Positions 1 to 57,071 of a DNA stretch of 57,071 bases are shown one piece after another; position 1 is the first letter of the stretch; the number at the start of each line of letters is the position of its first letter. Source of the stretch: Comamonadaceae bacterium (lineage in GTDB: Bacteria > Pseudomonadota > Gammaproteobacteria > Burkholderiales > Burkholderiaceae_C); assembly GCA_947455935.1 (NCBI GenBank), contig CANGPV010000002.1, positions 1 through 57,071 of the forward strand. Reading direction: 5' to 3'. Both the position numbers and the translations under genes were made by a program. A model generated the notes under the pieces. It was not told where the DNA came from, ran no database searches, and saw only the letters and a program-made list of their open reading frames with translations.

Positions 1-308
1 CTTATGGACAACTATTGCCCGTGTTGTTGCTGGCGCAGTGCCTGCACGTGTTCACCTTTGCCATTCAACACACGGTGTGCATCGCTTGGTTGTCGCAGCA
101 TTTCCCTGGGCGGTTACGCGGTAGAGGCCAAGCTTTGTATGCAGTGATTGGCTATGGTTTCACTGGCGTATTAGGTGCCCTTGGTGGCGCGGCGCTCAGT
201 ACCCACCTAGGCTTGCAAACCGTGTTCATGGCGGCCATGCCTGTGGCTTTGCTGGCCTTGCTGTGTGCAGCAGGTTTGCTCCGAGCTTCGCGCAGACATA
301 CAAGGTAA
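1..308 (+). CDS. MFS transporter, C-terminal fragment
   Basis: The gene is cut by the window start. The open frame runs in from base 3 and stops at TAA 306-308, leaving about 100 residues. What remains holds three hydrophobic segments and a basic tail ending LLRASRRHTR, as in the last helices of a 12-helix major facilitator. The polar loop SQHFPGRLRGRGQALYAVIG followed by a Gly/Ala-rich helix resembles the MFS_1_like group (3-phenylpropionate/lactose permease type), so an inner-membrane secondary transporter is likely. The substrate cannot be told from this part. A TTG at 15 is only an internal codon, not a start. Confidence 0.7.
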   Translation, partial: YGQLLPVLLLAQCLHVFTFAIQHTVCIAWLSQHFPGRLRGRGQALYAVIGYGFTGVLGALGGAALSTHLGLQTVFMAAMPVALLALLCAAGLLRASRRHTR

Positions 309-386
309 CTGAAATATTACTCACTTTATTCCTGCTCATCTTGAAGAGGGCGGAGAAATTAGGTACATCTCTTTCAAGGAGATGTC

Positions 387-1022
387 ATGCCTCACCCGCG
401 CATCTTGATCGTCGAAGATCACCCTTTGATGGCTGACGCTATTGCCGCGTCGGTGCAAAGCTGTTTGCCGCTTGCCCAATGCCATGTGGCCTCGTCGCTT
501 TCATCGGCTGTGTGCCTTTTGTCAACGTCCCAGGCCTGGGCTTTGGTGTTGCTGGACTTGAACCTGCCTGATGCCCAAGGATTGCAAACTCTGAACACCG
601 TATGCGAACTCCACCCCCAAGGCGCATTGTTGGTGCTGTCAGCTTTGCAAGATCCCTGCATTGAAGCGGCTTGCCTGGCCAGTGGTGTGCGATTTGTCAA
701 CAAAGCTTTGCCTTCCAGTGCGTTCATGTCGGCGTTGCTTAGTGCCATGCATCAGATCCTGTCGGTTCCGTTATCGGTCAACTTACAGGAGAACACATCT
801 GAACACTATCGCTTTGAAAGTTTGACAGCCCAGCAACGCTTGGTCTTGTCGCAACTGTCCAAGGGTTGGACCAGTCATCGTATCGCCCAGCATTTGTGCC
901 TCAGTGAGGCCACGGTGCGCAGTCATACGCGTGAGGTGCTACGCAAACTGGGTGTCGACAACCGTACCGAAGCGACCCACCGCTATTTCCAATGGATACA
1001 GCAGCAGGTCAACGATGCTTAG
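387..1022 (+). CDS. LuxR/NarL-type response regulator
   Basis: A 211-residue two-domain cytoplasmic regulator. The receiver domain (about 4-120) has the acidic pair E10-D11, the phospho-acceptor D57 in the stretch LVLLDLNLPD, and a conserved-position lysine near 105. The C-terminal LuxR helix-turn-helix (about 145-205) shows LTAQQRLVLSQLSKGWTSHR and ATVRSHTREVLRKLGVDNRT, typical of NarL-family DNA binding. The ATG at 387 follows a good ribosome site (AAGGAG at 377-382). The stop overlaps the histidine kinase start by 8 bases (ATGCTTAG), so the two are translationally coupled and form a cognate pair. Target genes are unknown. Confidence 0.9.
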   Translation: MPHPRILIVEDHPLMADAIAASVQSCLPLAQCHVASSLSSAVCLLSTSQAWALVLLDLNLPDAQGLQTLNTVCELHPQGALLVLSALQDPCIEAACLASGVRFVNKALPSSAFMSALLSAMHQILSVPLSVNLQENTSEHYRFESLTAQQRLVLSQLSKGWTSHRIAQHLCLSEATVRSHTREVLRKLGVDNRTEATHRYFQWIQQQVNDA

Positions 1023-2910
1023 ACGCCATGTGTCCTATGCGATGAGGTCGGCGCTGTTCGCTGGCTTGCTCTTGGCTTGTTTACACGCGGCTGACGCAAT
1101 GCCCCAGCCTCACTGGTCCAGCGTGCTAGCAGTTGCCGAAGACCAAGCCGATATACCCTCGGAAATATTGCCAGATAAACAATGGCAACGCATGGCTGCA
1201 GGTGAAGGTGTGCGGCTCACACACAGCGCTCAAGTCGTTGCTGCACGCAGTGGTCAAGCGTATTGGGCGGGTTTTACGCTGTCAGGCGTTGACGATCACG
1301 CCTTAATTTATTGGTTAAGTTTGCAGTCCCCCACCTTGGACTCGGCGCAACTTTGGTGGCGAAAGGCTGGTGGCTCATGGACTGCCCAAGCGCAATTGCA
1401 AGAGCTTGAGCCATTGCGCTTGGGCAGTGGCCAATTGTTTGCGGTTTGGCCTATCCGCTTGAGCGATCACGAACAACTACAGATTTTGGTTCGACAACAA
1501 GGCGTCAATCGCGTGCAGTTTCCTTTGGTATTGCAAACACCTCAAGTATTTATGACACAACAGCGAGAACTGTTTTTGCTGATGGGTTTGATCTTGGCCG
1601 TGCCTTGGGTGGTGGTTCTGTATGTGCTGACTTTGCTGCCTTCTTTCTATAACCCATCCTTGCCGATTTTCATCGCTATGGCAGTGTGCGAGACCGTGGG
1701 CGCTGTATGGGTAAGTGGCTTGATGTGCGCCTTATGGCCTTGGCTTGACAGACTGCAAGCAGCTTGGATAGGCAGCGTTTCATATGGTTTGTTGATGCTG
1801 TTGAGCGTTCACCATGCAAGGACATTTTTGCGAACAGCCCAACACGACCCCCGCATGGACAGGTGGCTCAGGTGGGGTGCTGGGTGTTGGTGGATGGCGC
1901 TTCCCTTGCTTGCAGGGGGTTTCAGCCAATGGATGCGAACAGCACTGCTGTATCTGGGTGCCCTTCAGTCTGTTGGCATGCTGATGCTGGCTTGTCGAAG
2001 CTACCGCAGACACCCACGCCCTTATATAGCCATGTATGTCTGTGTTTGGGTGGTGTATTTGTTATCGATGGCGGTGTACTGGTTGTTCAGATGGTTCGAG
2101 TGGCCTTTGATCACCACATTGGGGGCGCAGTTTGTCCAAGGTGCAGTGGTGGCTACCTTGCTGGGTTGGTCAGCCTGTATGCAAGTACTGCAACTTCGTC
2201 AAACTTTGCAACAGCGATTGCAAGTGCATCTGGATCGCAGTCGTTTATATGCCGCAGCCCAGCACGATTTATGGCAACCTTTACAAAGCATGCAGCTTTA
2301 TGCCAAATCATTGATGGGGGCTTCAGCCCATCAGCAGCAGAATTTACTGAAAGGCTTGCAACTGGCCTCATTGTTTGTTGATGATTTCATGCACAGTCTG
2401 CGTCATTTGGCTGAGGATAAAACCAAGGTCTTGCAACCATATCAATTTCAAGCGCATCCCTTGCCTGTGTTGTTAGGTGAGGTGTTGCAAGAATTTGAAC
2501 CTTTGGCACACATGCGTGGCGTGCAATTACGTCGTCGAATCAGCGCGCAGATGGTCTGGGTACATACGGTCACTTTGCAGCGCATGGTGCGCAATCTGCT
2601 CTCTAATGCGTTGCGTTATGGCGCAAGTGGCGGCAAAGTGTTGATCGGTACACGCAAACAAGGGGATGTGTTGTGGCTGTGGATTATTGACAAAGGCCCC
2701 GGAATGACATCAACGCAATTACAAGCTTGTTTTCAGGCATTTGCAGAGAACACAGAACAAGAACATATGTCGCAAAGCTTGGGTCTGGGACTCTTTAGTG
2801 TCAAACAACTGGCCTTGCAGATGGACACTCCTATTCGCTTGCACAGCCAAGAGGGCCAGGGCTTGGCGGTGGGCGTAGGCTTGCGGTTAACATCGCCGCG
2901 CAACGCCTAA
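1015..2910 (+). CDS. Membrane sensor histidine kinase, 7TM-DISM type
   Basis: A 631-residue sensor kinase and the partner of the regulator at 387-1022. The ATG at 1015 is chosen because it gives a signal peptide (about 1-28, ending AADA) and couples to the upstream stop; longer frames would run inside the regulator. A periplasmic domain of about 160 residues is followed by seven or so hydrophobic segments (about 185-400), the arrangement of 7TMR-DISM proteins. The kinase core has the H-box QHDLWQPLQ, the N-box RNLLSNALRYG, the G1 box DKGPGM and the G2 box GLGLFSVKQLA, so all ATP-binding motifs are intact. The HDLxQPLQ form of the H-box is common in kinases paired with LuxR-type regulators. 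The ligand is unknown; DISMED2-type outer domains often bind carbohydrates. Confidence 0.87.
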   Translation: MLRRHVSYAMRSALFAGLLLACLHAADAMPQPHWSSVLAVAEDQADIPSEILPDKQWQRMAAGEGVRLTHSAQVVAARSGQAYWAGFTLSGVDDHALIYWLSLQSPTLDSAQLWWRKAGGSWTAQAQLQELEPLRLGSGQLFAVWPIRLSDHEQLQILVRQQGVNRVQFPLVLQTPQVFMTQQRELFLLMGLILAVPWVVVLYVLTLLPSFYNPSLPIFIAMAVCETVGAVWVSGLMCALWPWLDRLQAAWIGSVSYGLLMLLSVHHARTFLRTAQHDPRMDRWLRWGAGCWWMALPLLAGGFSQWMRTALLYLGALQSVGMLMLACRSYRRHPRPYIAMYVCVWVVYLLSMAVYWLFRWFEWPLITTLGAQFVQGAVVATLLGWSACMQVLQLRQTLQQRLQVHLDRSRLYAAAQHDLWQPLQSMQLYAKSLMGASAHQQQNLLKGLQLASLFVDDFMHSLRHLAEDKTKVLQPYQFQAHPLPVLLGEVLQEFEPLAHMRGVQLRRRISAQMVWVHTVTLQRMVRNLLSNALRYGASGGKVLIGTRKQGDVLWLWIIDKGPGMTSTQLQACFQAFAENTEQEHMSQSLGLGLFSVKQLALQMDTPIRLHSQEGQGLAVGVGLRLTSPRNA

Positions 2911-2924
2911 CCAAGGAACCGACC

Positions 2925-3218
2925 ATGGCATCCGCTTACATCATTGTTGACACCCTCATCACCAACGACGAGGAAATGGAAAAGTACAAACTGCTGGCCA
3001 AGCCTTTGGTGGAGAGTTTTGGCGGTGAATACTTGGCACGAGGTGGCCATTTGGTAGTGAAAGAAGAGCAGTTGTGGTCGCCCACGCGCTTGGTGTTGTT
3101 ACGCTTTCCTTCCATGGCGCAAGCGCAAACGTTTTATGACTCGCCCGAGTATCAAAAGATACTGCCGCTTAGCCAAAGTTGTACCCAACGCACCTTGGTG
3201 ATGTTCGAAGGTTTGTAA
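2925..3218 (+). CDS. DUF1330 family protein
   Basis: A small 97-residue soluble protein of the DUF1330 family, a dimeric alpha/beta-barrel fold. Family features visible are the opening SAYIIVDTLITNDEEMEKY, the central FGGEYLARGG, and the closing RFPSMAQAQTFYDSPEYQ. Length matches the family (about 95-100). The start has a ribosome site (AAGGAACC) a few bases upstream, and the gene follows the histidine kinase by 14 bases, so it may be co-transcribed with it. It converges on tolA. No biochemical role is established for the family. Confidence 0.85.
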   Translation: MASAYIIVDTLITNDEEMEKYKLLAKPLVESFGGEYLARGGHLVVKEEQLWSPTRLVLLRFPSMAQAQTFYDSPEYQKILPLSQSCTQRTLVMFEGL

Positions 3219-3231
3219 CAGCGGGTCTGCG

Positions 3232-4080
3232 TCAGTCACGCGGTCTGAAGCTAAAGACCAAACGTGTAGGCACGCTGCCGTCCACATCGCGCGGCAGTAT
3301 GTCGGTTTTACGCAAACCGTTGATCACGGCTTGGTCCCATGCGCTGTTGCCACTGGACTTAACCAAATCCACTGACTCAATTTTTCCCGTAGGACTGCAG
3401 GTGACTTCAACATCGGCTGTCGGGTTACCCACCACGGTTTGCAGCAAGTTGTCGGGGAAAGTGATGTTGGGTTTGACCTTGGCCCGCAAGCGTCCGATGT
3501 AGCTGGCTGAAGGGCCGCTGGGTTTGGGTGCCACGCCGGTGTCTACGGGTGTGCCCACCGATCCTGCCAAGGCTTGTAGTCGTTTAACCGCGGCTTGGTG
3601 ACGTGCCTCAGCTTCTTTAGCCTCTTGTTTTTCTTGTGCTTTGCGCTTGGCTTCCTCTTCTTTCTCTGCTTTGAGTTTGGCTTTCTTATCGTCTTGCTCG
3701 CGGCGTTTGTCGTCAGCCTCTTTTTTCTTTAGCTTGTCGATGGCGATCTGTGGATCGACCGTGGGTTTGGCCTCGGACACAGGCTTGGCGGGCGTGGGTG
3801 GCGTGGGCGGTTCAGGCTCGGGCTTGGGTTCGGGAGTGACTGTTACCTCAGGCTCAGGAGGCGTCGGGAGTTTGGCCGCTACAGGTTGCGGCACCGCAGA
3901 CCACAACTCGGCTTCCACGCTTAAGTCTTGCGGTTGCTGTGACCATAAGGTACCCCAGTTCAAAGCAACCAGTAACAAGACATGGATAGCCACGGCCAAT
4001 ACCCATGCTCGAACGTTGCCATCGTCTCTCGGAGGCGCGAACTCAAGATGCGAGTCACCTGTGCGCATCGCTGCGTTCAT
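3232..4080 (-). CDS. tolA: TolA cell-envelope spanning protein
   Basis: TolA links the inner-membrane TolQR motor to the outer-membrane TolB-Pal complex, which constricts the outer membrane at division. The 282-residue protein has one N-terminal membrane helix (about 25-45), a Pro/Glu-rich stretch with repeated PEP motifs (about 70-105), a long charged helix rich in Lys, Glu and Ala (about 110-170), and a C-terminal TonB/TolA domain (about 195-280). The last contains YIGRLRAKVKPNI and two cysteine-region beta strands. The start overlaps the tolR stop by 4 bases. The last tol gene here converges on DUF1330: tolB and pal do not follow, unlike the common proteobacterial order. Confidence 0.9.
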   Translation of the reverse strand: MNAAMRTGDSHLEFAPPRDDGNVRAWVLAVAIHVLLLVALNWGTLWSQQPQDLSVEAELWSAVPQPVAAKLPTPPEPEVTVTPEPKPEPEPPTPPTPAKPVSEAKPTVDPQIAIDKLKKKEADDKRREQDDKKAKLKAEKEEEAKRKAQEKQEAKEAEARHQAAVKRLQALAGSVGTPVDTGVAPKPSGPSASYIGRLRAKVKPNITFPDNLLQTVVGNPTADVEVTCSPTGKIESVDLVKSSGNSAWDQAVINGLRKTDILPRDVDGSVPTRLVFSFRPRD

Positions 4081-4520
4081 TCGCTCAGTTGAACTGATAA
4101 ACCCACACGTTGCACACCGGCGCGTTGCAAGCTGTCCATGAGTTTGACCACGTTTTCATAGGCAATTTGCTTGTCTGCGCTGATGACCACAGGGGTGGCG
4201 GCGTTGCCGCCTTGCAGTTGCAAGGTCAGGGCCGCCACGTTATCCATGGTGGCGGCCTGTTTGACATCGGTGCCAGGCGCATGCGATGCACTGCGCGACT
4301 TGACCATGATTTTGAGTTTCTTATCGATCTCCACCGTGATGACTTGCTCAGGGGCCGCACTTGCTTTACCAACCGTGGGTATGTCGATCACGCTGGGGGC
4401 CAGCAAAGGGGCGGTCACCATGAAGATGATGAGCAGGACCAGCATCACATCAATGAACGGCACCATATTGATGTCGCTCATGGTGCGACGTCGTGAGCTG
4501 CGAGGTGTGACTGAAGACAT
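4077..4520 (-). CDS. tolR: TolR, ExbD/TolR family motor subunit
   Basis: TolR is the proton-motive-force-dependent partner of TolQ. The 147-residue protein has a basic N terminus, a single membrane helix (about 20-42) with the essential aspartate in PFIDVMLVLLIIFMV, and a periplasmic domain including VVISADKQIAYENVVKLMD, which are family hallmarks. It lies 16 bases after tolQ and overlaps tolA by 4 bases, so tolQRA is one transcription unit. Length is normal for the family. Confidence 0.94.
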   Translation of the reverse strand: MSSVTPRSSRRRTMSDINMVPFIDVMLVLLIIFMVTAPLLAPSVIDIPTVGKASAAPEQVITVEIDKKLKIMVKSRSASHAPGTDVKQAATMDNVAALTLQLQGGNAATPVVISADKQIAYENVVKLMDSLQRAGVQRVGLSVQLSE

Positions 4521-4536
4521 AGGGCGCGGCCTCGCT

Positions 4537-5232
4537 TCAGCGTGTCAGCGTGGTGGCTTGTGCGCCCACATTGCGCTGCAAGATATTGGAGAACTCTTCA
4601 ATAAAGGTTTCCAAGCGGTTGGCTACGCGGTCGACATCCCGTGAAAACCGGTTAAAGGCCAGTACCGCAGGAATGGCCGCAAACAAACCAATCGCCGTGG
4701 CGACCAAGGCTTCGGCAATGCCAGGCGCCACCTTGGCCAAAGTGACTTGCTGCATTTGTGCCAAGCCAGTGAACGCATGCATGATGCCCCATACCGTGCC
4801 AAACAAACCCACATAGGGCGACACCGAGCCCACCGAAGCGAGCATGGACAGATTCGATTCAATGGCGTCCATCTCACGTTGCAAGCTGGCACGCATGGCG
4901 CGGCGTGCTCCGTCCATCAGCAGGCCGCTGTCAGTGATGCGTCGCTCGCGAAGCTTTTGGTATTCGCGCATGCCGCTGGCAAAAATGCGCTCCATAGGTC
5001 CCGAGAGCTTGGCATTTTGCTGAGCCGCTGCAAACAACTCTTGCAGACTTTTGCCAGACCAAAATTCGCGCTCGAAATCATCGTTCAAGCGGCGTACATC
5101 TGCCAGCGACAAGAGTTTTCGAAAAATTGCCGTCCAACTGAGCAAAGAAACAAACAACAAAATAAGAACGACGGCTTGCACCACCCAACTGGCATTGAGC
5201 AGCAGGTTAACAATAGAAAACTCTTGGTTCAT
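4537..5232 (-). CDS. tolQ: TolQ, MotA/TolQ/ExbB proton channel protein
   Basis: TolQ is the channel-forming subunit of the Tol-Pal motor. The start at 5232 (MNQEFSIVNLL) is preferred to an upstream ATG at 5319 because it gives 231 residues, the usual length, and overlaps the ybgC stop by 4 bases. Three membrane helices are visible: about 15-38, 130-155 and 170-195. The last two contain VGSVSPYVGLFGTVWGIMHA and IAEALVATAIGLFAAIPAVL, diagnostic for the ExbB/TolQ family. The large cytoplasmic loop (about 40-125) is as expected. Confidence 0.94.
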   Translation of the reverse strand: MNQEFSIVNLLLNASWVVQAVVLILLFVSLLSWTAIFRKLLSLADVRRLNDDFEREFWSGKSLQELFAAAQQNAKLSGPMERIFASGMREYQKLRERRITDSGLLMDGARRAMRASLQREMDAIESNLSMLASVGSVSPYVGLFGTVWGIMHAFTGLAQMQQVTLAKVAPGIAEALVATAIGLFAAIPAVLAFNRFSRDVDRVANRLETFIEEFSNILQRNVGAQATTLTR

Positions 5233-5630
5233 GTCAAACGCTCCAAAATGGAAGAGGGAATTCGCTCGGGTCGTAAGGTGGCGGTTTGTACCCAGCCAAT
5301 ACGAATCGTACCTTCGCACAGCAAAACAGGTTCAGCAGCTTGACGCCATGCTTGTTGGGTGATGACTAAACTGGAGCGACCTTTGCTGAGCAGGCTTGCG
5401 TTCACTGTCAGTAAATCATCCAGTTGAGCAGGCTTGTGGTACTTCAAATGGGTTTCCACCACCACAAACATGCCGCCGGTGGCTTCACGCAGTGCTTGTT
5501 GCTCCACGCCTAAATAACGCAACCACTCGGTGCGGGCTCGCTCAAAAAATTTCAAATAATTGGCATAAAACACAATGCCGCCTGCATCGGTGTCTTCCCA
5601 GTAAATCCGCACAGGAAACTCAAACCTCAT
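5229..5630 (-). CDS. ybgC: YbgC-type acyl-CoA thioesterase
   Basis: A 133-residue hotdog-fold thioesterase and the standard first gene of tol-pal operons. The signature YWEDTDAGGIVFYANYLKFF near the N terminus carries the catalytic aspartate (D15). YbgC of other bacteria hydrolyses short-chain or malonyl acyl-CoA or acts on acyl-ACP, and in E. coli is linked to phospholipid enzymes; which applies here is not visible. It overlaps the aminotransferase stop by 4 bases upstream and tolQ by 4 bases downstream, so it is coupled to both. Confidence 0.92.
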   Translation of the reverse strand: MRFEFPVRIYWEDTDAGGIVFYANYLKFFERARTEWLRYLGVEQQALREATGGMFVVVETHLKYHKPAQLDDLLTVNASLLSKGRSSLVITQQAWRQAAEPVLLCEGTIRIGWVQTATLRPERIPSSILERLT

Positions 5631-6823
5631 GCAGCCTCCAGCAAGTGTTGAATGCGTTGCGCAGCGGTGTGTAAATCTTGCAGTGATGAGGCCGTGGAAA
5701 ACCGCACAAAGTCGCCAGGTGCATACACACCAAAGTCGCGCCCTGGCGTGATGGCCACATGGGCGTGTTGCATCACATGCTCAGCAAAGTCCCAGCTGTT
5801 TTTCAACCCCAAGCGTTGGCAGGCACTGCGGCAATCGGCCCAAGCGTAAAACGCGCCATCGGGCATGACGGGCACAGTGAGCCCCATGCTATTGAGCATA
5901 GGAATGAAGCTGTCGCGGCGTTCTTTGAAGGCGGCGCGGCGTTCTTCGTAGATGGCCAGTGTGGCGTCTTCAAAACACGCCAAGGCTGCGTATTGCGATA
6001 CCGTGCTGGGACAGATAAACAGGTTTTGCGCTAAGCGTTCGATCACAGGCACCAGTTCATCTGGTACCACCAGCCAACCCAAACGCCAACCGGTCATATG
6101 GAAGTATTTGGAAAAGCTGTTGATGCTGATGATCTGATCGTCAATGGCCAATGCGGTTTGCCCAAAAGCGTCGTCATGGCTCAACCCTAAATAAATTTCA
6201 TCCACCATGGTGATGCCACCGCGCTGTTGCACGACTTGATGAATGGCTTTGAGTTCGGCAGCCGCCACCGAGGTGCCTGTGGGGTTGGAGGGTGAGGCCA
6301 GCAACACGCCGCGGGTGTGGTCGTTCCAGTGAGCTTGTACCTGCGCTGCGCTGAGTTGAAAGCGTTGGCTCGCATCGGTGGGCAGCAACACTGCTTGGCC
6401 CTGGGCAGCGCTGACAAAATGACGGTTGCAAGGGTAACTGGGGTCGGGCATCAAGACTTCATCACCCTCTTCAATCAAAGCCATGCAAGCCAACAGCAAT
6501 GCACCCGATGCACCGGCAGTGACCACGATACGCCGTTCAGGAATATGCACGCCAAAACGGGAGCCGTACCAAGCACTGATGCGCTCACGCAGCGCGTCCA
6601 AACCTAAGGCGTTGGTGTATTGCGTGCGGCCATCGCGAATGGCACGTTCGGCTGCGGCTTGCACCTGGGGTGGCGCAGTGAAATCGGGCTCACCAATATT
6701 GAGGAACACCATGGGTTGATCGCTGTCACGGGCTGCATGGGCGATACGTTGTGCCGCTTTGGCCATCTCCATCACATAAAACGGCTCGATGCGTTGGGCG
6801 CGTTGGCTGATGCGCATGGTCAA
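5627..6823 (-). CDS. PLP-dependent aminotransferase, class I/II
   Basis: A 398-residue fold-type I aminotransferase, cytoplasmic and probably a homodimer. It shows the substrate-domain [12 protein letters not shown] near residue 45, the ASPSNPTGT turn, and the PLP lysine in [18 protein letters not shown] with the phosphate-binding arginine after it. These mark the aspartate/alanine-type family; the amino donor and acceptor cannot be assigned. The start at 6823 overlaps the nusB stop by 4 bases (ATGA), so this gene lies inside the nusB-ybgC-tol run. An internal ATG two codons later is possible. Confidence 0.9.
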
Positions 6824-7329
6824 TCTGCAGCTGTGGAATCGTCGGTCGCCGCAACACTGGCGGCTGGTTTGCTGCGCTCAGATTGGACCTCTGCAAGTCT
6901 GAGTTGTTGCGCCAACTGGTTGAGCACCGCATTCACGTATTTGTGACCGTCGGTGCCGCCAAATTCTTTGGCCAAATCGATGCATTCATTGAGTACGACG
7001 CGCCAAGGGATGTCTAAGCAATGTTGCAACTCATAAGCGCCTATCCACAACACGCCATGTTCGATGGGCGAGAGTTCGCTGAGTTTGCGGTCGAGCACGG
7101 GCAAGATGAGGGCATCGAGAGCCTCGGCTTGCGCAGCACAGCCATGCAGCAAGGCGTCGAAATGTACCGCATCAGCTTTGTGAAAACCACTGAGGTCGCG
7201 GGTAAAGCTGTCTACTTCATCGGCAGGATTGCCCCCGACCATCACCTGATACAGCGCTTGCAAGGCAAACCCGCGTGCACGGGTACGTGCGGCACGGGCA
7301 CTGGCTCGGCGTAAGTTGTGATCGGTCAT
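6820..7329 (-). CDS. nusB: Transcription antitermination factor NusB
   Basis: NusB binds boxA RNA together with ribosomal protein S10 in rRNA antitermination. The 169-residue protein has an Arg-rich N terminus ([20 protein letters not shown]) and the family C-terminal motif [20 protein letters not shown] followed by [13 protein letters not shown] tail of about 20 residues beyond the conserved domain is variable. It overlaps ribH by 4 bases; ribH-nusB adjacency is widespread in proteobacteria. Confidence 0.94.
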
Positions 7330-7793
7330 GACAGGCTTTGCATTAAAAGCGCCATCTCTACCGCAACCCGCGCAGCATCGCGCCCTTTATCACTTTGCCG
7401 CGCGACGGCTTGGGCTTGGTTTTCGGTGGTGAGGATGGCATTGGCAATCGGTAGACCGTGGTCCAAGGCCAGTTGCGTGATGGCAGAACCCGATTCATTG
7501 GCCACCAATTCAAAGTGGTAGGTCTCGCCTCGGATGATGCAGCCCAAGGCGATGAGCGCATCAAACTGCTGGCTTTGCGCCAGAGCTTGCAAAGCCACCG
7601 GTACTTCCAAGGCGCCAGGAACCTGCACCAGTTGAACTTGCTCAGCAGGCACTTTGAGCGCCAGCAATTCGTTGCGACAGGCCAAGGCCAAGGCGTTGGT
7701 GATGTCAAGGTTGAAGCGTGCTTGCACGATACCTAGTCGCAGTTGGCTGCCATCCATGTCATTGCGTGTCGCACTTAGATCGGGGTGGTGCAT
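7326..7793 (-). CDS. ribH: 6,7-dimethyl-8-ribityllumazine synthase
   Basis: RibH condenses 5-amino-6-ribitylamino-uracil with 3,4-dihydroxy-2-butanone 4-phosphate, the penultimate step of riboflavin synthesis. The start at 7793 (MHHPDL) lies one base after the ribBA stop and gives 155 residues, the normal size; the frame also extends upstream to an ATG at 7832 inside ribBA. Motifs include [25 protein letters not shown], the [20 protein letters not shown] active-site region, and the conserved [16 protein letters not shown]. Part of ribD-ribE-ribBA-ribH. Confidence 0.95.
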
Positions 7794-7794
7794 A

Positions 7795-8916
7795 TCATTC
7801 CTTGGAGAGGTAACCAGTAATTTCCAGTCCATAGCCAGCCATGCTGGGCATGCGACGTGGGTTGCCCATCAGGCGCATTTTGTGCACGCCACAGTCACGC
7901 AAAATTTGCGCACCTATGCCGTAGGTGCGTAAGTCCATTCGACCGCGTTCAGGGGCTTGTGCTGATCGGGCAAGGCCTTCGAACTGCGAGAGCAATTGCG
8001 CTGCGCTTTCGCCGCAATTGAGCAGCACCACCACGCCCGAACCTTCTTGTGCGACACGAGACAGCGCTGCATCGAGTGACCACGAGTGCATCTGACGCTG
8101 CGGCTCCAAGGCGTCCAATACCGACAAGGGTTCATGTACCCTAGCCAACACTGCATGGTCAGGTGTCCAGTGTCCACGCACCAAGGCGATGTGAACGCTG
8201 TCGCTGGGCAGGTCTTTGTAAGCATGGGCGGTGAATTCACCGTGCGCTGTGTTCAAGCTACGGCTGCTGATTTTGTTGACCAAAGATTCCGTGCGGCTGC
8301 GGTATTCGATCAAGTCGGCGATGGTGCCAATCTTCAAGCCGTGTTCTGCCGCAAAGCTCATCAGGTCGGGCAACCGAGCCATGGTGCCGTCGTCTTTCAT
8401 GATTTCGCAAATCACAGCGGCAGGCGAACAGCCTGCCATGCCCGCCAAATCGCAGCCTGCTTCGGTGTGGCCTGCGCGCATGAGCACACCGCCTTCAACG
8501 GCTTGTAATGGAAAGATATGACCTGGTTGCACCAAGTCGCTGGCCGTGGCGTTTTTAGCGACAGCCACTTGCACCGTGCGAGCGCGGTCAGCGGCAGAAA
8601 TACCGGTGGTCACGCCTTGGGCGGCTTCAATCGACACGGTGAAAGCAGTGCTGTAGACCGTGCCATTGCGCTCAACCATGGGTGGCAGTTTCAGGTGCTC
8701 GCAACGCTCACGCGTGAGGGTCAAGCAAATCAGGCCACGGCCAAACCGCGCCATGAAATTGATGGCCTCCGGTGTGACATGGTCAGCGGCCAGTACCAAA
8801 TCGCCTTCATTCTCGCGGTCTTCTTCATCGACCAAAATCACCATGCGACCGGCCTTCATATCGGCCACGATGTCAGCCAAAGACGAGATGGCCACAGGTG
8901 TGTGAGGTGAGGTCAT
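7795..8916 (-). CDS. ribBA: DHBP synthase with decayed GTP cyclohydrolase II domain (RibBA-like)
   Basis: A 373-residue two-domain protein. The N-terminal part (about 1-205) is a complete 3,4-dihydroxy-2-butanone 4-phosphate synthase: [17 protein letters not shown] holds the metal and substrate acids, and [15 protein letters not shown] the active-site loop. The C-terminal part (about 235-373) aligns with GTP cyclohydrolase II through its start (HIALVRGHW) and end ([24 protein letters not shown]). The zinc-binding cysteine segment normally reading ECLTGD..RCDCG is replaced by [20 protein letters not shown] with no cysteine, and the RQEGRGIGL segment is absent. GTP cyclohydrolase activity is therefore unlikely, and a separate ribA is expected elsewhere. 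Such decayed domains are known in Burkholderiales. It overlaps ribE by 4 bases. Confidence 0.93.
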
Positions 8917-9554
8917 GGATGGGCTTTCTGTAAGGTGTCCAAGCTGAGCATGCGCTCAACATAGCGAGCCACCGTGTCAATTTCGAGGTTTACCGCGCTG
9001 CCACTTGTCAAATGGCCCAGCGCAGTGTTTTCAATGGTGTGGGGAATCAGATTGATGCAAACCAGACAACCTTCGTCACTGTCTTCAATGCTGTTGACGG
9101 TCAAGCTCACGCCGTTGATGGTGATGGAGCCTTTGTAGGCCAAGTACTTGGCAAGGATAGGGGGCGCCAACACTTGCAACAACCAGCTTTCGCCCATTTG
9201 GACAAACTGCCGAACATGGCCTATGCCATCGACATGGCCCGACACGATGTGGCCACCCAAGCGGTCGTGGGCGCGCAGTGCTTTTTCTAAGTTCAGCGTC
9301 GTGCCCACCTGCGCAAGCCCCGCCGTTTTGTCCAGCGACTCGGCTGAAATGTCGATGGTGAAAAGGTTGTGGGTGGCGTCGAAACTGGTGACGGTCATAC
9401 AAGCGCCATTGAGGGCGATGCTGTCTCCAAGGCCCACATCATCTAAATAATGCGCAGGTGTGCTGATCTCAAGGCGTTTGCCATGATCCAAAGAACGACC
9501 CAGGTCGTGAACGGCGGCGATGCGCCCCACGCCGGTGATGATGCCGGTGAACAT
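8913..9554 (-). CDS. ribE: Riboflavin synthase alpha chain
   Basis: Riboflavin synthase dismutates two lumazine molecules to riboflavin. The 213-residue protein starts with the invariant MFTGIITGVGRI and contains two lumazine-binding repeats (about 1-95 and 96-195), each with a GDSIALNG-like or KGSITINGVSLTV loop and VNLE or LNLEKA strands. Length and repeats are normal. It lies 17 bases after ribD and overlaps ribBA by 4 bases. The symbol ribE follows the convention for synthase; some annotate it ribC. Confidence 0.95.
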   Translation of the reverse strand: MFTGIITGVGRIAAVHDLGRSLDHGKRLEISTPAHYLDDVGLGDSIALNGACMTVTSFDATHNLFTIDISAESLDKTAGLAQVGTTLNLEKALRAHDRLGGHIVSGHVDGIGHVRQFVQMGESWLLQVLAPPILAKYLAYKGSITINGVSLTVNSIEDSDEGCLVCINLIPHTIENTALGHLTSGSAVNLEIDTVARYVERMLSLDTLQKAHP

Positions 9555-9571
9555 AGCTGTATTTTGGCAGA

Positions 9572-10681
9572 TCAGCCAAGCCGTCTGGCTAAGAGGCGTA
9601 AATCAACCCCCACAAGGCTGTGGTTGGTGAAAACCCATTGCGATGCATCACCTAACTGTTCAAGCGCAGGCAGGGCGGCCATGGACTGTCCTGGCCCGAG
9701 CATCTGCGGAGCCAAATAGAGCAGCAGTTCATCAATAACGCCAGTTGTCAACAGCGAGCCATTCAGCTTATGGCCTGCTTCTACATGCACCTCGTTGTAA
9801 CCACGTTGTCCCATGTCTTTCACCATGGCAGCCAAGTCGACTTTTCCACCTGAGCCTGGCAAACACACCAACTCAGCGCCTTTGGCTTTCAGTGCTTCTT
9901 GTTTGTCCTGATTGTGCTCAGCGTGGTAAATCACCACGGGGCGTTCGGTATGCCATAAACGGGCATTCATCGGTGTTTGCAAACGTGAATCGACCAGCAA
10001 CAGATGCGGCTGGCGCGGCGTGTTCACGCCACGCACATTCAGCTGAGGATCGTCTTGCAGCACGGTGCCAATGCCACTGAGCAAAGCGCAAGCTCGCGCA
10101 CGCCAGAGATGACCATCCTGTCTTGCTGCTTCAGAGGTGATCCATTGGCTTTGGCCATTCAGCAATGCAGTTTGTCCATCCAAGGATTGTGCTGACTTCA
10201 TGCGCAACCACGGCGTACCTTGCTGCATACGTTTGAAAAATCCCAGATTGAGCTCGATGGCAGCTGTTTCGCCCAAACCCATCTCGACCTCAATACCTGC
10301 AGCACGTAGTCTGGCCACCCCCAATCCTGCCACTTGCGGGTTAGGGTCTTGCACGCTGGCCACCACTTTGGCGATGCCTGCCGCCACCAATGCATCGCAA
10401 CACGGCCCTGTGCGGCCTTGGTGAGCGCAAGGCTCAAGCGTCACATAAGCAGTGGCACCGCGCACATCATGACCGCGCGCCTGAGCGTCTCGCAGCGCCA
10501 TGATTTCGGCATGCGCCAGGCCGACGGCTTGCGTGTGGCCTTGGCCAAGAACTTTGCCGTCTGTTGTGGCCAGTACACAACCTACACGTGGGTTGGGCGA
10601 GGTGATGAACATGGCTTGCTCGGCGAGAGCTAAAGCTTGCGTCATCACAGCAGTGTCTTGGTGAGAAAAGTGCGTGGTCAT
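9572..10681 (-). CDS. ribD: Bifunctional pyrimidine deaminase/reductase RibD
   Basis: RibD performs the second and third steps of riboflavin synthesis. The start at 10681 (MTTHFSHQD) gives 369 residues; an upstream ATG at 10765 would run into the pilin gene. The deaminase domain (about 10-150) has the zinc motif HAEIMALRDA and EPCAHQGRTGPCCDAL. The NADPH-dependent reductase domain follows (about 155-365), with SLDGQTALLNGQSQWIT and LLVDSRLQTP. It sits 28 bases after the last minor pilin gene, leaving no room for an FMN riboswitch. Confidence 0.94.
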   Translation of the reverse strand: MTTHFSHQDTAVMTQALALAEQAMFITSPNPRVGCVLATTDGKVLGQGHTQAVGLAHAEIMALRDAQARGHDVRGATAYVTLEPCAHQGRTGPCCDALVAAGIAKVVASVQDPNPQVAGLGVARLRAAGIEVEMGLGETAAIELNLGFFKRMQQGTPWLRMKSAQSLDGQTALLNGQSQWITSEAARQDGHLWRARACALLSGIGTVLQDDPQLNVRGVNTPRQPHLLLVDSRLQTPMNARLWHTERPVVIYHAEHNQDKQEALKAKGAELVCLPGSGGKVDLAAMVKDMGQRGYNEVHVEAGHKLNGSLLTTGVIDELLLYLAPQMLGPGQSMAALPALEQLGDASQWVFTNHSLVGVDLRLLARRLG

Positions 10682-10709
10682 GGTGCAATTATCTGTGCGG
10701 TTTAAATGC

Positions 10710-11108
10710 TTATCTGCTCCAGCACTGCGCGGCACTGAACAGGGCATGTTGAACACCACGCTCACCGGTATGGCTAAGCGTTAACTGGCCGCAAGGATCT
10801 GAGCTTTGTGAACCCAAAGGAATCGCTGTCAAGAGATACGTATTGGCTTGGCCTTGCAATTGCAAACGATAGCGCATGTCGCTGCTTTGCCATACAGCAT
10901 CGGGTAAGACTGTGGGGTATATGCTAGAAAGGCTGGCAGCACGTTCCAGCCAATGCGCGGTTTTCATCAGCGCCAGCTTGGCCAAGCTGCGTTGAGCGCG
11001 TTGTTGGCTGCTCTGGTAGCTGGGCAGCGCCAAGCTGCTGAGCAAGGCCACGAGGGCCATCACGCACAGCAACTCAACCAAGGTGAAGCCTTTACTCGGT
11101 GGTTTCAT
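10710..11108 (-). CDS. pilE: Type IV minor pilin, PilE-like
   Basis: A 132-residue prepilin. After a short basic leader (MKPPSKG) comes the classic prepilin peptidase site and hydrophobic helix GFTLVELLCVMALVALLS, with the conserved glutamate at mature position 5. The C-terminal half has a disulfide-candidate cysteine pair (SSDPCGQLTLSHTGERG ... AAQCWSR) as in PilE-type minor pilins. It ends the five-gene pilin run and overlaps the PilX-like gene by 4 bases. It would be incorporated into the pilus or its priming complex in the inner membrane. Confidence 0.85.
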   Translation of the reverse strand: MKPPSKGFTLVELLCVMALVALLSSLALPSYQSSQQRAQRSLAKLALMKTAHWLERAASLSSIYPTVLPDAVWQSSDMRYRLQLQGQANTYLLTAIPLGSQSSDPCGQLTLSHTGERGVQHALFSAAQCWSR

Positions 11109-11725
11109 GGCGAGAGGCTAAGCAATCTCTGTAAGCCCGTGGTGGACAGAGGTGTTGCCAAACTGTCTGGTTTGTTCGGATTGGGCTGCCATACAGCTTG
11201 TAAACCCAGTTGAGCGCTGCTGGTCGCACTTTGCACTAACACGGTGATGCGGTAGAGAAAAGGTGCTTGAGGGGTATTGGGAACAGCAGCTTGGAAAATT
11301 TCCACCCAGTAATTGAGGCGATTGCCCGAAATAGCAGTGGATGTTTGGGCTTGCGCCAGTCTGGCAAGCCAAGGTGACAAGGTCGCGTTGTCATAGCCCA
11401 ACGGGCGGCAAATACCTGCTTGGCATTCATCTGACTGAAGACGCCATTGAAGGCTTTGCCACTCTGAAAGGCTGTGTGGAAAAAAGACTTGCACGTCAGA
11501 TGCGGCACTCATGGAGTGGCGTGCATCGCTGGTGTTTAAGCGTATGTCATCAATCGCCAAGCGGATGGCGTCCAGCGCATCTTGTTTGAGTTGCCAACGT
11601 TGAGCGGCACTTTGCCCTAGGGCTTGGGCAAAGGTCAAACTGCGCCACTCTGACAACAGCAACACACTGCACAAGCAAGATATGACGGTAACCATGGGCA
11701 GGGCCAAGCCCTGTTGTGTCTTCAT
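11105..11725 (-). CDS. pilX: Minor pilin assembly protein, PilX-like
   Basis: A 206-residue protein in the usual PilX position. The ATG at 11725 overlaps the PilW-like stop (ATGA); longer frames read through PilW. The N terminus MKTQQGLALPMVTVISCLCS resembles a type III/IV pilin helix, but mature position 5 is proline rather than glutamate; loss of E5 is common in PilX proteins. The rest is divergent, with a cysteine pair in DECQAGICRPLGYD. It is assigned mainly by position and helix, so the symbol is tentative. Confidence 0.72.
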   Translation of the reverse strand: MKTQQGLALPMVTVISCLCSVLLLSEWRSLTFAQALGQSAAQRWQLKQDALDAIRLAIDDIRLNTSDARHSMSAASDVQVFFPHSLSEWQSLQWRLQSDECQAGICRPLGYDNATLSPWLARLAQAQTSTAISGNRLNYWVEIFQAAVPNTPQAPFLYRITVLVQSATSSAQLGLQAVWQPNPNKPDSLATPLSTTGLQRLLSLSP

Positions 11726-12420
11726 GGCCCTGTGTGCTGAACAAAAACCACGCCTCTCCAAGCCAAGGCCGGAGGACTTAAGAGCAGGTTGCTGCTGCAA
11801 GCAAGGGTTGGGGCGGGAAGGCTGGTCACTCCCAGTTGGGTTTGCAAACACACTTGCACACCACGCACCGATTGCCAATCGCTGACCTGACTGGCTTTGC
11901 GCCATTGCAATTGCGGCACAGGGCCAGACAGCGCTTGCGCATACAGAAGTCCCACTTGCGTGATGTTGTCCACCAAGGCTTGGTAGCTGGTGTTGCTGCG
12001 CAGACTGTCTTTGCAACTCAGTTCATTGCGTGTGCTACGTTTGAAATCGTCCTGAATCCACTGCAAGGACGAGGCTTGGTGGCCTTGGCAGTCAGAGGGC
12101 GTGAGGCTAATGTGGTGCGTCAAGCTGAGGGTAGTGTCGCTACCTTGAAGGGTGCTTGCTGGCTTGAGCAAGCTGGCTTTACTTTGTGCATCGAATTGCA
12201 CTGCGGGAGCGCCTGCGCGAGCCACACGATCTTGCACCAGCAACAGCGCCGTGTGCATTCGCTCGTGCAAATCGAACAAGGCTTGCAGATGTAAGTGGTT
12301 GTGGTGTACCCATGCAAATGCCGCAAAAGATGCTGTGATGACCCATGACGACAACAGCATGCCCACCAAGCTTTGCACCAAAGTGTGGCCCTGTTGGCAC
12401 TGCAAGGGGTGCTTGCTCAT
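11722..12420 (-). CDS. pilW: Minor pilin assembly protein, PilW-like
   Basis: A 232-residue protein starting at 12420 (MSKHPLQ), coupled by 4 bases to the PilV-like gene. The N-terminal QQGHTLVQSLVGMLLSSWVI has the spacing of a prepilin cleavage site (G-H) and hydrophobic helix, but mature position 5 is glutamine instead of the near-invariant glutamate. The remaining 190 residues are Ser/Gln-rich beta-type sequence with scattered cysteines. PilW normally forms the tip complex with FimT, PilV and PilX. Identity rests on position, size and the pilin helix. Confidence 0.75.
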   Translation of the reverse strand: MSKHPLQCQQGHTLVQSLVGMLLSSWVITASFAAFAWVHHNHLHLQALFDLHERMHTALLLVQDRVARAGAPAVQFDAQSKASLLKPASTLQGSDTTLSLTHHISLTPSDCQGHQASSLQWIQDDFKRSTRNELSCKDSLRSNTSYQALVDNITQVGLLYAQALSGPVPQLQWRKASQVSDWQSVRGVQVCLQTQLGVTSLPAPTLACSSNLLLSPPALAWRGVVFVQHTGP

Positions 12421-12902
12421 AAGGTCCAACGGGTTTGCCAGCACCGGTAGCCAGAAGGGCATTCGCTGCTGCTGTTGCTGATGAGGTTCAGGGAGACATC
12501 CTTGACTGGCCAAGCCAGCAGCAGCTCAACCTGTGACAGCGAGTTGGTGACTAACTGGGTTTGCGCCCCAGGCAAGCGCAGTTGCACCGTGGCTTGCCAA
12601 GCTGCCAAATCAGCTTGCGCCCAAGCGCTGGCAGCGCAAGCTTGAGCTTGGCAATCGATGGCGGTGGTGGATTGCCCCCGTTGAAGTTGGTAAGTCAAAG
12701 CAGCTTGGGGGTTGATGTGCATGCGCTCCCACAAGTCTTGCGCTAGGGCCACTGCGGTTTGCAAAGCCACAGCGTCGCGCTGAATTTGCAGGGCTTGCAA
12801 TTGGGATGCCAAAACGCCCAGACACAATAGATTGAGAACCACCAAGGCTGCCAAGGCTTCTAAGGTGGAGAAGCCTGCCCATGGGCGCTGATGGGTGGTC
12901 AT
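12417..12902 (-). CDS. pilV: Type IV pilus modification protein PilV-like
   Basis: A 161-residue minor pilin beginning at 12902 (MTTHQRPW), which overlaps the fimT stop by 4 bases. The prepilin site and helix are GFSTLEALAALVVLNLLCLG, with E5 present; the variant FSTLEALAA is typical of PilV. Two cysteines occur in IDCQAQACAASAWAQ and another pair near the C terminus (ECPSGYRCWQ). Second gene of the fimT-pilV-pilW-pilX-pilE run. Confidence 0.82.
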   Translation of the reverse strand: MTTHQRPWAGFSTLEALAALVVLNLLCLGVLASQLQALQIQRDAVALQTAVALAQDLWERMHINPQAALTYQLQRGQSTTAIDCQAQACAASAWAQADLAAWQATVQLRLPGAQTQLVTNSLSQVELLLAWPVKDVSLNLISNSSSECPSGYRCWQTRWTL

Positions 12903-13444
12903 GCGCAACTGCTTCCCAACATAACCCGCAAACGCCCTGCGGTATTGATACAAAGGGTGCGCACCGATGAGGCTGCCGTGCTGCGTTTGGCTTGTACCAC
13001 CACCCTTAAGCCACCCAGCAACGGTTCGCCCAAGGCGTTAATGTCTAAAAAGTTTTGCGCAGGGTTGAGCTGCACACTTATTTCGCCAGTCAATGCAAAG
13101 GTCAGATGGACGGCGGTGTTGGGATTGCCCGATATGCGAAGCAATTGCCAGCCACAGCGCCAGTCACCTTGGTTCAAAGGCTGGGGTTGGCAGTTGTTGA
13201 GACGTTGCAAGCGCAAAACTTGGCCCGAGCGCATGGCCAGCAGACGTGCAGTTTGCAGGTCGGCACTCCACGCTTGCACCGCCGTCTCGACTTGCAAACG
13301 CCACAGCCACTGTTGCAGCCACGGCATGGCCAGGCTGAGCAAACTGGCGGTCAGGCCAATGACGGTGAGCAATTCCAGCAGCGTGAAGCCTGGCGTTGAT
13401 GAGGGGCGTTTAAGGGGAAAAAGACGTGTTGCCATGACCGTCAT
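12899..13444 (-). CDS. fimT: FimT/GspH-type minor pseudopilin
   Basis: A 181-residue GspH/FimT-family protein and the first minor pilin gene. The cleavage site and helix GFTLLELLTVIGLTASLLSL are canonical with E5. The C-terminal region carries beta strands and CINTAGRLRV, as in FimT, where the C-terminal part can bind DNA during uptake in some species. Two starts are possible: MTVMATR at 13444 or MATRLF at 13435; neither has a clear ribosome site. It follows nrdR by 68 bases, so a local promoter could lie at 13445-13512, but none is evident. Confidence 0.85.
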   Translation of the reverse strand: MTVMATRLFPLKRPSSTPGFTLLELLTVIGLTASLLSLAMPWLQQWLWRLQVETAVQAWSADLQTARLLAMRSGQVLRLQRLNNCQPQPLNQGDWRCGWQLLRISGNPNTAVHLTFALTGEISVQLNPAQNFLDINALGEPLLGGLRVVVQAKRSTAASSVRTLCINTAGRLRVMLGSSCA

Positions 13445-13512
13445 GGTGCACGTACCAGGGCTGTCAGGGGTGTGCGCTGTGCACCTTCAAACGGTGACCC
13501 AAGCCGATTGCG

Positions 13513-13962
13513 TCAGCGACGGAATTCGTCTACCAAGGTTTTGAATTCATCCACATCTTCAAAGCTGCGATAGACGCTGGCAAAGCGCACATAGGCAACT
13601 TTGTCGAGCTTTTTCAGTTCGCGCATGACCAACTCACCAATGCGGGTAGAGGCTACTTCGCGCTGGCCCAGTGCCAGTAATTTTTCTTCGATACGCTCGA
13701 TGGCGGTATCGACTTGCTCTGTGCTGACAGGGCGTTTGCGTAGCGCTAAGTTCAACGATCCTCTGAGCTTGCTGCGATCGAACTCTATGCGTCGCCCGTC
13801 TTTTTTGACGACAGCAGGAAAGCTGACGTCGGCGCGTTCGTAGGTGGTGAAGCGCTTTTCACAATGGCTGCACGAGCGACGTCGGCGGATCGAGTCGCCC
13901 TCTTCGGACATGCGGGTTTCCATGACTTGGGTTTCCACATGACCGCAAAAAGGGCATTTCAT
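13513..13962 (-). CDS. nrdR: Transcriptional repressor NrdR
   Basis: NrdR represses ribonucleotide reductase genes in response to nucleotide binding. The 149-residue protein has an N-terminal zinc ribbon with C3, C6, C31 and C34 (MKCPFCGH ... SCSHCEKRF) and an ATP-cone domain (about 46-136) opening with [16 protein letters not shown] and including [17 protein letters not shown]. Its length matches the family exactly. It lies 5 bases after glyA. No nrd gene or obvious NrdR box was found in this window. Confidence 0.96.
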
Positions 13963-13967
13963 GCGGG

Positions 13968-15212
13968 TCAGCCGTAGACAGGGAAGCGACTGGTCAGGGC
14001 ATGCACCTTGGCACGCACCGCTGCAATGTGCGCTTCATCGTTGGGGTGTTCCAGCACATCGGCAATCAGGTGGGCCGTGGCACGCGCTTCATCTTCTTTG
14101 AATCCGCGGGTGGTCATGGCGGGTGTGCCAATGCGCACACCACTGGTGACCATGGGTTTTTCGGGGTCATTGGGGATGGCGTTTTTATTGATGGTCATGT
14201 GGGCATTGCCCAAAGCTGCTTCGGCCGCTTTGCCCGTGATGCCCTTGGCGCGCAAGTCGACCAACATGACATGGCTTTGGGTGCCGCCACTCACAATGCG
14301 CAAACCGCGCTCTGTGAGGGTATGGGCTATGGCTTGCGCGTTCTTCACCACCTGTTGTTGGTATTCCTTGAAGCCGGGTTGCAGGGCTTCTTTGAAGGCC
14401 ACGGCCTTGGCTGCAATCACGTGCATCAAGGGGCCGCCTTGCAGGCCTGGGAACACGGCGCTGTTGATCGCTTTTTCGTGTTCGGACTTCATAAGGATGA
14501 TGCCGCCTCTTGGGCCGCGAAGGCTTTTGTGGGTGGTGGAGGTGACCACATCGGCATAGGGCACAGGGTTAGGGTAGACACCGGCAGCAATCAAGCCGGC
14601 GTAATGCGCCATGTCGACTAAAAAAACGGCACCAATTTCTTTGGCCACTTTGGCAAAGCGGGCAAAGTCGATATGCAAGCTGTAAGCCGATGCACCGGCA
14701 ATGATGAGCTTGGGGCGGGTGGCACGCGCCTTGGCTTCCATGGCGTCGTAATCAATTTCTTCCTTGGCATTGAGGCCATAGCTTTCCACCTTGAACCACT
14801 TGCCGCTCATATTCAGCGGCATGCCATGGCTGAGGTGGCCGCCTTCAGCCAAGCTCATGCCCATGATGGTGTCGCCGGGCTGTAAAAAGGCCAAGAACAC
14901 GGCTTGGTTGGCTGAAGCGCCGCAGTGCGGTTGCACATTGGCAGCATCCGCGCCAAAAAGTTGTTTCACACGGTCAATAGCAAGTTGCTCGGCGACATCT
15001 ACGTTTTCGCACCCGCCGTAATAACGCTTGCCGGGGTAACCCTCGGCATATTTGTTGGTCAGTTGTGTGCCTTGCGCTTGCATCACCGCAGGCGAGGCAT
15101 AGTTCTCGCTGGCGATGAGTTCGATGTGATGCTCTTGGCGAGCGTTTTCGGCTTGAATGGCGGCCCAGAGTTCGGGGTCGGTGTGTTCAACTAAATGCGT
15201 ACGTGAAAACAT
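13968..15212 (-). CDS. glyA: Serine hydroxymethyltransferase
   Basis: GlyA converts serine and tetrahydrofolate to glycine and methylene-tetrahydrofolate, the main one-carbon source. The start at 15212 (MFSRTHL) gives 414 residues, the normal size; an in-frame ATG at 15248 would add 12 residues inside the upstream stop region. Seen are [35 protein letters not shown], and the PLP-lysine segment [16 protein letters not shown] (about 222-237). The active-site arginine region [12 protein letters not shown] is near the C terminus. Co-directional with nrdR, 5 bases apart. Confidence 0.96.
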
Positions 15213-15225
15213 CAGAAGGTCTTTC

Positions 15226-16050
15226 TTAATTGGAGGGTTCGTTTTCAAAAGTGGCTAACTGCTTGGCCTTATCCCAAAGTTTTTGTAATCCTTGTTTGTC
15301 GCCATCAGCTGCTTTGGCCGTTGCCAGTGGCACCACATGGCCCAGTGCGACTTCTTGCAAGCGGTGTTGTTCGGCCAAAACCTTGGCGGTGTAACCACCG
15401 TCTTCGCCGCTGTTGGCCGAGCCCACGTATTGACGCAGACCCGCCTCGACCGAGCCATTGCGCGCAATCGATTCTTTGAGCACTTCCACGCCCACGCGCA
15501 AATTGGCTATCGGATCGAAGGCGGCCAAATCACCGCCAAAATCTTCGTATTTATCGGTGTGTACTTTGGTGCGTACTTGCATCAACCCTTGAGCGCCTAC
15601 CGTGCTCTGAGCAAACGGATTGAAGCTCGATTCCACCGCCATCACCGCCAATATCAATGTTGGATCTAAGCGATTGCGTGGGCCGATCTCAAATGCCTCT
15701 ACGACCAAGGCGCTGATGGGTTCGGGGGCGACACGGTATTTGCGGCTCAGCCACATGGCGATATTGGCTTGGTCTTTGGGCAAATCGCGCGGGTCGGTGG
15801 CCGTGGCACGATCGACGGCGTCGGCATTGCTCTCAAAGCTGATGTCAATGTCGTGGCGGGTTTGCAGCCAGTCGATCAACTCAACTTCTGCAGCCGAACG
15901 CAAATCAGGTTGAGTGCCAAATAAAACCATGGCACAAAAAACACCCAGACCCAGCAAAGCCAAGCCACTGTGGGTAATGAGGAAAAAGCCATCGCCGACA
16001 TCGGAGGCAAACACTTTGACCCCTTGGCGAAATGATTCATACAAAGACAT
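15226..16050 (-). CDS. Lytic transglycosylase, SLT domain
   Basis: A 274-residue protein with one N-terminal membrane helix (about 25-45) and a C-terminal SLT/GEWL-like domain (about 115-230). The catalytic glutamate is in [16 protein letters not shown], followed by the family motifs [13 protein letters not shown] and [18 protein letters not shown]. The enzyme would cleave peptidoglycan glycan strands in the periplasm while anchored to the inner membrane. It is the first gene of the long minus-strand run, 13 bases before glyA. Its exact type is not resolved. Confidence 0.88.
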
Positions 16051-16138
16051 GGGCCCATTTTAAGCATTTACCCCTTGTGCCCTGTCACAATAGACCTTTT
16101 GGCCCTTGGCTGGGCCCAACCAACCTACTTGAACCATT

Positions 16139-18796
16139 GTGACCACGTCTTCTGACAGCGCCCCTGACCTTTCAACTTTAGATGCTTTAACCGCAGGTGC
16201 TTTGACCGCACCCACTTCAGGCGAACGCGCGGCGCGTTTGCGCGATTGGTTGGCAACTGAACCTTCCGCCGAATTGATGCAGCAAGTGCTCAAAGAAATG
16301 AGCACCCGCGACAAAGGTGCTGCCAAACCTTTGCGCGAAAAATTGGACGATCTCAAGCGTGCCAAGGCCCAAGACCTGTTGGCGCAAGAGTGGGCTGACA
16401 AGGCTGAAGCTTTGTTGCAAGCTGCGCAATTCAAGGTGGCTGACGCCATGGCCTGGCAGCGGGATGCGGCTAAAGCAGGTGCGCCTTTGTCGCGCGAACC
16501 CTTGGCGGGGTTGCGTCATGCCTTGACCGAACGCATCAAGCATGTGGACGAACTTGAGCATCGCGCCCAGGTGCAACGTGAAACCGCATTGCTACTCACC
16601 CAGCGCATTGAAGTGCTCTCGACCAAAGCGTGGCAAGAGGCATTGGAGCAGCAATCTGCTTTGCAAGTCGATTTGAAGCGTTTGCACGATGAGTTCTTCG
16701 CTTTGCAAAACGATGCGCATTGGTCCAGCGTAGATCCTAAGTACCCTGCGCTGGTCGCAGAAACCACCCAACATATGCCTTTGGTGTGGGAAGCTTTCAG
16801 CGCGGCCTTGGCGCAAACCCAAGCCGCTGCTGAAGATAGCACACTTGCCCTGCCTGCAGTGCCAGCTTGGGCCGATCAGTTACGTCAAGCTCGAGGCGAG
16901 GTGGTTGCCGCCGCACCCTTAACAACGGTTCACAAGCCCAAAGCCGAAGCGCCCCAAGCCGCGCAAGTTGCCTTGCAAGTACCTGCTCTGTTACAGCAGT
17001 TGGAAAAAGAAGTGGCTTTAGGCCATTCCAAAGCCATGTCGGCCGCGGCTGCGCAATTGCGTGCAACGCTCAAAACCAAGGGCCTACATTTGGAGGCCGC
17101 GTTAGCTGAGCAGGTACAAACCGCGCTGGCAGCAGCGGGTGAGTTAGAAGGTTGGCAACGCAAGCATGCGGATGAAATTCGTTTGCAGTTGGTCGTCAAG
17201 GCGGAAGCTTTGTTGCAAGCACCTGCTCCACAGCCTCCAGAGCAGGACACCACACAAGCCGTTGAGGAGAGCCAATGGGTACCCACCATGGGGGGGCGCA
17301 AACTGCAAGACACCTTGCGTCAGTTGCGCGACGAATGGAAAAAAACCGACCAAGGTGGTTTGCCCAACCATGGTTTGTGGAAACGCTTTGACCAAGCCTG
17401 TAACCGAGCCTACCCCTTTGTGCAAGCTTGGCTTGAGAAGGCCAAGGCAGAAAGTGCCGCGCACCGTGAAGGGCGCGTGGCTTTGTTGGCTGAAGTGGCT
17501 GCATGGACGCAGGCCCATCAAGGCCACACAGATTGGAAAAGCCAAGCCCGTGAATTGCATCAGTTTTCTGAGCGCTGGCGTAACAGCGGCCACCTGAGTG
17601 AAAAAGCCTTTGCGGATATGCAAGCCCAATGGAAGGCTGCCATCAAAGCCGCCCATGCGGGCCTTGAAGCGGCGCAAACCCACAGTATTTCCTTGCGCCG
17701 CGCCATGATTGAAGAGGCCAAGGCGCTGTGTGAAGCACCGCAGTTGCGCATTGATGCTGTCAAAGCCTTGCAGCAACGCTGGCAAATCGAATCACAAGCC
17801 GTTCCCGTGGAGCGCAAGTTAGCGCAAAAATTATGGGATGCGTTTCGTCAGCCGTTGGATGACGCTTTCAGCCGCAAAACCCAAGCACGTTCTGCTGCCC
17901 CCACCCACAACCTCTCCGAACACGATAAAGCTGTCATTGCTGCTGCAACTGAGCTAGACAATGCTATTGCCGAAGGAGATGCAGCACGCATACGCCAAGC
18001 CATGGCGCATGTGCAGGCTGTCGCCGCAGGGCAGCTTGCACCCAGCGAAACTGTTGCACCGACCCCCACAGATACAGCGCCTGCTGCAGTTGAAACGCCT
18101 TCTGAAGAAGCCGTTATCGATACCTCTGTCGCTGCGCCTGTGCCCGTGGTCGCCAAGAAAGTAGTGGCCGTGCGAGGTGACGATAGACCCGGTCAAAAGA
18201 AAACCGAGCCTGCACCCTCGGGGCGTTTTGGGGATAAGGCGGGTGCACGTCGACCTGATCGTGATGCGGGTCCACGTCGTGGCCCCGATAACGCTCGCGG
18301 TGGCCCTCGGGAACGCCCTGCCTTTGAAGCGCGTGGACCGCGCTTGGGAGATGCGGCATTCCGTGCGCAACGCCAAGCGCTGGAGCAGGCTGATATCGCC
18401 TTGCGCAAACTCGCCATGCAAGCCCATGGGGAAACTTTGGTGCATGTCTTGGGTGCTTGGCAGCATCGCCAAGCGGACCAATTGCCAGCTGCCAAAGAGC
18501 TGGGTTCTCGCTTGACGGCACAGCAACGACAAGACTGGGTCAAGGCATTGCAAGCCCCCCCCCAAAGCGCCAGCGAACAAGCTTTGCTGCGCTTAGAAGT
18601 TGCCGCTGAGGTGCCCACACCCGCAGCGCATGTAGACGCGCGGCGCATGTTGCAACTTCAGTTGTTGACCAAGCGCAACGATGCGGGACCCGCACAAACC
18701 TGGGCCCACGACGTTGCCCAGATCTTGGGTAGCCCTTATGACGACGAGGCCGCCAAGCGAGTGCAAGCTGCGCTCAAGGTGTTGCTGAAAAAGTAA
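16139..18796 (+). CDS. DUF349 domain protein with RGG-like tract
   Basis: A large 885-residue soluble protein with a GTG start at 16139. It is mostly long helices rich in Ala, Gln, Lys and Glu; DUF349-type motifs recur, for example LRQLRDEWKKTDQGG, ELHQFSERWRNSGHLSEKAF and VKALQQRWQIESQ. DUF349 proteins have no agreed function. Between about residues 680 and 740 lies a low-complexity tract with many Arg-Gly, Arg-Arg and Gly-Pro pairs (RPDRDAGPRRGPDNARGGPR), unlike the rest, followed by another helical region. It is divergently placed against the lytic transglycosylase gene, and no operon partner is visible. Confidence 0.85.
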   Translation: MTTSSDSAPDLSTLDALTAGALTAPTSGERAARLRDWLATEPSAELMQQVLKEMSTRDKGAAKPLREKLDDLKRAKAQDLLAQEWADKAEALLQAAQFKVADAMAWQRDAAKAGAPLSREPLAGLRHALTERIKHVDELEHRAQVQRETALLLTQRIEVLSTKAWQEALEQQSALQVDLKRLHDEFFALQNDAHWSSVDPKYPALVAETTQHMPLVWEAFSAALAQTQAAAEDSTLALPAVPAWADQLRQARGEVVAAAPLTTVHKPKAEAPQAAQVALQVPALLQQLEKEVALGHSKAMSAAAAQLRATLKTKGLHLEAALAEQVQTALAAAGELEGWQRKHADEIRLQLVVKAEALLQAPAPQPPEQDTTQAVEESQWVPTMGGRKLQDTLRQLRDEWKKTDQGGLPNHGLWKRFDQACNRAYPFVQAWLEKAKAESAAHREGRVALLAEVAAWTQAHQGHTDWKSQARELHQFSERWRNSGHLSEKAFADMQAQWKAAIKAAHAGLEAAQTHSISLRRAMIEEAKALCEAPQLRIDAVKALQQRWQIESQAVPVERKLAQKLWDAFRQPLDDAFSRKTQARSAAPTHNLSEHDKAVIAAATELDNAIAEGDAARIRQAMAHVQAVAAGQLAPSETVAPTPTDTAPAAVETPSEEAVIDTSVAAPVPVVAKKVVAVRGDDRPGQKKTEPAPSGRFGDKAGARRPDRDAGPRRGPDNARGGPRERPAFEARGPRLGDAAFRAQRQALEQADIALRKLAMQAHGETLVHVLGAWQHRQADQLPAAKELGSRLTAQQRQDWVKALQAPPQSASEQALLRLEVAAEVPTPAAHVDARRMLQLQLLTKRNDAGPAQTWAHDVAQILGSPYDDEAAKRVQAALKVLLKK

Positions 18797-18801
18797 AAGT
18801 A

Positions 18802-19551
18802 TCAGGTAACAAGGTCTTGGCGCGACAAGCCCAGACCTCGTTGCCAGGTCAGCCATTGCGCCCGAGGGGGATGGACCTGTGCATCCCAGTCGCTTAAGAC
18901 CCAGCGGCTGTGCGTTTCTGATAAAGCATGAACCGCTGGATGATGGGTGTGCCCATGAATCAGCACATGGGCTTGATGCGCTTGCAGTAATGACAACGCA
19001 GCCGTGTTGTCTACATCCACCCAATGGGTTTGCTTTTGTTTCAGCGCTTCGCTTTGCGCACGCAGGTCACGAGCTGTTTGCAGACGTTGCTCTAAGGGTT
19101 TGGATAAAAATTCAAGTTGCCACGATTCAGAGCGCACCTGCTGGCGAAACGCTTGGTAGGCGGTGTCCGCTATACACAGGGCGTCGCCGTGGCTGAGTAC
19201 CCATCGCCCTTCAACAGTTTCAAGCACACAGGGGTCTCTCAAAGTGTGCATGCCACTTCGTTGGGCGGCTTTGTCGCCCCATAAAAAATCGCGGTTACCG
19301 ACCATCCAATACACCGGAATACGCTGACTGACTTGGTGAAGGATGTCGCAGCATTTGCGCTCAAAATCACCTTGTGGGGCGTCCAAGATATCGTCGCCTA
19401 CCCATACTTCAAACAAATCGCCCAAGATGAACAGGGCATCGGTTTGTAGGGTTTGCAGAGACTTCCGCCATAACTCGAAAGTGGCTTCTTGGCTGGCTTG
19501 CAAATGCAAGTCAGAAATGAAAGTCAGCTTGTGCCATGCAAGCGCATTCAC
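18802..19551 (-). CDS. lpxH: UDP-2,3-diacylglucosamine diphosphatase LpxH
   Basis: LpxH cleaves UDP-2,3-diacylglucosamine to lipid X and UMP in lipid A synthesis, acting at the inner face of the inner membrane. The 249-residue protein has all calcineurin-like metal motifs: ISDLHL (D14, H16), [13 protein letters not shown] (D45), VGNRDFLWG (N86), LSHGDALC (H121) and the late [10 protein letters not shown]. It overlaps the end of ppiB by 4 bases. Length is near the family norm of 240. Confidence 0.94.
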
Positions 19552-20060
19552 TTGGCTACCAGCACGGCCTTATCGATGATCACGTCGTCTTTGGGTACAT
19601 CGTCATGAAAGCCTTTGCGGCCAGTTTTGACTTTGCAAATGGCATCCACCACCTCGGTGCCTGCCACCACTTTGCCAAACACCGCATAGCCCCAGCCACT
19701 GCCTGTGGGCGCGGTATGGTTGAGAAAGTCGTTGTCTTTCACATTGATGAAGAACTGCGATGTTGCCGAGTGCGGATCGCTGGTACGGGCCATGGCAACG
19801 GTGTAGCAGTTGTTTTTCAGGCCGTTATTGGCTTCGTTTTCCAGTTTGTCGCCGGTCTTTTTCTCTTTCATGCCCACTGACATGCCACCGCCTTGCACCA
19901 TGAAGCCGGGGATGACGCGGTGAAAAATGGTTTGGTCGTAGTGACCGCTCTCTACGTAGGCCAAAAAATTAGCAGCGCTTTTGGGAGCTTTGTCGGCGTC
20001 AATTTCCAGCGTGATCACGCCGTGGTCTTGGATATGCAGTTCAACTTGAGGGTTTGACAT
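19548..20060 (-). CDS. ppiB: Cytosolic peptidyl-prolyl isomerase, cyclophilin type
   Basis: A 170-residue cyclophilin without signal peptide. Active-site motifs are [36 protein letters not shown] and [11 protein letters not shown], covering the catalytic arginine, the hydrophobic pocket and the tryptophan position. It catalyses cis-trans isomerisation of Xaa-Pro bonds in the cytosol. It lies 5 bases after the periplasmic paralogue at 20066-20668 and overlaps lpxH by 4 bases. The close pair probably arose by tandem duplication followed by gain or loss of a signal peptide. Confidence 0.95.
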
Positions 20061-20065
20061 GGTTC

Positions 20066-20668
20066 TTATTTCACGAGTGCGGCAGACTGAATGACCACCT
20101 GGGTTTGCGGAACATCGCTGGGAAAAGGACCGCCAGCGCCTGTGGGCATTTGTTTGATTTTGTTGACCACTTCCATGCCGCTGGTGACTTTGCCAAAGGC
20201 CACATAGCCCCAGCCTTGACCCCCGGGGGCTGAATGGTTCAGAAAATCGTTGTTGTTGACATTGATAAAGAACTGGGCGCTGGCCGAATGGGGATTGTTG
20301 GTGCGTGCCATGGCGATAGTTCCCACGGTGTTGGTTGGGCCGCTTTTGGCCTTGACTTCAGCACCCTCGTGTTTGATGGGAGGGCGCGTAGGCTTTTCCA
20401 TGTAGCGAGCATCGTAGCCACCGCCTTGAATCATGAAGTTATTGATCACACGGTGAAAAATCGTTCCGTTGTAATGACCGTCGCGTACATAAGTCAAAAA
20501 ATTCTCAACCGTGTTGGGTGCTTTGTCGGGGTACAGCTCCACAACAAATTCACCAGCGCTGGTGGTGAATTTGACTTGGGGTGCAGTTGTTGCTGCGTTT
20601 TGAGCTTGGGCTAAACCCAAGGCGGACATGGCCAAGGCCATGCCAAGCAATGTGCGGCGTAAATTCAT
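20066..20668 (-). CDS. ppiA: Periplasmic peptidyl-prolyl isomerase, cyclophilin type
   Basis: A 200-residue cyclophilin with a signal peptide ([20 protein letters not shown], cleavage after AQA around residue 22), so it is exported. Catalytic motifs are [37 protein letters not shown] and [10 protein letters not shown]. It has an insertion relative to ppiB ([20 protein letters not shown]), as in PpiA-type proteins. The start overlaps the TPR gene stop by 4 bases, so the four genes TPR-ppiA-ppiB-lpxH form one unit. Confidence 0.94.
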
Positions 20669-21261
20669 TGGGGTGTGCTGAGAGTGAGTTGAAGAATGGG
20701 GTCGAGTGCCAGCATTTTTTGCTGCACAGATTTGGCACCAGTGGGGTTGAGCTCGGCTGATTTGGCGAATGCTTGTTGTGCTTGGTGCAACAAAATATCG
20801 CCCATGTTTTCATAGGCGGTGGCATAAACGGGGTTATTGCGCAAGGCTTGTTCGATGGCCAGCTTGGCTTGGCCCCAGTTGCCGCGCGACGCGTACATCA
20901 CGCCCAAGTTATTTTGTACCTCAGGCAGCTCAGGATAATCTTGCGCCAGTTCTTCGTACACCGCAAAGGCTTCATCAGCGCGACCAAGCTGTTCCAGCAA
21001 ACGGGCACGCCAAAAACGCATTTGTGGGTCACGCGGACGCTCTTGCAAATAGGTGTCGACTTGTTCCAAGGCTTGTGGCCATTTACGTTGACCCATGGCT
21101 TTTTGCACCTCATCGTGCGGCGTACCTTTAAGTTGTACCGTGCTGGAAGATTGCGCATGCACACCGAGTTGCACGGATAAAAGCAGGATTGCCAAGCAAC
21201 TACGCCAAGCCACGAACAAAGAGACAGGTAAATGCAAGGAGGAGCGTGACATGTAATTCAT
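20665..21261 (-). CDS. Secreted TPR-repeat protein
   Basis: A 198-residue protein with an N-terminal hydrophobic segment (about 15-35, LFVAWRSCLAILLLSVQLG) ending HAQ, a likely signal peptide. Tetratricopeptide-type helices follow (about 55-170): MRFWRARLLEQLGRADEAFA, LPEVQNNLGVMYASRGNWGQ, ATAYENMGDILLHQAQQAFA. TPR proteins serve as binding scaffolds, and the partner here is unknown. Starts at 21261 (MNYMSRSS) or 21252 (MSRSS) are both possible. First gene of the unit that continues into ppiA, ppiB and lpxH. Confidence 0.82.
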   Translation of the reverse strand: MNYMSRSSLHLPVSLFVAWRSCLAILLLSVQLGVHAQSSSTVQLKGTPHDEVQKAMGQRKWPQALEQVDTYLQERPRDPQMRFWRARLLEQLGRADEAFAVYEELAQDYPELPEVQNNLGVMYASRGNWGQAKLAIEQALRNNPVYATAYENMGDILLHQAQQAFAKSAELNPTGAKSVQQKMLALDPILQLTLSTPQ

Positions 21262-21281
21262 TCAAGCACAGTGTCGAAAAA

Positions 21282-21309
21282 TGTTTACTGCGTTAGGGGT
21301 CGATATACT
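21282..21309 (+). promoter_or_regulatory. Possible sigma-70 promoter for cysS
   Basis: In the 122-base gap between the divergent TPR and cysS genes lies TGTTTA at 21282-21287 and TATACT at 21304-21309, spaced 16 bases. The -10 box is a good match, the -35 weak. It would give a leader of about 70 bases before the cysS ATG. Assigned by eye only. Confidence 0.3.
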
Positions 21310-21383
21310 GCTGGCATTGTAGTAGAGAGTCCTTCCAAGTTACTTGCCTGTCTTGCCTCGCCGCAAGCATCGTTGTTCACACT

Positions 21384-22757
21384 ATGACCATCCGCATTTA
21401 CAGCACCTTAAGCCGTGCTTTGGAAAACTTGACGCCGCTGACACCCGGTCAGGTTCGCATGTATGTGTGCGGCATGACGGTTTACGATTTATGTCATCTG
21501 GGCCATGCACGCTCTATGGTGGCGTTCGATGTGGTGCAACGCTGGCTCAAGCACAGTGGTTACCAGGTCACTTACGTGCGCAACGTCACCGATATTGATG
21601 ACAAAATCATCCGTCGCGCCACAGACAACGGCGAGACGATTCGCTCACTCACCGATCGCATGATTCAGGCCCTGCACCAAGACGCTGATGCCTTGGGCAT
21701 AGAACGCCCCACGCTGGAACCTCGAGCCACCGATTTTGTGCCGCATATGCTCAAACTGATTGGACAACTGGAAGACAAGGGTTTGGCTTACCGGGCGCCC
21801 AGTGGCGACGTTAATTACGCAGTTCGTAAGTTTGGTGGTTATGGCAAGTTGTCTGGCAAATCGTTGGATGAATTGCATGCGGGCGAGCGTGTGGCGGTGC
21901 TCGATGGCAAAGACGACCCCCTTGATTTTGTGTTGTGGAAGTCGGCCAAGCCCGAAGAGCCCCAAGAGGTGAAATGGGACAGTCCCTTTGGCCCAGGACG
22001 CCCTGGTTGGCATATTGAGTGTTCTGCCATGGCGTGTGAATTGCTGGGACAAAGTTTTGACATCCACGGTGGCGGTGCCGATTTACAGTTCCCTCACCAT
22101 GAAAACGAAATCGCCCAAAGCGAAGGTGCCAGCGGCCAAACCATGGCCAGCATTTGGATGCACAACGGCTTTATCAATGTGGATAACGTCAAGATGTCCA
22201 AGAGCTTGGATAACTTTTTCACCATACGCGACGTACTGAAGTTGTATGCGCCCGAGGTGGTGCGTTTCTTTGTGGTCAGAAGCCATTACCGCAGCGCTTT
22301 GAATTTCAGCGATGCGCACTTGGACGACGCCCGTTCTTCGCTTAAACGTTTGTACACCGCGCTGCATGCGGTGCCACCCAGCGACGTCGCCATCGACTGG
22401 AGCAACGCCTATGCCTTGCGTTTTAAAGCCGCCATGGACGAAGACTTTGGCACACCCGAAGCCGTGGCCGTGTTGTTCGAACTGGCTGCTGAAATCAACC
22501 GCACACAATCTTCACAGTTGTCGGGCCTGCTCAAAGCCTTGGGCGGTGTGTTGGGCTTGTTACAAAGCCTCCCTCAAGACTTCTTGCAAGCAGGTAGCGC
22601 TGTTGATGAAACAGAAATTCAAGCCATGATTGAAGCTCGCGCACAAGCCAAGGCAGCCAAAAACTTTGCTGAAGCCGATCGCATCCGCAAAGCCTTGAGC
22701 GACATGGGCGTGGTGCTTAAAGACTCCGCCCATGGCACGCAATGGGAGCGTGCTTGA
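21384..22757 (+). CDS. cysS: Cysteinyl-tRNA synthetase
   Basis: A 457-residue class I aminoacyl-tRNA synthetase charging tRNA-Cys. It carries the zinc-ligand region [10 protein letters not shown] (C29), the HIGH-type motif HLGH at 38-41, further zinc residues around C213 and H238 ([18 protein letters not shown]), and KMSKS at 270-274. Length is typical. The stop codon shares its last base with the start of the downstream DNA glycosylase gene (TGATG at 22755-22759), indicating translational coupling. Confidence 0.97.
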
Positions 22758-23401
22758 TGGTCGCGGCCTTGCCCATCAAGCGCTCTGTTCCGCCTTATTG
22801 GGAGGAGGCTTGTAAGCATTTGGCAAAAAAAGACCGCGTCATGCGCCGCTTGATTCCGCAGTTTGGTGACGCTTGTTTAGAGTCACGTGGGGACGCATTT
22901 GTCACTTTGGCCCGCAGCATCGTAGGCCAGCAAATTTCGGTCAAGGCTGCGCAAGCGGTATGGGACAGGTTTGCAGCCTTACCCAAAAAAATCACCCCCG
23001 CATATGTACTCAAACTCAAAGTGGACGATATGCGTGCTGCAGGTTTGTCTGCGCGCAAGGTGGAGTATTTGGTGGACTTGGCCTTGCACTTTGCAAACGG
23101 CACTGTGCATACCCGCCAATGGGCAGAGATGGATGACGATGCCATCATCGAAGAGCTGGTGTCTATTCGCGGCATTGGACGCTGGACCGCAGAGATGTTT
23201 TTGATTTTTTACCTGATGCGCCCTAATGTCTTGCCGCTGGACGATGTGGGTCTGATCAACGGTATCAGCCATAACTATTTTTCAGGCGAAGCTGTCAGCC
23301 GCAGCGATGCCCGCGAAGTGGCTGCTGCCTGGGCCCCGTATTGCAGCGTGGCAACTTGGTATATTTGGCGATCGCTAGACCCACAGCCCGTGGCTTATTA
23401 G
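22757..23401 (+). CDS. DNA-3-methyladenine glycosylase, AlkA/HhH-GPD type
   Basis: A 214-residue base-excision repair glycosylase. The start at 22757 (MVAALPIK) overlaps the cysS stop by one base and is preferred to ATG 22742 inside cysS. The helix-hairpin-helix is [17 protein letters not shown] through [20 protein letters not shown], and the catalytic aspartate lies in [14 protein letters not shown]. It lacks an iron-sulfur cluster loop, which fits the AlkA group rather than Nth/MutY. It would remove alkylated purines. Coupling to cysS is probably only transcriptional convenience. Confidence 0.9.
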
Positions 23402-23438
23402 GCTCACAAGCAAGCAGTCAAAGCGCAAGGAGAGACGA

Positions 23439-24416
23439 TTGGCAAAAAAAACTTTTCTCGATTTCGAGCAACCCATTGCTGAACTCGAAGGCAAAATCGA
23501 AGAGCTGAGGTATGTGCAAACCGAGTCTGCGGTAGATATATCCGATGAGATAGAACAACTCGCCAAAAAAAGTTTACAACTCACCAAGGACATTTATAGC
23601 GATCTGACGCCATGGCAAATCACCAAGATCGCCCGCCACCCCGAGCGCCCTTACACGCTTGACTACATCAATGACATCTTCACCGACTTTGTAGAGATGC
23701 ATGGCGACAGGCATTTCTCTGATGACCTGAGTATCGTCGGCGGGTTGGCTAGGTTCAATGGCAATGCCTGCATGGTGATCGGTCAGCAAAAAGGGCGCGA
23801 TACCAAAGAACGAACCGCTCGCAACTTTGGTATGACGCGCCCCGAAGGCTATCGCAAGGCCTTGCGCTTAATGAAGACAGCCGAGAAATTTAAACTGCCT
23901 GTGTTCACCTTTGTCGACACTCCCGGCGCATTTCCAGGTATTGATGCTGAGGAGCGGAGTCAGTCTGAAGCTATTGGGCGCAATATTTTTGAGATGGCGC
24001 AATTGCAAGTCCCCATCATCACCACCATCATCGGCGAGGGTGGCTCGGGAGGTGCGCTGGCTATCAGCGTCTGTGACCAACTGTTGATGTTGCAGTACTC
24101 CATTTACTCCGTCATCAGCCCTGAGGGTTGTGCTTCCATTTTGTGGAAGACGTCAGATCGCGCGTCGGATGCAGCAGATGCCTTGGGCATCACAGCTCAT
24201 CGATTAAAAGCTTTGGGGTTAGTTGACAAAATTGTTAACGAACCCGTTGGCGGTGCGCACCGCGATACCAAACACATGGCATCGCAACTCAAGCGCGGCC
24301 TCAATGATGCGTGGCGTCAAGTCAGCGACCTCAAGGTCAAAGAACTGCTCGACAAACGTTACGAGCGCCTGCAAAGTTACGGCCGCTTCAACGACACCAA
24401 AGTCGAAGCCCAATGA
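23439..24416 (+). CDS. accA: Acetyl-CoA carboxylase carboxyltransferase alpha subunit
   Basis: AccA with AccD transfers the carboxyl group from biotin to acetyl-CoA, the first committed step of fatty-acid synthesis. The 325-residue protein uses a TTG start at 23439 preceded by AAGGAGAG. Hallmarks are [34 protein letters not shown], the [20 protein letters not shown] segment and [11 protein letters not shown] oxyanion glycine motif. Length matches the family. tilS follows after 7 bases. accD is not in the window. Confidence 0.96.
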
Positions 24417-24423
24417 GCCCCGG

Positions 24424-25395
24424 GTGAGCGCCAGCCCCCCCCCAGACCCACACCCCCTGAACTTGGCCTTGCAGGCCTTGGACCCCTTGCCACCCTTGGT
24501 GGTGGCCTTGAGCGGTGGGGCCGACTCCAGCGCCATGCTGGTCGCTTGCGCCCAACGCTGGCCGGGGCAGGTCAGGGCGGTGCACATCCACCACGGCTTG
24601 CAAGCAGCGGCCGACACCTTCGCCCAACACTGCGAGGCCTTATGCACACGCTGGCACGTGCCCTTGGTGGTGCACCGTGTACAGGCCCAGCACGCCAGCG
24701 GCGAGAGCCCCGAAGAAGCCGCCCGCAACGCGCGGTATGCAGGCATCACTGAAGTGTTGCAACAACATTGGGGCGGTGGCCTGCGCCATGTGGTGCTGGC
24801 TCAGCATGCCGATGACCAAGCCGAAACCGTGCTGCTCGCCTTGTCGCGCGGTGCCGGTTTGCCTGGCTTGGCGGCCATGCCTGCCACGCGCATTCGGGGC
24901 GGCGTCCATTGGCACCGGCCTTGGCTGTCATTGCCCGGTGCTTGGGTGCGCCCGTGGCTGCAAGCCCAGGGCGAAACCTGGTGCGAAGACACGACCAACC
25001 AAGACACGCGATTCACCCGCAACCGCATCCGCGCAGAGTTGCTGCCGGTTTGGGCGCAACTGTTTCCCAGCTACCGCCAAACCTTGGCGCGCGCCGCCCA
25101 GCATGCGGCCCAAGCGCAAACCTTGCTCGACGAGGTGGCCGCGCAAGACTTGTTGCTGGTGGGGCAACCGCCGTTGTTGTCGGCCTTGCAGAACTTGAGC
25201 CCAGCGCGCCAAGCCAATGTGCTTCGCCATTGGCTCAAGGGCTTGGGGGTGCGTGCCAGCCAAGCGCAATTGCTTGAACTGCAGCAGCAAATCCAAGCCT
25301 GCACCACACGGGGCCACCGCATCCACATCAAAGTGGGTGAGGGCTTTGTGCACAGGGTTGAAGACCGCATCGATTGGTACAATTTAAAGCTTTAG
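24424..25395 (+). CDS. tilS: tRNA(Ile)-lysidine synthetase
   Basis: TilS converts C34 of the tRNA-Ile CAU anticodon to lysidine, so AUA is read as isoleucine. The best start is GTG at 24424, 7 bases after the accA stop, giving 323 residues; the frame is open further upstream but inside accA. The ATP PP-loop SGGADSS is at about 30-36, followed by HIHHGLQAAADTFAQHCEAL and a later DTRFTRNRIRAELLPVW, both conserved. The protein is shorter than the 430-residue E. coli enzyme because the C-terminal domain is reduced, as in many bacteria. The region is visibly more G+C-rich than its neighbours. Confidence 0.9.
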   Translation: MSASPPPDPHPLNLALQALDPLPPLVVALSGGADSSAMLVACAQRWPGQVRAVHIHHGLQAAADTFAQHCEALCTRWHVPLVVHRVQAQHASGESPEEAARNARYAGITEVLQQHWGGGLRHVVLAQHADDQAETVLLALSRGAGLPGLAAMPATRIRGGVHWHRPWLSLPGAWVRPWLQAQGETWCEDTTNQDTRFTRNRIRAELLPVWAQLFPSYRQTLARAAQHAAQAQTLLDEVAAQDLLLVGQPPLLSALQNLSPARQANVLRHWLKGLGVRASQAQLLELQQQIQACTTRGHRIHIKVGEGFVHRVEDRIDWYNLKL

Positions 25396-25417
25396 CTTAG
25401 ACAAACTGACTTCTACG

Positions 25418-26686
25418 ATGGCTTTGATCGTTCATAAATACGGTGGCACCTCCATGGGGTCGACCGAACGCATACGCAATGTGGCTAAGCGCGTGGCCAA
25501 ATGGGCCAGAGCGGGGCACCAGATGGTGGTCGTTCCCTCGGCCATGAGTGGCGAAACCAACCGCTTGCTGGGCTTGGCCAAAGAGCTGGCACTACAGTCA
25601 AGCAACGCCGAACACTTCAGAGAACTCGATGCACTGGCGGCCACCGGCGAGCAAGCTTCATCTGCTTTGCTGGCCATTGCTTTGCAGGCAGAAGGGATGT
25701 CCTCGGTCAGCTATGCAGGTTGGCAAGTGCCTATTCGCACCGATAGTGCTTTCACCAAAGCGCGTATCGAGTCTATTGACGATGCGCGTGTGCGTGCCGA
25801 TTTGTCTGCTGGCAAAGTGGTCATCATCACCGGTTTCCAAGGTGTCGACAGTGAAGGCCACATCACCACTTTAGGTCGCGGCGGCTCCGACACCTCGGCG
25901 GTTGCAGTGGCAGCTGCCATGAAGGCTGCGGAGTGTTTGATTTACACCGATGTGGATGGCGTGTACACCACCGACCCCCGCGTGGTACCCGAAGCCAGGC
26001 GCTTGCACACTGTCAGTTTTGAAGAGATGCTGGAGATGGCGTCACTGGGCAGCAAGGTATTGCAAATTCGCTCGGTGGAGTTTGCGGGAAAATACAAAGT
26101 ACCGCTTCGTGTACTTTCAAGCTTTACGCCATGGGACATTGATATTCATGAGGAAGCCAAGTCGGGCACCTTGATCACTTTTGAGGAAGACGAACAAATG
26201 GAACAAGCCATCGTATCGGGCATCGCTTTTACCCGCGATGAAGCCAAAATTTCCATCATCGGCGTGCCTGACAAGCCTGGCATTGCTTTCAAAATTTTGG
26301 GCGCTGTAGCACAAGCCAATATTGAAGTGGACATGATTATTCAAAACATCAGCAAAGGTGGTTTGACCGATTTCAGCTTCACGGTTAACCGTAACGATCA
26401 TGTGCGCGCCATGGACTTGCTGAAATCGCAGGTCATGGCCGAGTTGGGCGCTCCCGAAATCATTGGTGACGCCAAGATTTGCAAAGTATCTATCGTCGGT
26501 ATTGGCATGCGCAGCCATGTGGGCGTGGCCAGTCGCATGTTTGAATGTTTGAGCGCTGAAGGTATCAATATTCAGATGATTTCCACCAGCGAAATCAAAA
26601 CTTCCGTGGTAATTGACGAGAAATACCTCGAGTTGGCTGTGAGGGCCCTGCACAAAGCCTTTGACTTAGAGAAGAATCAGGCATAA
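25418..26686 (+). CDS. lysC: Aspartate kinase
   Basis: A 422-residue monofunctional aspartokinase, first step of the lysine, threonine and methionine pathway. The N-terminal kinase domain (about 1-245) has VHKYGGTSMGS, LGRGGSDTSAVAVAAAM and TDVDGVYTTDPRVVPEA. Two ACT domains (about 265-415) bind feedback inhibitors, with GVPDKPGIAFKILGAVAQA and GIGMRSHVGVASRMFECL. This size and layout fit the lysine/threonine-regulated type. A tRNA-Ser gene begins 10 bases after the stop. Confidence 0.96.
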   Translation: MALIVHKYGGTSMGSTERIRNVAKRVAKWARAGHQMVVVPSAMSGETNRLLGLAKELALQSSNAEHFRELDALAATGEQASSALLAIALQAEGMSSVSYAGWQVPIRTDSAFTKARIESIDDARVRADLSAGKVVIITGFQGVDSEGHITTLGRGGSDTSAVAVAAAMKAAECLIYTDVDGVYTTDPRVVPEARRLHTVSFEEMLEMASLGSKVLQIRSVEFAGKYKVPLRVLSSFTPWDIDIHEEAKSGTLITFEEDEQMEQAIVSGIAFTRDEAKISIIGVPDKPGIAFKILGAVAQANIEVDMIIQNISKGGLTDFSFTVNRNDHVRAMDLLKSQVMAELGAPEIIGDAKICKVSIVGIGMRSHVGVASRMFECLSAEGINIQMISTSEIKTSVVIDEKYLELAVRALHKAFDLEKNQA

Positions 26687-26696
26687 TAAATCAGCT

Positions 26697-26789
26697 GGAA
26701 ACGTGACCGAGTGGCCGAAGGTGCTCCCCTGCTAAGGGAGTATGGGGTGTTGAGCCTCATCAAGGGTTCGAATCCCTTCGTTTCCGCCA
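26697..26789 (+). tRNA. tRNA-Ser (anticodon GCU)
   Basis: Folding by eye gives a complete tRNA with a long variable arm. The acceptor stem pairs GGAAACG (26697-26703) with CGTTTCC (26779-26785), the discriminator is G, and CCA is encoded (26787-26789). The anticodon loop CTGCTAA sits on the CTCCC/GGGAG stem, with anticodon GCT at 26731-26733 reading AGC/AGU serine codons. The variable arm (TATGGGGTGTTGAGCCTCAT region) is class II. The T arm is AGGGTTCGAATCCCT. It lies 10 bases behind lysC and may share its transcript. Confidence 0.96.
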
Positions 26790-26802
26790 GCTTCCTATCA
26801 AA

Positions 26803-26818
26803 AACCCTAATCAGGGTT
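26803..26818. terminator. Short hairpin after tRNA-Ser
   Basis: A 6-bp perfect stem AACCCT/AGGGTT with loop AATC lies 14 bases after the tRNA. It lacks a T run on the plus strand, though the minus strand reads into TTTTT. It could help define the tRNA 3' end or act as a weak terminator. Confidence 0.35.
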
Positions 26819-26845
26819 GCCTCGCTTAAGTGACAAAATGCGGGC

Positions 26846-26974
26846 ATGAATACAAACAAAGCCTCCCTCATTAAAAACAAGTCTGCGCTGTACTACGCCG
26901 TGGGCATTGTGATTTTTTCTGCCATTGCTGGAACAATTGTGTTGATTATTGAAATCGTCAAGCAAAACAGCTGA
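26846..26974 (+). CDS. Small single-helix membrane protein, 42 residues
   Basis: An ORF of 42 codons that starts MNTNKASLIKNKSALYY and then has one hydrophobic helix (about 16-37, YAVGIVIFSAIAGTIVLIIE), closing with a basic-polar tail ending KQNS. Positive residues precede the helix, consistent with an N-in, C-out inner-membrane peptide. It lies 21 bases before the DUF423 gene on the same strand. No family is recognised, and the ribosome site is weak. Codon use is ordinary for the region. Confidence 0.5.
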   Translation: MNTNKASLIKNKSALYYAVGIVIFSAIAGTIVLIIEIVKQNS

Positions 26975-26995
26975 TCCGATGCGCCCGTTGCTTGA

Positions 26996-27376
26996 ATGAA
27001 AACTTTCAATCGTTTGTTGTTTGTTTTCGCATGCTTGATGGGCGCTGTGTCTGTGTTGCTGGCCGCTTACACGGCGCATCAACCAGATTTAGATCAGGCA
27101 GCGCGGCATTCTCTCAATGCTGCTATTCAATTGATGCAGTTCCATACGCTGGCGATATTGATCATTTCGTGGCTAGCTAAAGAGAAGTCGTTCCACCTTT
27201 CCTTGGTCCTCAGCGCAGGTTTGTTTATGGCTGGCATCTTGATGTTCAGCCTTAACATAGCCATCCGTCATTTGGTAGGTATGGGGAGCTTGTCTTTCTT
27301 ATTGCCCTACGGAGGTATGGCCTTTGTAGTCGGTTGGCTAGCTTTAGCCTTTATGGCCAAGCATTCAGACTTTTAA
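26996..27376 (+). CDS. DUF423 family membrane protein
   Basis: A 126-residue integral membrane protein with four helices (about 5-25, 45-62, 68-90 and 98-120). The opening FACLMGAVSVLLAAYTAH and the HSLNAAIQLMQFHTLAIL stretch, including the helix-2 His, match the DUF423 (YgdD-like) family. Length is typical. Its role is unknown. The stop overlaps the bciA start by one base (TAATG), so the two are probably co-translated. Confidence 0.85.
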   Translation: MKTFNRLLFVFACLMGAVSVLLAAYTAHQPDLDQAARHSLNAAIQLMQFHTLAILIISWLAKEKSFHLSLVLSAGLFMAGILMFSLNIAIRHLVGMGSLSFLLPYGGMAFVVGWLALAFMAKHSDF

Positions 27377-28374
27377 TGAGACCAGGCATGCGTGTTCTTT
27401 TGCTGGGTGCCACTGGAACCATAGGTCAAGCAACATGCAAAGCTTTGCTGGAAGCAGGGCATTCTGTGACCTGCCTCATACGCCACAAAGCAGGATTCAA
27501 AAATCAAGCGTCTATAGAAAAAATACATGGGTTGCTTGCCGGTGCCGAGATCAGACTGGGGGATGTTCAGTCAGTATCCACTGCGCAAGTGCAAAGTTTG
27601 CGCGACGATAGGTTTGACGCCATTGTGTCTTGCTTGGCCTCTCGTACGGGCAGCCCCAATGACGCTTGGGCCATCGATTACCAAGCGCATTCACGATGGT
27701 TGAAAGCGGCGCAATCAGCCGGTATTGGTCAGTTTGTGTTGTTATCAGCTATTTGCGTTCAAAAACCCTTGTTGGCTTTTCAGCAAGCCAAACTGGCCTT
27801 TGAAAAAGAATTGTGCGCGTCGGGTATGGTCTATTCCATTGTTCGTCCCACCGCTTTTTTCAAGTCATTGTCGGGTCAAATTGAACGGATTAAAAAAAAC
27901 AAATCGTTTTTGGTGTTTGGCAATGGTGAACTCACTGCATGTAAGCCCATTAGCGACCATGATTTGGCTTACTTCATTACGTCGTGCTTGACTGAGCCAG
28001 CCAAGCACCATCGCATACTGCCTATAGGTGGTCCAGGTGAGGCCATCACACCCTTGCAGCAGGGTCAATACCTTTTTAAGTTGTTCAACAAAAAACCTAA
28101 GTACACCCGCGTTCCTGTGGCGATGCTCGACGTCATCATTCACCTCCTGCGGGTAGCAGGCTGGATAGTTCCTTCACTCAAAGACAAAGCAGAGCTTGCA
28201 TGTATTGGGCGCTATTACGCGACAGAGTCCATGCTGGTATGGGATCCCAAGACGCAGCGTTATGACGCGGATGCAACGCCTTCAAGTGGTACGCAAACTT
28301 TGTTTGATCACTACGATCAATTGGCTGCGGGTCAAACTAAGGTCCAACTGGGTGACCATGCGGTGTTTTCATGA
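27376..28374 (+). CDS. bciA: Divinyl chlorophyllide a 8-vinyl-reductase, BciA type
   Basis: A 332-residue NAD(P)H-dependent reductase of the atypical SDR group. In bacteriochlorophyll synthesis BciA reduces the 8-vinyl group of divinyl (proto)chlorophyllide. The dinucleotide motif LLGATGTIGQAT is at about 10-20. Family-specific blocks are SCLASRTGSPNDAWAIDYQ, FVLLSAICVQKPLLAFQQAK, SIVRPTAFFKSLSGQ, CKPISDHDLA, ILPIGGPG, RYYATESMLVWDP and the ending GDHAVF. The start is ATG 27376 (overlapping DUF423) or 27388. It is strongly recognised, yet no other (bacterio)chlorophyll gene lies in the window. It overlaps the next gene, a hydratase, by 4 bases, so it sits at the head of a catabolic operon. 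Confidence 0.92.
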   Translation: MRPGMRVLLLGATGTIGQATCKALLEAGHSVTCLIRHKAGFKNQASIEKIHGLLAGAEIRLGDVQSVSTAQVQSLRDDRFDAIVSCLASRTGSPNDAWAIDYQAHSRWLKAAQSAGIGQFVLLSAICVQKPLLAFQQAKLAFEKELCASGMVYSIVRPTAFFKSLSGQIERIKKNKSFLVFGNGELTACKPISDHDLAYFITSCLTEPAKHHRILPIGGPGEAITPLQQGQYLFKLFNKKPKYTRVPVAMLDVIIHLLRVAGWIVPSLKDKAELACIGRYYATESMLVWDPKTQRYDADATPSSGTQTLFDHYDQLAAGQTKVQLGDHAVFS

Positions 28375-29270
28375 GCAGCCCGATAGATCTCTCTTTGTTG
28401 CAACGATGGGTGGGCAATACCGAAACCAGCCAAGACACCATCACCCTTGCACCTGTGCGGTCCATGTCTGCGTTGCTCGATAGAGACGATTCAGCGCCCC
28501 AAGCCGGCGATAGCTTGCCGCCTTTGTGGCATTGGTTGTATTTCTTACCAACCGCCAAACAATCGGACCTCGGCGAGGATGGACATGCCAAGCGCGGCGG
28601 ATTTTTGCCTCCCGTGCCACTGCCCAGACGCATGTGGGCAGGGGGACATTTGGAATTTATAACACCCATCCGCGTCGGTGACCAGCTAACGCGTACATCG
28701 ACCATTCAATCGGTGAACCACAAGCAGGGTAAGAGCGGGGACTTGGTGTTTGTCACCGTCAAGCATCTTTATGAAGGTCAACAAGGACTTTGCCTGCGTG
28801 AAACGCATGACATTGTGTATCGCGCACATGCCCTTGTAACAGCCAAATCCTTGCCGCCTACCGCTGCCGACACATTAGTGAAGACCGGTGCACTTGCGCA
28901 TCCTGTCTGGCATCGCGAGATCACACCTGATGATGTTTTGCTATTTCGCTATTCAGCATTGACCTTCAACGCACACCGTATCCATTACGACCGTAACTAC
29001 GCGACGCAAGCCGAGGCTTATCCGGGTTTGGTGGTGCATGGCCCTTTGATTGCCACCTTATTGCTTGATGTGCTCGGAAGCCATACTGACAGGCCACTTA
29101 AGCAGTTTTCATTTAAAGCTGTACGCCCTACTTTTGAGTGTGCTGACCAACGCCCGCTGCGGGTGAGCGCACAAATGCTCCCTGATGGTCAACACTGCTG
29201 TCTGTGGGCGCAAGACCACGAGGGGTGGCTGACCATGCAAGCGCAAGCGGAATTAGGCGCTACACCATGA
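28371..29270 (+). CDS. HTD2/FAS1-like acyl-CoA (de)hydratase, MaoC-type hotdog
   Basis: A 299-residue double-hotdog protein of the COG3777 type, to which mesaconyl-C4-CoA hydratases and fungal HTD2 belong. The N-terminal half is the FAS1-like dehydratase domain (WAGGHLEFITPIRVGDQLTR, about 89-108). The C-terminal half carries the catalytic FNAHRIHYDRNYA (H202, H205, D207) and VVHGPLIATLL (223). It should add water to, or remove it from, an enoyl/3-hydroxyacyl-CoA; the acyl group is not known. Coupled by 4-base overlaps to bciA upstream and the acyl-CoA dehydrogenase downstream. Confidence 0.85.
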   Translation: MSSPIDLSLLQRWVGNTETSQDTITLAPVRSMSALLDRDDSAPQAGDSLPPLWHWLYFLPTAKQSDLGEDGHAKRGGFLPPVPLPRRMWAGGHLEFITPIRVGDQLTRTSTIQSVNHKQGKSGDLVFVTVKHLYEGQQGLCLRETHDIVYRAHALVTAKSLPPTAADTLVKTGALAHPVWHREITPDDVLLFRYSALTFNAHRIHYDRNYATQAEAYPGLVVHGPLIATLLLDVLGSHTDRPLKQFSFKAVRPTFECADQRPLRVSAQMLPDGQHCCLWAQDHEGWLTMQAQAELGATP

Positions 29271-30436
29271 AAACGACTGTACCTGCACTGGATGAACATC
29301 AAGACATCCGTGATGGTGTTCGTGCTTTGTGCGCAGCATTTGATGGGGCTTACTGGCAAGGTATTGACGATCAACGCGGATACCCTGAAGAATTTGTGAG
29401 CGCCTTGACACGAGCGGGTTGGCTTGCTGCTTTGATTCCATCAGAATATGGCGGTTCAGGTCTGGGCTTGGTGCAAGCCTCTGTCATCATGGAAGAGATC
29501 AATTTAAGTGGTGGCAACGCTGGTTCATGCCATGGCCAGATGTACAACATGGGCACCTTGTTGCGGCATGGTTCTGAGCAACAAAAAGCGCTCTATTTGC
29601 CCAAAATTGCCAGCGGTGAGTGGCGACTGCAATCGATGGCGGTGACCGAACCCACCACGGGTACTGACACCACCCAGCTCAAAACGACTGCTGTCAAAAG
29701 GGGCAACAGCTATGTCATTTCAGGTCAAAAGGTGTGGATCTCTCGGGTCCAGCATTCAGATCTCATGATATTGCTGGCTCGCACCACACCGTTGGATCAA
29801 GTCAAGAAAAAGAGCGAAGGCATGTCCATTTTTTTGGTGGATGTCAAAGCAGCTTTGGCGCAAGGGATGACACTCAAACCCATTCGCAACATGGTGAACC
29901 ATGAAACCAACGAAGTATTTTTTGATGCGCTAGAGATTCCGGCAGATAACTTGATTGGCCAAGAGGGTAAAGGCTTTTATTACATCTTGGACGGTTTGAA
30001 CGCTGAACGCATTTTGATTGCGGCCGAATGCATTGGTGACGCCTACTGGTTCATCAACCGTGCCCGTCATTACGCTGGTGAACGTGTGGTGTTTGGTCGG
30101 CCCATTGGTCAAAACCAAGGCGTGCAATTTCCCATAGCAGATACCTACATCGAAACGGAGGCAGCCAACCTCATGCGCTGGAAGGCCTGCGAACTTTTTG
30201 ATTCGAATCACCCCTGCGCAGCCCAAGCAAATATGGCTAAGTACCTGGCTGCCAAAGCCTCGTGGGAGGCTGCCAATGTATGCATGCAAACCCATGGTGG
30301 TTTTGGGTTTGCCTGCGAATATGATGTCGAGAGAAAATTCAGAGAAACCCGTTTGTACCAAGTCGCTCCTATTTCCACCAACTTGATTTATGCCTATGTG
30401 GCTGAGCATGTGTTGGGTTTGCCGCGATCTTTTTAG
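29267..30436 (+). CDS. Acyl-CoA dehydrogenase
   Basis: A 389-residue FAD-dependent dehydrogenase starting at 29267 (MKTTVPALDEHQ), overlapping the hydratase stop by 4 bases. The N domain has ALIPSEYGGSGLGLVQASVI, the middle domain AVTEPTTGTDTTQLKT and ISGQKVWISRVQHSDL, and the C domain ECIGDAYWFINRARHYAGERV with MQTHGGFGFACEYDVERKFR. The glutamate of the last block (about residue 351) sits where the catalytic base of short-chain and medium-chain enzymes lies. It introduces the alpha-beta double bond of an acyl-CoA, and its chain preference is not readable. An electron-transfer flavoprotein must be supplied from elsewhere. Confidence 0.9.
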   Translation: MKTTVPALDEHQDIRDGVRALCAAFDGAYWQGIDDQRGYPEEFVSALTRAGWLAALIPSEYGGSGLGLVQASVIMEEINLSGGNAGSCHGQMYNMGTLLRHGSEQQKALYLPKIASGEWRLQSMAVTEPTTGTDTTQLKTTAVKRGNSYVISGQKVWISRVQHSDLMILLARTTPLDQVKKKSEGMSIFLVDVKAALAQGMTLKPIRNMVNHETNEVFFDALEIPADNLIGQEGKGFYYILDGLNAERILIAAECIGDAYWFINRARHYAGERVVFGRPIGQNQGVQFPIADTYIETEAANLMRWKACELFDSNHPCAAQANMAKYLAAKASWEAANVCMQTHGGFGFACEYDVERKFRETRLYQVAPISTNLIYAYVAEHVLGLPRSF

Positions 30437-30445
30437 CTGTAAGAC

Positions 30446-31627
30446 ATGACCCGACCGTTAGACCATATCACTGTCATTTCGCTGGAACATGCGATTGCTG
30501 CACCTTTTTGTACGCGGCAGTTGGCAGATTTGGGCGCGAGGGTCATCAAAATTGAGCGCCCCGAAGTGGGTGACTTTGCCCGAGGCTATGACCAACGGGT
30601 CAATGGTTTGTCCTCGCATTTTGTGTGGACCAACCGGTCTAAAGAAAGTTTGACACTGGACATCAAGCACGACCAAGCCATGCAGGTGTTGTTGATGCTG
30701 TTAAAAACAGCAGATGTGTTTGTCCAAAATTTAGCCCCTGGGGCCGCAGCACGTTTGGGACTGTCGTTTGAACAACTGAAAACGCTGAATCCCCGATTGA
30801 TTGTGTGTGACATTTCTGGTTACGGCAATGACGGCCCTTACAGGGATAAAAAAGCCTATGACTTGCTGATTCAAAGTGAGGCTGGGTTTTTATCCGTGAC
30901 GGGTACACCCGACACCCCCTCCAAAGCGGGTTGCTCGATTGCAGATATTGCGGCCGGCATGTATGCCTACACCAACATTCTCTCGGCTTTGCTGTTGCGT
31001 GAGAAAACAGGTGAGGGCTCGCACATCGATGTGTCTATGTTGGAGTCTTTGTCCGAGTGGATGAGCTTTCCGCTTTACTATGCCTATAACGATGCTGAAC
31101 CACCTGCTCGTTCAGGCGCTTCACACGCCACGATTTATCCGTATGGCCCTTTCCCTGTGGGCGGGGGTGCCACCATCATGTTGGGGCTGCAAAATGAACG
31201 GGAGTGGCTGGTGTTTTGCGACAAAGTCTTGTGCGATGCGGGGCTTGCCAAGGATGAGCGATTCAACAGCAACAGCCAACGTCATCAGAACCGAGAGCAA
31301 CTTAGCGTGTTGATTGAACAATGCTTTGCGGCACTCGACATCACCGCAGTAGAGTCTCGTTTGGATGAAGCCAAGATTGCCCACGGTCGAATGAACAACA
31401 TGAGCGAACTTTGGAGCCACCCCCAACTAAGCGCTCGTCAGCGTTGGCAACAGGTGGCTTCGCCTGTGGGTCACATCAGCGCTTTATTGCCGCCTGGAGT
31501 GAACAGCGCTTACCGTTACCGTATGGATGCCGTTCCATCTGTGGGGCAGCACACAGAGGCTATCTTGGAAGAGTGCGGGGTCAACCCTGAGACCATGCAA
31601 TCAATGAAAAAACAAGGGGCCATTTAA
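30446..31627 (+). CDS. Family III CoA-transferase (CaiB/BaiF)
   Basis: A 393-residue family III CoA-transferase. The N-terminal HAIAAPFCTRQLADLGARVI and VIKIERPEVGDFARGYD are classical, and the catalytic aspartate is D167 in CSIADIAAGMYAYTNILSAL. Such enzymes move CoA from a donor such as succinyl-CoA to a free carboxylic acid without ATP. In this operon it would activate the imported or oxidised acid before the dehydrogenase and hydratase act. The gene starts 9 bases after the dehydrogenase stop. The substrate acid is unknown; mesaconate- and itaconate-type acids are possible because HTD2-type hydratases occur in those routes. Confidence 0.88.
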   Translation: MTRPLDHITVISLEHAIAAPFCTRQLADLGARVIKIERPEVGDFARGYDQRVNGLSSHFVWTNRSKESLTLDIKHDQAMQVLLMLLKTADVFVQNLAPGAAARLGLSFEQLKTLNPRLIVCDISGYGNDGPYRDKKAYDLLIQSEAGFLSVTGTPDTPSKAGCSIADIAAGMYAYTNILSALLLREKTGEGSHIDVSMLESLSEWMSFPLYYAYNDAEPPARSGASHATIYPYGPFPVGGGATIMLGLQNEREWLVFCDKVLCDAGLAKDERFNSNSQRHQNREQLSVLIEQCFAALDITAVESRLDEAKIAHGRMNNMSELWSHPQLSARQRWQQVASPVGHISALLPPGVNSAYRYRMDAVPSVGQHTEAILEECGVNPETMQSMKKQGAI

Positions 31628-31630
31628 GCG

Positions 31631-32539
31631 ATGAATGTGGATACCTTGCTCTTGGGTGTGGCTGACGGCATTTCCTATGCAGGTCTGTTATTTTTGGTGT
31701 CGCTGGGCTTGACCTTGATCTTCGGCGTTTTGGGCGTACTCAATATCACCCACGGCAGTTTGTATGCCTTGGGTGGTTACACCGCCGCCAGTCTCACAGC
31801 CTTTGCCATGCGTCACGCGTTAGACAGTACCCCGGTTTTGTTTGTTGTTTTGGTGTTGGCCGCGATGGTGGTGGGTGTGGTCATGGGCTTGTTATTGGAT
31901 GTGCTGTTGTTGAGGTATTTCCAAAAGCGCGATCCGGTTATTCAATTGCTGGTGACGTTTGCAGTCTTTGTGATTTTTGAAGATGTGCAAAAGTTGGTAT
32001 GGGGTACCTCGCCTTACTCTGCGGGTGAAATTGTTTCTCGATTGGGTACGGTTGAAATATTTGATGTCACTTACACGGTTTACCAAATGATGGTTATTCC
32101 GGGTATTGCACTGGCCAGTTACTTAGGTTTGAATTTTTTTCTGAAAAAAACTCTATGGGGTAAGCAAACCGTTGCCCTGACCCATCACCGTGAAGTGGCA
32201 ACTGCCATGGGCGTGAATGTCAAAAAAATCGGTGCACTGGTGTTTGTATTAGGAGCCATGCTCGGCGCTTTGGGTGGTGCTTTGGCAGTTCCTGTGTCTT
32301 CACTCACTCCAGGCATGGGGGCCGAAATGATTGTGTTGTCCTTCACTGTGGTGGCTACCGCAGGTTTAGGCCAAATCACCGGTGCGCTCATTACTTCCTT
32401 GATGATAGGTTTGGCTCGTTCCATGGCTGTCTATCTCTTACCCGAGTTTGACGTAGCCATGCCTTACATCATTATGTTGTTGGTTTTACTGATACGGCCT
32501 AATGGACTGTTCAGTGTGGCGCAGTCGCGGAGAATTTGA
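31631..32539 (+). CDS. livH: Branched-chain-type ABC transporter permease, LivH family
   Basis: A 302-residue inner-membrane permease with about eight hydrophobic segments. Diagnostic stretches are LGLTLIFGVLGVLNITHGSL near the N terminus, VTFAVFVIFEDVQKLVWG, the Gly-rich GAMLGALGGALAVPVSSLTP and VATAGLGQITGALITSLMIG. It lies 3 bases after the CoA-transferase, and its stop overlaps the LivM start (TGATG). With the next three genes it forms a full importer of the hydrophobic amino acid family; many such systems carry carboxylates or aromatic acids instead. Confidence 0.91.
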   Translation: MNVDTLLLGVADGISYAGLLFLVSLGLTLIFGVLGVLNITHGSLYALGGYTAASLTAFAMRHALDSTPVLFVVLVLAAMVVGVVMGLLLDVLLLRYFQKRDPVIQLLVTFAVFVIFEDVQKLVWGTSPYSAGEIVSRLGTVEIFDVTYTVYQMMVIPGIALASYLGLNFFLKKTLWGKQTVALTHHREVATAMGVNVKKIGALVFVLGAMLGALGGALAVPVSSLTPGMGAEMIVLSFTVVATAGLGQITGALITSLMIGLARSMAVYLLPEFDVAMPYIIMLLVLLIRPNGLFSVAQSRRI

Positions 32540-33486
32540 TGCAGTTAGGTGCTTTCTCTGTTATTTCTGTACTGCTGGTGTTTGCATTGGGCGTTGTCTT
32601 TCCTTGGACCAAAACCATGCTCATCATTGGGCTGTGTTATGGCCTGTCTGCGCTTGGCGTTGCCTTGCCAGCACGTTCGGGTCAGGTGTCATTTGGGCAT
32701 GCCATGTTTGCCTGTGTTTCTGCCTATGCTGTCGCATTCATGGCCAAAGCTTTCCCCGGCATGGATGGTCTCTGGCTGATTGTGTTGGCTACCTTGGTGG
32801 GCACTGTGTTTGCTATCGTGCTGGGTTCGTTTGTGGTTAGGTACCGAGGTATTTTTTTCGGCATGCTCAATTTGGCAATCAGTATGGTCATCGTGGCATT
32901 GCTCGGTAAGTTGTATGAGATCTCGGGGGGGACCGATGGTATTCGTGTGCAACGTCCTTCCTTTGCGGGCATGATCACTGACCGAAGCGAATTTGAAACC
33001 ATGTTGTTGCTGCTGAGTTGTTGCGCCGCTTTGCTAGCGGGATGGTTCTACCAACGGTTTACGCAATCCTCTACGGGCGAAGCCTTGGCCGGTATGAAGA
33101 GCAACGAAACTCGATTGGAGTATTTGGGTATATCGGCTCACCACATACTGTGGGTTGGCTATGCATGGTCTGGTTTTTTTGTCAGCTTGGCTGGCGCTGT
33201 GTTTGCCTTGGCGCAAGGATTGGTCACCCCCGACATGGGCGCTTGGACGCGGTCGGGTGAATTGGTGTTTATTCTTATTTTGGGCGGGTCAAGCCATGCT
33301 TTGGGTCCGTTTGTGGGTGCGGCAGTCTTTCAAGCGGTCAAGTTGTTTGCCTCAGCCTATATGGCAGGTGTGTGGCAAATGTTGCTGGGATTTACGCTGT
33401 TGATTGTGATTGCCTTGGCCCCAGAAGGTATGTTGGGTGCATGGCAAGCGTATCGGCAGAAGTTGGCTAAAGGAGCGCAGCCATGA
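32539..33486 (+). CDS. livM: Branched-chain-type ABC transporter permease, LivM family
   Basis: A 315-residue permease paired with LivH. The ATG at 32539 overlaps the livH stop; a TTG one codon earlier is also in frame. Family features are GLSALGVALPARSGQVSFGH, the FGMLNLAISMVIVALLGKL helix, KSNETRLEYLGISAHHILW with the conserved cytoplasmic loop, and LILGGSSHALGPFVGAAVF. Roughly nine hydrophobic segments. Overlaps livG by 4 bases. Confidence 0.91.
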   Translation: MQLGAFSVISVLLVFALGVVFPWTKTMLIIGLCYGLSALGVALPARSGQVSFGHAMFACVSAYAVAFMAKAFPGMDGLWLIVLATLVGTVFAIVLGSFVVRYRGIFFGMLNLAISMVIVALLGKLYEISGGTDGIRVQRPSFAGMITDRSEFETMLLLLSCCAALLAGWFYQRFTQSSTGEALAGMKSNETRLEYLGISAHHILWVGYAWSGFFVSLAGAVFALAQGLVTPDMGAWTRSGELVFILILGGSSHALGPFVGAAVFQAVKLFASAYMAGVWQMLLGFTLLIVIALAPEGMLGAWQAYRQKLAKGAQP

Positions 33487-34235
33487 GCCAAGCGCTTTTA
33501 ATTGCAAGCGATGTGTGCTTGGCCTTTGGTGGTGTAGTGGCGGCTGACCATATTGATTTTGCATTGAACGATGGCGAGCGCTTGGCTGTCATTGGTCAAA
33601 ACGGCGCTGGCAAAACCACCTTCATCAATATTTGCACAGGCTATCTTCAACCCACAGTTGGACGCATTGTGTTCAATGGTCATGACATCACGGGAAAAAA
33701 ACCTCGCAGTATCGTCAAACTGGGTATGGGGCGCTCATTTCAACTCCCCCAATTGTTTGCAGGGCATTCTGTGCAGAAGTGTCTTGAAATTGCTGCTGCG
33801 GCCAGAGGTGGTCGCTTGTCTTGGTTGGCATCCTTATCGGACTCGGTTGATTACCATGAAATCATGGACACCTTAGAGTTGATTGGTTTGCGTTCAGCGG
33901 CGCATGAATTAGCTGGTGAATTGCCAGAGGGTCACAAAAAATTACTCGATGTGGCCATGGCCTTAATGCTGCGACCCAAACTCATCATCATGGATGAACC
34001 CACCAGTGGTGTGTCCTCGCAAGACAAGCATGGCTTGATGGCGTTGGTGATGCAGGCCTTAGACGAACGCAAAGTCACCAGTTGGTTTGTCGAGCACGAT
34101 GTCGATATCGTTTCACGTTATGCCACCCGAGTTGCTGCGTGGATAGATGGCAAGATAGCCGCTGATGGCGACCCACAGCAGGTCCTTAAAAATGCACAGG
34201 TTCGTGAACAGGTTCTGGGGTTACCGCCATGTTGA
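33483..34235 (+). CDS. livG: ABC transporter ATP-binding protein, LivG family
   Basis: A 250-residue ATPase. Walker A is GQNGAGKTTF (38-47), Walker B KLIIMDEPTSGVS with D171-E172, and the H-loop WFVEHDVDIV. The ABC signature, normally LSGGQ-like, reads ELPEGHKKLLDVAMAL (146-161): the Gly is kept but the serine is replaced. It pairs with LivF, whose signature is intact, so the two ATP sites of this importer are unequal. Stop overlaps livF by 7 bases. Length is in the family range. Confidence 0.91.
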   Translation: MSQALLIASDVCLAFGGVVAADHIDFALNDGERLAVIGQNGAGKTTFINICTGYLQPTVGRIVFNGHDITGKKPRSIVKLGMGRSFQLPQLFAGHSVQKCLEIAAAARGGRLSWLASLSDSVDYHEIMDTLELIGLRSAAHELAGELPEGHKKLLDVAMALMLRPKLIIMDEPTSGVSSQDKHGLMALVMQALDERKVTSWFVEHDVDIVSRYATRVAAWIDGKIAADGDPQQVLKNAQVREQVLGLPPC

Positions 34236-34879
34236 GCCTAGATCGTCTGTGTGTGTCATTTGGGCATTCGCCTGTGTTGCGTTCCCTGTCTTTGCAACTC
34301 TCTGCAGGAACTACCTTGGCTGTGGTGGGGCGTAATGGCGCAGGCAAAACCACTTTGTTACGCAGCATCATGGGTTTGATAGAAGCCACTTCGGGTGGGA
34401 TGTATGTGGATGAGGTTAATTTGCGTACATCACCAGCGCACCTCAGAACCCATGTGGGTTTGGGCTATGCCCCTGAGGACAGGGTGATTTTTCCCACCAT
34501 GAGCGTGCAAGAAAACCTGTCATTGCCGTGTGAAATTTTGCAGCTATCAGCTAGGCAGATCCAAGAGCGACTGAATCACGTTGTCGATGTGGTTCCCCAA
34601 CTACAACCCATGTTGAGTCGCTCGGGCGCGGCTTTGTCAGGTGGACAAGGAAAAATGGTGGCCTTGGGCCGCGCATTGATGGTGGGAACCAAGGTGGTGT
34701 TGCTCGATGAACCTTTTCAGGGTCTCGCACCTGCGCTGGCATTGCAGTATGCGCAAGCTCTGGGGCGCCTGCGTACAACTCGCCCCGACGTATGTGTGCT
34801 GATCACAGAGTCCAATGCGGCTTTGCTGTCAGACATTCCTAACCAAGTATTGACGATAGAGCGCGGCTCATTCGTATGA
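34229..34879 (+). CDS. livF: ABC transporter ATP-binding protein, LivF family
   Basis: A 216-residue ATPase, slightly shorter than the usual 235. Walker A is GRNGAGKTTLL (34-44), the signature ALSGGQGKMVALGRAL (135-150) is canonical, and Walker B is VVLLDEPFQGLAPALA with D160-E161. The short length comes from a compact C terminus ending TIERGSFV. It starts 7 bases inside livG and completes the LivHMGF membrane-ATPase unit. Confidence 0.91.
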   Translation: MLSLDRLCVSFGHSPVLRSLSLQLSAGTTLAVVGRNGAGKTTLLRSIMGLIEATSGGMYVDEVNLRTSPAHLRTHVGLGYAPEDRVIFPTMSVQENLSLPCEILQLSARQIQERLNHVVDVVPQLQPMLSRSGAALSGGQGKMVALGRALMVGTKVVLLDEPFQGLAPALALQYAQALGRLRTTRPDVCVLITESNAALLSDIPNQVLTIERGSFV

Positions 34880-34907
34880 AGCCCAGGCAATTTCGATAGG
34901 AACAACG

Positions 34908-36341
34908 ATGGCAACAATGTTAATTAATGGACAGTCGGTATCAGCGCTATCTGGCAAAACTCTGGATGTGCTGTCTCCCGTAGATGGTTTGAAATTTGAA
35001 ACCATTCCCCGAGGAGAGCAAGCAGATGTGAATGCAGCAGTTGATGCTGCCAATGCCGCGCTTCTTGGGCCCTGGGGAAAAATGACGGCGCTTGAACGCG
35101 GACGTTTGCTCATGAAGTTGGGTGAAAAAGTGTTGGCAAACCATGCTGAGTTGAGTGCCTTGGAAGCCAAAGACACGGGCAAACCCATGACCACGGCCCG
35201 CACCGACATCACGGTGTTGGCGCGGTACTTTGAATACTACGGAACAGCGGCCGACAAAATCCATGGCTTGGTGTTGCCTTTTTTAGACGGCTACAGCGTG
35301 AATGTGTTGCGCGAACCTTTGGGTGTCACGGCGCATATCATTCCTTGGAACTACCCAGCACAAATGATGGGCCGCAGTATTGCGCCTTCATTGGCCATGG
35401 GTAATGCGGTGGTGGTCAAACCTGCCGAGGATGCTTGTTTGTCACCTCTGCGTATTGCTGAGTTGGCACGTGAAGTGGGGTTTCCTGATGGCGTGGTGAA
35501 TGTGGTGACTGGCTTGGGAGAGGAGGCGGGTTCGGCCTTGTCACACCACCCAGGCATTCATTTCATTTCATTCACGGGGTCCAATGAGGTAGGCGTGTTG
35601 GTGCAAAAAGCTGCTGCGCAAAACGTTATCAAATGCGTGTTGGAGTTGGGTGGCAAATCAGCCCACGTGGTATTTGCCGATGCTGATCTTGACCGCGCCG
35701 TACCCATCATCACCCGTGGCATCATTGCCAACACAGGGCAAACCTGCACGGCAGGTAGTCGCTTGATTGTTCACAGCAGCATTTACACGCCTCTCATGGA
35801 CAAGTTAGCTAGGCAATTTTCACAAGTGAAAGTCGGCACCCCAGAGATGGATCTGGACTGTGGTCCCGTGGTGAACATGGCACAACGCGATAGAGTTGCG
35901 TATTACCTGAGCGAAGCCCAAAAGTCGGGTATTGATATCGTCGCCCAAGGTGTTGTGTCGGCTGGATTACCCGACAAAGGCTATTACGTCACCCCCACAC
36001 TGTTGGGGCATGTTCCCCCTGACCATTGCTGCGCACAAGAAGAAATTTTTGGCCCTGTTCTTTCTGCTATGACATTTGAGACTGAGGCTCAGGCGATTAC
36101 CTTAGCTAACGGCACCGCTTATGGTTTGATGGGTGCGGTATGGACAGAAAATGGCGGGTGTCAGCAACGCGTTGCCAAAGCCATCAAAGCGGGACAGGTT
36201 TACATCAATGCATTTGGTGCAGGTGGTGGCGTTGAATTGCCTTTTGGTGGTTTCAAGAAAAGCGGACACGGACGCGAAAAAGGTTTCTTGGCTTTAGAAG
36301 AAGTGAGTGCTACCAAAACCGTCATCCACTATCATGGATAA
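34908..36341 (+). CDS. NAD(P)-dependent aldehyde dehydrogenase
   Basis: A 477-residue aldehyde dehydrogenase. The catalytic cysteine is C280 in NTGQTCTAGSRLI, the general base E246 in VLELGGKSAHVVF, and the NAD-binding turn FTGSNEVG (222-229). AHIIPWNYPAQM holds the oxyanion asparagine. The start at 34908 follows an AGGAACA ribosome site and lies 28 bases after livF. It would oxidise an aldehyde to the acid taken by the CoA-transferase. It resembles betaine- or aminoaldehyde-type enzymes in length and motifs, but the substrate is not assigned. Confidence 0.91.
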   Translation: MATMLINGQSVSALSGKTLDVLSPVDGLKFETIPRGEQADVNAAVDAANAALLGPWGKMTALERGRLLMKLGEKVLANHAELSALEAKDTGKPMTTARTDITVLARYFEYYGTAADKIHGLVLPFLDGYSVNVLREPLGVTAHIIPWNYPAQMMGRSIAPSLAMGNAVVVKPAEDACLSPLRIAELAREVGFPDGVVNVVTGLGEEAGSALSHHPGIHFISFTGSNEVGVLVQKAAAQNVIKCVLELGGKSAHVVFADADLDRAVPIITRGIIANTGQTCTAGSRLIVHSSIYTPLMDKLARQFSQVKVGTPEMDLDCGPVVNMAQRDRVAYYLSEAQKSGIDIVAQGVVSAGLPDKGYYVTPTLLGHVPPDHCCAQEEIFGPVLSAMTFETEAQAITLANGTAYGLMGAVWTENGGCQQRVAKAIKAGQVYINAFGAGGGVELPFGGFKKSGHGREKGFLALEEVSATKTVIHYHG

Positions 36342-36355
36342 ACAGGGAGTTTTCA

Positions 36356-37108
36356 ATGGCTAAATTGAGTAATCACATCGCTATCGTCACAGGTGCAGGC
36401 GGCGGGTTTGGTGAAGGCATTGCGCAGTTGTTTGTGCAAGAGGGCGCAAAGGTAGTGGTGGCTGATATTCGCGGTGATGCTGCCAAAGCGGTGGCTGATC
36501 GACTGGGTGTCAACGCCAGCGCTTTTACCTGTGATGTGTCCAAAGCAGACAGTGTGCAAGCCTTGGTTGATTTCACAGTCCAAACTTTTGGCACGCCGCA
36601 CATCGTGGTGAACAACGCGGGCGTTACCCACCTGAACCGTCCTATGCTGGAGGTCACTGAAGCCGAATTTGACCGTGTGTACGACATCAATGTGAAATCC
36701 ATTTTTCATATGGCCCACGCGGTGGTTCCCCTGATGCGCAACAACCAAGGTGGCGTGATTCTTAATGTGGGTTCTACCGCCGGTATACGCCCTCGGCCAG
36801 GTTTGACTTGGTACAACGGTTCCAAGGCGGCAGTGAACATCATTTCAAAATCGATGGCGGTTGAACTTGGACCCGACAAGATTCGCGTCAACGCTATTTG
36901 TCCTGTGATGGGAGAGACAGGCATGTTTACCCAGTTCATGGGTATGCCTGACACCCCTGAGAATCGCGCCAAATTTTTAGGATCGATTCCTTTGGGACGT
37001 TTTTCCTTACCCAGCGATGTCGCGGCGGCGGCTTTGTTTTTGGCCAGCCCTGAAGCTGAATTTTTCACGGGCGTTGAGTTGCCTGTGGATGGTGGCAGAA
37101 CTGTTTAA
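36356..37108 (+). CDS. Short-chain dehydrogenase/reductase
   Basis: A 250-residue classical SDR. The cofactor motif is VTGAGGGFGEGIA (about 11-23), followed by NNAG at 86-89, the catalytic S140 (VGSTAG) and Y153-xxx-K157 (WYNGSKAAV). An acidic residue after the second strand (VADIRGD) favours NAD(H). It probably interconverts an alcohol or hydroxyacyl group with its ketone or aldehyde for the neighbouring aldehyde dehydrogenase (14 bases upstream). The substrate is unknown. Confidence 0.91.
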   Translation: MAKLSNHIAIVTGAGGGFGEGIAQLFVQEGAKVVVADIRGDAAKAVADRLGVNASAFTCDVSKADSVQALVDFTVQTFGTPHIVVNNAGVTHLNRPMLEVTEAEFDRVYDINVKSIFHMAHAVVPLMRNNQGGVILNVGSTAGIRPRPGLTWYNGSKAAVNIISKSMAVELGPDKIRVNAICPVMGETGMFTQFMGMPDTPENRAKFLGSIPLGRFSLPSDVAAAALFLASPEAEFFTGVELPVDGGRTV

Positions 37109-37128
37109 AAATTTTCAGGAGATACCTT

Positions 37129-38427
37129 ATGAATAAATCAATTCAAACAGTGAGTCTGCTCTTGGGCATGTGTTTGCTATCTCCCTTGTCATGGGCGCAG
37201 CAAAAACCTACTGAGTTAAAAATTGGCATCACCACTTTTTTATCTGGCCCTGCATCGGTGTTTGGCGTGCCAGCAAAAGCTGCTGCGGAAATTGTGATCG
37301 ACGACATCAATGCCAAAGGTGGAATCGCTGGCGTGAAGCTCAATGCATCATTCATTGACGAAGGCTTGGGCGCTGACCAAATGCTCACCGAATACCGCCG
37401 TGTGGTGCAAGACCAAGGCGTGAAGACCATGCTGTCAGCCATTTCCAGCGGGAATTGCAATGTGGTGGCACCCGTGGCCGAAGACTTGAAGGTGCTCAAC
37501 ATCATGTGGGACTGCGGCACCGAAAAAGTCTTGGAAGACAAAAAATTCCGCTATGTGGTGCGCACCCAAGCCAACGCCACAACAGAGATGGTGGCGACCG
37601 TTATCTATTTGTTGAAGACCAATCCCGATTTCAAAACCATAGCGGTGGTCAATCAAGACTATGCATGGGGTCGTGATTCTTGGGAAATTTTCCGCAATGC
37701 CTTACTCACCTTGAAACCTGATGTGAAAGTGGTTGGCGAGTTCTTCCCCAAATTCGGTGCTGCAGATTTTTCAACCGAAGTTTCGCGCTTGTCCGCACTT
37801 AAACCCGACGTGATTTTGTCCACCGCGTGGGGTGGTGACTTGGATACGTTTTCACGACAAGCAGCGCAACGTGGCTTATTTAAACAATCTAAATTCATAC
37901 TTCCATTGGCTGAAAGTTCGCTGGAACGCTTGGGCGCAACTTTGCCTGATGGTGTGATTGTCGGCGCGCGTGGGGACCATTATTTTTTGCATCCTGAAAC
38001 CAAAGACGATGCAAACCACAAAGCATTTATTCAAAAGTTCAAAGCCAAAACCAACACCTACCCCATTTACTCCGTCTACCATATGGCGCAAGCCTTGTAT
38101 GGCTTGAAAGCAGGTTACGAGCAAGCGATGAAAACCAACGGCGGCAAATGGCCCAGTACCGAAGAGGTGGCTGATGCCATGCATACGATGGAGTTCAAAG
38201 GCTATGGTCGTCCTGTCAAGATGCGCGCTGATGGCCAAGGACTTGAAGATCAGTTGCTTGGCGTGACCAAAAAAATTGCCCAATACCCTTTCCCTGTGAT
38301 TGATCAAATCATGATCATTCCCGCCTTTGGTGTAACCACGCCCATAGGACAAAAGTCACCAGAGTGGGTGAAGACCATCAAGCCTGATTTATTGGAACAA
38401 AAACTAAAAATCTACACGACCAACTGA
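37129..38427 (+). CDS. Periplasmic ligand-binding protein, LivK type
   Basis: A 432-residue periplasmic binding protein and the last gene of the operon, preceded by AGGAGA. A signal peptide is clear (LLLGMCLLSPLSWAQQ, cleavage after about residue 24). The mature part has the type I fold (Peripla_BP_6): LKIGITTFLSGPASVFGVPA, VIDDINAKGGIAGVKLNASF and AVVNQDYAWGRDSWEIFRNA. It is longer than the amino-acid binders and similar in size to those of substituted-amide or aromatic-acid importers. It delivers the ligand to LivHM. Its binding-pocket residues cannot be read by eye, so the ligand remains open. Confidence 0.91.
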   Translation: MNKSIQTVSLLLGMCLLSPLSWAQQKPTELKIGITTFLSGPASVFGVPAKAAAEIVIDDINAKGGIAGVKLNASFIDEGLGADQMLTEYRRVVQDQGVKTMLSAISSGNCNVVAPVAEDLKVLNIMWDCGTEKVLEDKKFRYVVRTQANATTEMVATVIYLLKTNPDFKTIAVVNQDYAWGRDSWEIFRNALLTLKPDVKVVGEFFPKFGAADFSTEVSRLSALKPDVILSTAWGGDLDTFSRQAAQRGLFKQSKFILPLAESSLERLGATLPDGVIVGARGDHYFLHPETKDDANHKAFIQKFKAKTNTYPIYSVYHMAQALYGLKAGYEQAMKTNGGKWPSTEEVADAMHTMEFKGYGRPVKMRADGQGLEDQLLGVTKKIAQYPFPVIDQIMIIPAFGVTTPIGQKSPEWVKTIKPDLLEQKLKIYTTN

Positions 38428-38447
38428 CATAGCCTAGAGGGTTATGT
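38427..38447. terminator. Hairpin between convergent genes
   Basis: Stem ACATAGCC (38427-38434) and GGTTATGT (38440-38447) with loop TAGAG gives 8 pairs, one a G-T wobble. It fills exactly the space between the stops of the binding-protein gene and the acyltransferase gene. No T run follows, so its strength is uncertain; it could end both transcripts. Confidence 0.45.
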
Positions 38448-39602
38448 TCAGTCTGCGTATTTCTTGCCGTTCAAAAAAACGCTGATGAAGGTGTTTCGCA
38501 CCATGAATCGGTAAGAAAAGAGGCACAGCAAAGTGGTTGCCAACACATTGACCGCGATTTTTATCTCAGCTGCTGCTGTCCATCTGTAATAAGCAGCACC
38601 CATGACAATCGTGACAGGGAAATGGATCAAATATACCCAGTACGAACTTTGGGCTAGGTAGCTCAGTACGGGAGTTTGGCGATTGAAATAGCCTATAAAG
38701 CATCCAATCCAAGTTAAACACATCAACCAAGCGCTCAGGTTGTAAAGCGCTGCCAGCCATACCGTTGCGTAAGAGCCGCTCTCAGGTGCTTGTATTTGGG
38801 CGATGGCTAAGCCTAGGTAAAGACAAAATGTAATCAAGCTTGCAACAAAATATGACCTGTAACGGTTCGCCAGCAGCTGCAGTGCAGTTGGGTAGTGGAT
38901 ATAAAGCGCAATACCCCATAGGTAAAAAATACCGTAGTGAATCCATTGGTTCAAAGGGGGAAAAAATGAGGTGTTGGTTTCCAATATGCCCATGGGGGAA
39001 CTGGCATCTGTGAAGGTGAGAGGGATGGCCAGCAGCAGGGGCGCCAGGGGATGGACGACCCACCAACGTAAAAGCGTCCCCCACCATTTGGCTTGAAGCC
39101 ATGCCATGCGGGGCAAGATTTTCACCACGCACGCAGTGAGCAGGTAGAACCCCATCAACATCCATAAAAACCACAGATGGATGGTGTCCACGCTGTTATT
39201 TTCAGTGCCCTTGGGTAAAAGACCGAGATCAATGCCCCATTGACCGTCATGCGCAATATGTAAGTACAGCAGTATGCTGACCAGTGTGAGAGGCGCCAGT
39301 AGCAACCAAAACACGGCAAAGGGAAGTGCGATACGCTTGAAACGATTTTGCAACATGCCAGCCAAGCCTTTTTCATGCAACAGCATGGCGACAAAAAAAC
39401 CTGACAAGATAAAAAACACGGGCATGCGAAAGCAGTGAATAAAGCCCACCAGCAGATCGGCTGTTGCAGAGGTTTGTGGGTCGTACCAAAAGAGGGGCCG
39501 CTGGTTGGAGCTCATGTGCAACAAGCTGACATGGAACACAATGCCCAACCACATCATGATGCCGCGCAGGTTATCTAGCGCGTACAGGCGTTTTGAAGTC
39601 AC
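38448..39602 (-). CDS. Acyltransferase family 3 membrane protein
   Basis: A 384-residue integral membrane protein with about ten hydrophobic helices. The N terminus MTSKRLYALDNLRGIMMWLG, the conserved GIVFHVSLLH with the catalytic-type histidine, and FRMPVFFILSGFFVAMLL are hallmarks of acyltransferase 3 (OpgC/OafA-like) proteins, which move acyl groups from the cytoplasm onto glycans. The OpgC-like Asp-Asn pattern suggests glucan or polysaccharide modification. The start overlaps the kdgT stop by 4 bases, a surprising pairing. The acceptor is unknown. Confidence 0.87.
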   Translation of the reverse strand: MTSKRLYALDNLRGIMMWLGIVFHVSLLHMSSNQRPLFWYDPQTSATADLLVGFIHCFRMPVFFILSGFFVAMLLHEKGLAGMLQNRFKRIALPFAVFWLLLAPLTLVSILLYLHIAHDGQWGIDLGLLPKGTENNSVDTIHLWFLWMLMGFYLLTACVVKILPRMAWLQAKWWGTLLRWWVVHPLAPLLLAIPLTFTDASSPMGILETNTSFFPPLNQWIHYGIFYLWGIALYIHYPTALQLLANRYRSYFVASLITFCLYLGLAIAQIQAPESGSYATVWLAALYNLSAWLMCLTWIGCFIGYFNRQTPVLSYLAQSSYWVYLIHFPVTIVMGAAYYRWTAAAEIKIAVNVLATTLLCLFSYRFMVRNTFISVFLNGKKYAD

Positions 39603-40546
39603 TTGTGTGAGGTGGGGTCTTTGGGTTGTATTTTTCGATGAACGTAGGCTGTGAGCAAAGGCGTCAATACAGCGGTCACGATCACCGATGCAGCCACTTG
39701 CAAGGTGGCAATAGGAGCGAGCGCGACAAAGCTGGGGTCGGCTAACGCAACTGCTTGCGGGGTTCCTGCGGCGTTACCTGCCGTGCTAGATGCCGCAGCA
39801 CCCGCAATGCCCGAACCGCCCAAGAGTTTGTCGGCCAAGATGCAGACAAAACCAGTGATGACCAACACAGACAAGCCTAACAAAATGCCAGGCATGCCAG
39901 CCTTGGTGACCGATTGGAGGTTGATGCCTTGGCCCAGCATAAAGGCCATGAAGGGAATGACAATGGGTTCGTGCTGTTCAAAAAATTCACGGATGTCTTT
40001 GTCTAAATTTCCGAGCACTGCACCTGCAGCGATGGGTGCGATAACCGACACCATGGTTAACCAAGGAATGACCGCCAAGCCAGCGCCCACCAACACCAAC
40101 ATGGTTAAGAAAGGGCCGGTCTCTATGCTTTGTGGCACATATGTTCCTGCGTCTTCTTTGCTGCCAAATGTGCTGGTCAGTGCCATGAACATGCCGCCGT
40201 TGGTGTCATTCATGGCTGCCAACACAGCAAGTGTAGACAGGCCCAACAAATCTCCATCAAAGAAATGCGCAATGCCTAAAGCCACCACAATAGCAATCCC
40301 GACTTTGGCGAACATGATGCCAAAGCCGCGTTTGAGCATTTGGGGTGCCGCATTCAAAGTCATTTTGGTACCCACGGTGAACAAATACACGCCTAGCATG
40401 GTGGGGTAGCCGACATTGGTCAACGCTTGGGTGAATCCACCGATCTTCATGGCGTCTGGCGCAAAAGTGTTGAGCAACATGCCAATAAAGAGCGGCACCA
40501 CCATCAGGCCGCCTGGGACTTTATAAACCGTTTTAAGAATTTGCAT
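39599..40546 (-). CDS. kdgT: 2-keto-3-deoxygluconate permease, KdgT family
   Basis: A 315-residue permease matching the KdgT family. The N-terminal MQILKTVYKVPGGLMVVPLF, LTNVGYPTMLGVYLFTVGTK, and LAAMNDTNGGMFMALTSTFG are diagnostic, and the late FVALAPIATLQVAASVIVTA closes the fold. It should import 2-keto-3-deoxygluconate, a pectin and alginate breakdown product, by proton symport. An Ala/Gly-rich cytoplasmic loop (about 245-265) is longer than in E. coli. No kdgK or kdgA gene is near. Confidence 0.9.
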   Translation of the reverse strand: MQILKTVYKVPGGLMVVPLFIGMLLNTFAPDAMKIGGFTQALTNVGYPTMLGVYLFTVGTKMTLNAAPQMLKRGFGIMFAKVGIAIVVALGIAHFFDGDLLGLSTLAVLAAMNDTNGGMFMALTSTFGSKEDAGTYVPQSIETGPFLTMLVLVGAGLAVIPWLTMVSVIAPIAAGAVLGNLDKDIREFFEQHEPIVIPFMAFMLGQGINLQSVTKAGMPGILLGLSVLVITGFVCILADKLLGGSGIAGAAASSTAGNAAGTPQAVALADPSFVALAPIATLQVAASVIVTAVLTPLLTAYVHRKIQPKDPTSHK

Positions 40547-40600
40547 GCAAAGCTTTCATGGGGTGGAAGGAAGCCAAAGCTTTGCGAGCGCTTTAAAGCG
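40541..40600. repeat. Cluster of short perfect palindromes upstream of kdgT
   Basis: Three perfect palindromes lie within 60 bases around and upstream of the kdgT start: TTGCATGCAA at 40541-40550 (spanning the start codon), CAAAGCTTTG at 40575-40584 and CGCTTTAAAGCG at 40589-40600. AAAGCTTT also occurs at 40549-40556, giving two copies of that core 26 bases apart. They might be operator sites for a kdgT regulator; no regulator gene is adjacent. Confidence 0.4.
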
Positions 40601-40602
40601 GG

Positions 40603-40767
40603 CTAAGCCCTGACGTCTACATGTGTTCCCTTGGTGGCGTGGGAAGGTTGTTTGATATCTCGCACAGCGGGTTTGAGCTCTTTGGCGTTGGACGCACTGA
40701 GCTTGGCCTGCGCTTTTTGCTGAAGCTGCGCTGCAACTTGCGGACGGGAGGATTCGATACGCGACAT
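40603..40767 (-). CDS. Hypothetical 54-residue protein upstream of kdgT
   Basis: A minus-strand ORF of 54 codons in an otherwise gene-free gap. The sequence begins MSRIESSRPQVAAQLQQKAQ and is Ala, Gln and Lys-rich, predicted helical in the first half; the second half (KELKPAVRDIKQPSHATKGT) is polar and basic. No signal, membrane helix or cysteine. The ribosome site is weak (AAGATG). It lies 56 bases upstream of kdgT on the same strand. No family is recognised; supported only by ORF length, codon use and lack of competing genes. Confidence 0.45.
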   Translation of the reverse strand: MSRIESSRPQVAAQLQQKAQAKLSASNAKELKPAVRDIKQPSHATKGTHVDVRA

Positions 40768-40819
40768 AAACACATCTTAACTAAATTATCATCCCTTGAT
40801 CTGTTCTAGGAGATGGTCC

Positions 40820-42025
40820 ATGACCCACGCCATGATTTTTGATGCGGTTCGCACCCCGCGCGGCAAAGGCAAAAAAGACGGCAGTTTGCATGGCATCAAA
40901 CCTGTCGATTTACTGGGCGGCTTGCTGAACCAGTTGCAAGCGCGCCATGATTTTGACCCTGCCGAGGTCGATGACGTGGTGATGGGCTGTGTCTCGCCGG
41001 TAGGTGAGCAGGGTTCGGTCTTGCCCAAAACCGCCTTGCTTAAAGCGGGTTGGGACTTCCGCGTTTCAGGCGTTCAAATCAACCGTTTTTGCGCCTCAGG
41101 TCTTGAGGCGGTGAATATGGCAGCTCAAAAAGTTGCCAGTGGCTGGGAAGACCTGGTGATTGCAGGTGGCGTGGAGAGCATGTCACGCGTGCCCATGGGG
41201 TCTGATGGCGGTGCGTGGGCGCAAGACCCCGCCACCAATGCGGCCACAGGTTTCACGCCGCAAGGCATTGGTGCTGATTTGATTGCTACCTTGGCGGGTT
41301 GGTCGCGCGAAGACGTCGATCAATTTGCGCTGACTTCGCAACAACGTGCGAGTGCAGCGCAAGCACAGGGGAAATTTGATCGCTCTGTCATGCCGGTGTT
41401 GGATGAAATAGGTTTGCCCGTTCTCGAGCGTGACGAGTTCATCAAGCCGCGAACCACCTTGGAAGCCTTGGGTGCCTTGAAGTCCAGCTTTGCCGACATG
41501 GGCAAGATGGGTTTTGACGCGGTTGCCCTGTCGCGCTATCCGCAGGTTGAGCGCATCAACCATGTGCATACGGCAGGCAATTCGTCGGGCATTGTCGACG
41601 GCGCATCTGCGGTGTTGATTGGCAGCGAAGCCAAGGGCAAAGCGCTGGGCTTGAAGCCCCGTGGCCGCATTGTGGCCACCGCTTTGTCAGGGGCCGACCC
41701 CACCATCATGCTGACCGGCCCCATGCCTGCTGCACGTAAAGCCTTGTCTAAAGCGGGTTTGTCGATTGACGATATCGATCTGTTTGAAATCAACGAGGCC
41801 TTTGCGGCTGTACCCATGCGCTTCATGCGCGAGATGAAAGTGCCGCATGACAAGGTCAATGTGAACGGCGGCGCTATTGCCATGGGTCATCCTTTGGGTG
41901 CGACGGGTGCCATGTTGCTGGGCACCTTGCTTGATGAGTTGGAATTGCGTCAACTCAAGCGTGGTCTCATTACTTTGTGTGTGGGCGGCGGCATGGGCAT
42001 TGCCACCATCATTGAACGGATCTGA
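40820..42025 (+). CDS. Acetyl-CoA C-acyltransferase (thiolase)
   Basis: A 401-residue degradative thiolase of the FadA type. The start at 40820 ([13 protein letters not shown]) follows AGGAGA. Catalytic residues are C91 in [18 protein letters not shown]357 in [17 protein letters not shown] and C387 in TLCVGGGMG. It cleaves 3-ketoacyl-CoA to acetyl-CoA and a shortened acyl-CoA. It is followed one base after its stop by the fused hydratase/dehydrogenase, and the two together make the second half of beta-oxidation. No acyl-CoA dehydrogenase is adjacent; the one at 29267 is in another unit. Confidence 0.93.
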
Positions 42026-42026
42026 C

Positions 42027-44111
42027 ATGGCTTTTTCGACTTTGCGTTACGAACTGAGCCCTCAAGGCATTGCCACCGTTACCTTCGACGAGCCTGGGTC
42101 CCCTGTGAACACCATGAAGCCTGTATGGCAAGCCGATATGCTGGCCTTGGCTGATCAATTGGCTGCAGACCAAGCAGCATTGAAGGGTGTGCTGCTGACC
42201 TCTGCCAAGACCACGTTTTTTGCAGGTGCAGACCTCAAGGGGGTGCTGAAACTGCAAGCCAGTGACGCCGCAGCCGGTTTTGTGGGGATTGAGGCTGTGA
42301 AGAAGGCGTTTCGTCGCATAGAAACCATGGGCAAGCCCGTGGTGGCCTTGTTGCAAGGTGCAGCATTGGGTGGTGGTTGGGAGGTGGCGCTCATAGCCCA
42401 TGCACGTTTTGCGTTGGACAACCCCAAAATTTCCTTCGGTTTGCCAGAGGTCACGCTGGGCTTGATACCGGGTGCCACTGGCATCACCAAGATGACACGT
42501 TTGCTGGGTTTGATGGCAGCGCAGCCTTATCTCATGGAAGGCAAGTTATTTAACCCTGATGAAGCCTTGTCTTTGGGCTTGGTCGATGGTTTGACCTCCA
42601 CCCCTGAGGCATTGATGGACATGGCGTTGGCCTATATCCACGAACACCCCGAGGCGCAACAAGCCTGGGACCGCAAGGGCTACAAAATGCCAGGCGGCAG
42701 TATCAACAGCCCTGCCTTGGCCAATGGTTTGGCTGTGGCACCGGCCATGCTCTTTAAGAAAGCACATGGTTTGTACCCTGCACCTCAAGCGGTGCTAGAG
42801 GCCATGGTCGAGGGAGCACAAGTCGATTACGACACCGCTACCCGCATTGAGAGCCGCAAACTGGCCAAGTTGATGGTGAGTCAAACCACCAAGAACATGA
42901 TCACAGCGTTCTTCTTCAACCTCAATGCCATCAAAGCGGGCCAATCGCGTCCTAGCGGTTTTGAGCGTAGCAAGCCAGCCAAGGTGGGTATCGTTGGCGC
43001 CGGCATGATGGGCGCAGGTATTGCGCTGGCCTCGGCCAAGAAAAGCATCCCCTGCGTCGTCATGGATGTGAATTTGGACAAGGCCAAGCAAGCGCAGGTG
43101 CACCCCCTGATTCACGCCAGCGACAAGGTCAGCGATTTGCAAGGCTGCGATCTGGTGATTGAAGCGGTGTTTGAAAACCGCGATCTCAAAGCGAAAGTGA
43201 CCCATGATGTTGAAGCGGTGATGGCAGAGAACGGCGTGTTTGCCTCCAACACCTCCACCTTGCCCATCAGTGGTTTAGCCAAAGCGAGTGTGAGACCTGC
43301 GCAGTTTGTGGGGCTGCATTTCTTCTCGCCGGTGGACAAAATGCGTTTGGTGGAAATCATCAAAGGCGAGCGCACCAGTGACGAAACCCTGGCACGCGCC
43401 TACGACTATGTCTTGGCGATTGGCAAAACACCCATCGTGGTCAACGACGCGCGAGGGTTTTTCACCAGCCGTGTGTTTGGTACCTATGTGATGGAAGGTG
43501 CGGCCATGCTGAGCGAAGGCCTACCTGCTCCCCTGATTGAACATGCCGCTGTGGCCGCTGGCATGCCTGTGGGACCCTTGGCCGTGATGGACGAAACCTC
43601 GTTAGCCTTGTCGGTTCATGTGATCGAGCAAACCCGTGCTGATTTCGCGGCAGAGGGCAAGACCTATAACACCAGCGTGGGCGAACACATGGTGGAGCGC
43701 ATGGTGCATGAATACAAGCGCTTAGGCCGTGCAGCAGGCAGCGGCTTTTACGACTACCCAAGGGATGGTCCCAAACGTTTATGGCCTAGATTGAAAGAGT
43801 ATTTTGAAAAACCTTTGCAAGACGATCCGCAAGTGCTGCAAACGGCCATCCAACAACGCTTGCTCTACCGCCAAGCAGTAGAGACAGTACGTTGCTTGCA
43901 AGAAAACGTGCTGACCTCAGCGCATGACGCCAACATCGGTTCTATCTTTGGTATTGGCTTTCCTGCTTGGACGGGAGGTGCATTGCAATTTGTATTCTCC
44001 GAGGGCTTGAACAAGTTTGTTGACCATTGTGAACAATTGAGCAAGCAGCATGGAGAAGGTTTTGCGCTCAGCCCTGCACTGATTGCTTGTTTGAAAAAGC
44101 ATGCACCCTAA
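42027..44111 (+). CDS. Fused enoyl-CoA hydratase/3-hydroxyacyl-CoA dehydrogenase
   Basis: A 694-residue multifunctional beta-oxidation protein of the FadB/FadJ kind. The start at 42027 (MAFSTLRYEL) is one base after the thiolase stop. The crotonase domain (1-190) carries both catalytic glutamates, E119 (GGGWEV) and E141 (GLPEVTLGL), with the oxyanion loop AGADLKG. The Rossmann domain begins KVGIVGAGMMGAGIALA (319-335), and the dehydrogenase histidine region is QFVGLHFFSPVDKMRLVEII. A C-terminal 3HCDH helix domain follows. It is slightly shorter than E. coli FadB (729). Confidence 0.92.
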   Translation: MAFSTLRYELSPQGIATVTFDEPGSPVNTMKPVWQADMLALADQLAADQAALKGVLLTSAKTTFFAGADLKGVLKLQASDAAAGFVGIEAVKKAFRRIETMGKPVVALLQGAALGGGWEVALIAHARFALDNPKISFGLPEVTLGLIPGATGITKMTRLLGLMAAQPYLMEGKLFNPDEALSLGLVDGLTSTPEALMDMALAYIHEHPEAQQAWDRKGYKMPGGSINSPALANGLAVAPAMLFKKAHGLYPAPQAVLEAMVEGAQVDYDTATRIESRKLAKLMVSQTTKNMITAFFFNLNAIKAGQSRPSGFERSKPAKVGIVGAGMMGAGIALASAKKSIPCVVMDVNLDKAKQAQVHPLIHASDKVSDLQGCDLVIEAVFENRDLKAKVTHDVEAVMAENGVFASNTSTLPISGLAKASVRPAQFVGLHFFSPVDKMRLVEIIKGERTSDETLARAYDYVLAIGKTPIVVNDARGFFTSRVFGTYVMEGAAMLSEGLPAPLIEHAAVAAGMPVGPLAVMDETSLALSVHVIEQTRADFAAEGKTYNTSVGEHMVERMVHEYKRLGRAAGSGFYDYPRDGPKRLWPRLKEYFEKPLQDDPQVLQTAIQQRLLYRQAVETVRCLQENVLTSAHDANIGSIFGIGFPAWTGGALQFVFSEGLNKFVDHCEQLSKQHGEGFALSPALIACLKKHAP

Positions 44112-44173
44112 AGGGATATAGCAGCATGCAGGTCTATTTGAAAAGCAATTGCCTACAATCCACAACTTGTTTT

Positions 44174-44197
44174 TCCTCTGACACGAGGATTTTTTTT
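44174..44197 (+). terminator. Rho-independent terminator after the beta-oxidation pair
   Basis: Stem TCCTC (44174-44178) with GAGGA (44185-44189), 6-base loop, followed by eight T residues to 44197. It sits 60 bases behind the fused hydratase/dehydrogenase stop. The stem is short, which limits confidence. It also lies just before the 44228 gene, so that gene needs its own promoter. Confidence 0.55.
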
Positions 44198-44227
44198 GGG
44201 TAGTGTTCCTTTTGTCTGGAGTGATGT

Positions 44228-44647
44228 ATGAAACGCGTAATGCTTGCAATATTGACGACGGTGTCTTTGGCTTCCCATGCAGAATGGACCCCCCTGATTG
44301 AAGACCGCGAATTTGGCGAGAACCACTACATCGACTTGGCAACCATCAGCGATGTGGATGGCGCAAAACAAGTCACTACCCTGTCTGACTTTCCCAGAGA
44401 CAAAAAAGAAGCCTGTCAGGGCGACGGCTGCGCTTTTCTGACAAGTTCACGCATATCAGTTCGCCATGTCGAGTGCGAAGCCAAACGTCAACGTCAAATT
44501 CAATTTACTGACTACGAGGGGCGAATGGGCACCGGTACGGTGACACAAGCTGCACAAGGCGGACCCAAAAAACGTTATTTCCGCTGGTACACACCCCAGC
44601 CAGGTTCGTTTTTTGATGTTCTGATCAATAAAGTTTGCGCCCCTTAA
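44228..44647 (+). CDS. Secreted adhesin-E-like protein
   Basis: A 139-residue protein with a signal peptide (MKRVMLAILTTVSLASHA, cleaved before EW). The mature part is a small beta-rich domain with four cysteines: C63 and C67 in KKEACQGDGCAF, C82 and C137 near the end, which can form disulfides. The EWTPLIEDREFGENHYIDLA opening matches the Surface-adhesin E-like (PF16747) family of small periplasmic proteins seen widely in Burkholderiales. Function unknown. Its start follows GGAG (44218-44221) by 6 bases. Converges on the cyclase gene. Confidence 0.8.
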   Translation: MKRVMLAILTTVSLASHAEWTPLIEDREFGENHYIDLATISDVDGAKQVTTLSDFPRDKKEACQGDGCAFLTSSRISVRHVECEAKRQRQIQFTDYEGRMGTGTVTQAAQGGPKKRYFRWYTPQPGSFFDVLINKVCAP

Positions 44648-44659
44648 GCTCAGCAGTGT

Positions 44660-45721
44660 TCACACCGTCGCAATGGGTGCTGCGGGTGAGCCAATTGCCC
44701 CTGGCAAGCGCAACGGCGGCGCAGTCAATAAAAACCGTGAGCGTCCGTTGGCTCTGAGCCAGTTGGCCAAGGGCGTGAGGTGCCACAGCTCGCCCAAGTG
44801 AACGCCTAGTTTGAATAAACAATGTTCGTGCAGGGGAAGAGCCGCGCAAGCGCCCGCATGCGGAAGGGCAGGGTGGGTCTCCACCGCGTAGTTGTCGGCG
44901 ATCAAGGCGATCAAGCCGCTGTCGGTGATCCATTGTTTCAAGCGTTCGTCTCGACCATCCAAGGTGGAGCCGCTTTTATCAAGCACTGCGCCGTCGGGTT
45001 GTTTATTCATACCCAGCAGCACTTCGCCAAAACCGGTGTGCAAGCACACCATGTCACCTTCTTCGACCACCACCTTGTCTTTGGCCATGATGTCCATCAG
45101 CATGTCGTAGCCCACCACAGCGCCGCTGTTGCCCACATGGGCATGTAAATCAATCATCACGGCACGGCCTTGTACACAGCGTTCGGCCATTTTTTCGATG
45201 CCCAAGGCTTTGGCATAAGAGGTGGATTCACGCGGTACTTTGATGAAGTCAAAAATACCTGCACCCTCGTTGTGGTCGGGGCCAATGACATCGGTTCCCG
45301 CGCGAAAACCGTTGTAGTACAGCGCTTCGGGGACCCCATCCCCATCAGCGTCAAACATGGAGCCGGCATGGGCCAAGCTGTCCCACTGGGTGCTGTATTG
45401 CAAATGCATGATGACCAAGTCGTCACTCATCACATCGGTACACAAGGGGTCATCGCACCACATTTGGTAGTTCATATTGGGCTTGCCGTTGCGCACTGTG
45501 GGGCGCAAGACGGGCGGGCTACGGCGGGGGTTGAGCACCGAGCCGCCGGGGAAGTCCAGCGGCAAACTCAGGTTAAAGCTCAAGCCATGTTTGACCTCGG
45601 ACACGCCTTGCAATACCTTGTTGGGGGTGAGCAAATTCATGCGGCCAAACTGGTCGTCAGGGCCAAAGTCGCCCCAAGTCGAGCCTTCGGGGCGGTGTTT
45701 CCAGCGGGGGGATGTGCTCAT
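44660..45721 (-). CDS. Cyclase-family hydrolase (kynurenine formamidase-like fold)
   Basis: A 353-residue protein of the cyclase family (PF04199), a metal-dependent hydrolase group that includes KynB and isatin hydrolase. A metal-site motif is QYSTQWDSLAHAG (compare the family HxxTHxDAPxH), with LHAHVG and HTGFGEVLL further on. It is longer than KynB (about 210) and matches the long group seen in Burkholderiales, whose substrates are uncharacterised. Catalytic activity would be on an amide or lactam. It is divergent from the amidase gene across a 200-base gap. Confidence 0.82.
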   Translation of the reverse strand: MSTSPRWKHRPEGSTWGDFGPDDQFGRMNLLTPNKVLQGVSEVKHGLSFNLSLPLDFPGGSVLNPRRSPPVLRPTVRNGKPNMNYQMWCDDPLCTDVMSDDLVIMHLQYSTQWDSLAHAGSMFDADGDGVPEALYYNGFRAGTDVIGPDHNEGAGIFDFIKVPRESTSYAKALGIEKMAERCVQGRAVMIDLHAHVGNSGAVVGYDMLMDIMAKDKVVVEEGDMVCLHTGFGEVLLGMNKQPDGAVLDKSGSTLDGRDERLKQWITDSGLIALIADNYAVETHPALPHAGACAALPLHEHCLFKLGVHLGELWHLTPLANWLRANGRSRFLLTAPPLRLPGAIGSPAAPIATV

Positions 45722-45921
45722 GGCAATGCCTCAAGTCGGTGCATGACGGGCTGGTCATACGGAAAAAAGGGCATTATGGCCTGATCGCCGCAGCGCTTAG
45801 CGCCTCGCGATGACAAGTTGAGGCGGACAAACCCTCGCGAATTTACTTGAATTGGAAAATTAATTGGTGGACAAATCTGGTCAGATTCGATCACAATGGG
45901 CTTCACCAACAAGGGGTTGCC

Positions 45922-47322
45922 ATGAGTCAGACTGAAGCACATTACACCGAGCTGCTTGAAATTTCCAAGCGCATCCAATCTCGCCAAATTTCCTCGGTCG
46001 AGGCCACCCAAGCCCAATTGGCCCGCATTGCGCAGCTTGACCCCAGCTTAAAAAGCTACGCCACTGTCATGGCCGACCATGCACTGGCTGACGCACAAGC
46101 GGCAGACAAAGCCATTGGTGCTGGGCGCATCTTGGGGCCGCTGCACGGTGTGCCCATCGCAGTGAAAGACCTGTGTTGGACGGCTGGCACCAAGACGGCC
46201 GCTGGCATGACCATCCATGCCAACAACATTCCCACAGAAGACGGCACGGTGGTTCGCAAACTGCGCGAAGCTGGCGCGGTCATTTTGGGTAAGTTGCAAC
46301 TGACCGAAGGCGCTTACGCCGACCACCACCCCAACATCACGCCACCCGTCAACCCTTGGGGTGCAGGGCAATGGCCGGGTGCGTCTTCCAGCGGTTCGGG
46401 TGTGGCTACAGCTGCTGGCATGTGCTACGGCTCGCTGGGTTCGGACACCGGCGGATCGATTCGTTTTCCGTGTGCGGCCAATGGCATCACCGGCATCAAG
46501 CCCACTTGGGGTCGGGTCAGCCGTTATGGCGCGTTTGAGTTGGCCGCCACGCTTGACCACTTGGGTCCCATGACCCGCAGTACGGCAGACGCAGCAGCCA
46601 TTCTGGGAGTGATTGCAGGTGCTGACGCCAAAGACCCCACGGCCAGTTTGTTGCCCGTGCCCGATTATTTGGCCAGCATGAGCAAAGGCCTCAAAGGGCT
46701 TCGTGTGGGTATCGATTTGAAGTGGAGCTTGGACGGCATTGACGAGCCCAGCAAGCTGGCTTTCATGGCCATGATCGAGGTCGCCAAAGCGCAAGGCGCC
46801 ATCGTCAAGGAAGTGAAGTTCCCTGACCCGCAGCAAGCCATTGACGACTGGTTTCCCTTGTGCGGCGCCGAGACTGCGGTGGCGCATGAGGCCACCTACC
46901 CCTCGCGCAAGTCAGAGTACGGCGCTGGCTTGGCGGGTTTGATCGACATGGGCCACGCCTTGAGCGGTTTGGATTACCAAAAAATCATTTTGCGCCGCCA
47001 CGACTTCAGAGGCCGTGTAGACACCTTATTCCAAGACATCGATTTGCTGCTGATCCCCACCACCGGCATAGCCGCACCCACGTGGGAGCGCATGAGCAAA
47101 TTGGCCACGGATGCCGAGCTGCTCAGCGCTTTGTTGAAATTCACCTGCCCATTTGATATGACGGGTCAGCCCACCATCACTTTGCCCGCTGGGTTCACGC
47201 CGCAAGGTATGCCGATTGGCTGCCAGTTTGTGGGACGCCATTTCGAAGAAGAGATGATTGTTCGTGCAGGCTGGGCATTTCAGCAAGCCACCGATTGGCA
47301 CCGCCATCACCCCAAAGTTTGA
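45922..47322 (+). CDS. Amidase-signature amidase
   Basis: A 466-residue amidase of the GatA family. The start at 45922 (MSQTEAHYTELLEI) is used; earlier codons in frame lie in the intergenic region. Catalytic triad: K82 in GVPIAVKDLCWTAG, the cis-serine in PGASSSGSGVATA (155-157), and nucleophile S179 in LGSDTGGSIRFPCAANG. The cytoplasmic enzyme hydrolyses an amide to acid and ammonia, with the amide unknown. The acetamidase/formamidase gene follows 17 bases later, so the pair may process related amides. Only one gat-like gene is present, so GatA itself is unlikely. Confidence 0.92.
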   Translation: MSQTEAHYTELLEISKRIQSRQISSVEATQAQLARIAQLDPSLKSYATVMADHALADAQAADKAIGAGRILGPLHGVPIAVKDLCWTAGTKTAAGMTIHANNIPTEDGTVVRKLREAGAVILGKLQLTEGAYADHHPNITPPVNPWGAGQWPGASSSGSGVATAAGMCYGSLGSDTGGSIRFPCAANGITGIKPTWGRVSRYGAFELAATLDHLGPMTRSTADAAAILGVIAGADAKDPTASLLPVPDYLASMSKGLKGLRVGIDLKWSLDGIDEPSKLAFMAMIEVAKAQGAIVKEVKFPDPQQAIDDWFPLCGAETAVAHEATYPSRKSEYGAGLAGLIDMGHALSGLDYQKIILRRHDFRGRVDTLFQDIDLLLIPTTGIAAPTWERMSKLATDAELLSALLKFTCPFDMTGQPTITLPAGFTPQGMPIGCQFVGRHFEEEMIVRAGWAFQQATDWHRHHPKV

Positions 47323-47339
47323 TTCAAAGGAGTATTTGT

Positions 47340-48329
47340 ATGTCATGGTTAGAACAATCCATCATGCGCCAACGCGGCGTGGCCCAAGGTCGTCAGGCCG
47401 TCACCCACGAATTGACCGAAGCCAAACAGGGCAATTACCACTACACCATCGGTCCGTACTCGCAGCCGGTGTTGAGTGTCAAGCCTGGGGACCGCATCAT
47501 TGTTGAAACCCGTGATGCTTTTGAAGGCAAGGTCAAAACCGAGCAAGACTTGCCCTCCAAAGTGCTGACCATGCCGTTTGTCAATCCGCAAAATGGCCCC
47601 ATCATGGTCGAGGGCGCGCAGCCAGGCGATGTGATCGCGGTTTATATTGAATCGATGGCCCCGCGCGGCCCCAATCCCCGTGGCACTTGCGCCATGATTC
47701 CTGAGTTTGGTGCTTTGAGCGCCACCATGTTCACATCGCTGCTGACGCAACCTTTGCCTGAGATTGTTCGCAAGATCGATGTCGATGAAAAAGGCGTGTA
47801 CTGGAGCAAGCGGGTCACGCTGCCCTACAAGCCGCACATTGGCACCTTGAGTTGCTCGCCCATGCTCGACTCCATCAACACCCTCACGCCCGACACCCAC
47901 GGCGGCAATATGGATTTGCCTGATATGGGGCCTGGCAGCATCACCTACTTACCCGTTTGTACCGATGGTGCGCGGGTGTTCATTGGTGACGCCCATGCTT
48001 GCCAAGGCGACGGCGAGGTGTGTGGCACGGCGGTGGAGTTCCAAAGCACCACCACCATCCAAGTGGACTTGATTAAAAACTGGGCCATCACATGGCCACG
48101 CTTGGAAACCGAAGAGATGATCATGACCATTGGCAGTGCGCGGCCCTTGGAAGACGCCACCCGCATCGCCTACAAAGACTTGGTCTTGTGGATGGAAGCC
48201 GAGTTTGGCTTTGACCGCTGGGACGCTTACATGATGCTCAGCCAGTGCGGCAAAGTGCGTTTGGGTAACTTTGTCGATCCCAAGTACACCGTGGGGGCGG
48301 GCATATTGAAGGAATACCTCAAGGCTTAG
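47340..48329 (+). CDS. Acetamidase/formamidase family protein
   Basis: A 329-residue protein of the FmdA/AmdA family (PF03069), metal-dependent amidohydrolases releasing ammonia from formamide or acetamide. The start at 47340 (MSWLEQSIMRQR) is preceded by AAGGAG. Characteristic motifs are SVKPGDRIIVETRDAF, GPIMVEGAQPGDVIAVYI, HGGNMDLPDMGPGS and GDAHACQGDGEVCGTAVE, the last forming the metal-binding heart. It follows the amidase in one unit, and its stop is inside a strong hairpin. Confidence 0.9.
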   Translation: MSWLEQSIMRQRGVAQGRQAVTHELTEAKQGNYHYTIGPYSQPVLSVKPGDRIIVETRDAFEGKVKTEQDLPSKVLTMPFVNPQNGPIMVEGAQPGDVIAVYIESMAPRGPNPRGTCAMIPEFGALSATMFTSLLTQPLPEIVRKIDVDEKGVYWSKRVTLPYKPHIGTLSCSPMLDSINTLTPDTHGGNMDLPDMGPGSITYLPVCTDGARVFIGDAHACQGDGEVCGTAVEFQSTTTIQVDLIKNWAITWPRLETEEMIMTIGSARPLEDATRIAYKDLVLWMEAEFGFDRWDAYMMLSQCGKVRLGNFVDPKYTVGAGILKEYLKA

Positions 48330-48364
48330 CGTTAATTGGGGTCTGACCCCAATTAATTCGCTAA
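48326..48364. terminator. Bidirectional hairpin spanning two stop codons
   Basis: Perfect inverted repeat: TTAATTGGGGTC (48332-48343) and GACCCCAATTAA (48345-48356) around a single T. The stem continues TTAGCG (48326-48331) with CGCTAA (48359-48364) past a 2-base bulge, giving 18 pairs. The stop of the acetamidase gene (48327-48329) and of the convergent response regulator (48361-48363) both lie in the arms. The GGGGTC..GACCCC core recurs in intergenic DNA of many proteobacteria, so it may belong to a REP-like family. Terminator role is inferred; there is no long T run. Confidence 0.7.
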
Positions 48365-48720
48365 GTAAAAAGAGCGAGCAAATCGTCTTTGCGTATGGGC
48401 TTGAGCAGTACCTTGTCAAAGCCCGATGACTCCCACAGCAAGACCTCGTCGGGCATGGCGTGGGCGGTGTAGGCAATGATTTTCAAGTGCTGATAGCGTT
48501 TATCTGCACGTAATTGCTGACACAACTGCAAGCCGCTGACTTGGGGCATGGAGATATCTAGCAAGATCACATCACAGGGACTGCTTTGCAACCAATCCAA
48601 AGCTTCTTGGGCGCTGGCGCACTCTGTCACCTCATAGCCCAAGGGGCGCAAAAACAGCGCAGGTAATAAGCGGTTGGTGGGGTTGTCGTCAATGACGATC
48701 ACCTGCAAAGATGTGCTCAT
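48361..48720 (-). CDS. Single-domain response regulator (receiver only)
   Basis: A 119-residue receiver domain with no output domain. The acid pocket D11-D12, phospho-acceptor D55 (VILLDISMPQVSG), the threonine switch at ARound T85 (IIAYTAHAMPDEV) and K107 (VLLKPIRKDDL) are all present. Lone receivers act as phosphorelay intermediates or bind a protein target. Starts overlapping the histidine kinase stop by 4 bases, so it is the likely partner. Its end lies in the hairpin at 48326-48364. Confidence 0.9.
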   Translation of the reverse strand: MSTSLQVIVIDDNPTNRLLPALFLRPLGYEVTECASAQEALDWLQSSPCDVILLDISMPQVSGLQLCQQLRADKRYQHLKIIAYTAHAMPDEVLLWESSGFDKVLLKPIRKDDLLALFT

Positions 48721-49553
48721 GGGCGCATGGGGCTTTCTCCCCGCACAGGCAGGGTAAAGAAGAACATGCTGCCTTCACCTGCCTTGGTGGAGTAATCGAG
48801 TTTTCCGCCCATCAAATGAATCAAATGGTGACTGAGCACCAAGCCCAAACCTGCGCCCTCATTGGGTCGCAAGACAAACGGGTTATCGGATTTTTGCTGG
48901 CGTTTGAAAATGGTTTCTTGCATTTCGGGGGCAATACCGCGGCCTGTATCCTCTACGGAGAACACCACCCACAGGTTGTTGGCGCTGGGTGTCACCGACA
49001 GCGTCACGCTACCCTGGGGACGGTTGTAGTTCAAGCCGTTGTCGATCAAGTTATTCAGCACTTGGCGTACGCGATAAGGGTCAGCTCGCATTTGCGAAGG
49101 CAGGTTGTGCGCCAAATTCACATGCAGCTGAATTTTCAACTCATCGGCGCGGGCTTGGTGCAGGGCACGTACCGATTCCACCATGTCGCTGATATCAAAG
49201 TCGGATTGCGATAAATCTAAGGTGCCCTCGTGGATCTTGCTCAGGTCCAACAAGCCGTTGACCAAGTGCAGCATTTGCAAGCTGTTCTCCAAAATGATTT
49301 TGGAGGTGAACTGAATCATGGGTTCACGGGTGCTGCTGTAGATGTATTCGGCATAACCCATCACGCCATTCAAGGGGGTGCGCAAGTGGTGCGACATCGA
49401 GGCCAAAAAATCGTTGACGTGGTGTTTACTGGCCCGAGCTTGGTCAATCTCCATTAGTTGGCTGCGATTTCGCTGTCGCTCTTGCCAATACACATAAGCT
49501 AGCACCAGCAAGGCCGCTATCAGCACCAAGGTAACAAGCCAAAGCTGTGTCAT
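48717..49553 (-). CDS. Short histidine kinase without sensor domain
   Basis: A 278-residue kinase with one N-terminal membrane helix (about 4-23) and no periplasmic or PAS domain. The H-box is LASMSHHLRTPLNGVMG, phospho-acceptor H55; the next residue is His where Glu is usual (SHELRTP). The N-box NNLIDNGLNYNRPQG, the G1 box DTGRGIAPEM and G2 box GAGLGLVLSHHL are intact. With no obvious input module it may sense through its helix or a partner, such as the winged-helix protein just upstream. Coupled to the receiver gene by 4-base overlap. Confidence 0.88.
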   Translation of the reverse strand: MTQLWLVTLVLIAALLVLAYVYWQERQRNRSQLMEIDQARASKHHVNDFLASMSHHLRTPLNGVMGYAEYIYSSTREPMIQFTSKIILENSLQMLHLVNGLLDLSKIHEGTLDLSQSDFDISDMVESVRALHQARADELKIQLHVNLAHNLPSQMRADPYRVRQVLNNLIDNGLNYNRPQGSVTLSVTPSANNLWVVFSVEDTGRGIAPEMQETIFKRQQKSDNPFVLRPNEGAGLGLVLSHHLIHLMGGKLDYSTKAGEGSMFFFTLPVRGESPMRP

Positions 49554-49571
49554 GCGTCGTAGGAGGTAAGG

Positions 49572-49964
49572 TTATTTTTTAGGAAATATCAAAAATTCAT
49601 TGCTCAGCATACGGCTGAACTCTTGGGCATGCGCCTCCAAGGTACTCAACAAGGCAGAGGTCGGCAAAATTCGTTTGGAGCGCTTGTCGCTGTCATGGGC
49701 TTCGAACTCAATCAAGCCGTCATTTTCAAACTCACGGATTTTGTAACGCAGGGCGCGTTCGCTCAAATCCTTGTTGTAGTAAATGCCTTTTAGAAATGCG
49801 CTGGGTCCGTCTTGCTTGTCTTGCATTTGTCGGGCAAGGTTGAGATACAGGTAGCGGCCCGCTTGGGTAGAAGCCACATCCAAATGCTGGCTCTCCCACT
49901 CATGCAGTTGACAAATGACTTGTAAGAATTTGGCACTCAGTTGGGAATCTTGATCGTTTCTCAT
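49572..49964 (-). CDS. Winged-helix protein, MarR-like
   Basis: A 130-residue protein. After an N-terminal helix (QLSAKFLQVICQLHEWESQH) comes a helix-turn-helix-like segment FLKGIYYNKDLSERALRYKI and a wing (EFENDGLIEFEAHDSDKRSKR), the layout of a MarR or phage-type winged helix. The C-terminal helix (STLEAHAQEFSRMLSNEFLI) could dimerise. It lies 18 bases before the histidine kinase on the same strand and 117 bases after the OmpR-type regulator. DNA binding is inferred from the fold; no family was recognised with certainty. Confidence 0.65.
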   Translation of the reverse strand: MRNDQDSQLSAKFLQVICQLHEWESQHLDVASTQAGRYLYLNLARQMQDKQDGPSAFLKGIYYNKDLSERALRYKIREFENDGLIEFEAHDSDKRSKRILPTSALLSTLEAHAQEFSRMLSNEFLIFPKK

Positions 49965-50081
49965 GGATTGAGCTTTTCTTCAAAGGGACGCGAATGCTAG
50001 AAGAAGCTGATCAAAACAACTGATAAAAACTGACAATTTCAGATTTATAAGTTGATGTGATACCTTAGTTTGTCGGCGAAA

Positions 50082-50792
50082 CTATTTGATATAAATAGGA
50101 CAATAAAGTCGATATCCCTTGAGTCTTAAGGCTGTGAGCGCCTGATTGCCGGCACCGCACGCTGATAATTTTTTCCTTAATCGGTACAGTTGCGCCTCAA
50201 GTGCAGACTTTTGAAGAGTTTGCTCATCCTTGCCCAAAACGTCGTAGATTTGCCACAACTCCAAGGATTTGTCCTTGGCTCTGGCCAGCGCCATCAGCAG
50301 GGTGAACTCGGTGCTGGTCAGGTCCGACGTGCCTTGGCTGCCTTGGATATTGCGCTTGCCCATATGGATTTCAATCGCCTCGGGTTGGTACTCGAAGACC
50401 GCAGACATCTTGTTGCGCATACGCAGGCGTCTGGCCAGTGCATTCACCGCAGCATGAAGCTCATCAAAAACGACAGGCTTGGTCAGGTACATGTCTGCAC
50501 CACATTCGTAACCAGTGATTTTGTCGGCCGTTTCGCTGCGAGCGGTCAGCATGATGATGCCCAAAGCTGGTTGTACCGTGTGAATGCGTTTGGCCAAGGA
50601 AAAACCGTCTTCGCCGGGTAAGTTGACATCAAGGATCACCATATGCAAGTCGTGGTCTTGCGCTTCTTCATCGAAGGCTTCGGCGGAGTCGACACCGCTG
50701 ACATGGTGGCCCTGTTGTCGCAGAGCTTGGATCACATGGGTTTGCCAAGGCAGGTAGCTCTCAACCACCACAATATTCAAAGCTTCAAGCAA
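50082..50792 (-). CDS. OmpR/PhoB-type response regulator
   Basis: A 236-residue regulator: receiver (1-115) and winged-helix trans_reg_C domain (about 140-235). The phospho-acceptor is D55 (MVILDVNLPGEDG) and the lysine K105 (YLTKPVVFDEL). The acid pocket is E11 with serine at 12 (VVVESYLPWQ), so one of the two metal acids is lost, which may weaken phosphorylation. The DNA-binding part has LTSTEFTLLMALARAKD and LRKKLSACGAG ... LRLKGYRLYCP. Upstream gene of the winged-helix, kinase and receiver genes on the same strand. Confidence 0.88.
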   Translation of the reverse strand: MLEALNIVVVESYLPWQTHVIQALRQQGHHVSGVDSAEAFDEEAQDHDLHMVILDVNLPGEDGFSLAKRIHTVQPALGIIMLTARSETADKITGYECGADMYLTKPVVFDELHAAVNALARRLRMRNKMSAVFEYQPEAIEIHMGKRNIQGSQGTSDLTSTEFTLLMALARAKDKSLELWQIYDVLGKDEQTLQKSALEAQLYRLRKKLSACGAGNQALTALRLKGYRLYCPIYIK

Positions 50793-50878
50793 GTGACAAA
50801 CCTCATGATTTAAGAAAACTGCCTCAGCATGGTCAAAAGACTTGAGTAAGATGTTTGAACTAACTCAGGAGATTATCC

Positions 50879-51262
50879 ATGCGGATTCCACACATTGCGC
50901 TTATCGTTTCATCGCTTGTTTTGGCCAGCAGTTTGTCACTGGCAGCCGATAAAAAAGACGCTGCTGCAGACCCGGTTGTCAAAAAATCCGATTCAGGTAT
51001 TTGCCACGAAAAAGGCTCGCCCTCGTATGGCAACACCAAGAAGTTCACAGCGTTTGCAACGGTAGACGAGTGCGTTAAGAGTGGTGGCAAATTGCCTGCC
51101 GGTCAACCGGCTGCGGCTGCGCCTGCTGCACCCATGGTGAAAAAATCGGACAGCGGTATTTGCCATGATGCCAAAAGCCCCAGCTACGAGCGAACCAAGA
51201 AATTCACCGAGTTCAAAACCGTGGATGAGTGTCTGAAAAGCGGCGGCAAACTCCCCAAATAA
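50879..51262 (+). CDS. Secreted protein of two duplicated cysteine units
   Basis: A 127-residue protein with a signal peptide (MRIPHIALIVSSLVLASSLS, cleaved near ALA). The mature chain is two 40-residue units at 34-73 and 87-126, 32 of 40 residues identical, joined by a Pro/Ala-rich linker (GQPAAAAPAAPM). Each unit has KKSDSGICH, SPSY, TKKF and VDEC.KSGGKLP with two cysteines, likely one disulfide. Similar single units occur at the C terminus of secreted nucleases in proteobacteria, but none is attached here. The start follows an AGGAGA ribosome site. Its function is unknown. Confidence 0.8.
   Translation: MRIPHIALIVSSLVLASSLSLAADKKDAAADPVVKKSDSGICHEKGSPSYGNTKKFTAFATVDECVKSGGKLPAGQPAAAAPAAPMVKKSDSGICHDAKSPSYERTKKFTEFKTVDECLKSGGKLPK
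50978..51256 (+). repeat. Internal 120-base duplication in the secreted protein gene
   Basis: Codons 34-73 (50978-51097) and 87-126 (51137-51256) encode near-identical 40-residue units. DNA copies are diverged at many third positions, so the duplication is not recent, while the protein is conserved, which suggests selection on both units. Confidence 0.8.
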
Positions 51263-51268
51263 CGGGGC

Positions 51269-51529
51269 TTAGCGAGCGTCGGGTAACTCGATTTTCACTT
51301 CCAACACCTCAAGGTTGTCTTGGCGTTCCAAGTTGACCTTGATGTCGTTGGGATTGATGTTCACGTATTTAGACAAAACCGCGATCAAGTCGCGTTGTAA
51401 ATCGGGCAAATAGTCGGGCTGGTGCGCCGACCGGCCTGATCGCTCATGCGCCAAAATGATTTGTAAGCGCTCTTTGGCGACGCTGGCGGTTTTTTTCTTT
51501 TCGCCAATCAAGAAAGACAAAAACGACAT
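51269..51529 (-). CDS. minE: Cell division topological specificity factor MinE
   Basis: MinE drives pole-to-pole oscillation of MinCD so that division occurs at mid-cell. The start at 51529 ([13 protein letters not shown]) gives 86 residues, the usual length. The N-terminal membrane-anchor and MinD-contact helix is seen in [15 protein letters not shown], and the C-terminal specificity domain has [20 protein letters not shown] and VLEVKIELP. It follows minD by 4 bases. Order minC-minD-minE is canonical. Confidence 0.96.
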
Positions 51530-51533
51530 GGGC

Positions 51534-52349
51534 TTATCTCCGCCCAAACACGCGTTGCAGCAAGCCGGGTTTGACGGCCTCGGTAAAGCGCATAGGAACG
51601 TCTTTGCCTAAAAAGCGTTCAATCACGTCTTTGTAGGCCTCGGCCACATCGCTTTTTTCCAGCAAGACCGCAGGCAAACCTTGGTTAGAGGCTTGCAATA
51701 CATCCTCAGATTCAGGAATGACACCTAGAAGGGGAATGCGCAAAATATCTTGGATGTCATCCAAAGACAGCATTTGTCCTTCCAGCACACGGTTGGGGTT
51801 GTAGCGGGTGATCAGCAAATGCTCTTTGACAGGCTCTTGGCCTTCGATGGCTCGCAGGGTACGGCTGCTCAGCATGCCCAAAATGCGGTCAGAGTCGCGA
51901 ACCGATGACACCTCGGGGTTGGTCACCACCAAAGCTTCGTCGGCAAAGTGCATGGCCATCATGGCACCGGTTTCAATGCCTGCGGGTGAGTCGCACACGA
52001 TGAAGTCAAAGCCCATGCCGGTGAGTTCTTGCAACACACGTTGCACGCCGTCTTGGGTCAGGGCTTCTTTGTCACGGGTTTGCGACGCCGCCAATACATA
52101 TAAGTTGTCGGAATGCTTGTCTTTGATCAGCGCTTGGTTCAAAGTGGCTTCGCCATTGATGACGTTGACAAAGTCATACACCACACGACGCTCGCAACCC
52201 ATGATGAGGTCTAAATTACGCAAACCCACATCGAAATCGATCACCACGGTTTTTTGCCCACGCAGAGCCAAACCCGATGCAAAGCTGGCACTGGTGGTGG
52301 TCTTGCCCACGCCGCCTTTGCCCGAGGTCACCACGACTATTTTTGTCAT
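51534..52349 (-). CDS. minD: Septum site-determining ATPase MinD
   Basis: A 271-residue membrane-associated ATPase. The start at 52349 ([10 protein letters not shown]) is preferred to an upstream ATG. The deviant Walker [13 protein letters not shown] has the signature lysine K11 and K16, with [15 protein letters not shown] as Walker B/switch. The C-terminal amphipathic membrane-targeting helix is [12 protein letters not shown]. It recruits MinC and is removed from the membrane by MinE. It lies 70 bases after minC. Confidence 0.97.
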
Positions 52350-52419
52350 CTCAACAAATCCTTGATTGATAAACCGCACAGCTTGCCTAACTGGTTCTGC
52401 AAGCCGTGAAACGAGGAGT

Positions 52420-53163
52420 TTACAAGCCCTGCATCACCAGCTTGTCATCGGACAGCCAAACTTGGGCCGCTTTACCCGCCACATCCTTGGGTAGGGGTGT
52501 ATCGCTGGTACGGTAAACGCCAGCAATAGAGAGCAACTCGGCCTCTAAGCTGTTGGTAAAAATGCGCGCAGAGGTATCGCCTTTGGCGCCGGCAATCGCC
52601 TTGCCACGTAAAGGCGCATACACATGGATATGACCATCGGCCATGATTTCTGCACCTGGGTTGACCATGGCCAACATCACCAAATCTCGCCCCTTGGCAT
52701 AAATGTGCTGGCCCGAGCGCAAGGGCTTGTCGATCACCATGGCGGTGCTGCTGGCAGCGACTTCACGCACCACTTCACGCACCACTTCTACTTCACGCAC
52801 CACCTCTTGCGTCGCGGCCGTGGCGGGTAATGTGCGAGCTTCGCTGGTGAGAAATAAACCCGCCAAGGTAGCAGCTGCTTCATGCGCAGGGTTGAGGGGG
52901 CGTAAGGCCACGGGGTTCATGCGGTAACTACGCAACAACTGCACCAAGGAGGCAAGGTCCAAGGGGCCGCCTTGGTCGTCGATGTGCTGCAAATCAATCA
53001 GCACCGGGTCGTTGTCAAAAAAATCGGGGGTGTCGCCTAGCCGTGTTTGCAAATCTTGGCTCAGCACCTTGAGGTCTGTGCTTTTCACCAAAAAAGACAC
53101 CAAGGGCAAAGAGGCGCTTTTGATCTCAAAGGACAGGGAATGGGCGGGGGGGCGAGGGCTCAT
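52420..53163 (-). CDS. minC: Septum site-determining protein MinC
   Basis: A 247-residue FtsZ-assembly inhibitor. The start at 53163 (MSPRPPAHSLSFEIK) lies downstream of an open frame without support. The N domain (about 8-110) includes LPLVSFLVKSTDLKVLSQDL. The C domain (about 145-245) has RSGQHIYAKGRDLVMLAMVN, PGAEIMADGHIHVYAPLRGKA and the final strand. Between them an unusual linker repeats Val-Arg-Glu-Val (about 121-136), encoded by a tandem repeat. First gene of minCDE. Confidence 0.95.
   Translation of the reverse strand: MSPRPPAHSLSFEIKSASLPLVSFLVKSTDLKVLSQDLQTRLGDTPDFFDNDPVLIDLQHIDDQGGPLDLASLVQLLRSYRMNPVALRPLNPAHEAAATLAGLFLTSEARTLPATAATQEVVREVEVVREVVREVAASSTAMVIDKPLRSGQHIYAKGRDLVMLAMVNPGAEIMADGHIHVYAPLRGKAIAGAKGDTSARIFTNSLEAELLSIAGVYRTSDTPLPKDVAGKAAQVWLSDDKLVMQGL
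52760..52806 (-). repeat. Tandem repeat in the MinC linker
   Basis: The 12-base unit ACTTCACGCACC (plus strand) occurs at 52760-52771 and 52772-52783, then after 6 bases again at 52790-52801. It encodes the Val-Val-Arg-Glu repeats of the MinC linker in frame, so copy number can vary without a frameshift. Copies are identical, suggesting recent slippage. Confidence 0.75.
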
Positions 53164-53288
53164 GCGCGAACAGTCGGTAATAGAAACAGGCAAAAGAAAT
53201 CAAGACAGGACTTTACACGCTCGGCTCCCAGTGTCTGGGGGCTGTGGGTGTTGGCTGACAATGCGCACAACGAGTTGTGGAGTGAGCG

Positions 53289-53792
53289 ATGGAAACAGCT
53301 ATGGGTTTGCTGCTGGCCTATTTTGGGGTCTTGGGCCTGTCGATGGTGTTTCGCCGTCACACGGTCAAAGGGCCGTGGCTGTTTTTATTTCGCGCTTTTT
53401 TCCCCAATTGGCAGTTTTTTCACAAAGTCGGCCCAGTTCCTCACCTGTATGTGCGCGCTCAAGATGCTGCTCAGCAGTGGGGCGACTGGCACTGGGTATA
53501 TCCCCGCAGACAGCGCCACATAGGGGATCTGTTTCACAACCCGCAAGGCAATCTGCTGCTGGCCCAGCAAAATTTGGTGGACCATTTGTCCAGTGATGTC
53601 AAAGAGTTGGGCGAGGGCGCTGATGCACGTCCACTGGTCAGCTACCAATTGGTGTGTCGAGTTGCAGCCCAAGCGGCCACCAGCCAAGGTGGCCTCGGCC
53701 ACTATCAATTTGAGTTGCGACTTGAAGAACCGCAGCCGCACGGCTATGGTGTCAGCCACACGGTATTACGCAGTCCGGAGATGACGCTGTGA
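53289..53792 (+). CDS. Hypothetical membrane-anchored protein
   Basis: A 167-residue protein of unknown family. An N-terminal hydrophobic helix (about 4-22, MGLLLAYFGVLGLSMVF) is followed by FRRHTVKGPWLFLFRAFFPN and a region rich in Trp, His and Gln (about 45-110, PHLYVRAQDAAQQWGDWHWV). No cysteine pair or known motif is seen. The stop overlaps the GTG start of the next gene by 4 bases, so it works with the HTTM-like protein. Start at 53289 (METAMG); the ribosome site GAGTGAG is weak. Confidence 0.7.
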   Translation: METAMGLLLAYFGVLGLSMVFRRHTVKGPWLFLFRAFFPNWQFFHKVGPVPHLYVRAQDAAQQWGDWHWVYPRRQRHIGDLFHNPQGNLLLAQQNLVDHLSSDVKELGEGADARPLVSYQLVCRVAAQAATSQGGLGHYQFELRLEEPQPHGYGVSHTVLRSPEMTL

Positions 53793-54595
53793 GCGGCGAC
53801 AACCTGGTGCGCTGCTTGGAACTGTTGTTCAGCTGGAGCTTGCTGCTTCAGGTGGCCGAGTACCTGCGCATCGCCCAGCACAGCGACCCGCAAGGCATTT
53901 GGGCTTGGCAGGTGCAGCGGGGCGACATCCCGCCCCATCCTGCGTGGGTCCGGCGGTTGTTTGACCTGGCTTTTCAACCCATGGCTTACCGTGTTCAATT
54001 GTGGGTAAGAGGGCTGGCTGCCTTGGCGTTGATGGTGTGGGGTGCCAGCTTGCCCTTGGCCTTGGTGCTTTTTGTGGGCAACCTGTTGTTGCTGGTGCGT
54101 TGGCGTGGCGCGTTCAACGGCGGTAGCGACTTCATGACCTTGGTGGCGGCCACAGGCATCTTGATCTCCCAAGTTGTTGCTTTGGGCTGGGGCAGGGGTC
54201 TGGGTTGGGCCATTGGCTTGTCTTACATCGCCATCTACACCTTGAGTTCGTATTTCGTATCGGGCTGGATCAAACTCCTTCAGCCCGAGTGGAGAAGTGG
54301 GCGGGCGCTCACCGTATTTCTCAATGGTGGTCTGTATGGCCCCTTGGCCGAGCACAGCGTTTTTCGCCGTCCTCCGGTCGCCTTGGCGTGCAGCTGGGGG
54401 TTTATCGTCTGGGAAGCGGTATTCCCTTGGGCGGTGTTCAACCCAGAGGGAGCGCTGCTGTTCATGTCGATTGCAGCCATTTTTCACTTCTTGGTCTTTT
54501 GGTTTTTCGGTTTGAACCGTTTTTTCTGGGCTTGGCTGACCAACCTGACCGCGGTCTGGTTCTTTAGCGACTGGATTAGCCGGTTTTGGGGGTAA
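53789..54595 (+). CDS. HTTM-like multi-pass membrane protein
   Basis: A 268-residue protein with a GTG start at 53789 and about seven hydrophobic helices. The region RGAFNGGSDFMTLVAATGIL with NGGSD, and the TyrAla-rich helix after GLSYIAIYTLSSYFVSGWIK, match the HTTM (gamma-carboxylase-like) membrane domain, where an NGGD motif is typical. It may be a quinone- or thiol-linked redox protein by analogy, but no catalytic residue can be named. It couples to the gene upstream. Confidence 0.65.
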   Translation: MSGDNLVRCLELLFSWSLLLQVAEYLRIAQHSDPQGIWAWQVQRGDIPPHPAWVRRLFDLAFQPMAYRVQLWVRGLAALALMVWGASLPLALVLFVGNLLLLVRWRGAFNGGSDFMTLVAATGILISQVVALGWGRGLGWAIGLSYIAIYTLSSYFVSGWIKLLQPEWRSGRALTVFLNGGLYGPLAEHSVFRRPPVALACSWGFIVWEAVFPWAVFNPEGALLFMSIAAIFHFLVFWFFGLNRFFWAWLTNLTAVWFFSDWISRFWG

Positions 54596-54600
54596 ACACC

Positions 54601-54630
54601 CTGTATTTTTGAATACTTTATAATATATTT
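54601..54630 (+). promoter_or_regulatory. AT-rich possible promoter before the M23 peptidase
   Basis: An AT-rich tract holds a consensus TATAAT at 54619-54624, 100 bases before the peptidase start. No acceptable -35 box is 16-18 bases upstream (ACACCC), so the call is weak. Nearby is a hairpin TCCTGT/ACAGGA at 54690-54707. Confidence 0.25.
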
Positions 54631-54725
54631 AAAGGGTTTTTGAGCTTTTTTTTGCTTGGAGCCCTCAAGCTCAGGGCCTAGAATGGCGATCCTGTTTCTG
54701 GACAGGACACTCACAGGGACACTTT

Positions 54726-55655
54726 ATGCAATTGATGTGGCTTTCAGGGCCCACCGGAAATGTCAGAACCATCTCCATCACCTTCCGTACGGTGTTGATG
54801 TCGTCGTGCGTGGTCGCGCTGTTTTTGCTCAGCGCTGGTTTCCTGTTGCATTTTGTGGGTTTCAAAATTGCCGTCGAATACAACCCTGATTTGGCTCGCA
54901 GCATTGGCGGTGTGACCACCGAAGCCGAGCAAAAACGCATGGAATCGGTTTACCGCGACCATTTGTCCCAGTTGCGCGAATCCATGCACACCACTGTCAA
55001 CGAAATTCGCCAGCTCGAGACCATGAAAAACCGTTTCATGGAAATGGCCACCCCCTCCGTGGTTCGTGACAAACTCAACCGCAAGGACGAAAACAAGGGT
55101 GGTCCTTTGGTGGCACCCCGTCCTTTCTCGTCATTTATTCGCCAGCCCTTGGGCATCGAGTTTGATCAAACCCTGCAAGAGTTTTTACAAACCCAAACAG
55201 CCGTGCTCGATTTGCGCTCCAACTGGGAAAAACAACTTGAATGGTTGCACTCTTTACCCACCGCTTTGCCGGTCAGAGGTGACTACCGCATCACCAGCGG
55301 CTTTGGCATTCGCAACGACCCCTTCACCGGTGGCTTGGCCATGCACGAAGGCCTAGATTTCACCGCCCCTACGGGAACTTTGGTGGTTTCTACTGCGCAA
55401 GGCACAGTGACCCGCTCAGCTTGGGACCCCAGCTACGGCAATGTCATCGAAGTTCACCATGCTGAGGGCTTCGCCACACGCTACGCACACTTAAGCAAAC
55501 GCATCGCACAAGTGGGCGATGTGGTCGAGCGCGGTGGCGTATTGGGCGAAGTGGGCAGCACCGGACGTTCTACGGGCCCGCATTTGCATTACGAAGTTTT
55601 TAACCGCGACAGGGTCATCAACCCTGCCCAAGTCCTGCCCTTGGGATCGAGCTAA
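54726..55655 (+). CDS. M23 family peptidoglycan endopeptidase
   Basis: A 309-residue LytM-type metallopeptidase anchored by one N-terminal helix (about 20-45). A predicted coiled coil follows (about 65-105, YRDHLSQLRESMHTTVNEIR). The catalytic domain (about 185-305) has SGFGIRNDPFTGGLAMHEGLD with the first zinc His and Asp, and TGPHLHYEVF with the final HxH ligands. It cleaves peptide cross-links in the periplasm. The bactofilin gene follows 20 bases later, a pairing seen in curved or stalked bacteria, where both control local wall growth. Confidence 0.92.
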   Translation: MQLMWLSGPTGNVRTISITFRTVLMSSCVVALFLLSAGFLLHFVGFKIAVEYNPDLARSIGGVTTEAEQKRMESVYRDHLSQLRESMHTTVNEIRQLETMKNRFMEMATPSVVRDKLNRKDENKGGPLVAPRPFSSFIRQPLGIEFDQTLQEFLQTQTAVLDLRSNWEKQLEWLHSLPTALPVRGDYRITSGFGIRNDPFTGGLAMHEGLDFTAPTGTLVVSTAQGTVTRSAWDPSYGNVIEVHHAEGFATRYAHLSKRIAQVGDVVERGGVLGEVGSTGRSTGPHLHYEVFNRDRVINPAQVLPLGSS

Positions 55656-55675
55656 CCCCCTTACCGGAGCATTCC

Positions 55676-56110
55676 ATGTTTGAAAAACTGCGCGACAAGC
55701 CGCTGGCCAGTTCGCAAGAACGTTTTGAGACCCTCATCGGTCGCACGACCCAAATTTATGGGCGTTTGGTGTTACTCGACAGCGTGCGTATCGATGGTAA
55801 GGTGGTGGGCAATATCGAAACCACCAAAGAACACAAAGTCACCGTGGCCATTGGTGCCAGCGGTGAGGTGTCAGGTGACGTCACAGCACACCGTGTGATG
55901 GTGGCGGGTAAAGTTGAAGGCAATATTTACGCCTCGGAACGCGTTGAGTTCCACAAAGATTCCGTGGTACATGGCGATATTTCCTATGGTTCCATCGCGG
56001 TGGAACACGGTGCACGCTTGCTGGGTCTGGTGATTCAAAACCCCGCGGGTGGTAGCAACGCAGGCGACGCCGCCAGTTCGGCCATTCGCCAAGCTCAAAA
56101 CAGCAAGTAA
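55676..56110 (+). CDS. Bactofilin cytoskeletal protein
   Basis: A 144-residue bactofilin (DUF583) forming a right-handed beta helix that polymerises without nucleotide. The core has repeated six-residue turns such as SVRIDGKVVGNIETT, GASGEVSGDVTAHRVMVAGK and VEGNIYASERVEFHKDSVVH. N- and C-terminal disordered tails are typical. It probably scaffolds the upstream M23 peptidase at the membrane. Length and repeats match the family. Confidence 0.93.
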   Translation: MFEKLRDKPLASSQERFETLIGRTTQIYGRLVLLDSVRIDGKVVGNIETTKEHKVTVAIGASGEVSGDVTAHRVMVAGKVEGNIYASERVEFHKDSVVHGDISYGSIAVEHGARLLGLVIQNPAGGSNAGDAASSAIRQAQNSK

Positions 56111-56116
56111 TTTCCC

Positions 56117-56962
56117 TTGTTGTCGCCCGATCACTTCGATCAGATGTACAACAACCGGGCACGTGTGCCCGATTTTGCAGACTATTTCGCCCAATGGGCC
56201 GACACCTCTCAAGCTGCGCGCGGTTTATTAGCGGGCTTGACCGATATGGCTTACGGTGCCGGTCCCTCAGAGAATTTGGATATTTTTCCTGCCGCCCACC
56301 CCCATGCGCCGGTGGTGGTGTTCATCCACGGTGGCTATTGGCGGTCCCTGGACAAATCGGATCATTCCTTTGTGGCACCCGCCTTGGTCGATCAAGGCGC
56401 TTGTGTGGTGGTCCCCAATTACGCGTTGTGCCCAGCGGTAACCGTTCCTGACATCGTCATGCAACTGGTCAAAGCGTTGGCATGGGTCTGGCGCTACATC
56501 GATCGGTGGGGCGGGGACCCTGCGCGTATCCATGTAGCTGGTCATAGCGCTGGGGGCCACTTGGCCGCCATGATGATGGCTTGCCAATGGCCCAGCTACC
56601 AGTCCGATTTGCCCGCCGACTTGGTGAAAACTGTACTCTCTGTGTCTGGCTTGTATGAGTTAGACAGCGTGATGCGCTCGCCGATGTTGCAGTCCTCGCT
56701 GCATTTGACCGACGAACAGGTGATGCGCTGCAGCCCTGCTTGGATGCCTGCCCCTGCAACGGGCAGTCTGATCAGCGTGGCGGGCGCTTTAGAGAGCGAG
56801 GCTTTTATTCGCCACAACCACCTGATTCAACAAGCCTGGGGCCAAGCGCGTGTACCTCTGGTGCAAGACTTGGCGGGCTTGCACCATTTCAGCATCGTTA
56901 ATGAATTGGCCAAGTCCGGTTCACACCTGCATGGGTTGCTGATGCAGCAACTGCGGGCTTAG
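56117..56962 (+). CDS. Alpha/beta hydrolase, arylformamidase/kynurenine-formamidase-like
   Basis: A 281-residue alpha/beta hydrolase with TTG start at 56117, 6 bases after the bactofilin stop. The HGGYWRSLDKSDHSFVAPAL segment carries the HGGYW oxyanion motif of eukaryotic-type kynurenine formamidases, and the nucleophile elbow is GHSAGGH (about 135-141). A later Asp and HHFSI give acid and histidine. It should hydrolyse an N-formyl or ester substrate in the cytoplasm; the real substrate is unknown. Cyclase-family KynB uses a different fold, so it is unrelated to the protein at 44660. Confidence 0.85.
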   Translation: MLSPDHFDQMYNNRARVPDFADYFAQWADTSQAARGLLAGLTDMAYGAGPSENLDIFPAAHPHAPVVVFIHGGYWRSLDKSDHSFVAPALVDQGACVVVPNYALCPAVTVPDIVMQLVKALAWVWRYIDRWGGDPARIHVAGHSAGGHLAAMMMACQWPSYQSDLPADLVKTVLSVSGLYELDSVMRSPMLQSSLHLTDEQVMRCSPAWMPAPATGSLISVAGALESEAFIRHNHLIQQAWGQARVPLVQDLAGLHHFSIVNELAKSGSHLHGLLMQQLRA

Positions 56963-56977
56963 TTTTTTACTGCAACG

Positions 56978-57071
56978 TCAATCTCTGACATCGCCCACGA
57001 CGTTATGGCCAAAGTCCGATCTGGCCAAATAGCCCAACACCCTTGCGGCCGCGTCGGCGGGTGAGGTGAGC
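56978..57071 (-). CDS. Short-chain dehydrogenase, C-terminal end (partial)
   Basis: The last 30 codons of a minus-strand gene entering from beyond the window: LTSPADAAARVLGYLARSDF followed by GHNVVGDVRD and TGA at 56980-56978. This pattern, an alanine-rich helix ending with a FG..VVGDVR strand, is typical of SDR C termini. It is too short to name. It converges on the hydrolase gene. Confidence 0.6.
   Translation of the reverse strand, partial: LTSPADAAARVLGYLARSDFGHNVVGDVRD

Follow-up and report, generated by a model that had tools for sequence, protein, structure and literature searches.

The gene at 27376-28374 is very probably a true bciA, a conclusion in which the activity of the product is predicted from orthology. 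By analogy with its orthologs, BciA would use NADPH to reduce the C8-vinyl group of divinyl chlorophyllide, a step in the synthesis of bacteriochlorophyll a. In our overall reading, which we hold with high confidence, this gene would fill the C8 step of a host in which no BciB was found, from a site in front of a catabolic gene cluster that is shared by a small clade. The local novelty is the order of the genes, bciA followed by those for MaoC, acyl-CoA dehydrogenase and CaiB, in a small clade of close relatives. No description of the bciA-MaoC arrangement was found in the open-licence literature. The window, i.e. the whole stretch of DNA analyzed, is an entire contig (G000:C2, 57071 bases) of the host genome, and its relevant features are collected in Table 1. 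Searches with the acyl-CoA dehydrogenase were run from the in-frame start at 29261. For the ABC transporter, BPD_transp_2 came from a search of 31631-32539, the other three genes being named by sequence and order.

Table 1. Features from the tRNA gene to the end of the catabolic and transport cluster, in window positions
Feature	Position	Strand	Remark
tRNA-Ser(GCT)	26697..26789	+	downstream content variable across the genus
DUF423 gene	26996..27376	+	directly before bciA
bciA, putative C8-vinyl (divinyl chlorophyllide) reductase, NAD(P)H-binding SDR-like protein	27376..28374	+	alternative start ATG 27388
MaoC/FAS1-type hydratase	28371..29270	+	nearest solved structure itaconyl-CoA hydratase (8khg)
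acyl-CoA dehydrogenase	29267..30436	+	ATG 29267 overlaps MaoC stop by 4 nt
CaiB family (family III) CoA-transferase	30446..31627	+	
LivHMGF-type ABC transporter, two permeases and two ATPases	31631..34879	+	
aldehyde dehydrogenase	34908..36341	+	named from sequence
short-chain dehydrogenase	36356..37108	+	
periplasmic substrate-binding protein (Peripla_BP_6)	37129..38427	+	

Reading frame and family membership of bciA

The bciA frame runs from ATG 27376 to TGA 28372-28374 and encodes 332 residues without internal stops, so that the coordinates given in the first-pass annotation were correct. That annotation had also reported overlaps with both neighbors. The one of 4 nt with the CoA-ester hydratase gene was confirmed, the ATGA at 28371-28374 being common to the bciA stop and the MaoC start; the relatives compared have a homologous MaoC start, and this overlap is firm. 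The one-base overlap with DUF423 stood only in part. The DUF423 stop TAA (27374-27376) has one base in common with ATG 27376, but the second in-frame ATG of bciA, at 27388, corresponds to the start position of the same-clade homologs, which makes the overlap uncertain; if ATG 27388 is used, it turns into a short gap. Likewise, the view that bciA heads the operon is right only in part, as DUF423 and an ORF of 42 residues lie upstream on the same strand. This ORF (26846-26974), immediately 5′ of DUF423, has one likely membrane helix as judged by eye.

A PF13460 domain was detected in the protein with 70.2 bits against a cut-off of 27.2, and a GxxGxxG motif is located at residues 11-17, of which G11, G14 and G17 are invariant in 26 rows. 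The same motif and domain are described for two characterized BciA enzymes in the available text of PMC3931815. Identity to BciA of Rhodobacter sp. CZR27 amounts to 61.5% over 98% of the length, in keeping with the 53-61% that the passages available from the papers give for characterized or named BciA orthologs (R. capsulatus and R. sphaeroides 61%, PMC4214422; R. sphaeroides and C. tepidum 53%, PMC3931815). With the window protein, all NCBIfam matches were weak and stayed below the cut-offs of their models, and a PDB search with it also yielded weak matches only. Neither of the FrhB_FdhB domains by which we recognized BciB, PF04422 and PF04432, was found in it. A plasmid search for BciA returned three records.

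We calculated a rooted tree from 39 of the 119 BciA rows, CZR27 and 8 of the 10 paralog stretches, leaving out L267 and L268, which gave no match at E 1e-4. The 40 BciA rows were set apart from the 8 paralogs (matched at 25-31% identity) with a support of 97/80, where the bootstrap value is unsettled and the paralog branches are very long. The window protein fell inside the BciA group and not among the SDR-like paralogs, in agreement with its first assignment to this family. In the full BciA tree, one BciA on a contig binned as Anaerolineae (L177) grouped with alphaproteobacterial ones, which points to mis-binning or transfer.

The host and the choice between BciA and BciB

As had been noted before, the 57 kb hold no other photosynthesis gene: none was detected in the 57071 bases with 31 query proteins, taken from the two photosynthesis contigs of the same genome and from two relatives. 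A few of these queries are general (hemA, dxs, an ABC transporter), and cross-hits of the ABC transporter query were the sole matches. The genome-wide check proposed in the first-pass annotation found such genes on other contigs of the draft (2.1 Mb, about 85% complete), namely pufL, pufM, bchC, bchX and bchY on C36 and bchD, bchO, bchP, bchG, ppsR, bchN and bchB on C12. Judged by its genes, the host belongs to the phototrophs of the Limnohabitans group and is predicted to make bacteriochlorophyll. Phototrophy in Limnohabitans has been published already, according to the available text of PMC12654162, which cites it.

The same C8-vinyl step can be performed by an alternative enzyme, the F420-dehydrogenase-like BciB (as presented in the accessible portions of PMC5972617 and PMC4214422), the sequence of which is unrelated to that of BciA. 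PF04432 had no match in the host genome; this is not proof of a missing BciB, since the draft is only about 85% complete. The one BciB locus read, in G309, has the order bchG-bciB-ppsR, with both FrhB/FdhB domains confirmed and bchG and ppsR named from their sequences. In the host, 60 nt of a single contig separate bchG from ppsR, and the lack of BciB is therefore not due to an assembly gap at that spot. Because no BciB was found there, BciA would be the enzyme that fills the C8-vinyl step in the host.

The distribution of the two enzymes was examined on two levels. In a family sample of 299 genomes, 40 had BciA and 48 had pufLM, the two occurring together in 36 (Fisher p 1.3e-31); in a genus sample of 61 genomes, which includes Limnohabitans sp. 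B9-3 (G260), pufLM was present in 42, of which 22 had BciA only, 16 PF04432 only, none both and 4 (G299, G347, G351, G355) neither (p 2.9e-8), both p values being too small because the genomes are related and independence is overstated. The family count of 40 comprises matches with E 1e-19 or better and at least 54% identity, including the fragments in G209, G261 and G266, whereas 178 of the 299 genomes were tallied with a match to the BciA query at E up to 0.001. Among the matches listed, the next ones below the BciA set had E values of at least 1e-18 and 23-36% identity over at least 100 residues, with up to 43% identity for short pieces. For the genus the cut-off was E 1e-15, at which 24 of 61 genomes were positive, G308 being represented by a fragment and G342 by two pieces.

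Four family genomes had BciA without pufLM. A bchN match was over the cut-off in G242, a piece in G249 remained below it at 104 bits, none was found in G266 (84% complete), and in the complete genome G133 the bchN search returned only a low-scoring NifE gene. Two of the 24 genus genomes with BciA are also without pufLM: G310, where bchN is present, and G325, which has no bchN match but whose bciA lies among bchP, bchI, bchD and acsF. BciA was not found in 12 of the 48 family genomes with pufLM. Seven of these (G005, G041, G091, G108, G140, G145, G229) have PF04432 and G224 has a PF04422 piece at a contig end; G081, G172, G183 and G201, all 99-100% complete, gave neither BciA nor FrhB/FdhB-type matches and may rely on a COR-type vinyl reductase. 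PF04432 is not specific for BciB at the family level, since it also occurred in genomes without pufLM and alongside BciA (G011, G077, G078, G249, G253).

The pufLM and bch genes of the host, the either-or distribution of BciA and BciB in the genus and the direct succession of bchG and ppsR without BciB in between indicate that BciA is very probably a working C8-vinyl reductase and not a reused enzyme. Of the two options left by the first-pass annotation, phototrophy with bciA located apart from the main cluster is the one supported, by the host genes, the placement in the BciA group and the fact that BciA and BciB never occurred together in the genus. Other photosynthesis genes, the lack of BciB at the place where a relative has it and the either-or pattern are what distinguishes misplacement of a photosynthesis gene from its reuse; within one genus, this pattern amounts to a natural experiment, if a small one, on how one pigment enzyme is replaced by another.

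bciA, the catabolic cluster and the tRNA-Ser site

The order bciA, MaoC, acyl-CoA dehydrogenase was found in 7 of the 24 BciA-bearing genus genomes, i.e. the host (G000), G334, G332, G321, G318, G310 and G311. CaiB comes next in G000, G318, G310 and G311, where the stretch reaches that far, and had no match within the short contigs examined for G334, G332 and G321. In the full tree, from which L138 was excluded for an internal stop and in which 11 identical rows were merged, the seven genomes formed one group (SH-aLRT 93), so that the arrangement probably has one origin; in the smaller rooted tree, which contained 5 of the 7, support for the group was 83/63 with an unsettled bootstrap value. 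The bciA/MaoC junction is ATGA in the window, TGATG in G334, G332 and G321 and a short gap in G318, G310 and G311. For bciA, dN/dS was 0.076-0.16 in all pairs with unsaturated synonymous sites. Synonymous change was saturated between the window bciA and three members of the arrangement, and the adjacency of bciA and MaoC is therefore old. All seven genomes have pufLM or bchN, and BciB was found in none of them, six being drafts of 58-85% completeness and G311 being 99% complete.

MaoC itself is more widespread, with matches at E up to 0.001 in 42 of 61 genus genomes. We examined 30 MaoC loci out of these 42 genomes with flanks of about 1.5 kb, and 23 showed no bciA within the stretch examined. 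The complete genomes G080 and G343 have MaoC without bciA nearby and are also without pufLM. As for DUF423, it directly precedes bciA in the host genome only, as far as the contigs of the other six reach; that of G310 starts about 210 nt upstream of bciA, which leaves the position of DUF423 out of view. It was rejected as a conserved partner, being beside bciA, among the loci compared, only here and in G304 (45% identity, convergent strand).

The site on the other side is defined by lysC followed by tRNA-Ser(GCT), an order observed in 11 of 11 genomes with a lysC match (13 examined). Sequences 3′ of the tRNA differ among the 8 other genus loci read. About 55 nt separate tRNA-Ser from the start of bciA in G334 and G332, and the upstream sequence of G321 is the same. 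In the window, the 42-residue ORF and DUF423 are situated in between, and in G311 (L217) 1.5 kb separate tRNA-Ser from bciA, ending in a partial second tRNA 3′ end. This 1.5 kb stretch holds an ORF of 382 residues and resembles an insertion with a target repeat at its borders. The position on the tRNA side is out of view in G310, where lysC and bciA are on separate contigs, and in G318, which had no lysC match. An integrative element around the cluster was considered and discarded: even when up to 3 mismatches were allowed, the window showed no second copy of the tRNA 3′ end, so that the ends of such an element could not be set.

In the ancestor of the clade, we propose, bciA came to be placed downstream of lysC-tRNA-Ser(GCT) and directly before the genes of acyl-CoA catabolism and transport, where it would have been kept under purifying selection; the part that moved may have been bciA, the catabolic cluster or both. 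The 42-residue ORF and DUF423 between the tRNA and bciA would probably be a later insertion in this genome. The 4-nt overlap here and the 1-nt overlaps in three relatives suggest that bciA and MaoC are translationally coupled, probably on one transcript. With such a move of bciA, a photosynthesis gene would have become part of a cluster for carbon use.

Whether this linkage carries any regulatory meaning is a separate matter. It may simply be a neutral by-product of a position beside a variable tRNA site, an explanation that is compatible with the one proposed above and to which we give slightly better than an even chance. The differing content behind tRNA-Ser in the 8 other loci, the partial second tRNA 3′ end some 1.5 kb further on in G311, the several other contexts of bciA in the genus and the variability of the junctions (ATGA, three times TGATG, three short gaps) all speak for it; on the other hand, the adjacency has outlasted synonymous saturation between the window and three members, and overlapping reading frames were kept in 4 of 7 genomes. 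On balance, a neutral shared location of bciA and the catabolic cluster is at least as probable as its opposite. The stronger idea, that the pigment C8 step has left the light/oxygen regulon and is expressed with the acyl-CoA/dicarboxylate operon, following carbon supply, we consider doubtful. TGT-N12-ACA, which we take to be the PpsR site motif, is present immediately 5′ of bchC, in front of the ORF at 8061 of contig C36 and also just upstream of the minus-strand gene 7954-8763 of L222; four more matches in the two photosynthesis stretches were assigned to no promoter. There was none between tRNA-Ser and DUF423. The one match between tRNA-Ser and bciA, at 27054, was rejected as a PpsR site, as it lies inside the DUF423 coding sequence and is one of 15 in the window. 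With that many matches, the absence of the motif upstream of DUF423 gives a weak hint only. No promoter-like site was found upstream, promoter and terminator scans being no better than chance.

Reuse of a BciA-like reductase on an acyl-CoA or another catabolic substrate within the MaoC operon, the second option of the first-pass annotation, appears quite unlikely. It would account for the gene order with MaoC and acyl-CoA dehydrogenase conserved in seven genomes, for the stop/start overlap in four of them, and for two substitutions: column 175, constant in 112 other rows, is changed from G to N in all seven, and five of the seven deviate at the near-constant column 182, the window not among them. 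The complete genome G133, without pufLM or bchN, moreover keeps an intact BciA. However, with pufLM or bchN in all seven genomes and BciB found in none, reuse would leave the pigment step unfilled, save for a COR enzyme. At the 108 columns that are at least 97% conserved among the 112 BciA rows outside the window clade, the window protein shows a single departure, which equals the median of all rows, and the 23 of 30 MaoC loci without bciA likewise speak against reuse. For this gene, the option is thus unsupported. The idea that bciA is in decay, as a leftover of a lineage on its way out of phototrophy, to which its place outside the main cluster and the missing PpsR-type match between tRNA-Ser and DUF423 might lend themselves, is extremely improbable and was rejected on the basis of the intact frame, a dN/dS of about 0.1 and the wide set of other, intact photosynthesis genes in the genome.

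The BciA of G133 (G133:C1:2310502-2311482; L021, L043) is an observation of its own. It is intact and 58% identical, in a complete genome of 5.6 Mb with nifE; the genes beside it encode a short-chain dehydrogenase and a protein of the cupin type, and those of a TRAP transporter lie nearby. We regard it as a candidate for real reuse.

Location of bciA in other genomes

A position of bciA away from the photosynthesis cluster is common and ordinary, as seen from its variable contexts in the family and the genus. The gene lies beside bchC in G001, G124 and G011, beside tspO and bchP in G325 and G341, and elsewhere near other genes or before MaoC. Of the best 80 of 577 confirmed places, 31 named loci had at least 9 kb on both flanks. 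In 25 of these 31, flank queries from the host genome and two relatives, which may miss distant homologs, detected no core photosynthesis gene around bciA; L125, with the MaoC arrangement, is among the 25. This is in line with a 2011 survey of aerobic phototrophs, in whose available text the shared cluster core covers the pathway except for the 8-vinyl reductase (PMC3176799).

Compared with the known systems, the other BciA proteins of the genus, such as that of Limnohabitans sp. B9-3, belong to the same family, with 58-74% identity in full-length matches. The difference resides in the location: bciA precedes MaoC in the window clade, but is near bchP in G325, G341 and B9-3, the latter with one ABC transporter gene in between. 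A parallel is offered by Rhodobacter sp. CZR27, where bciA likewise lies outside the listed photosynthesis genes, on a replicon of 860 kb (NZ_CP023549.1, L258). There, none of the 15 features listed within 17 kb, in a gene table that is incomplete, is a photosynthesis gene. In CZR27 bciA is found between sox and benzoate catabolism genes, whereas in the window it overlaps MaoC in a catabolic cluster on the same strand.
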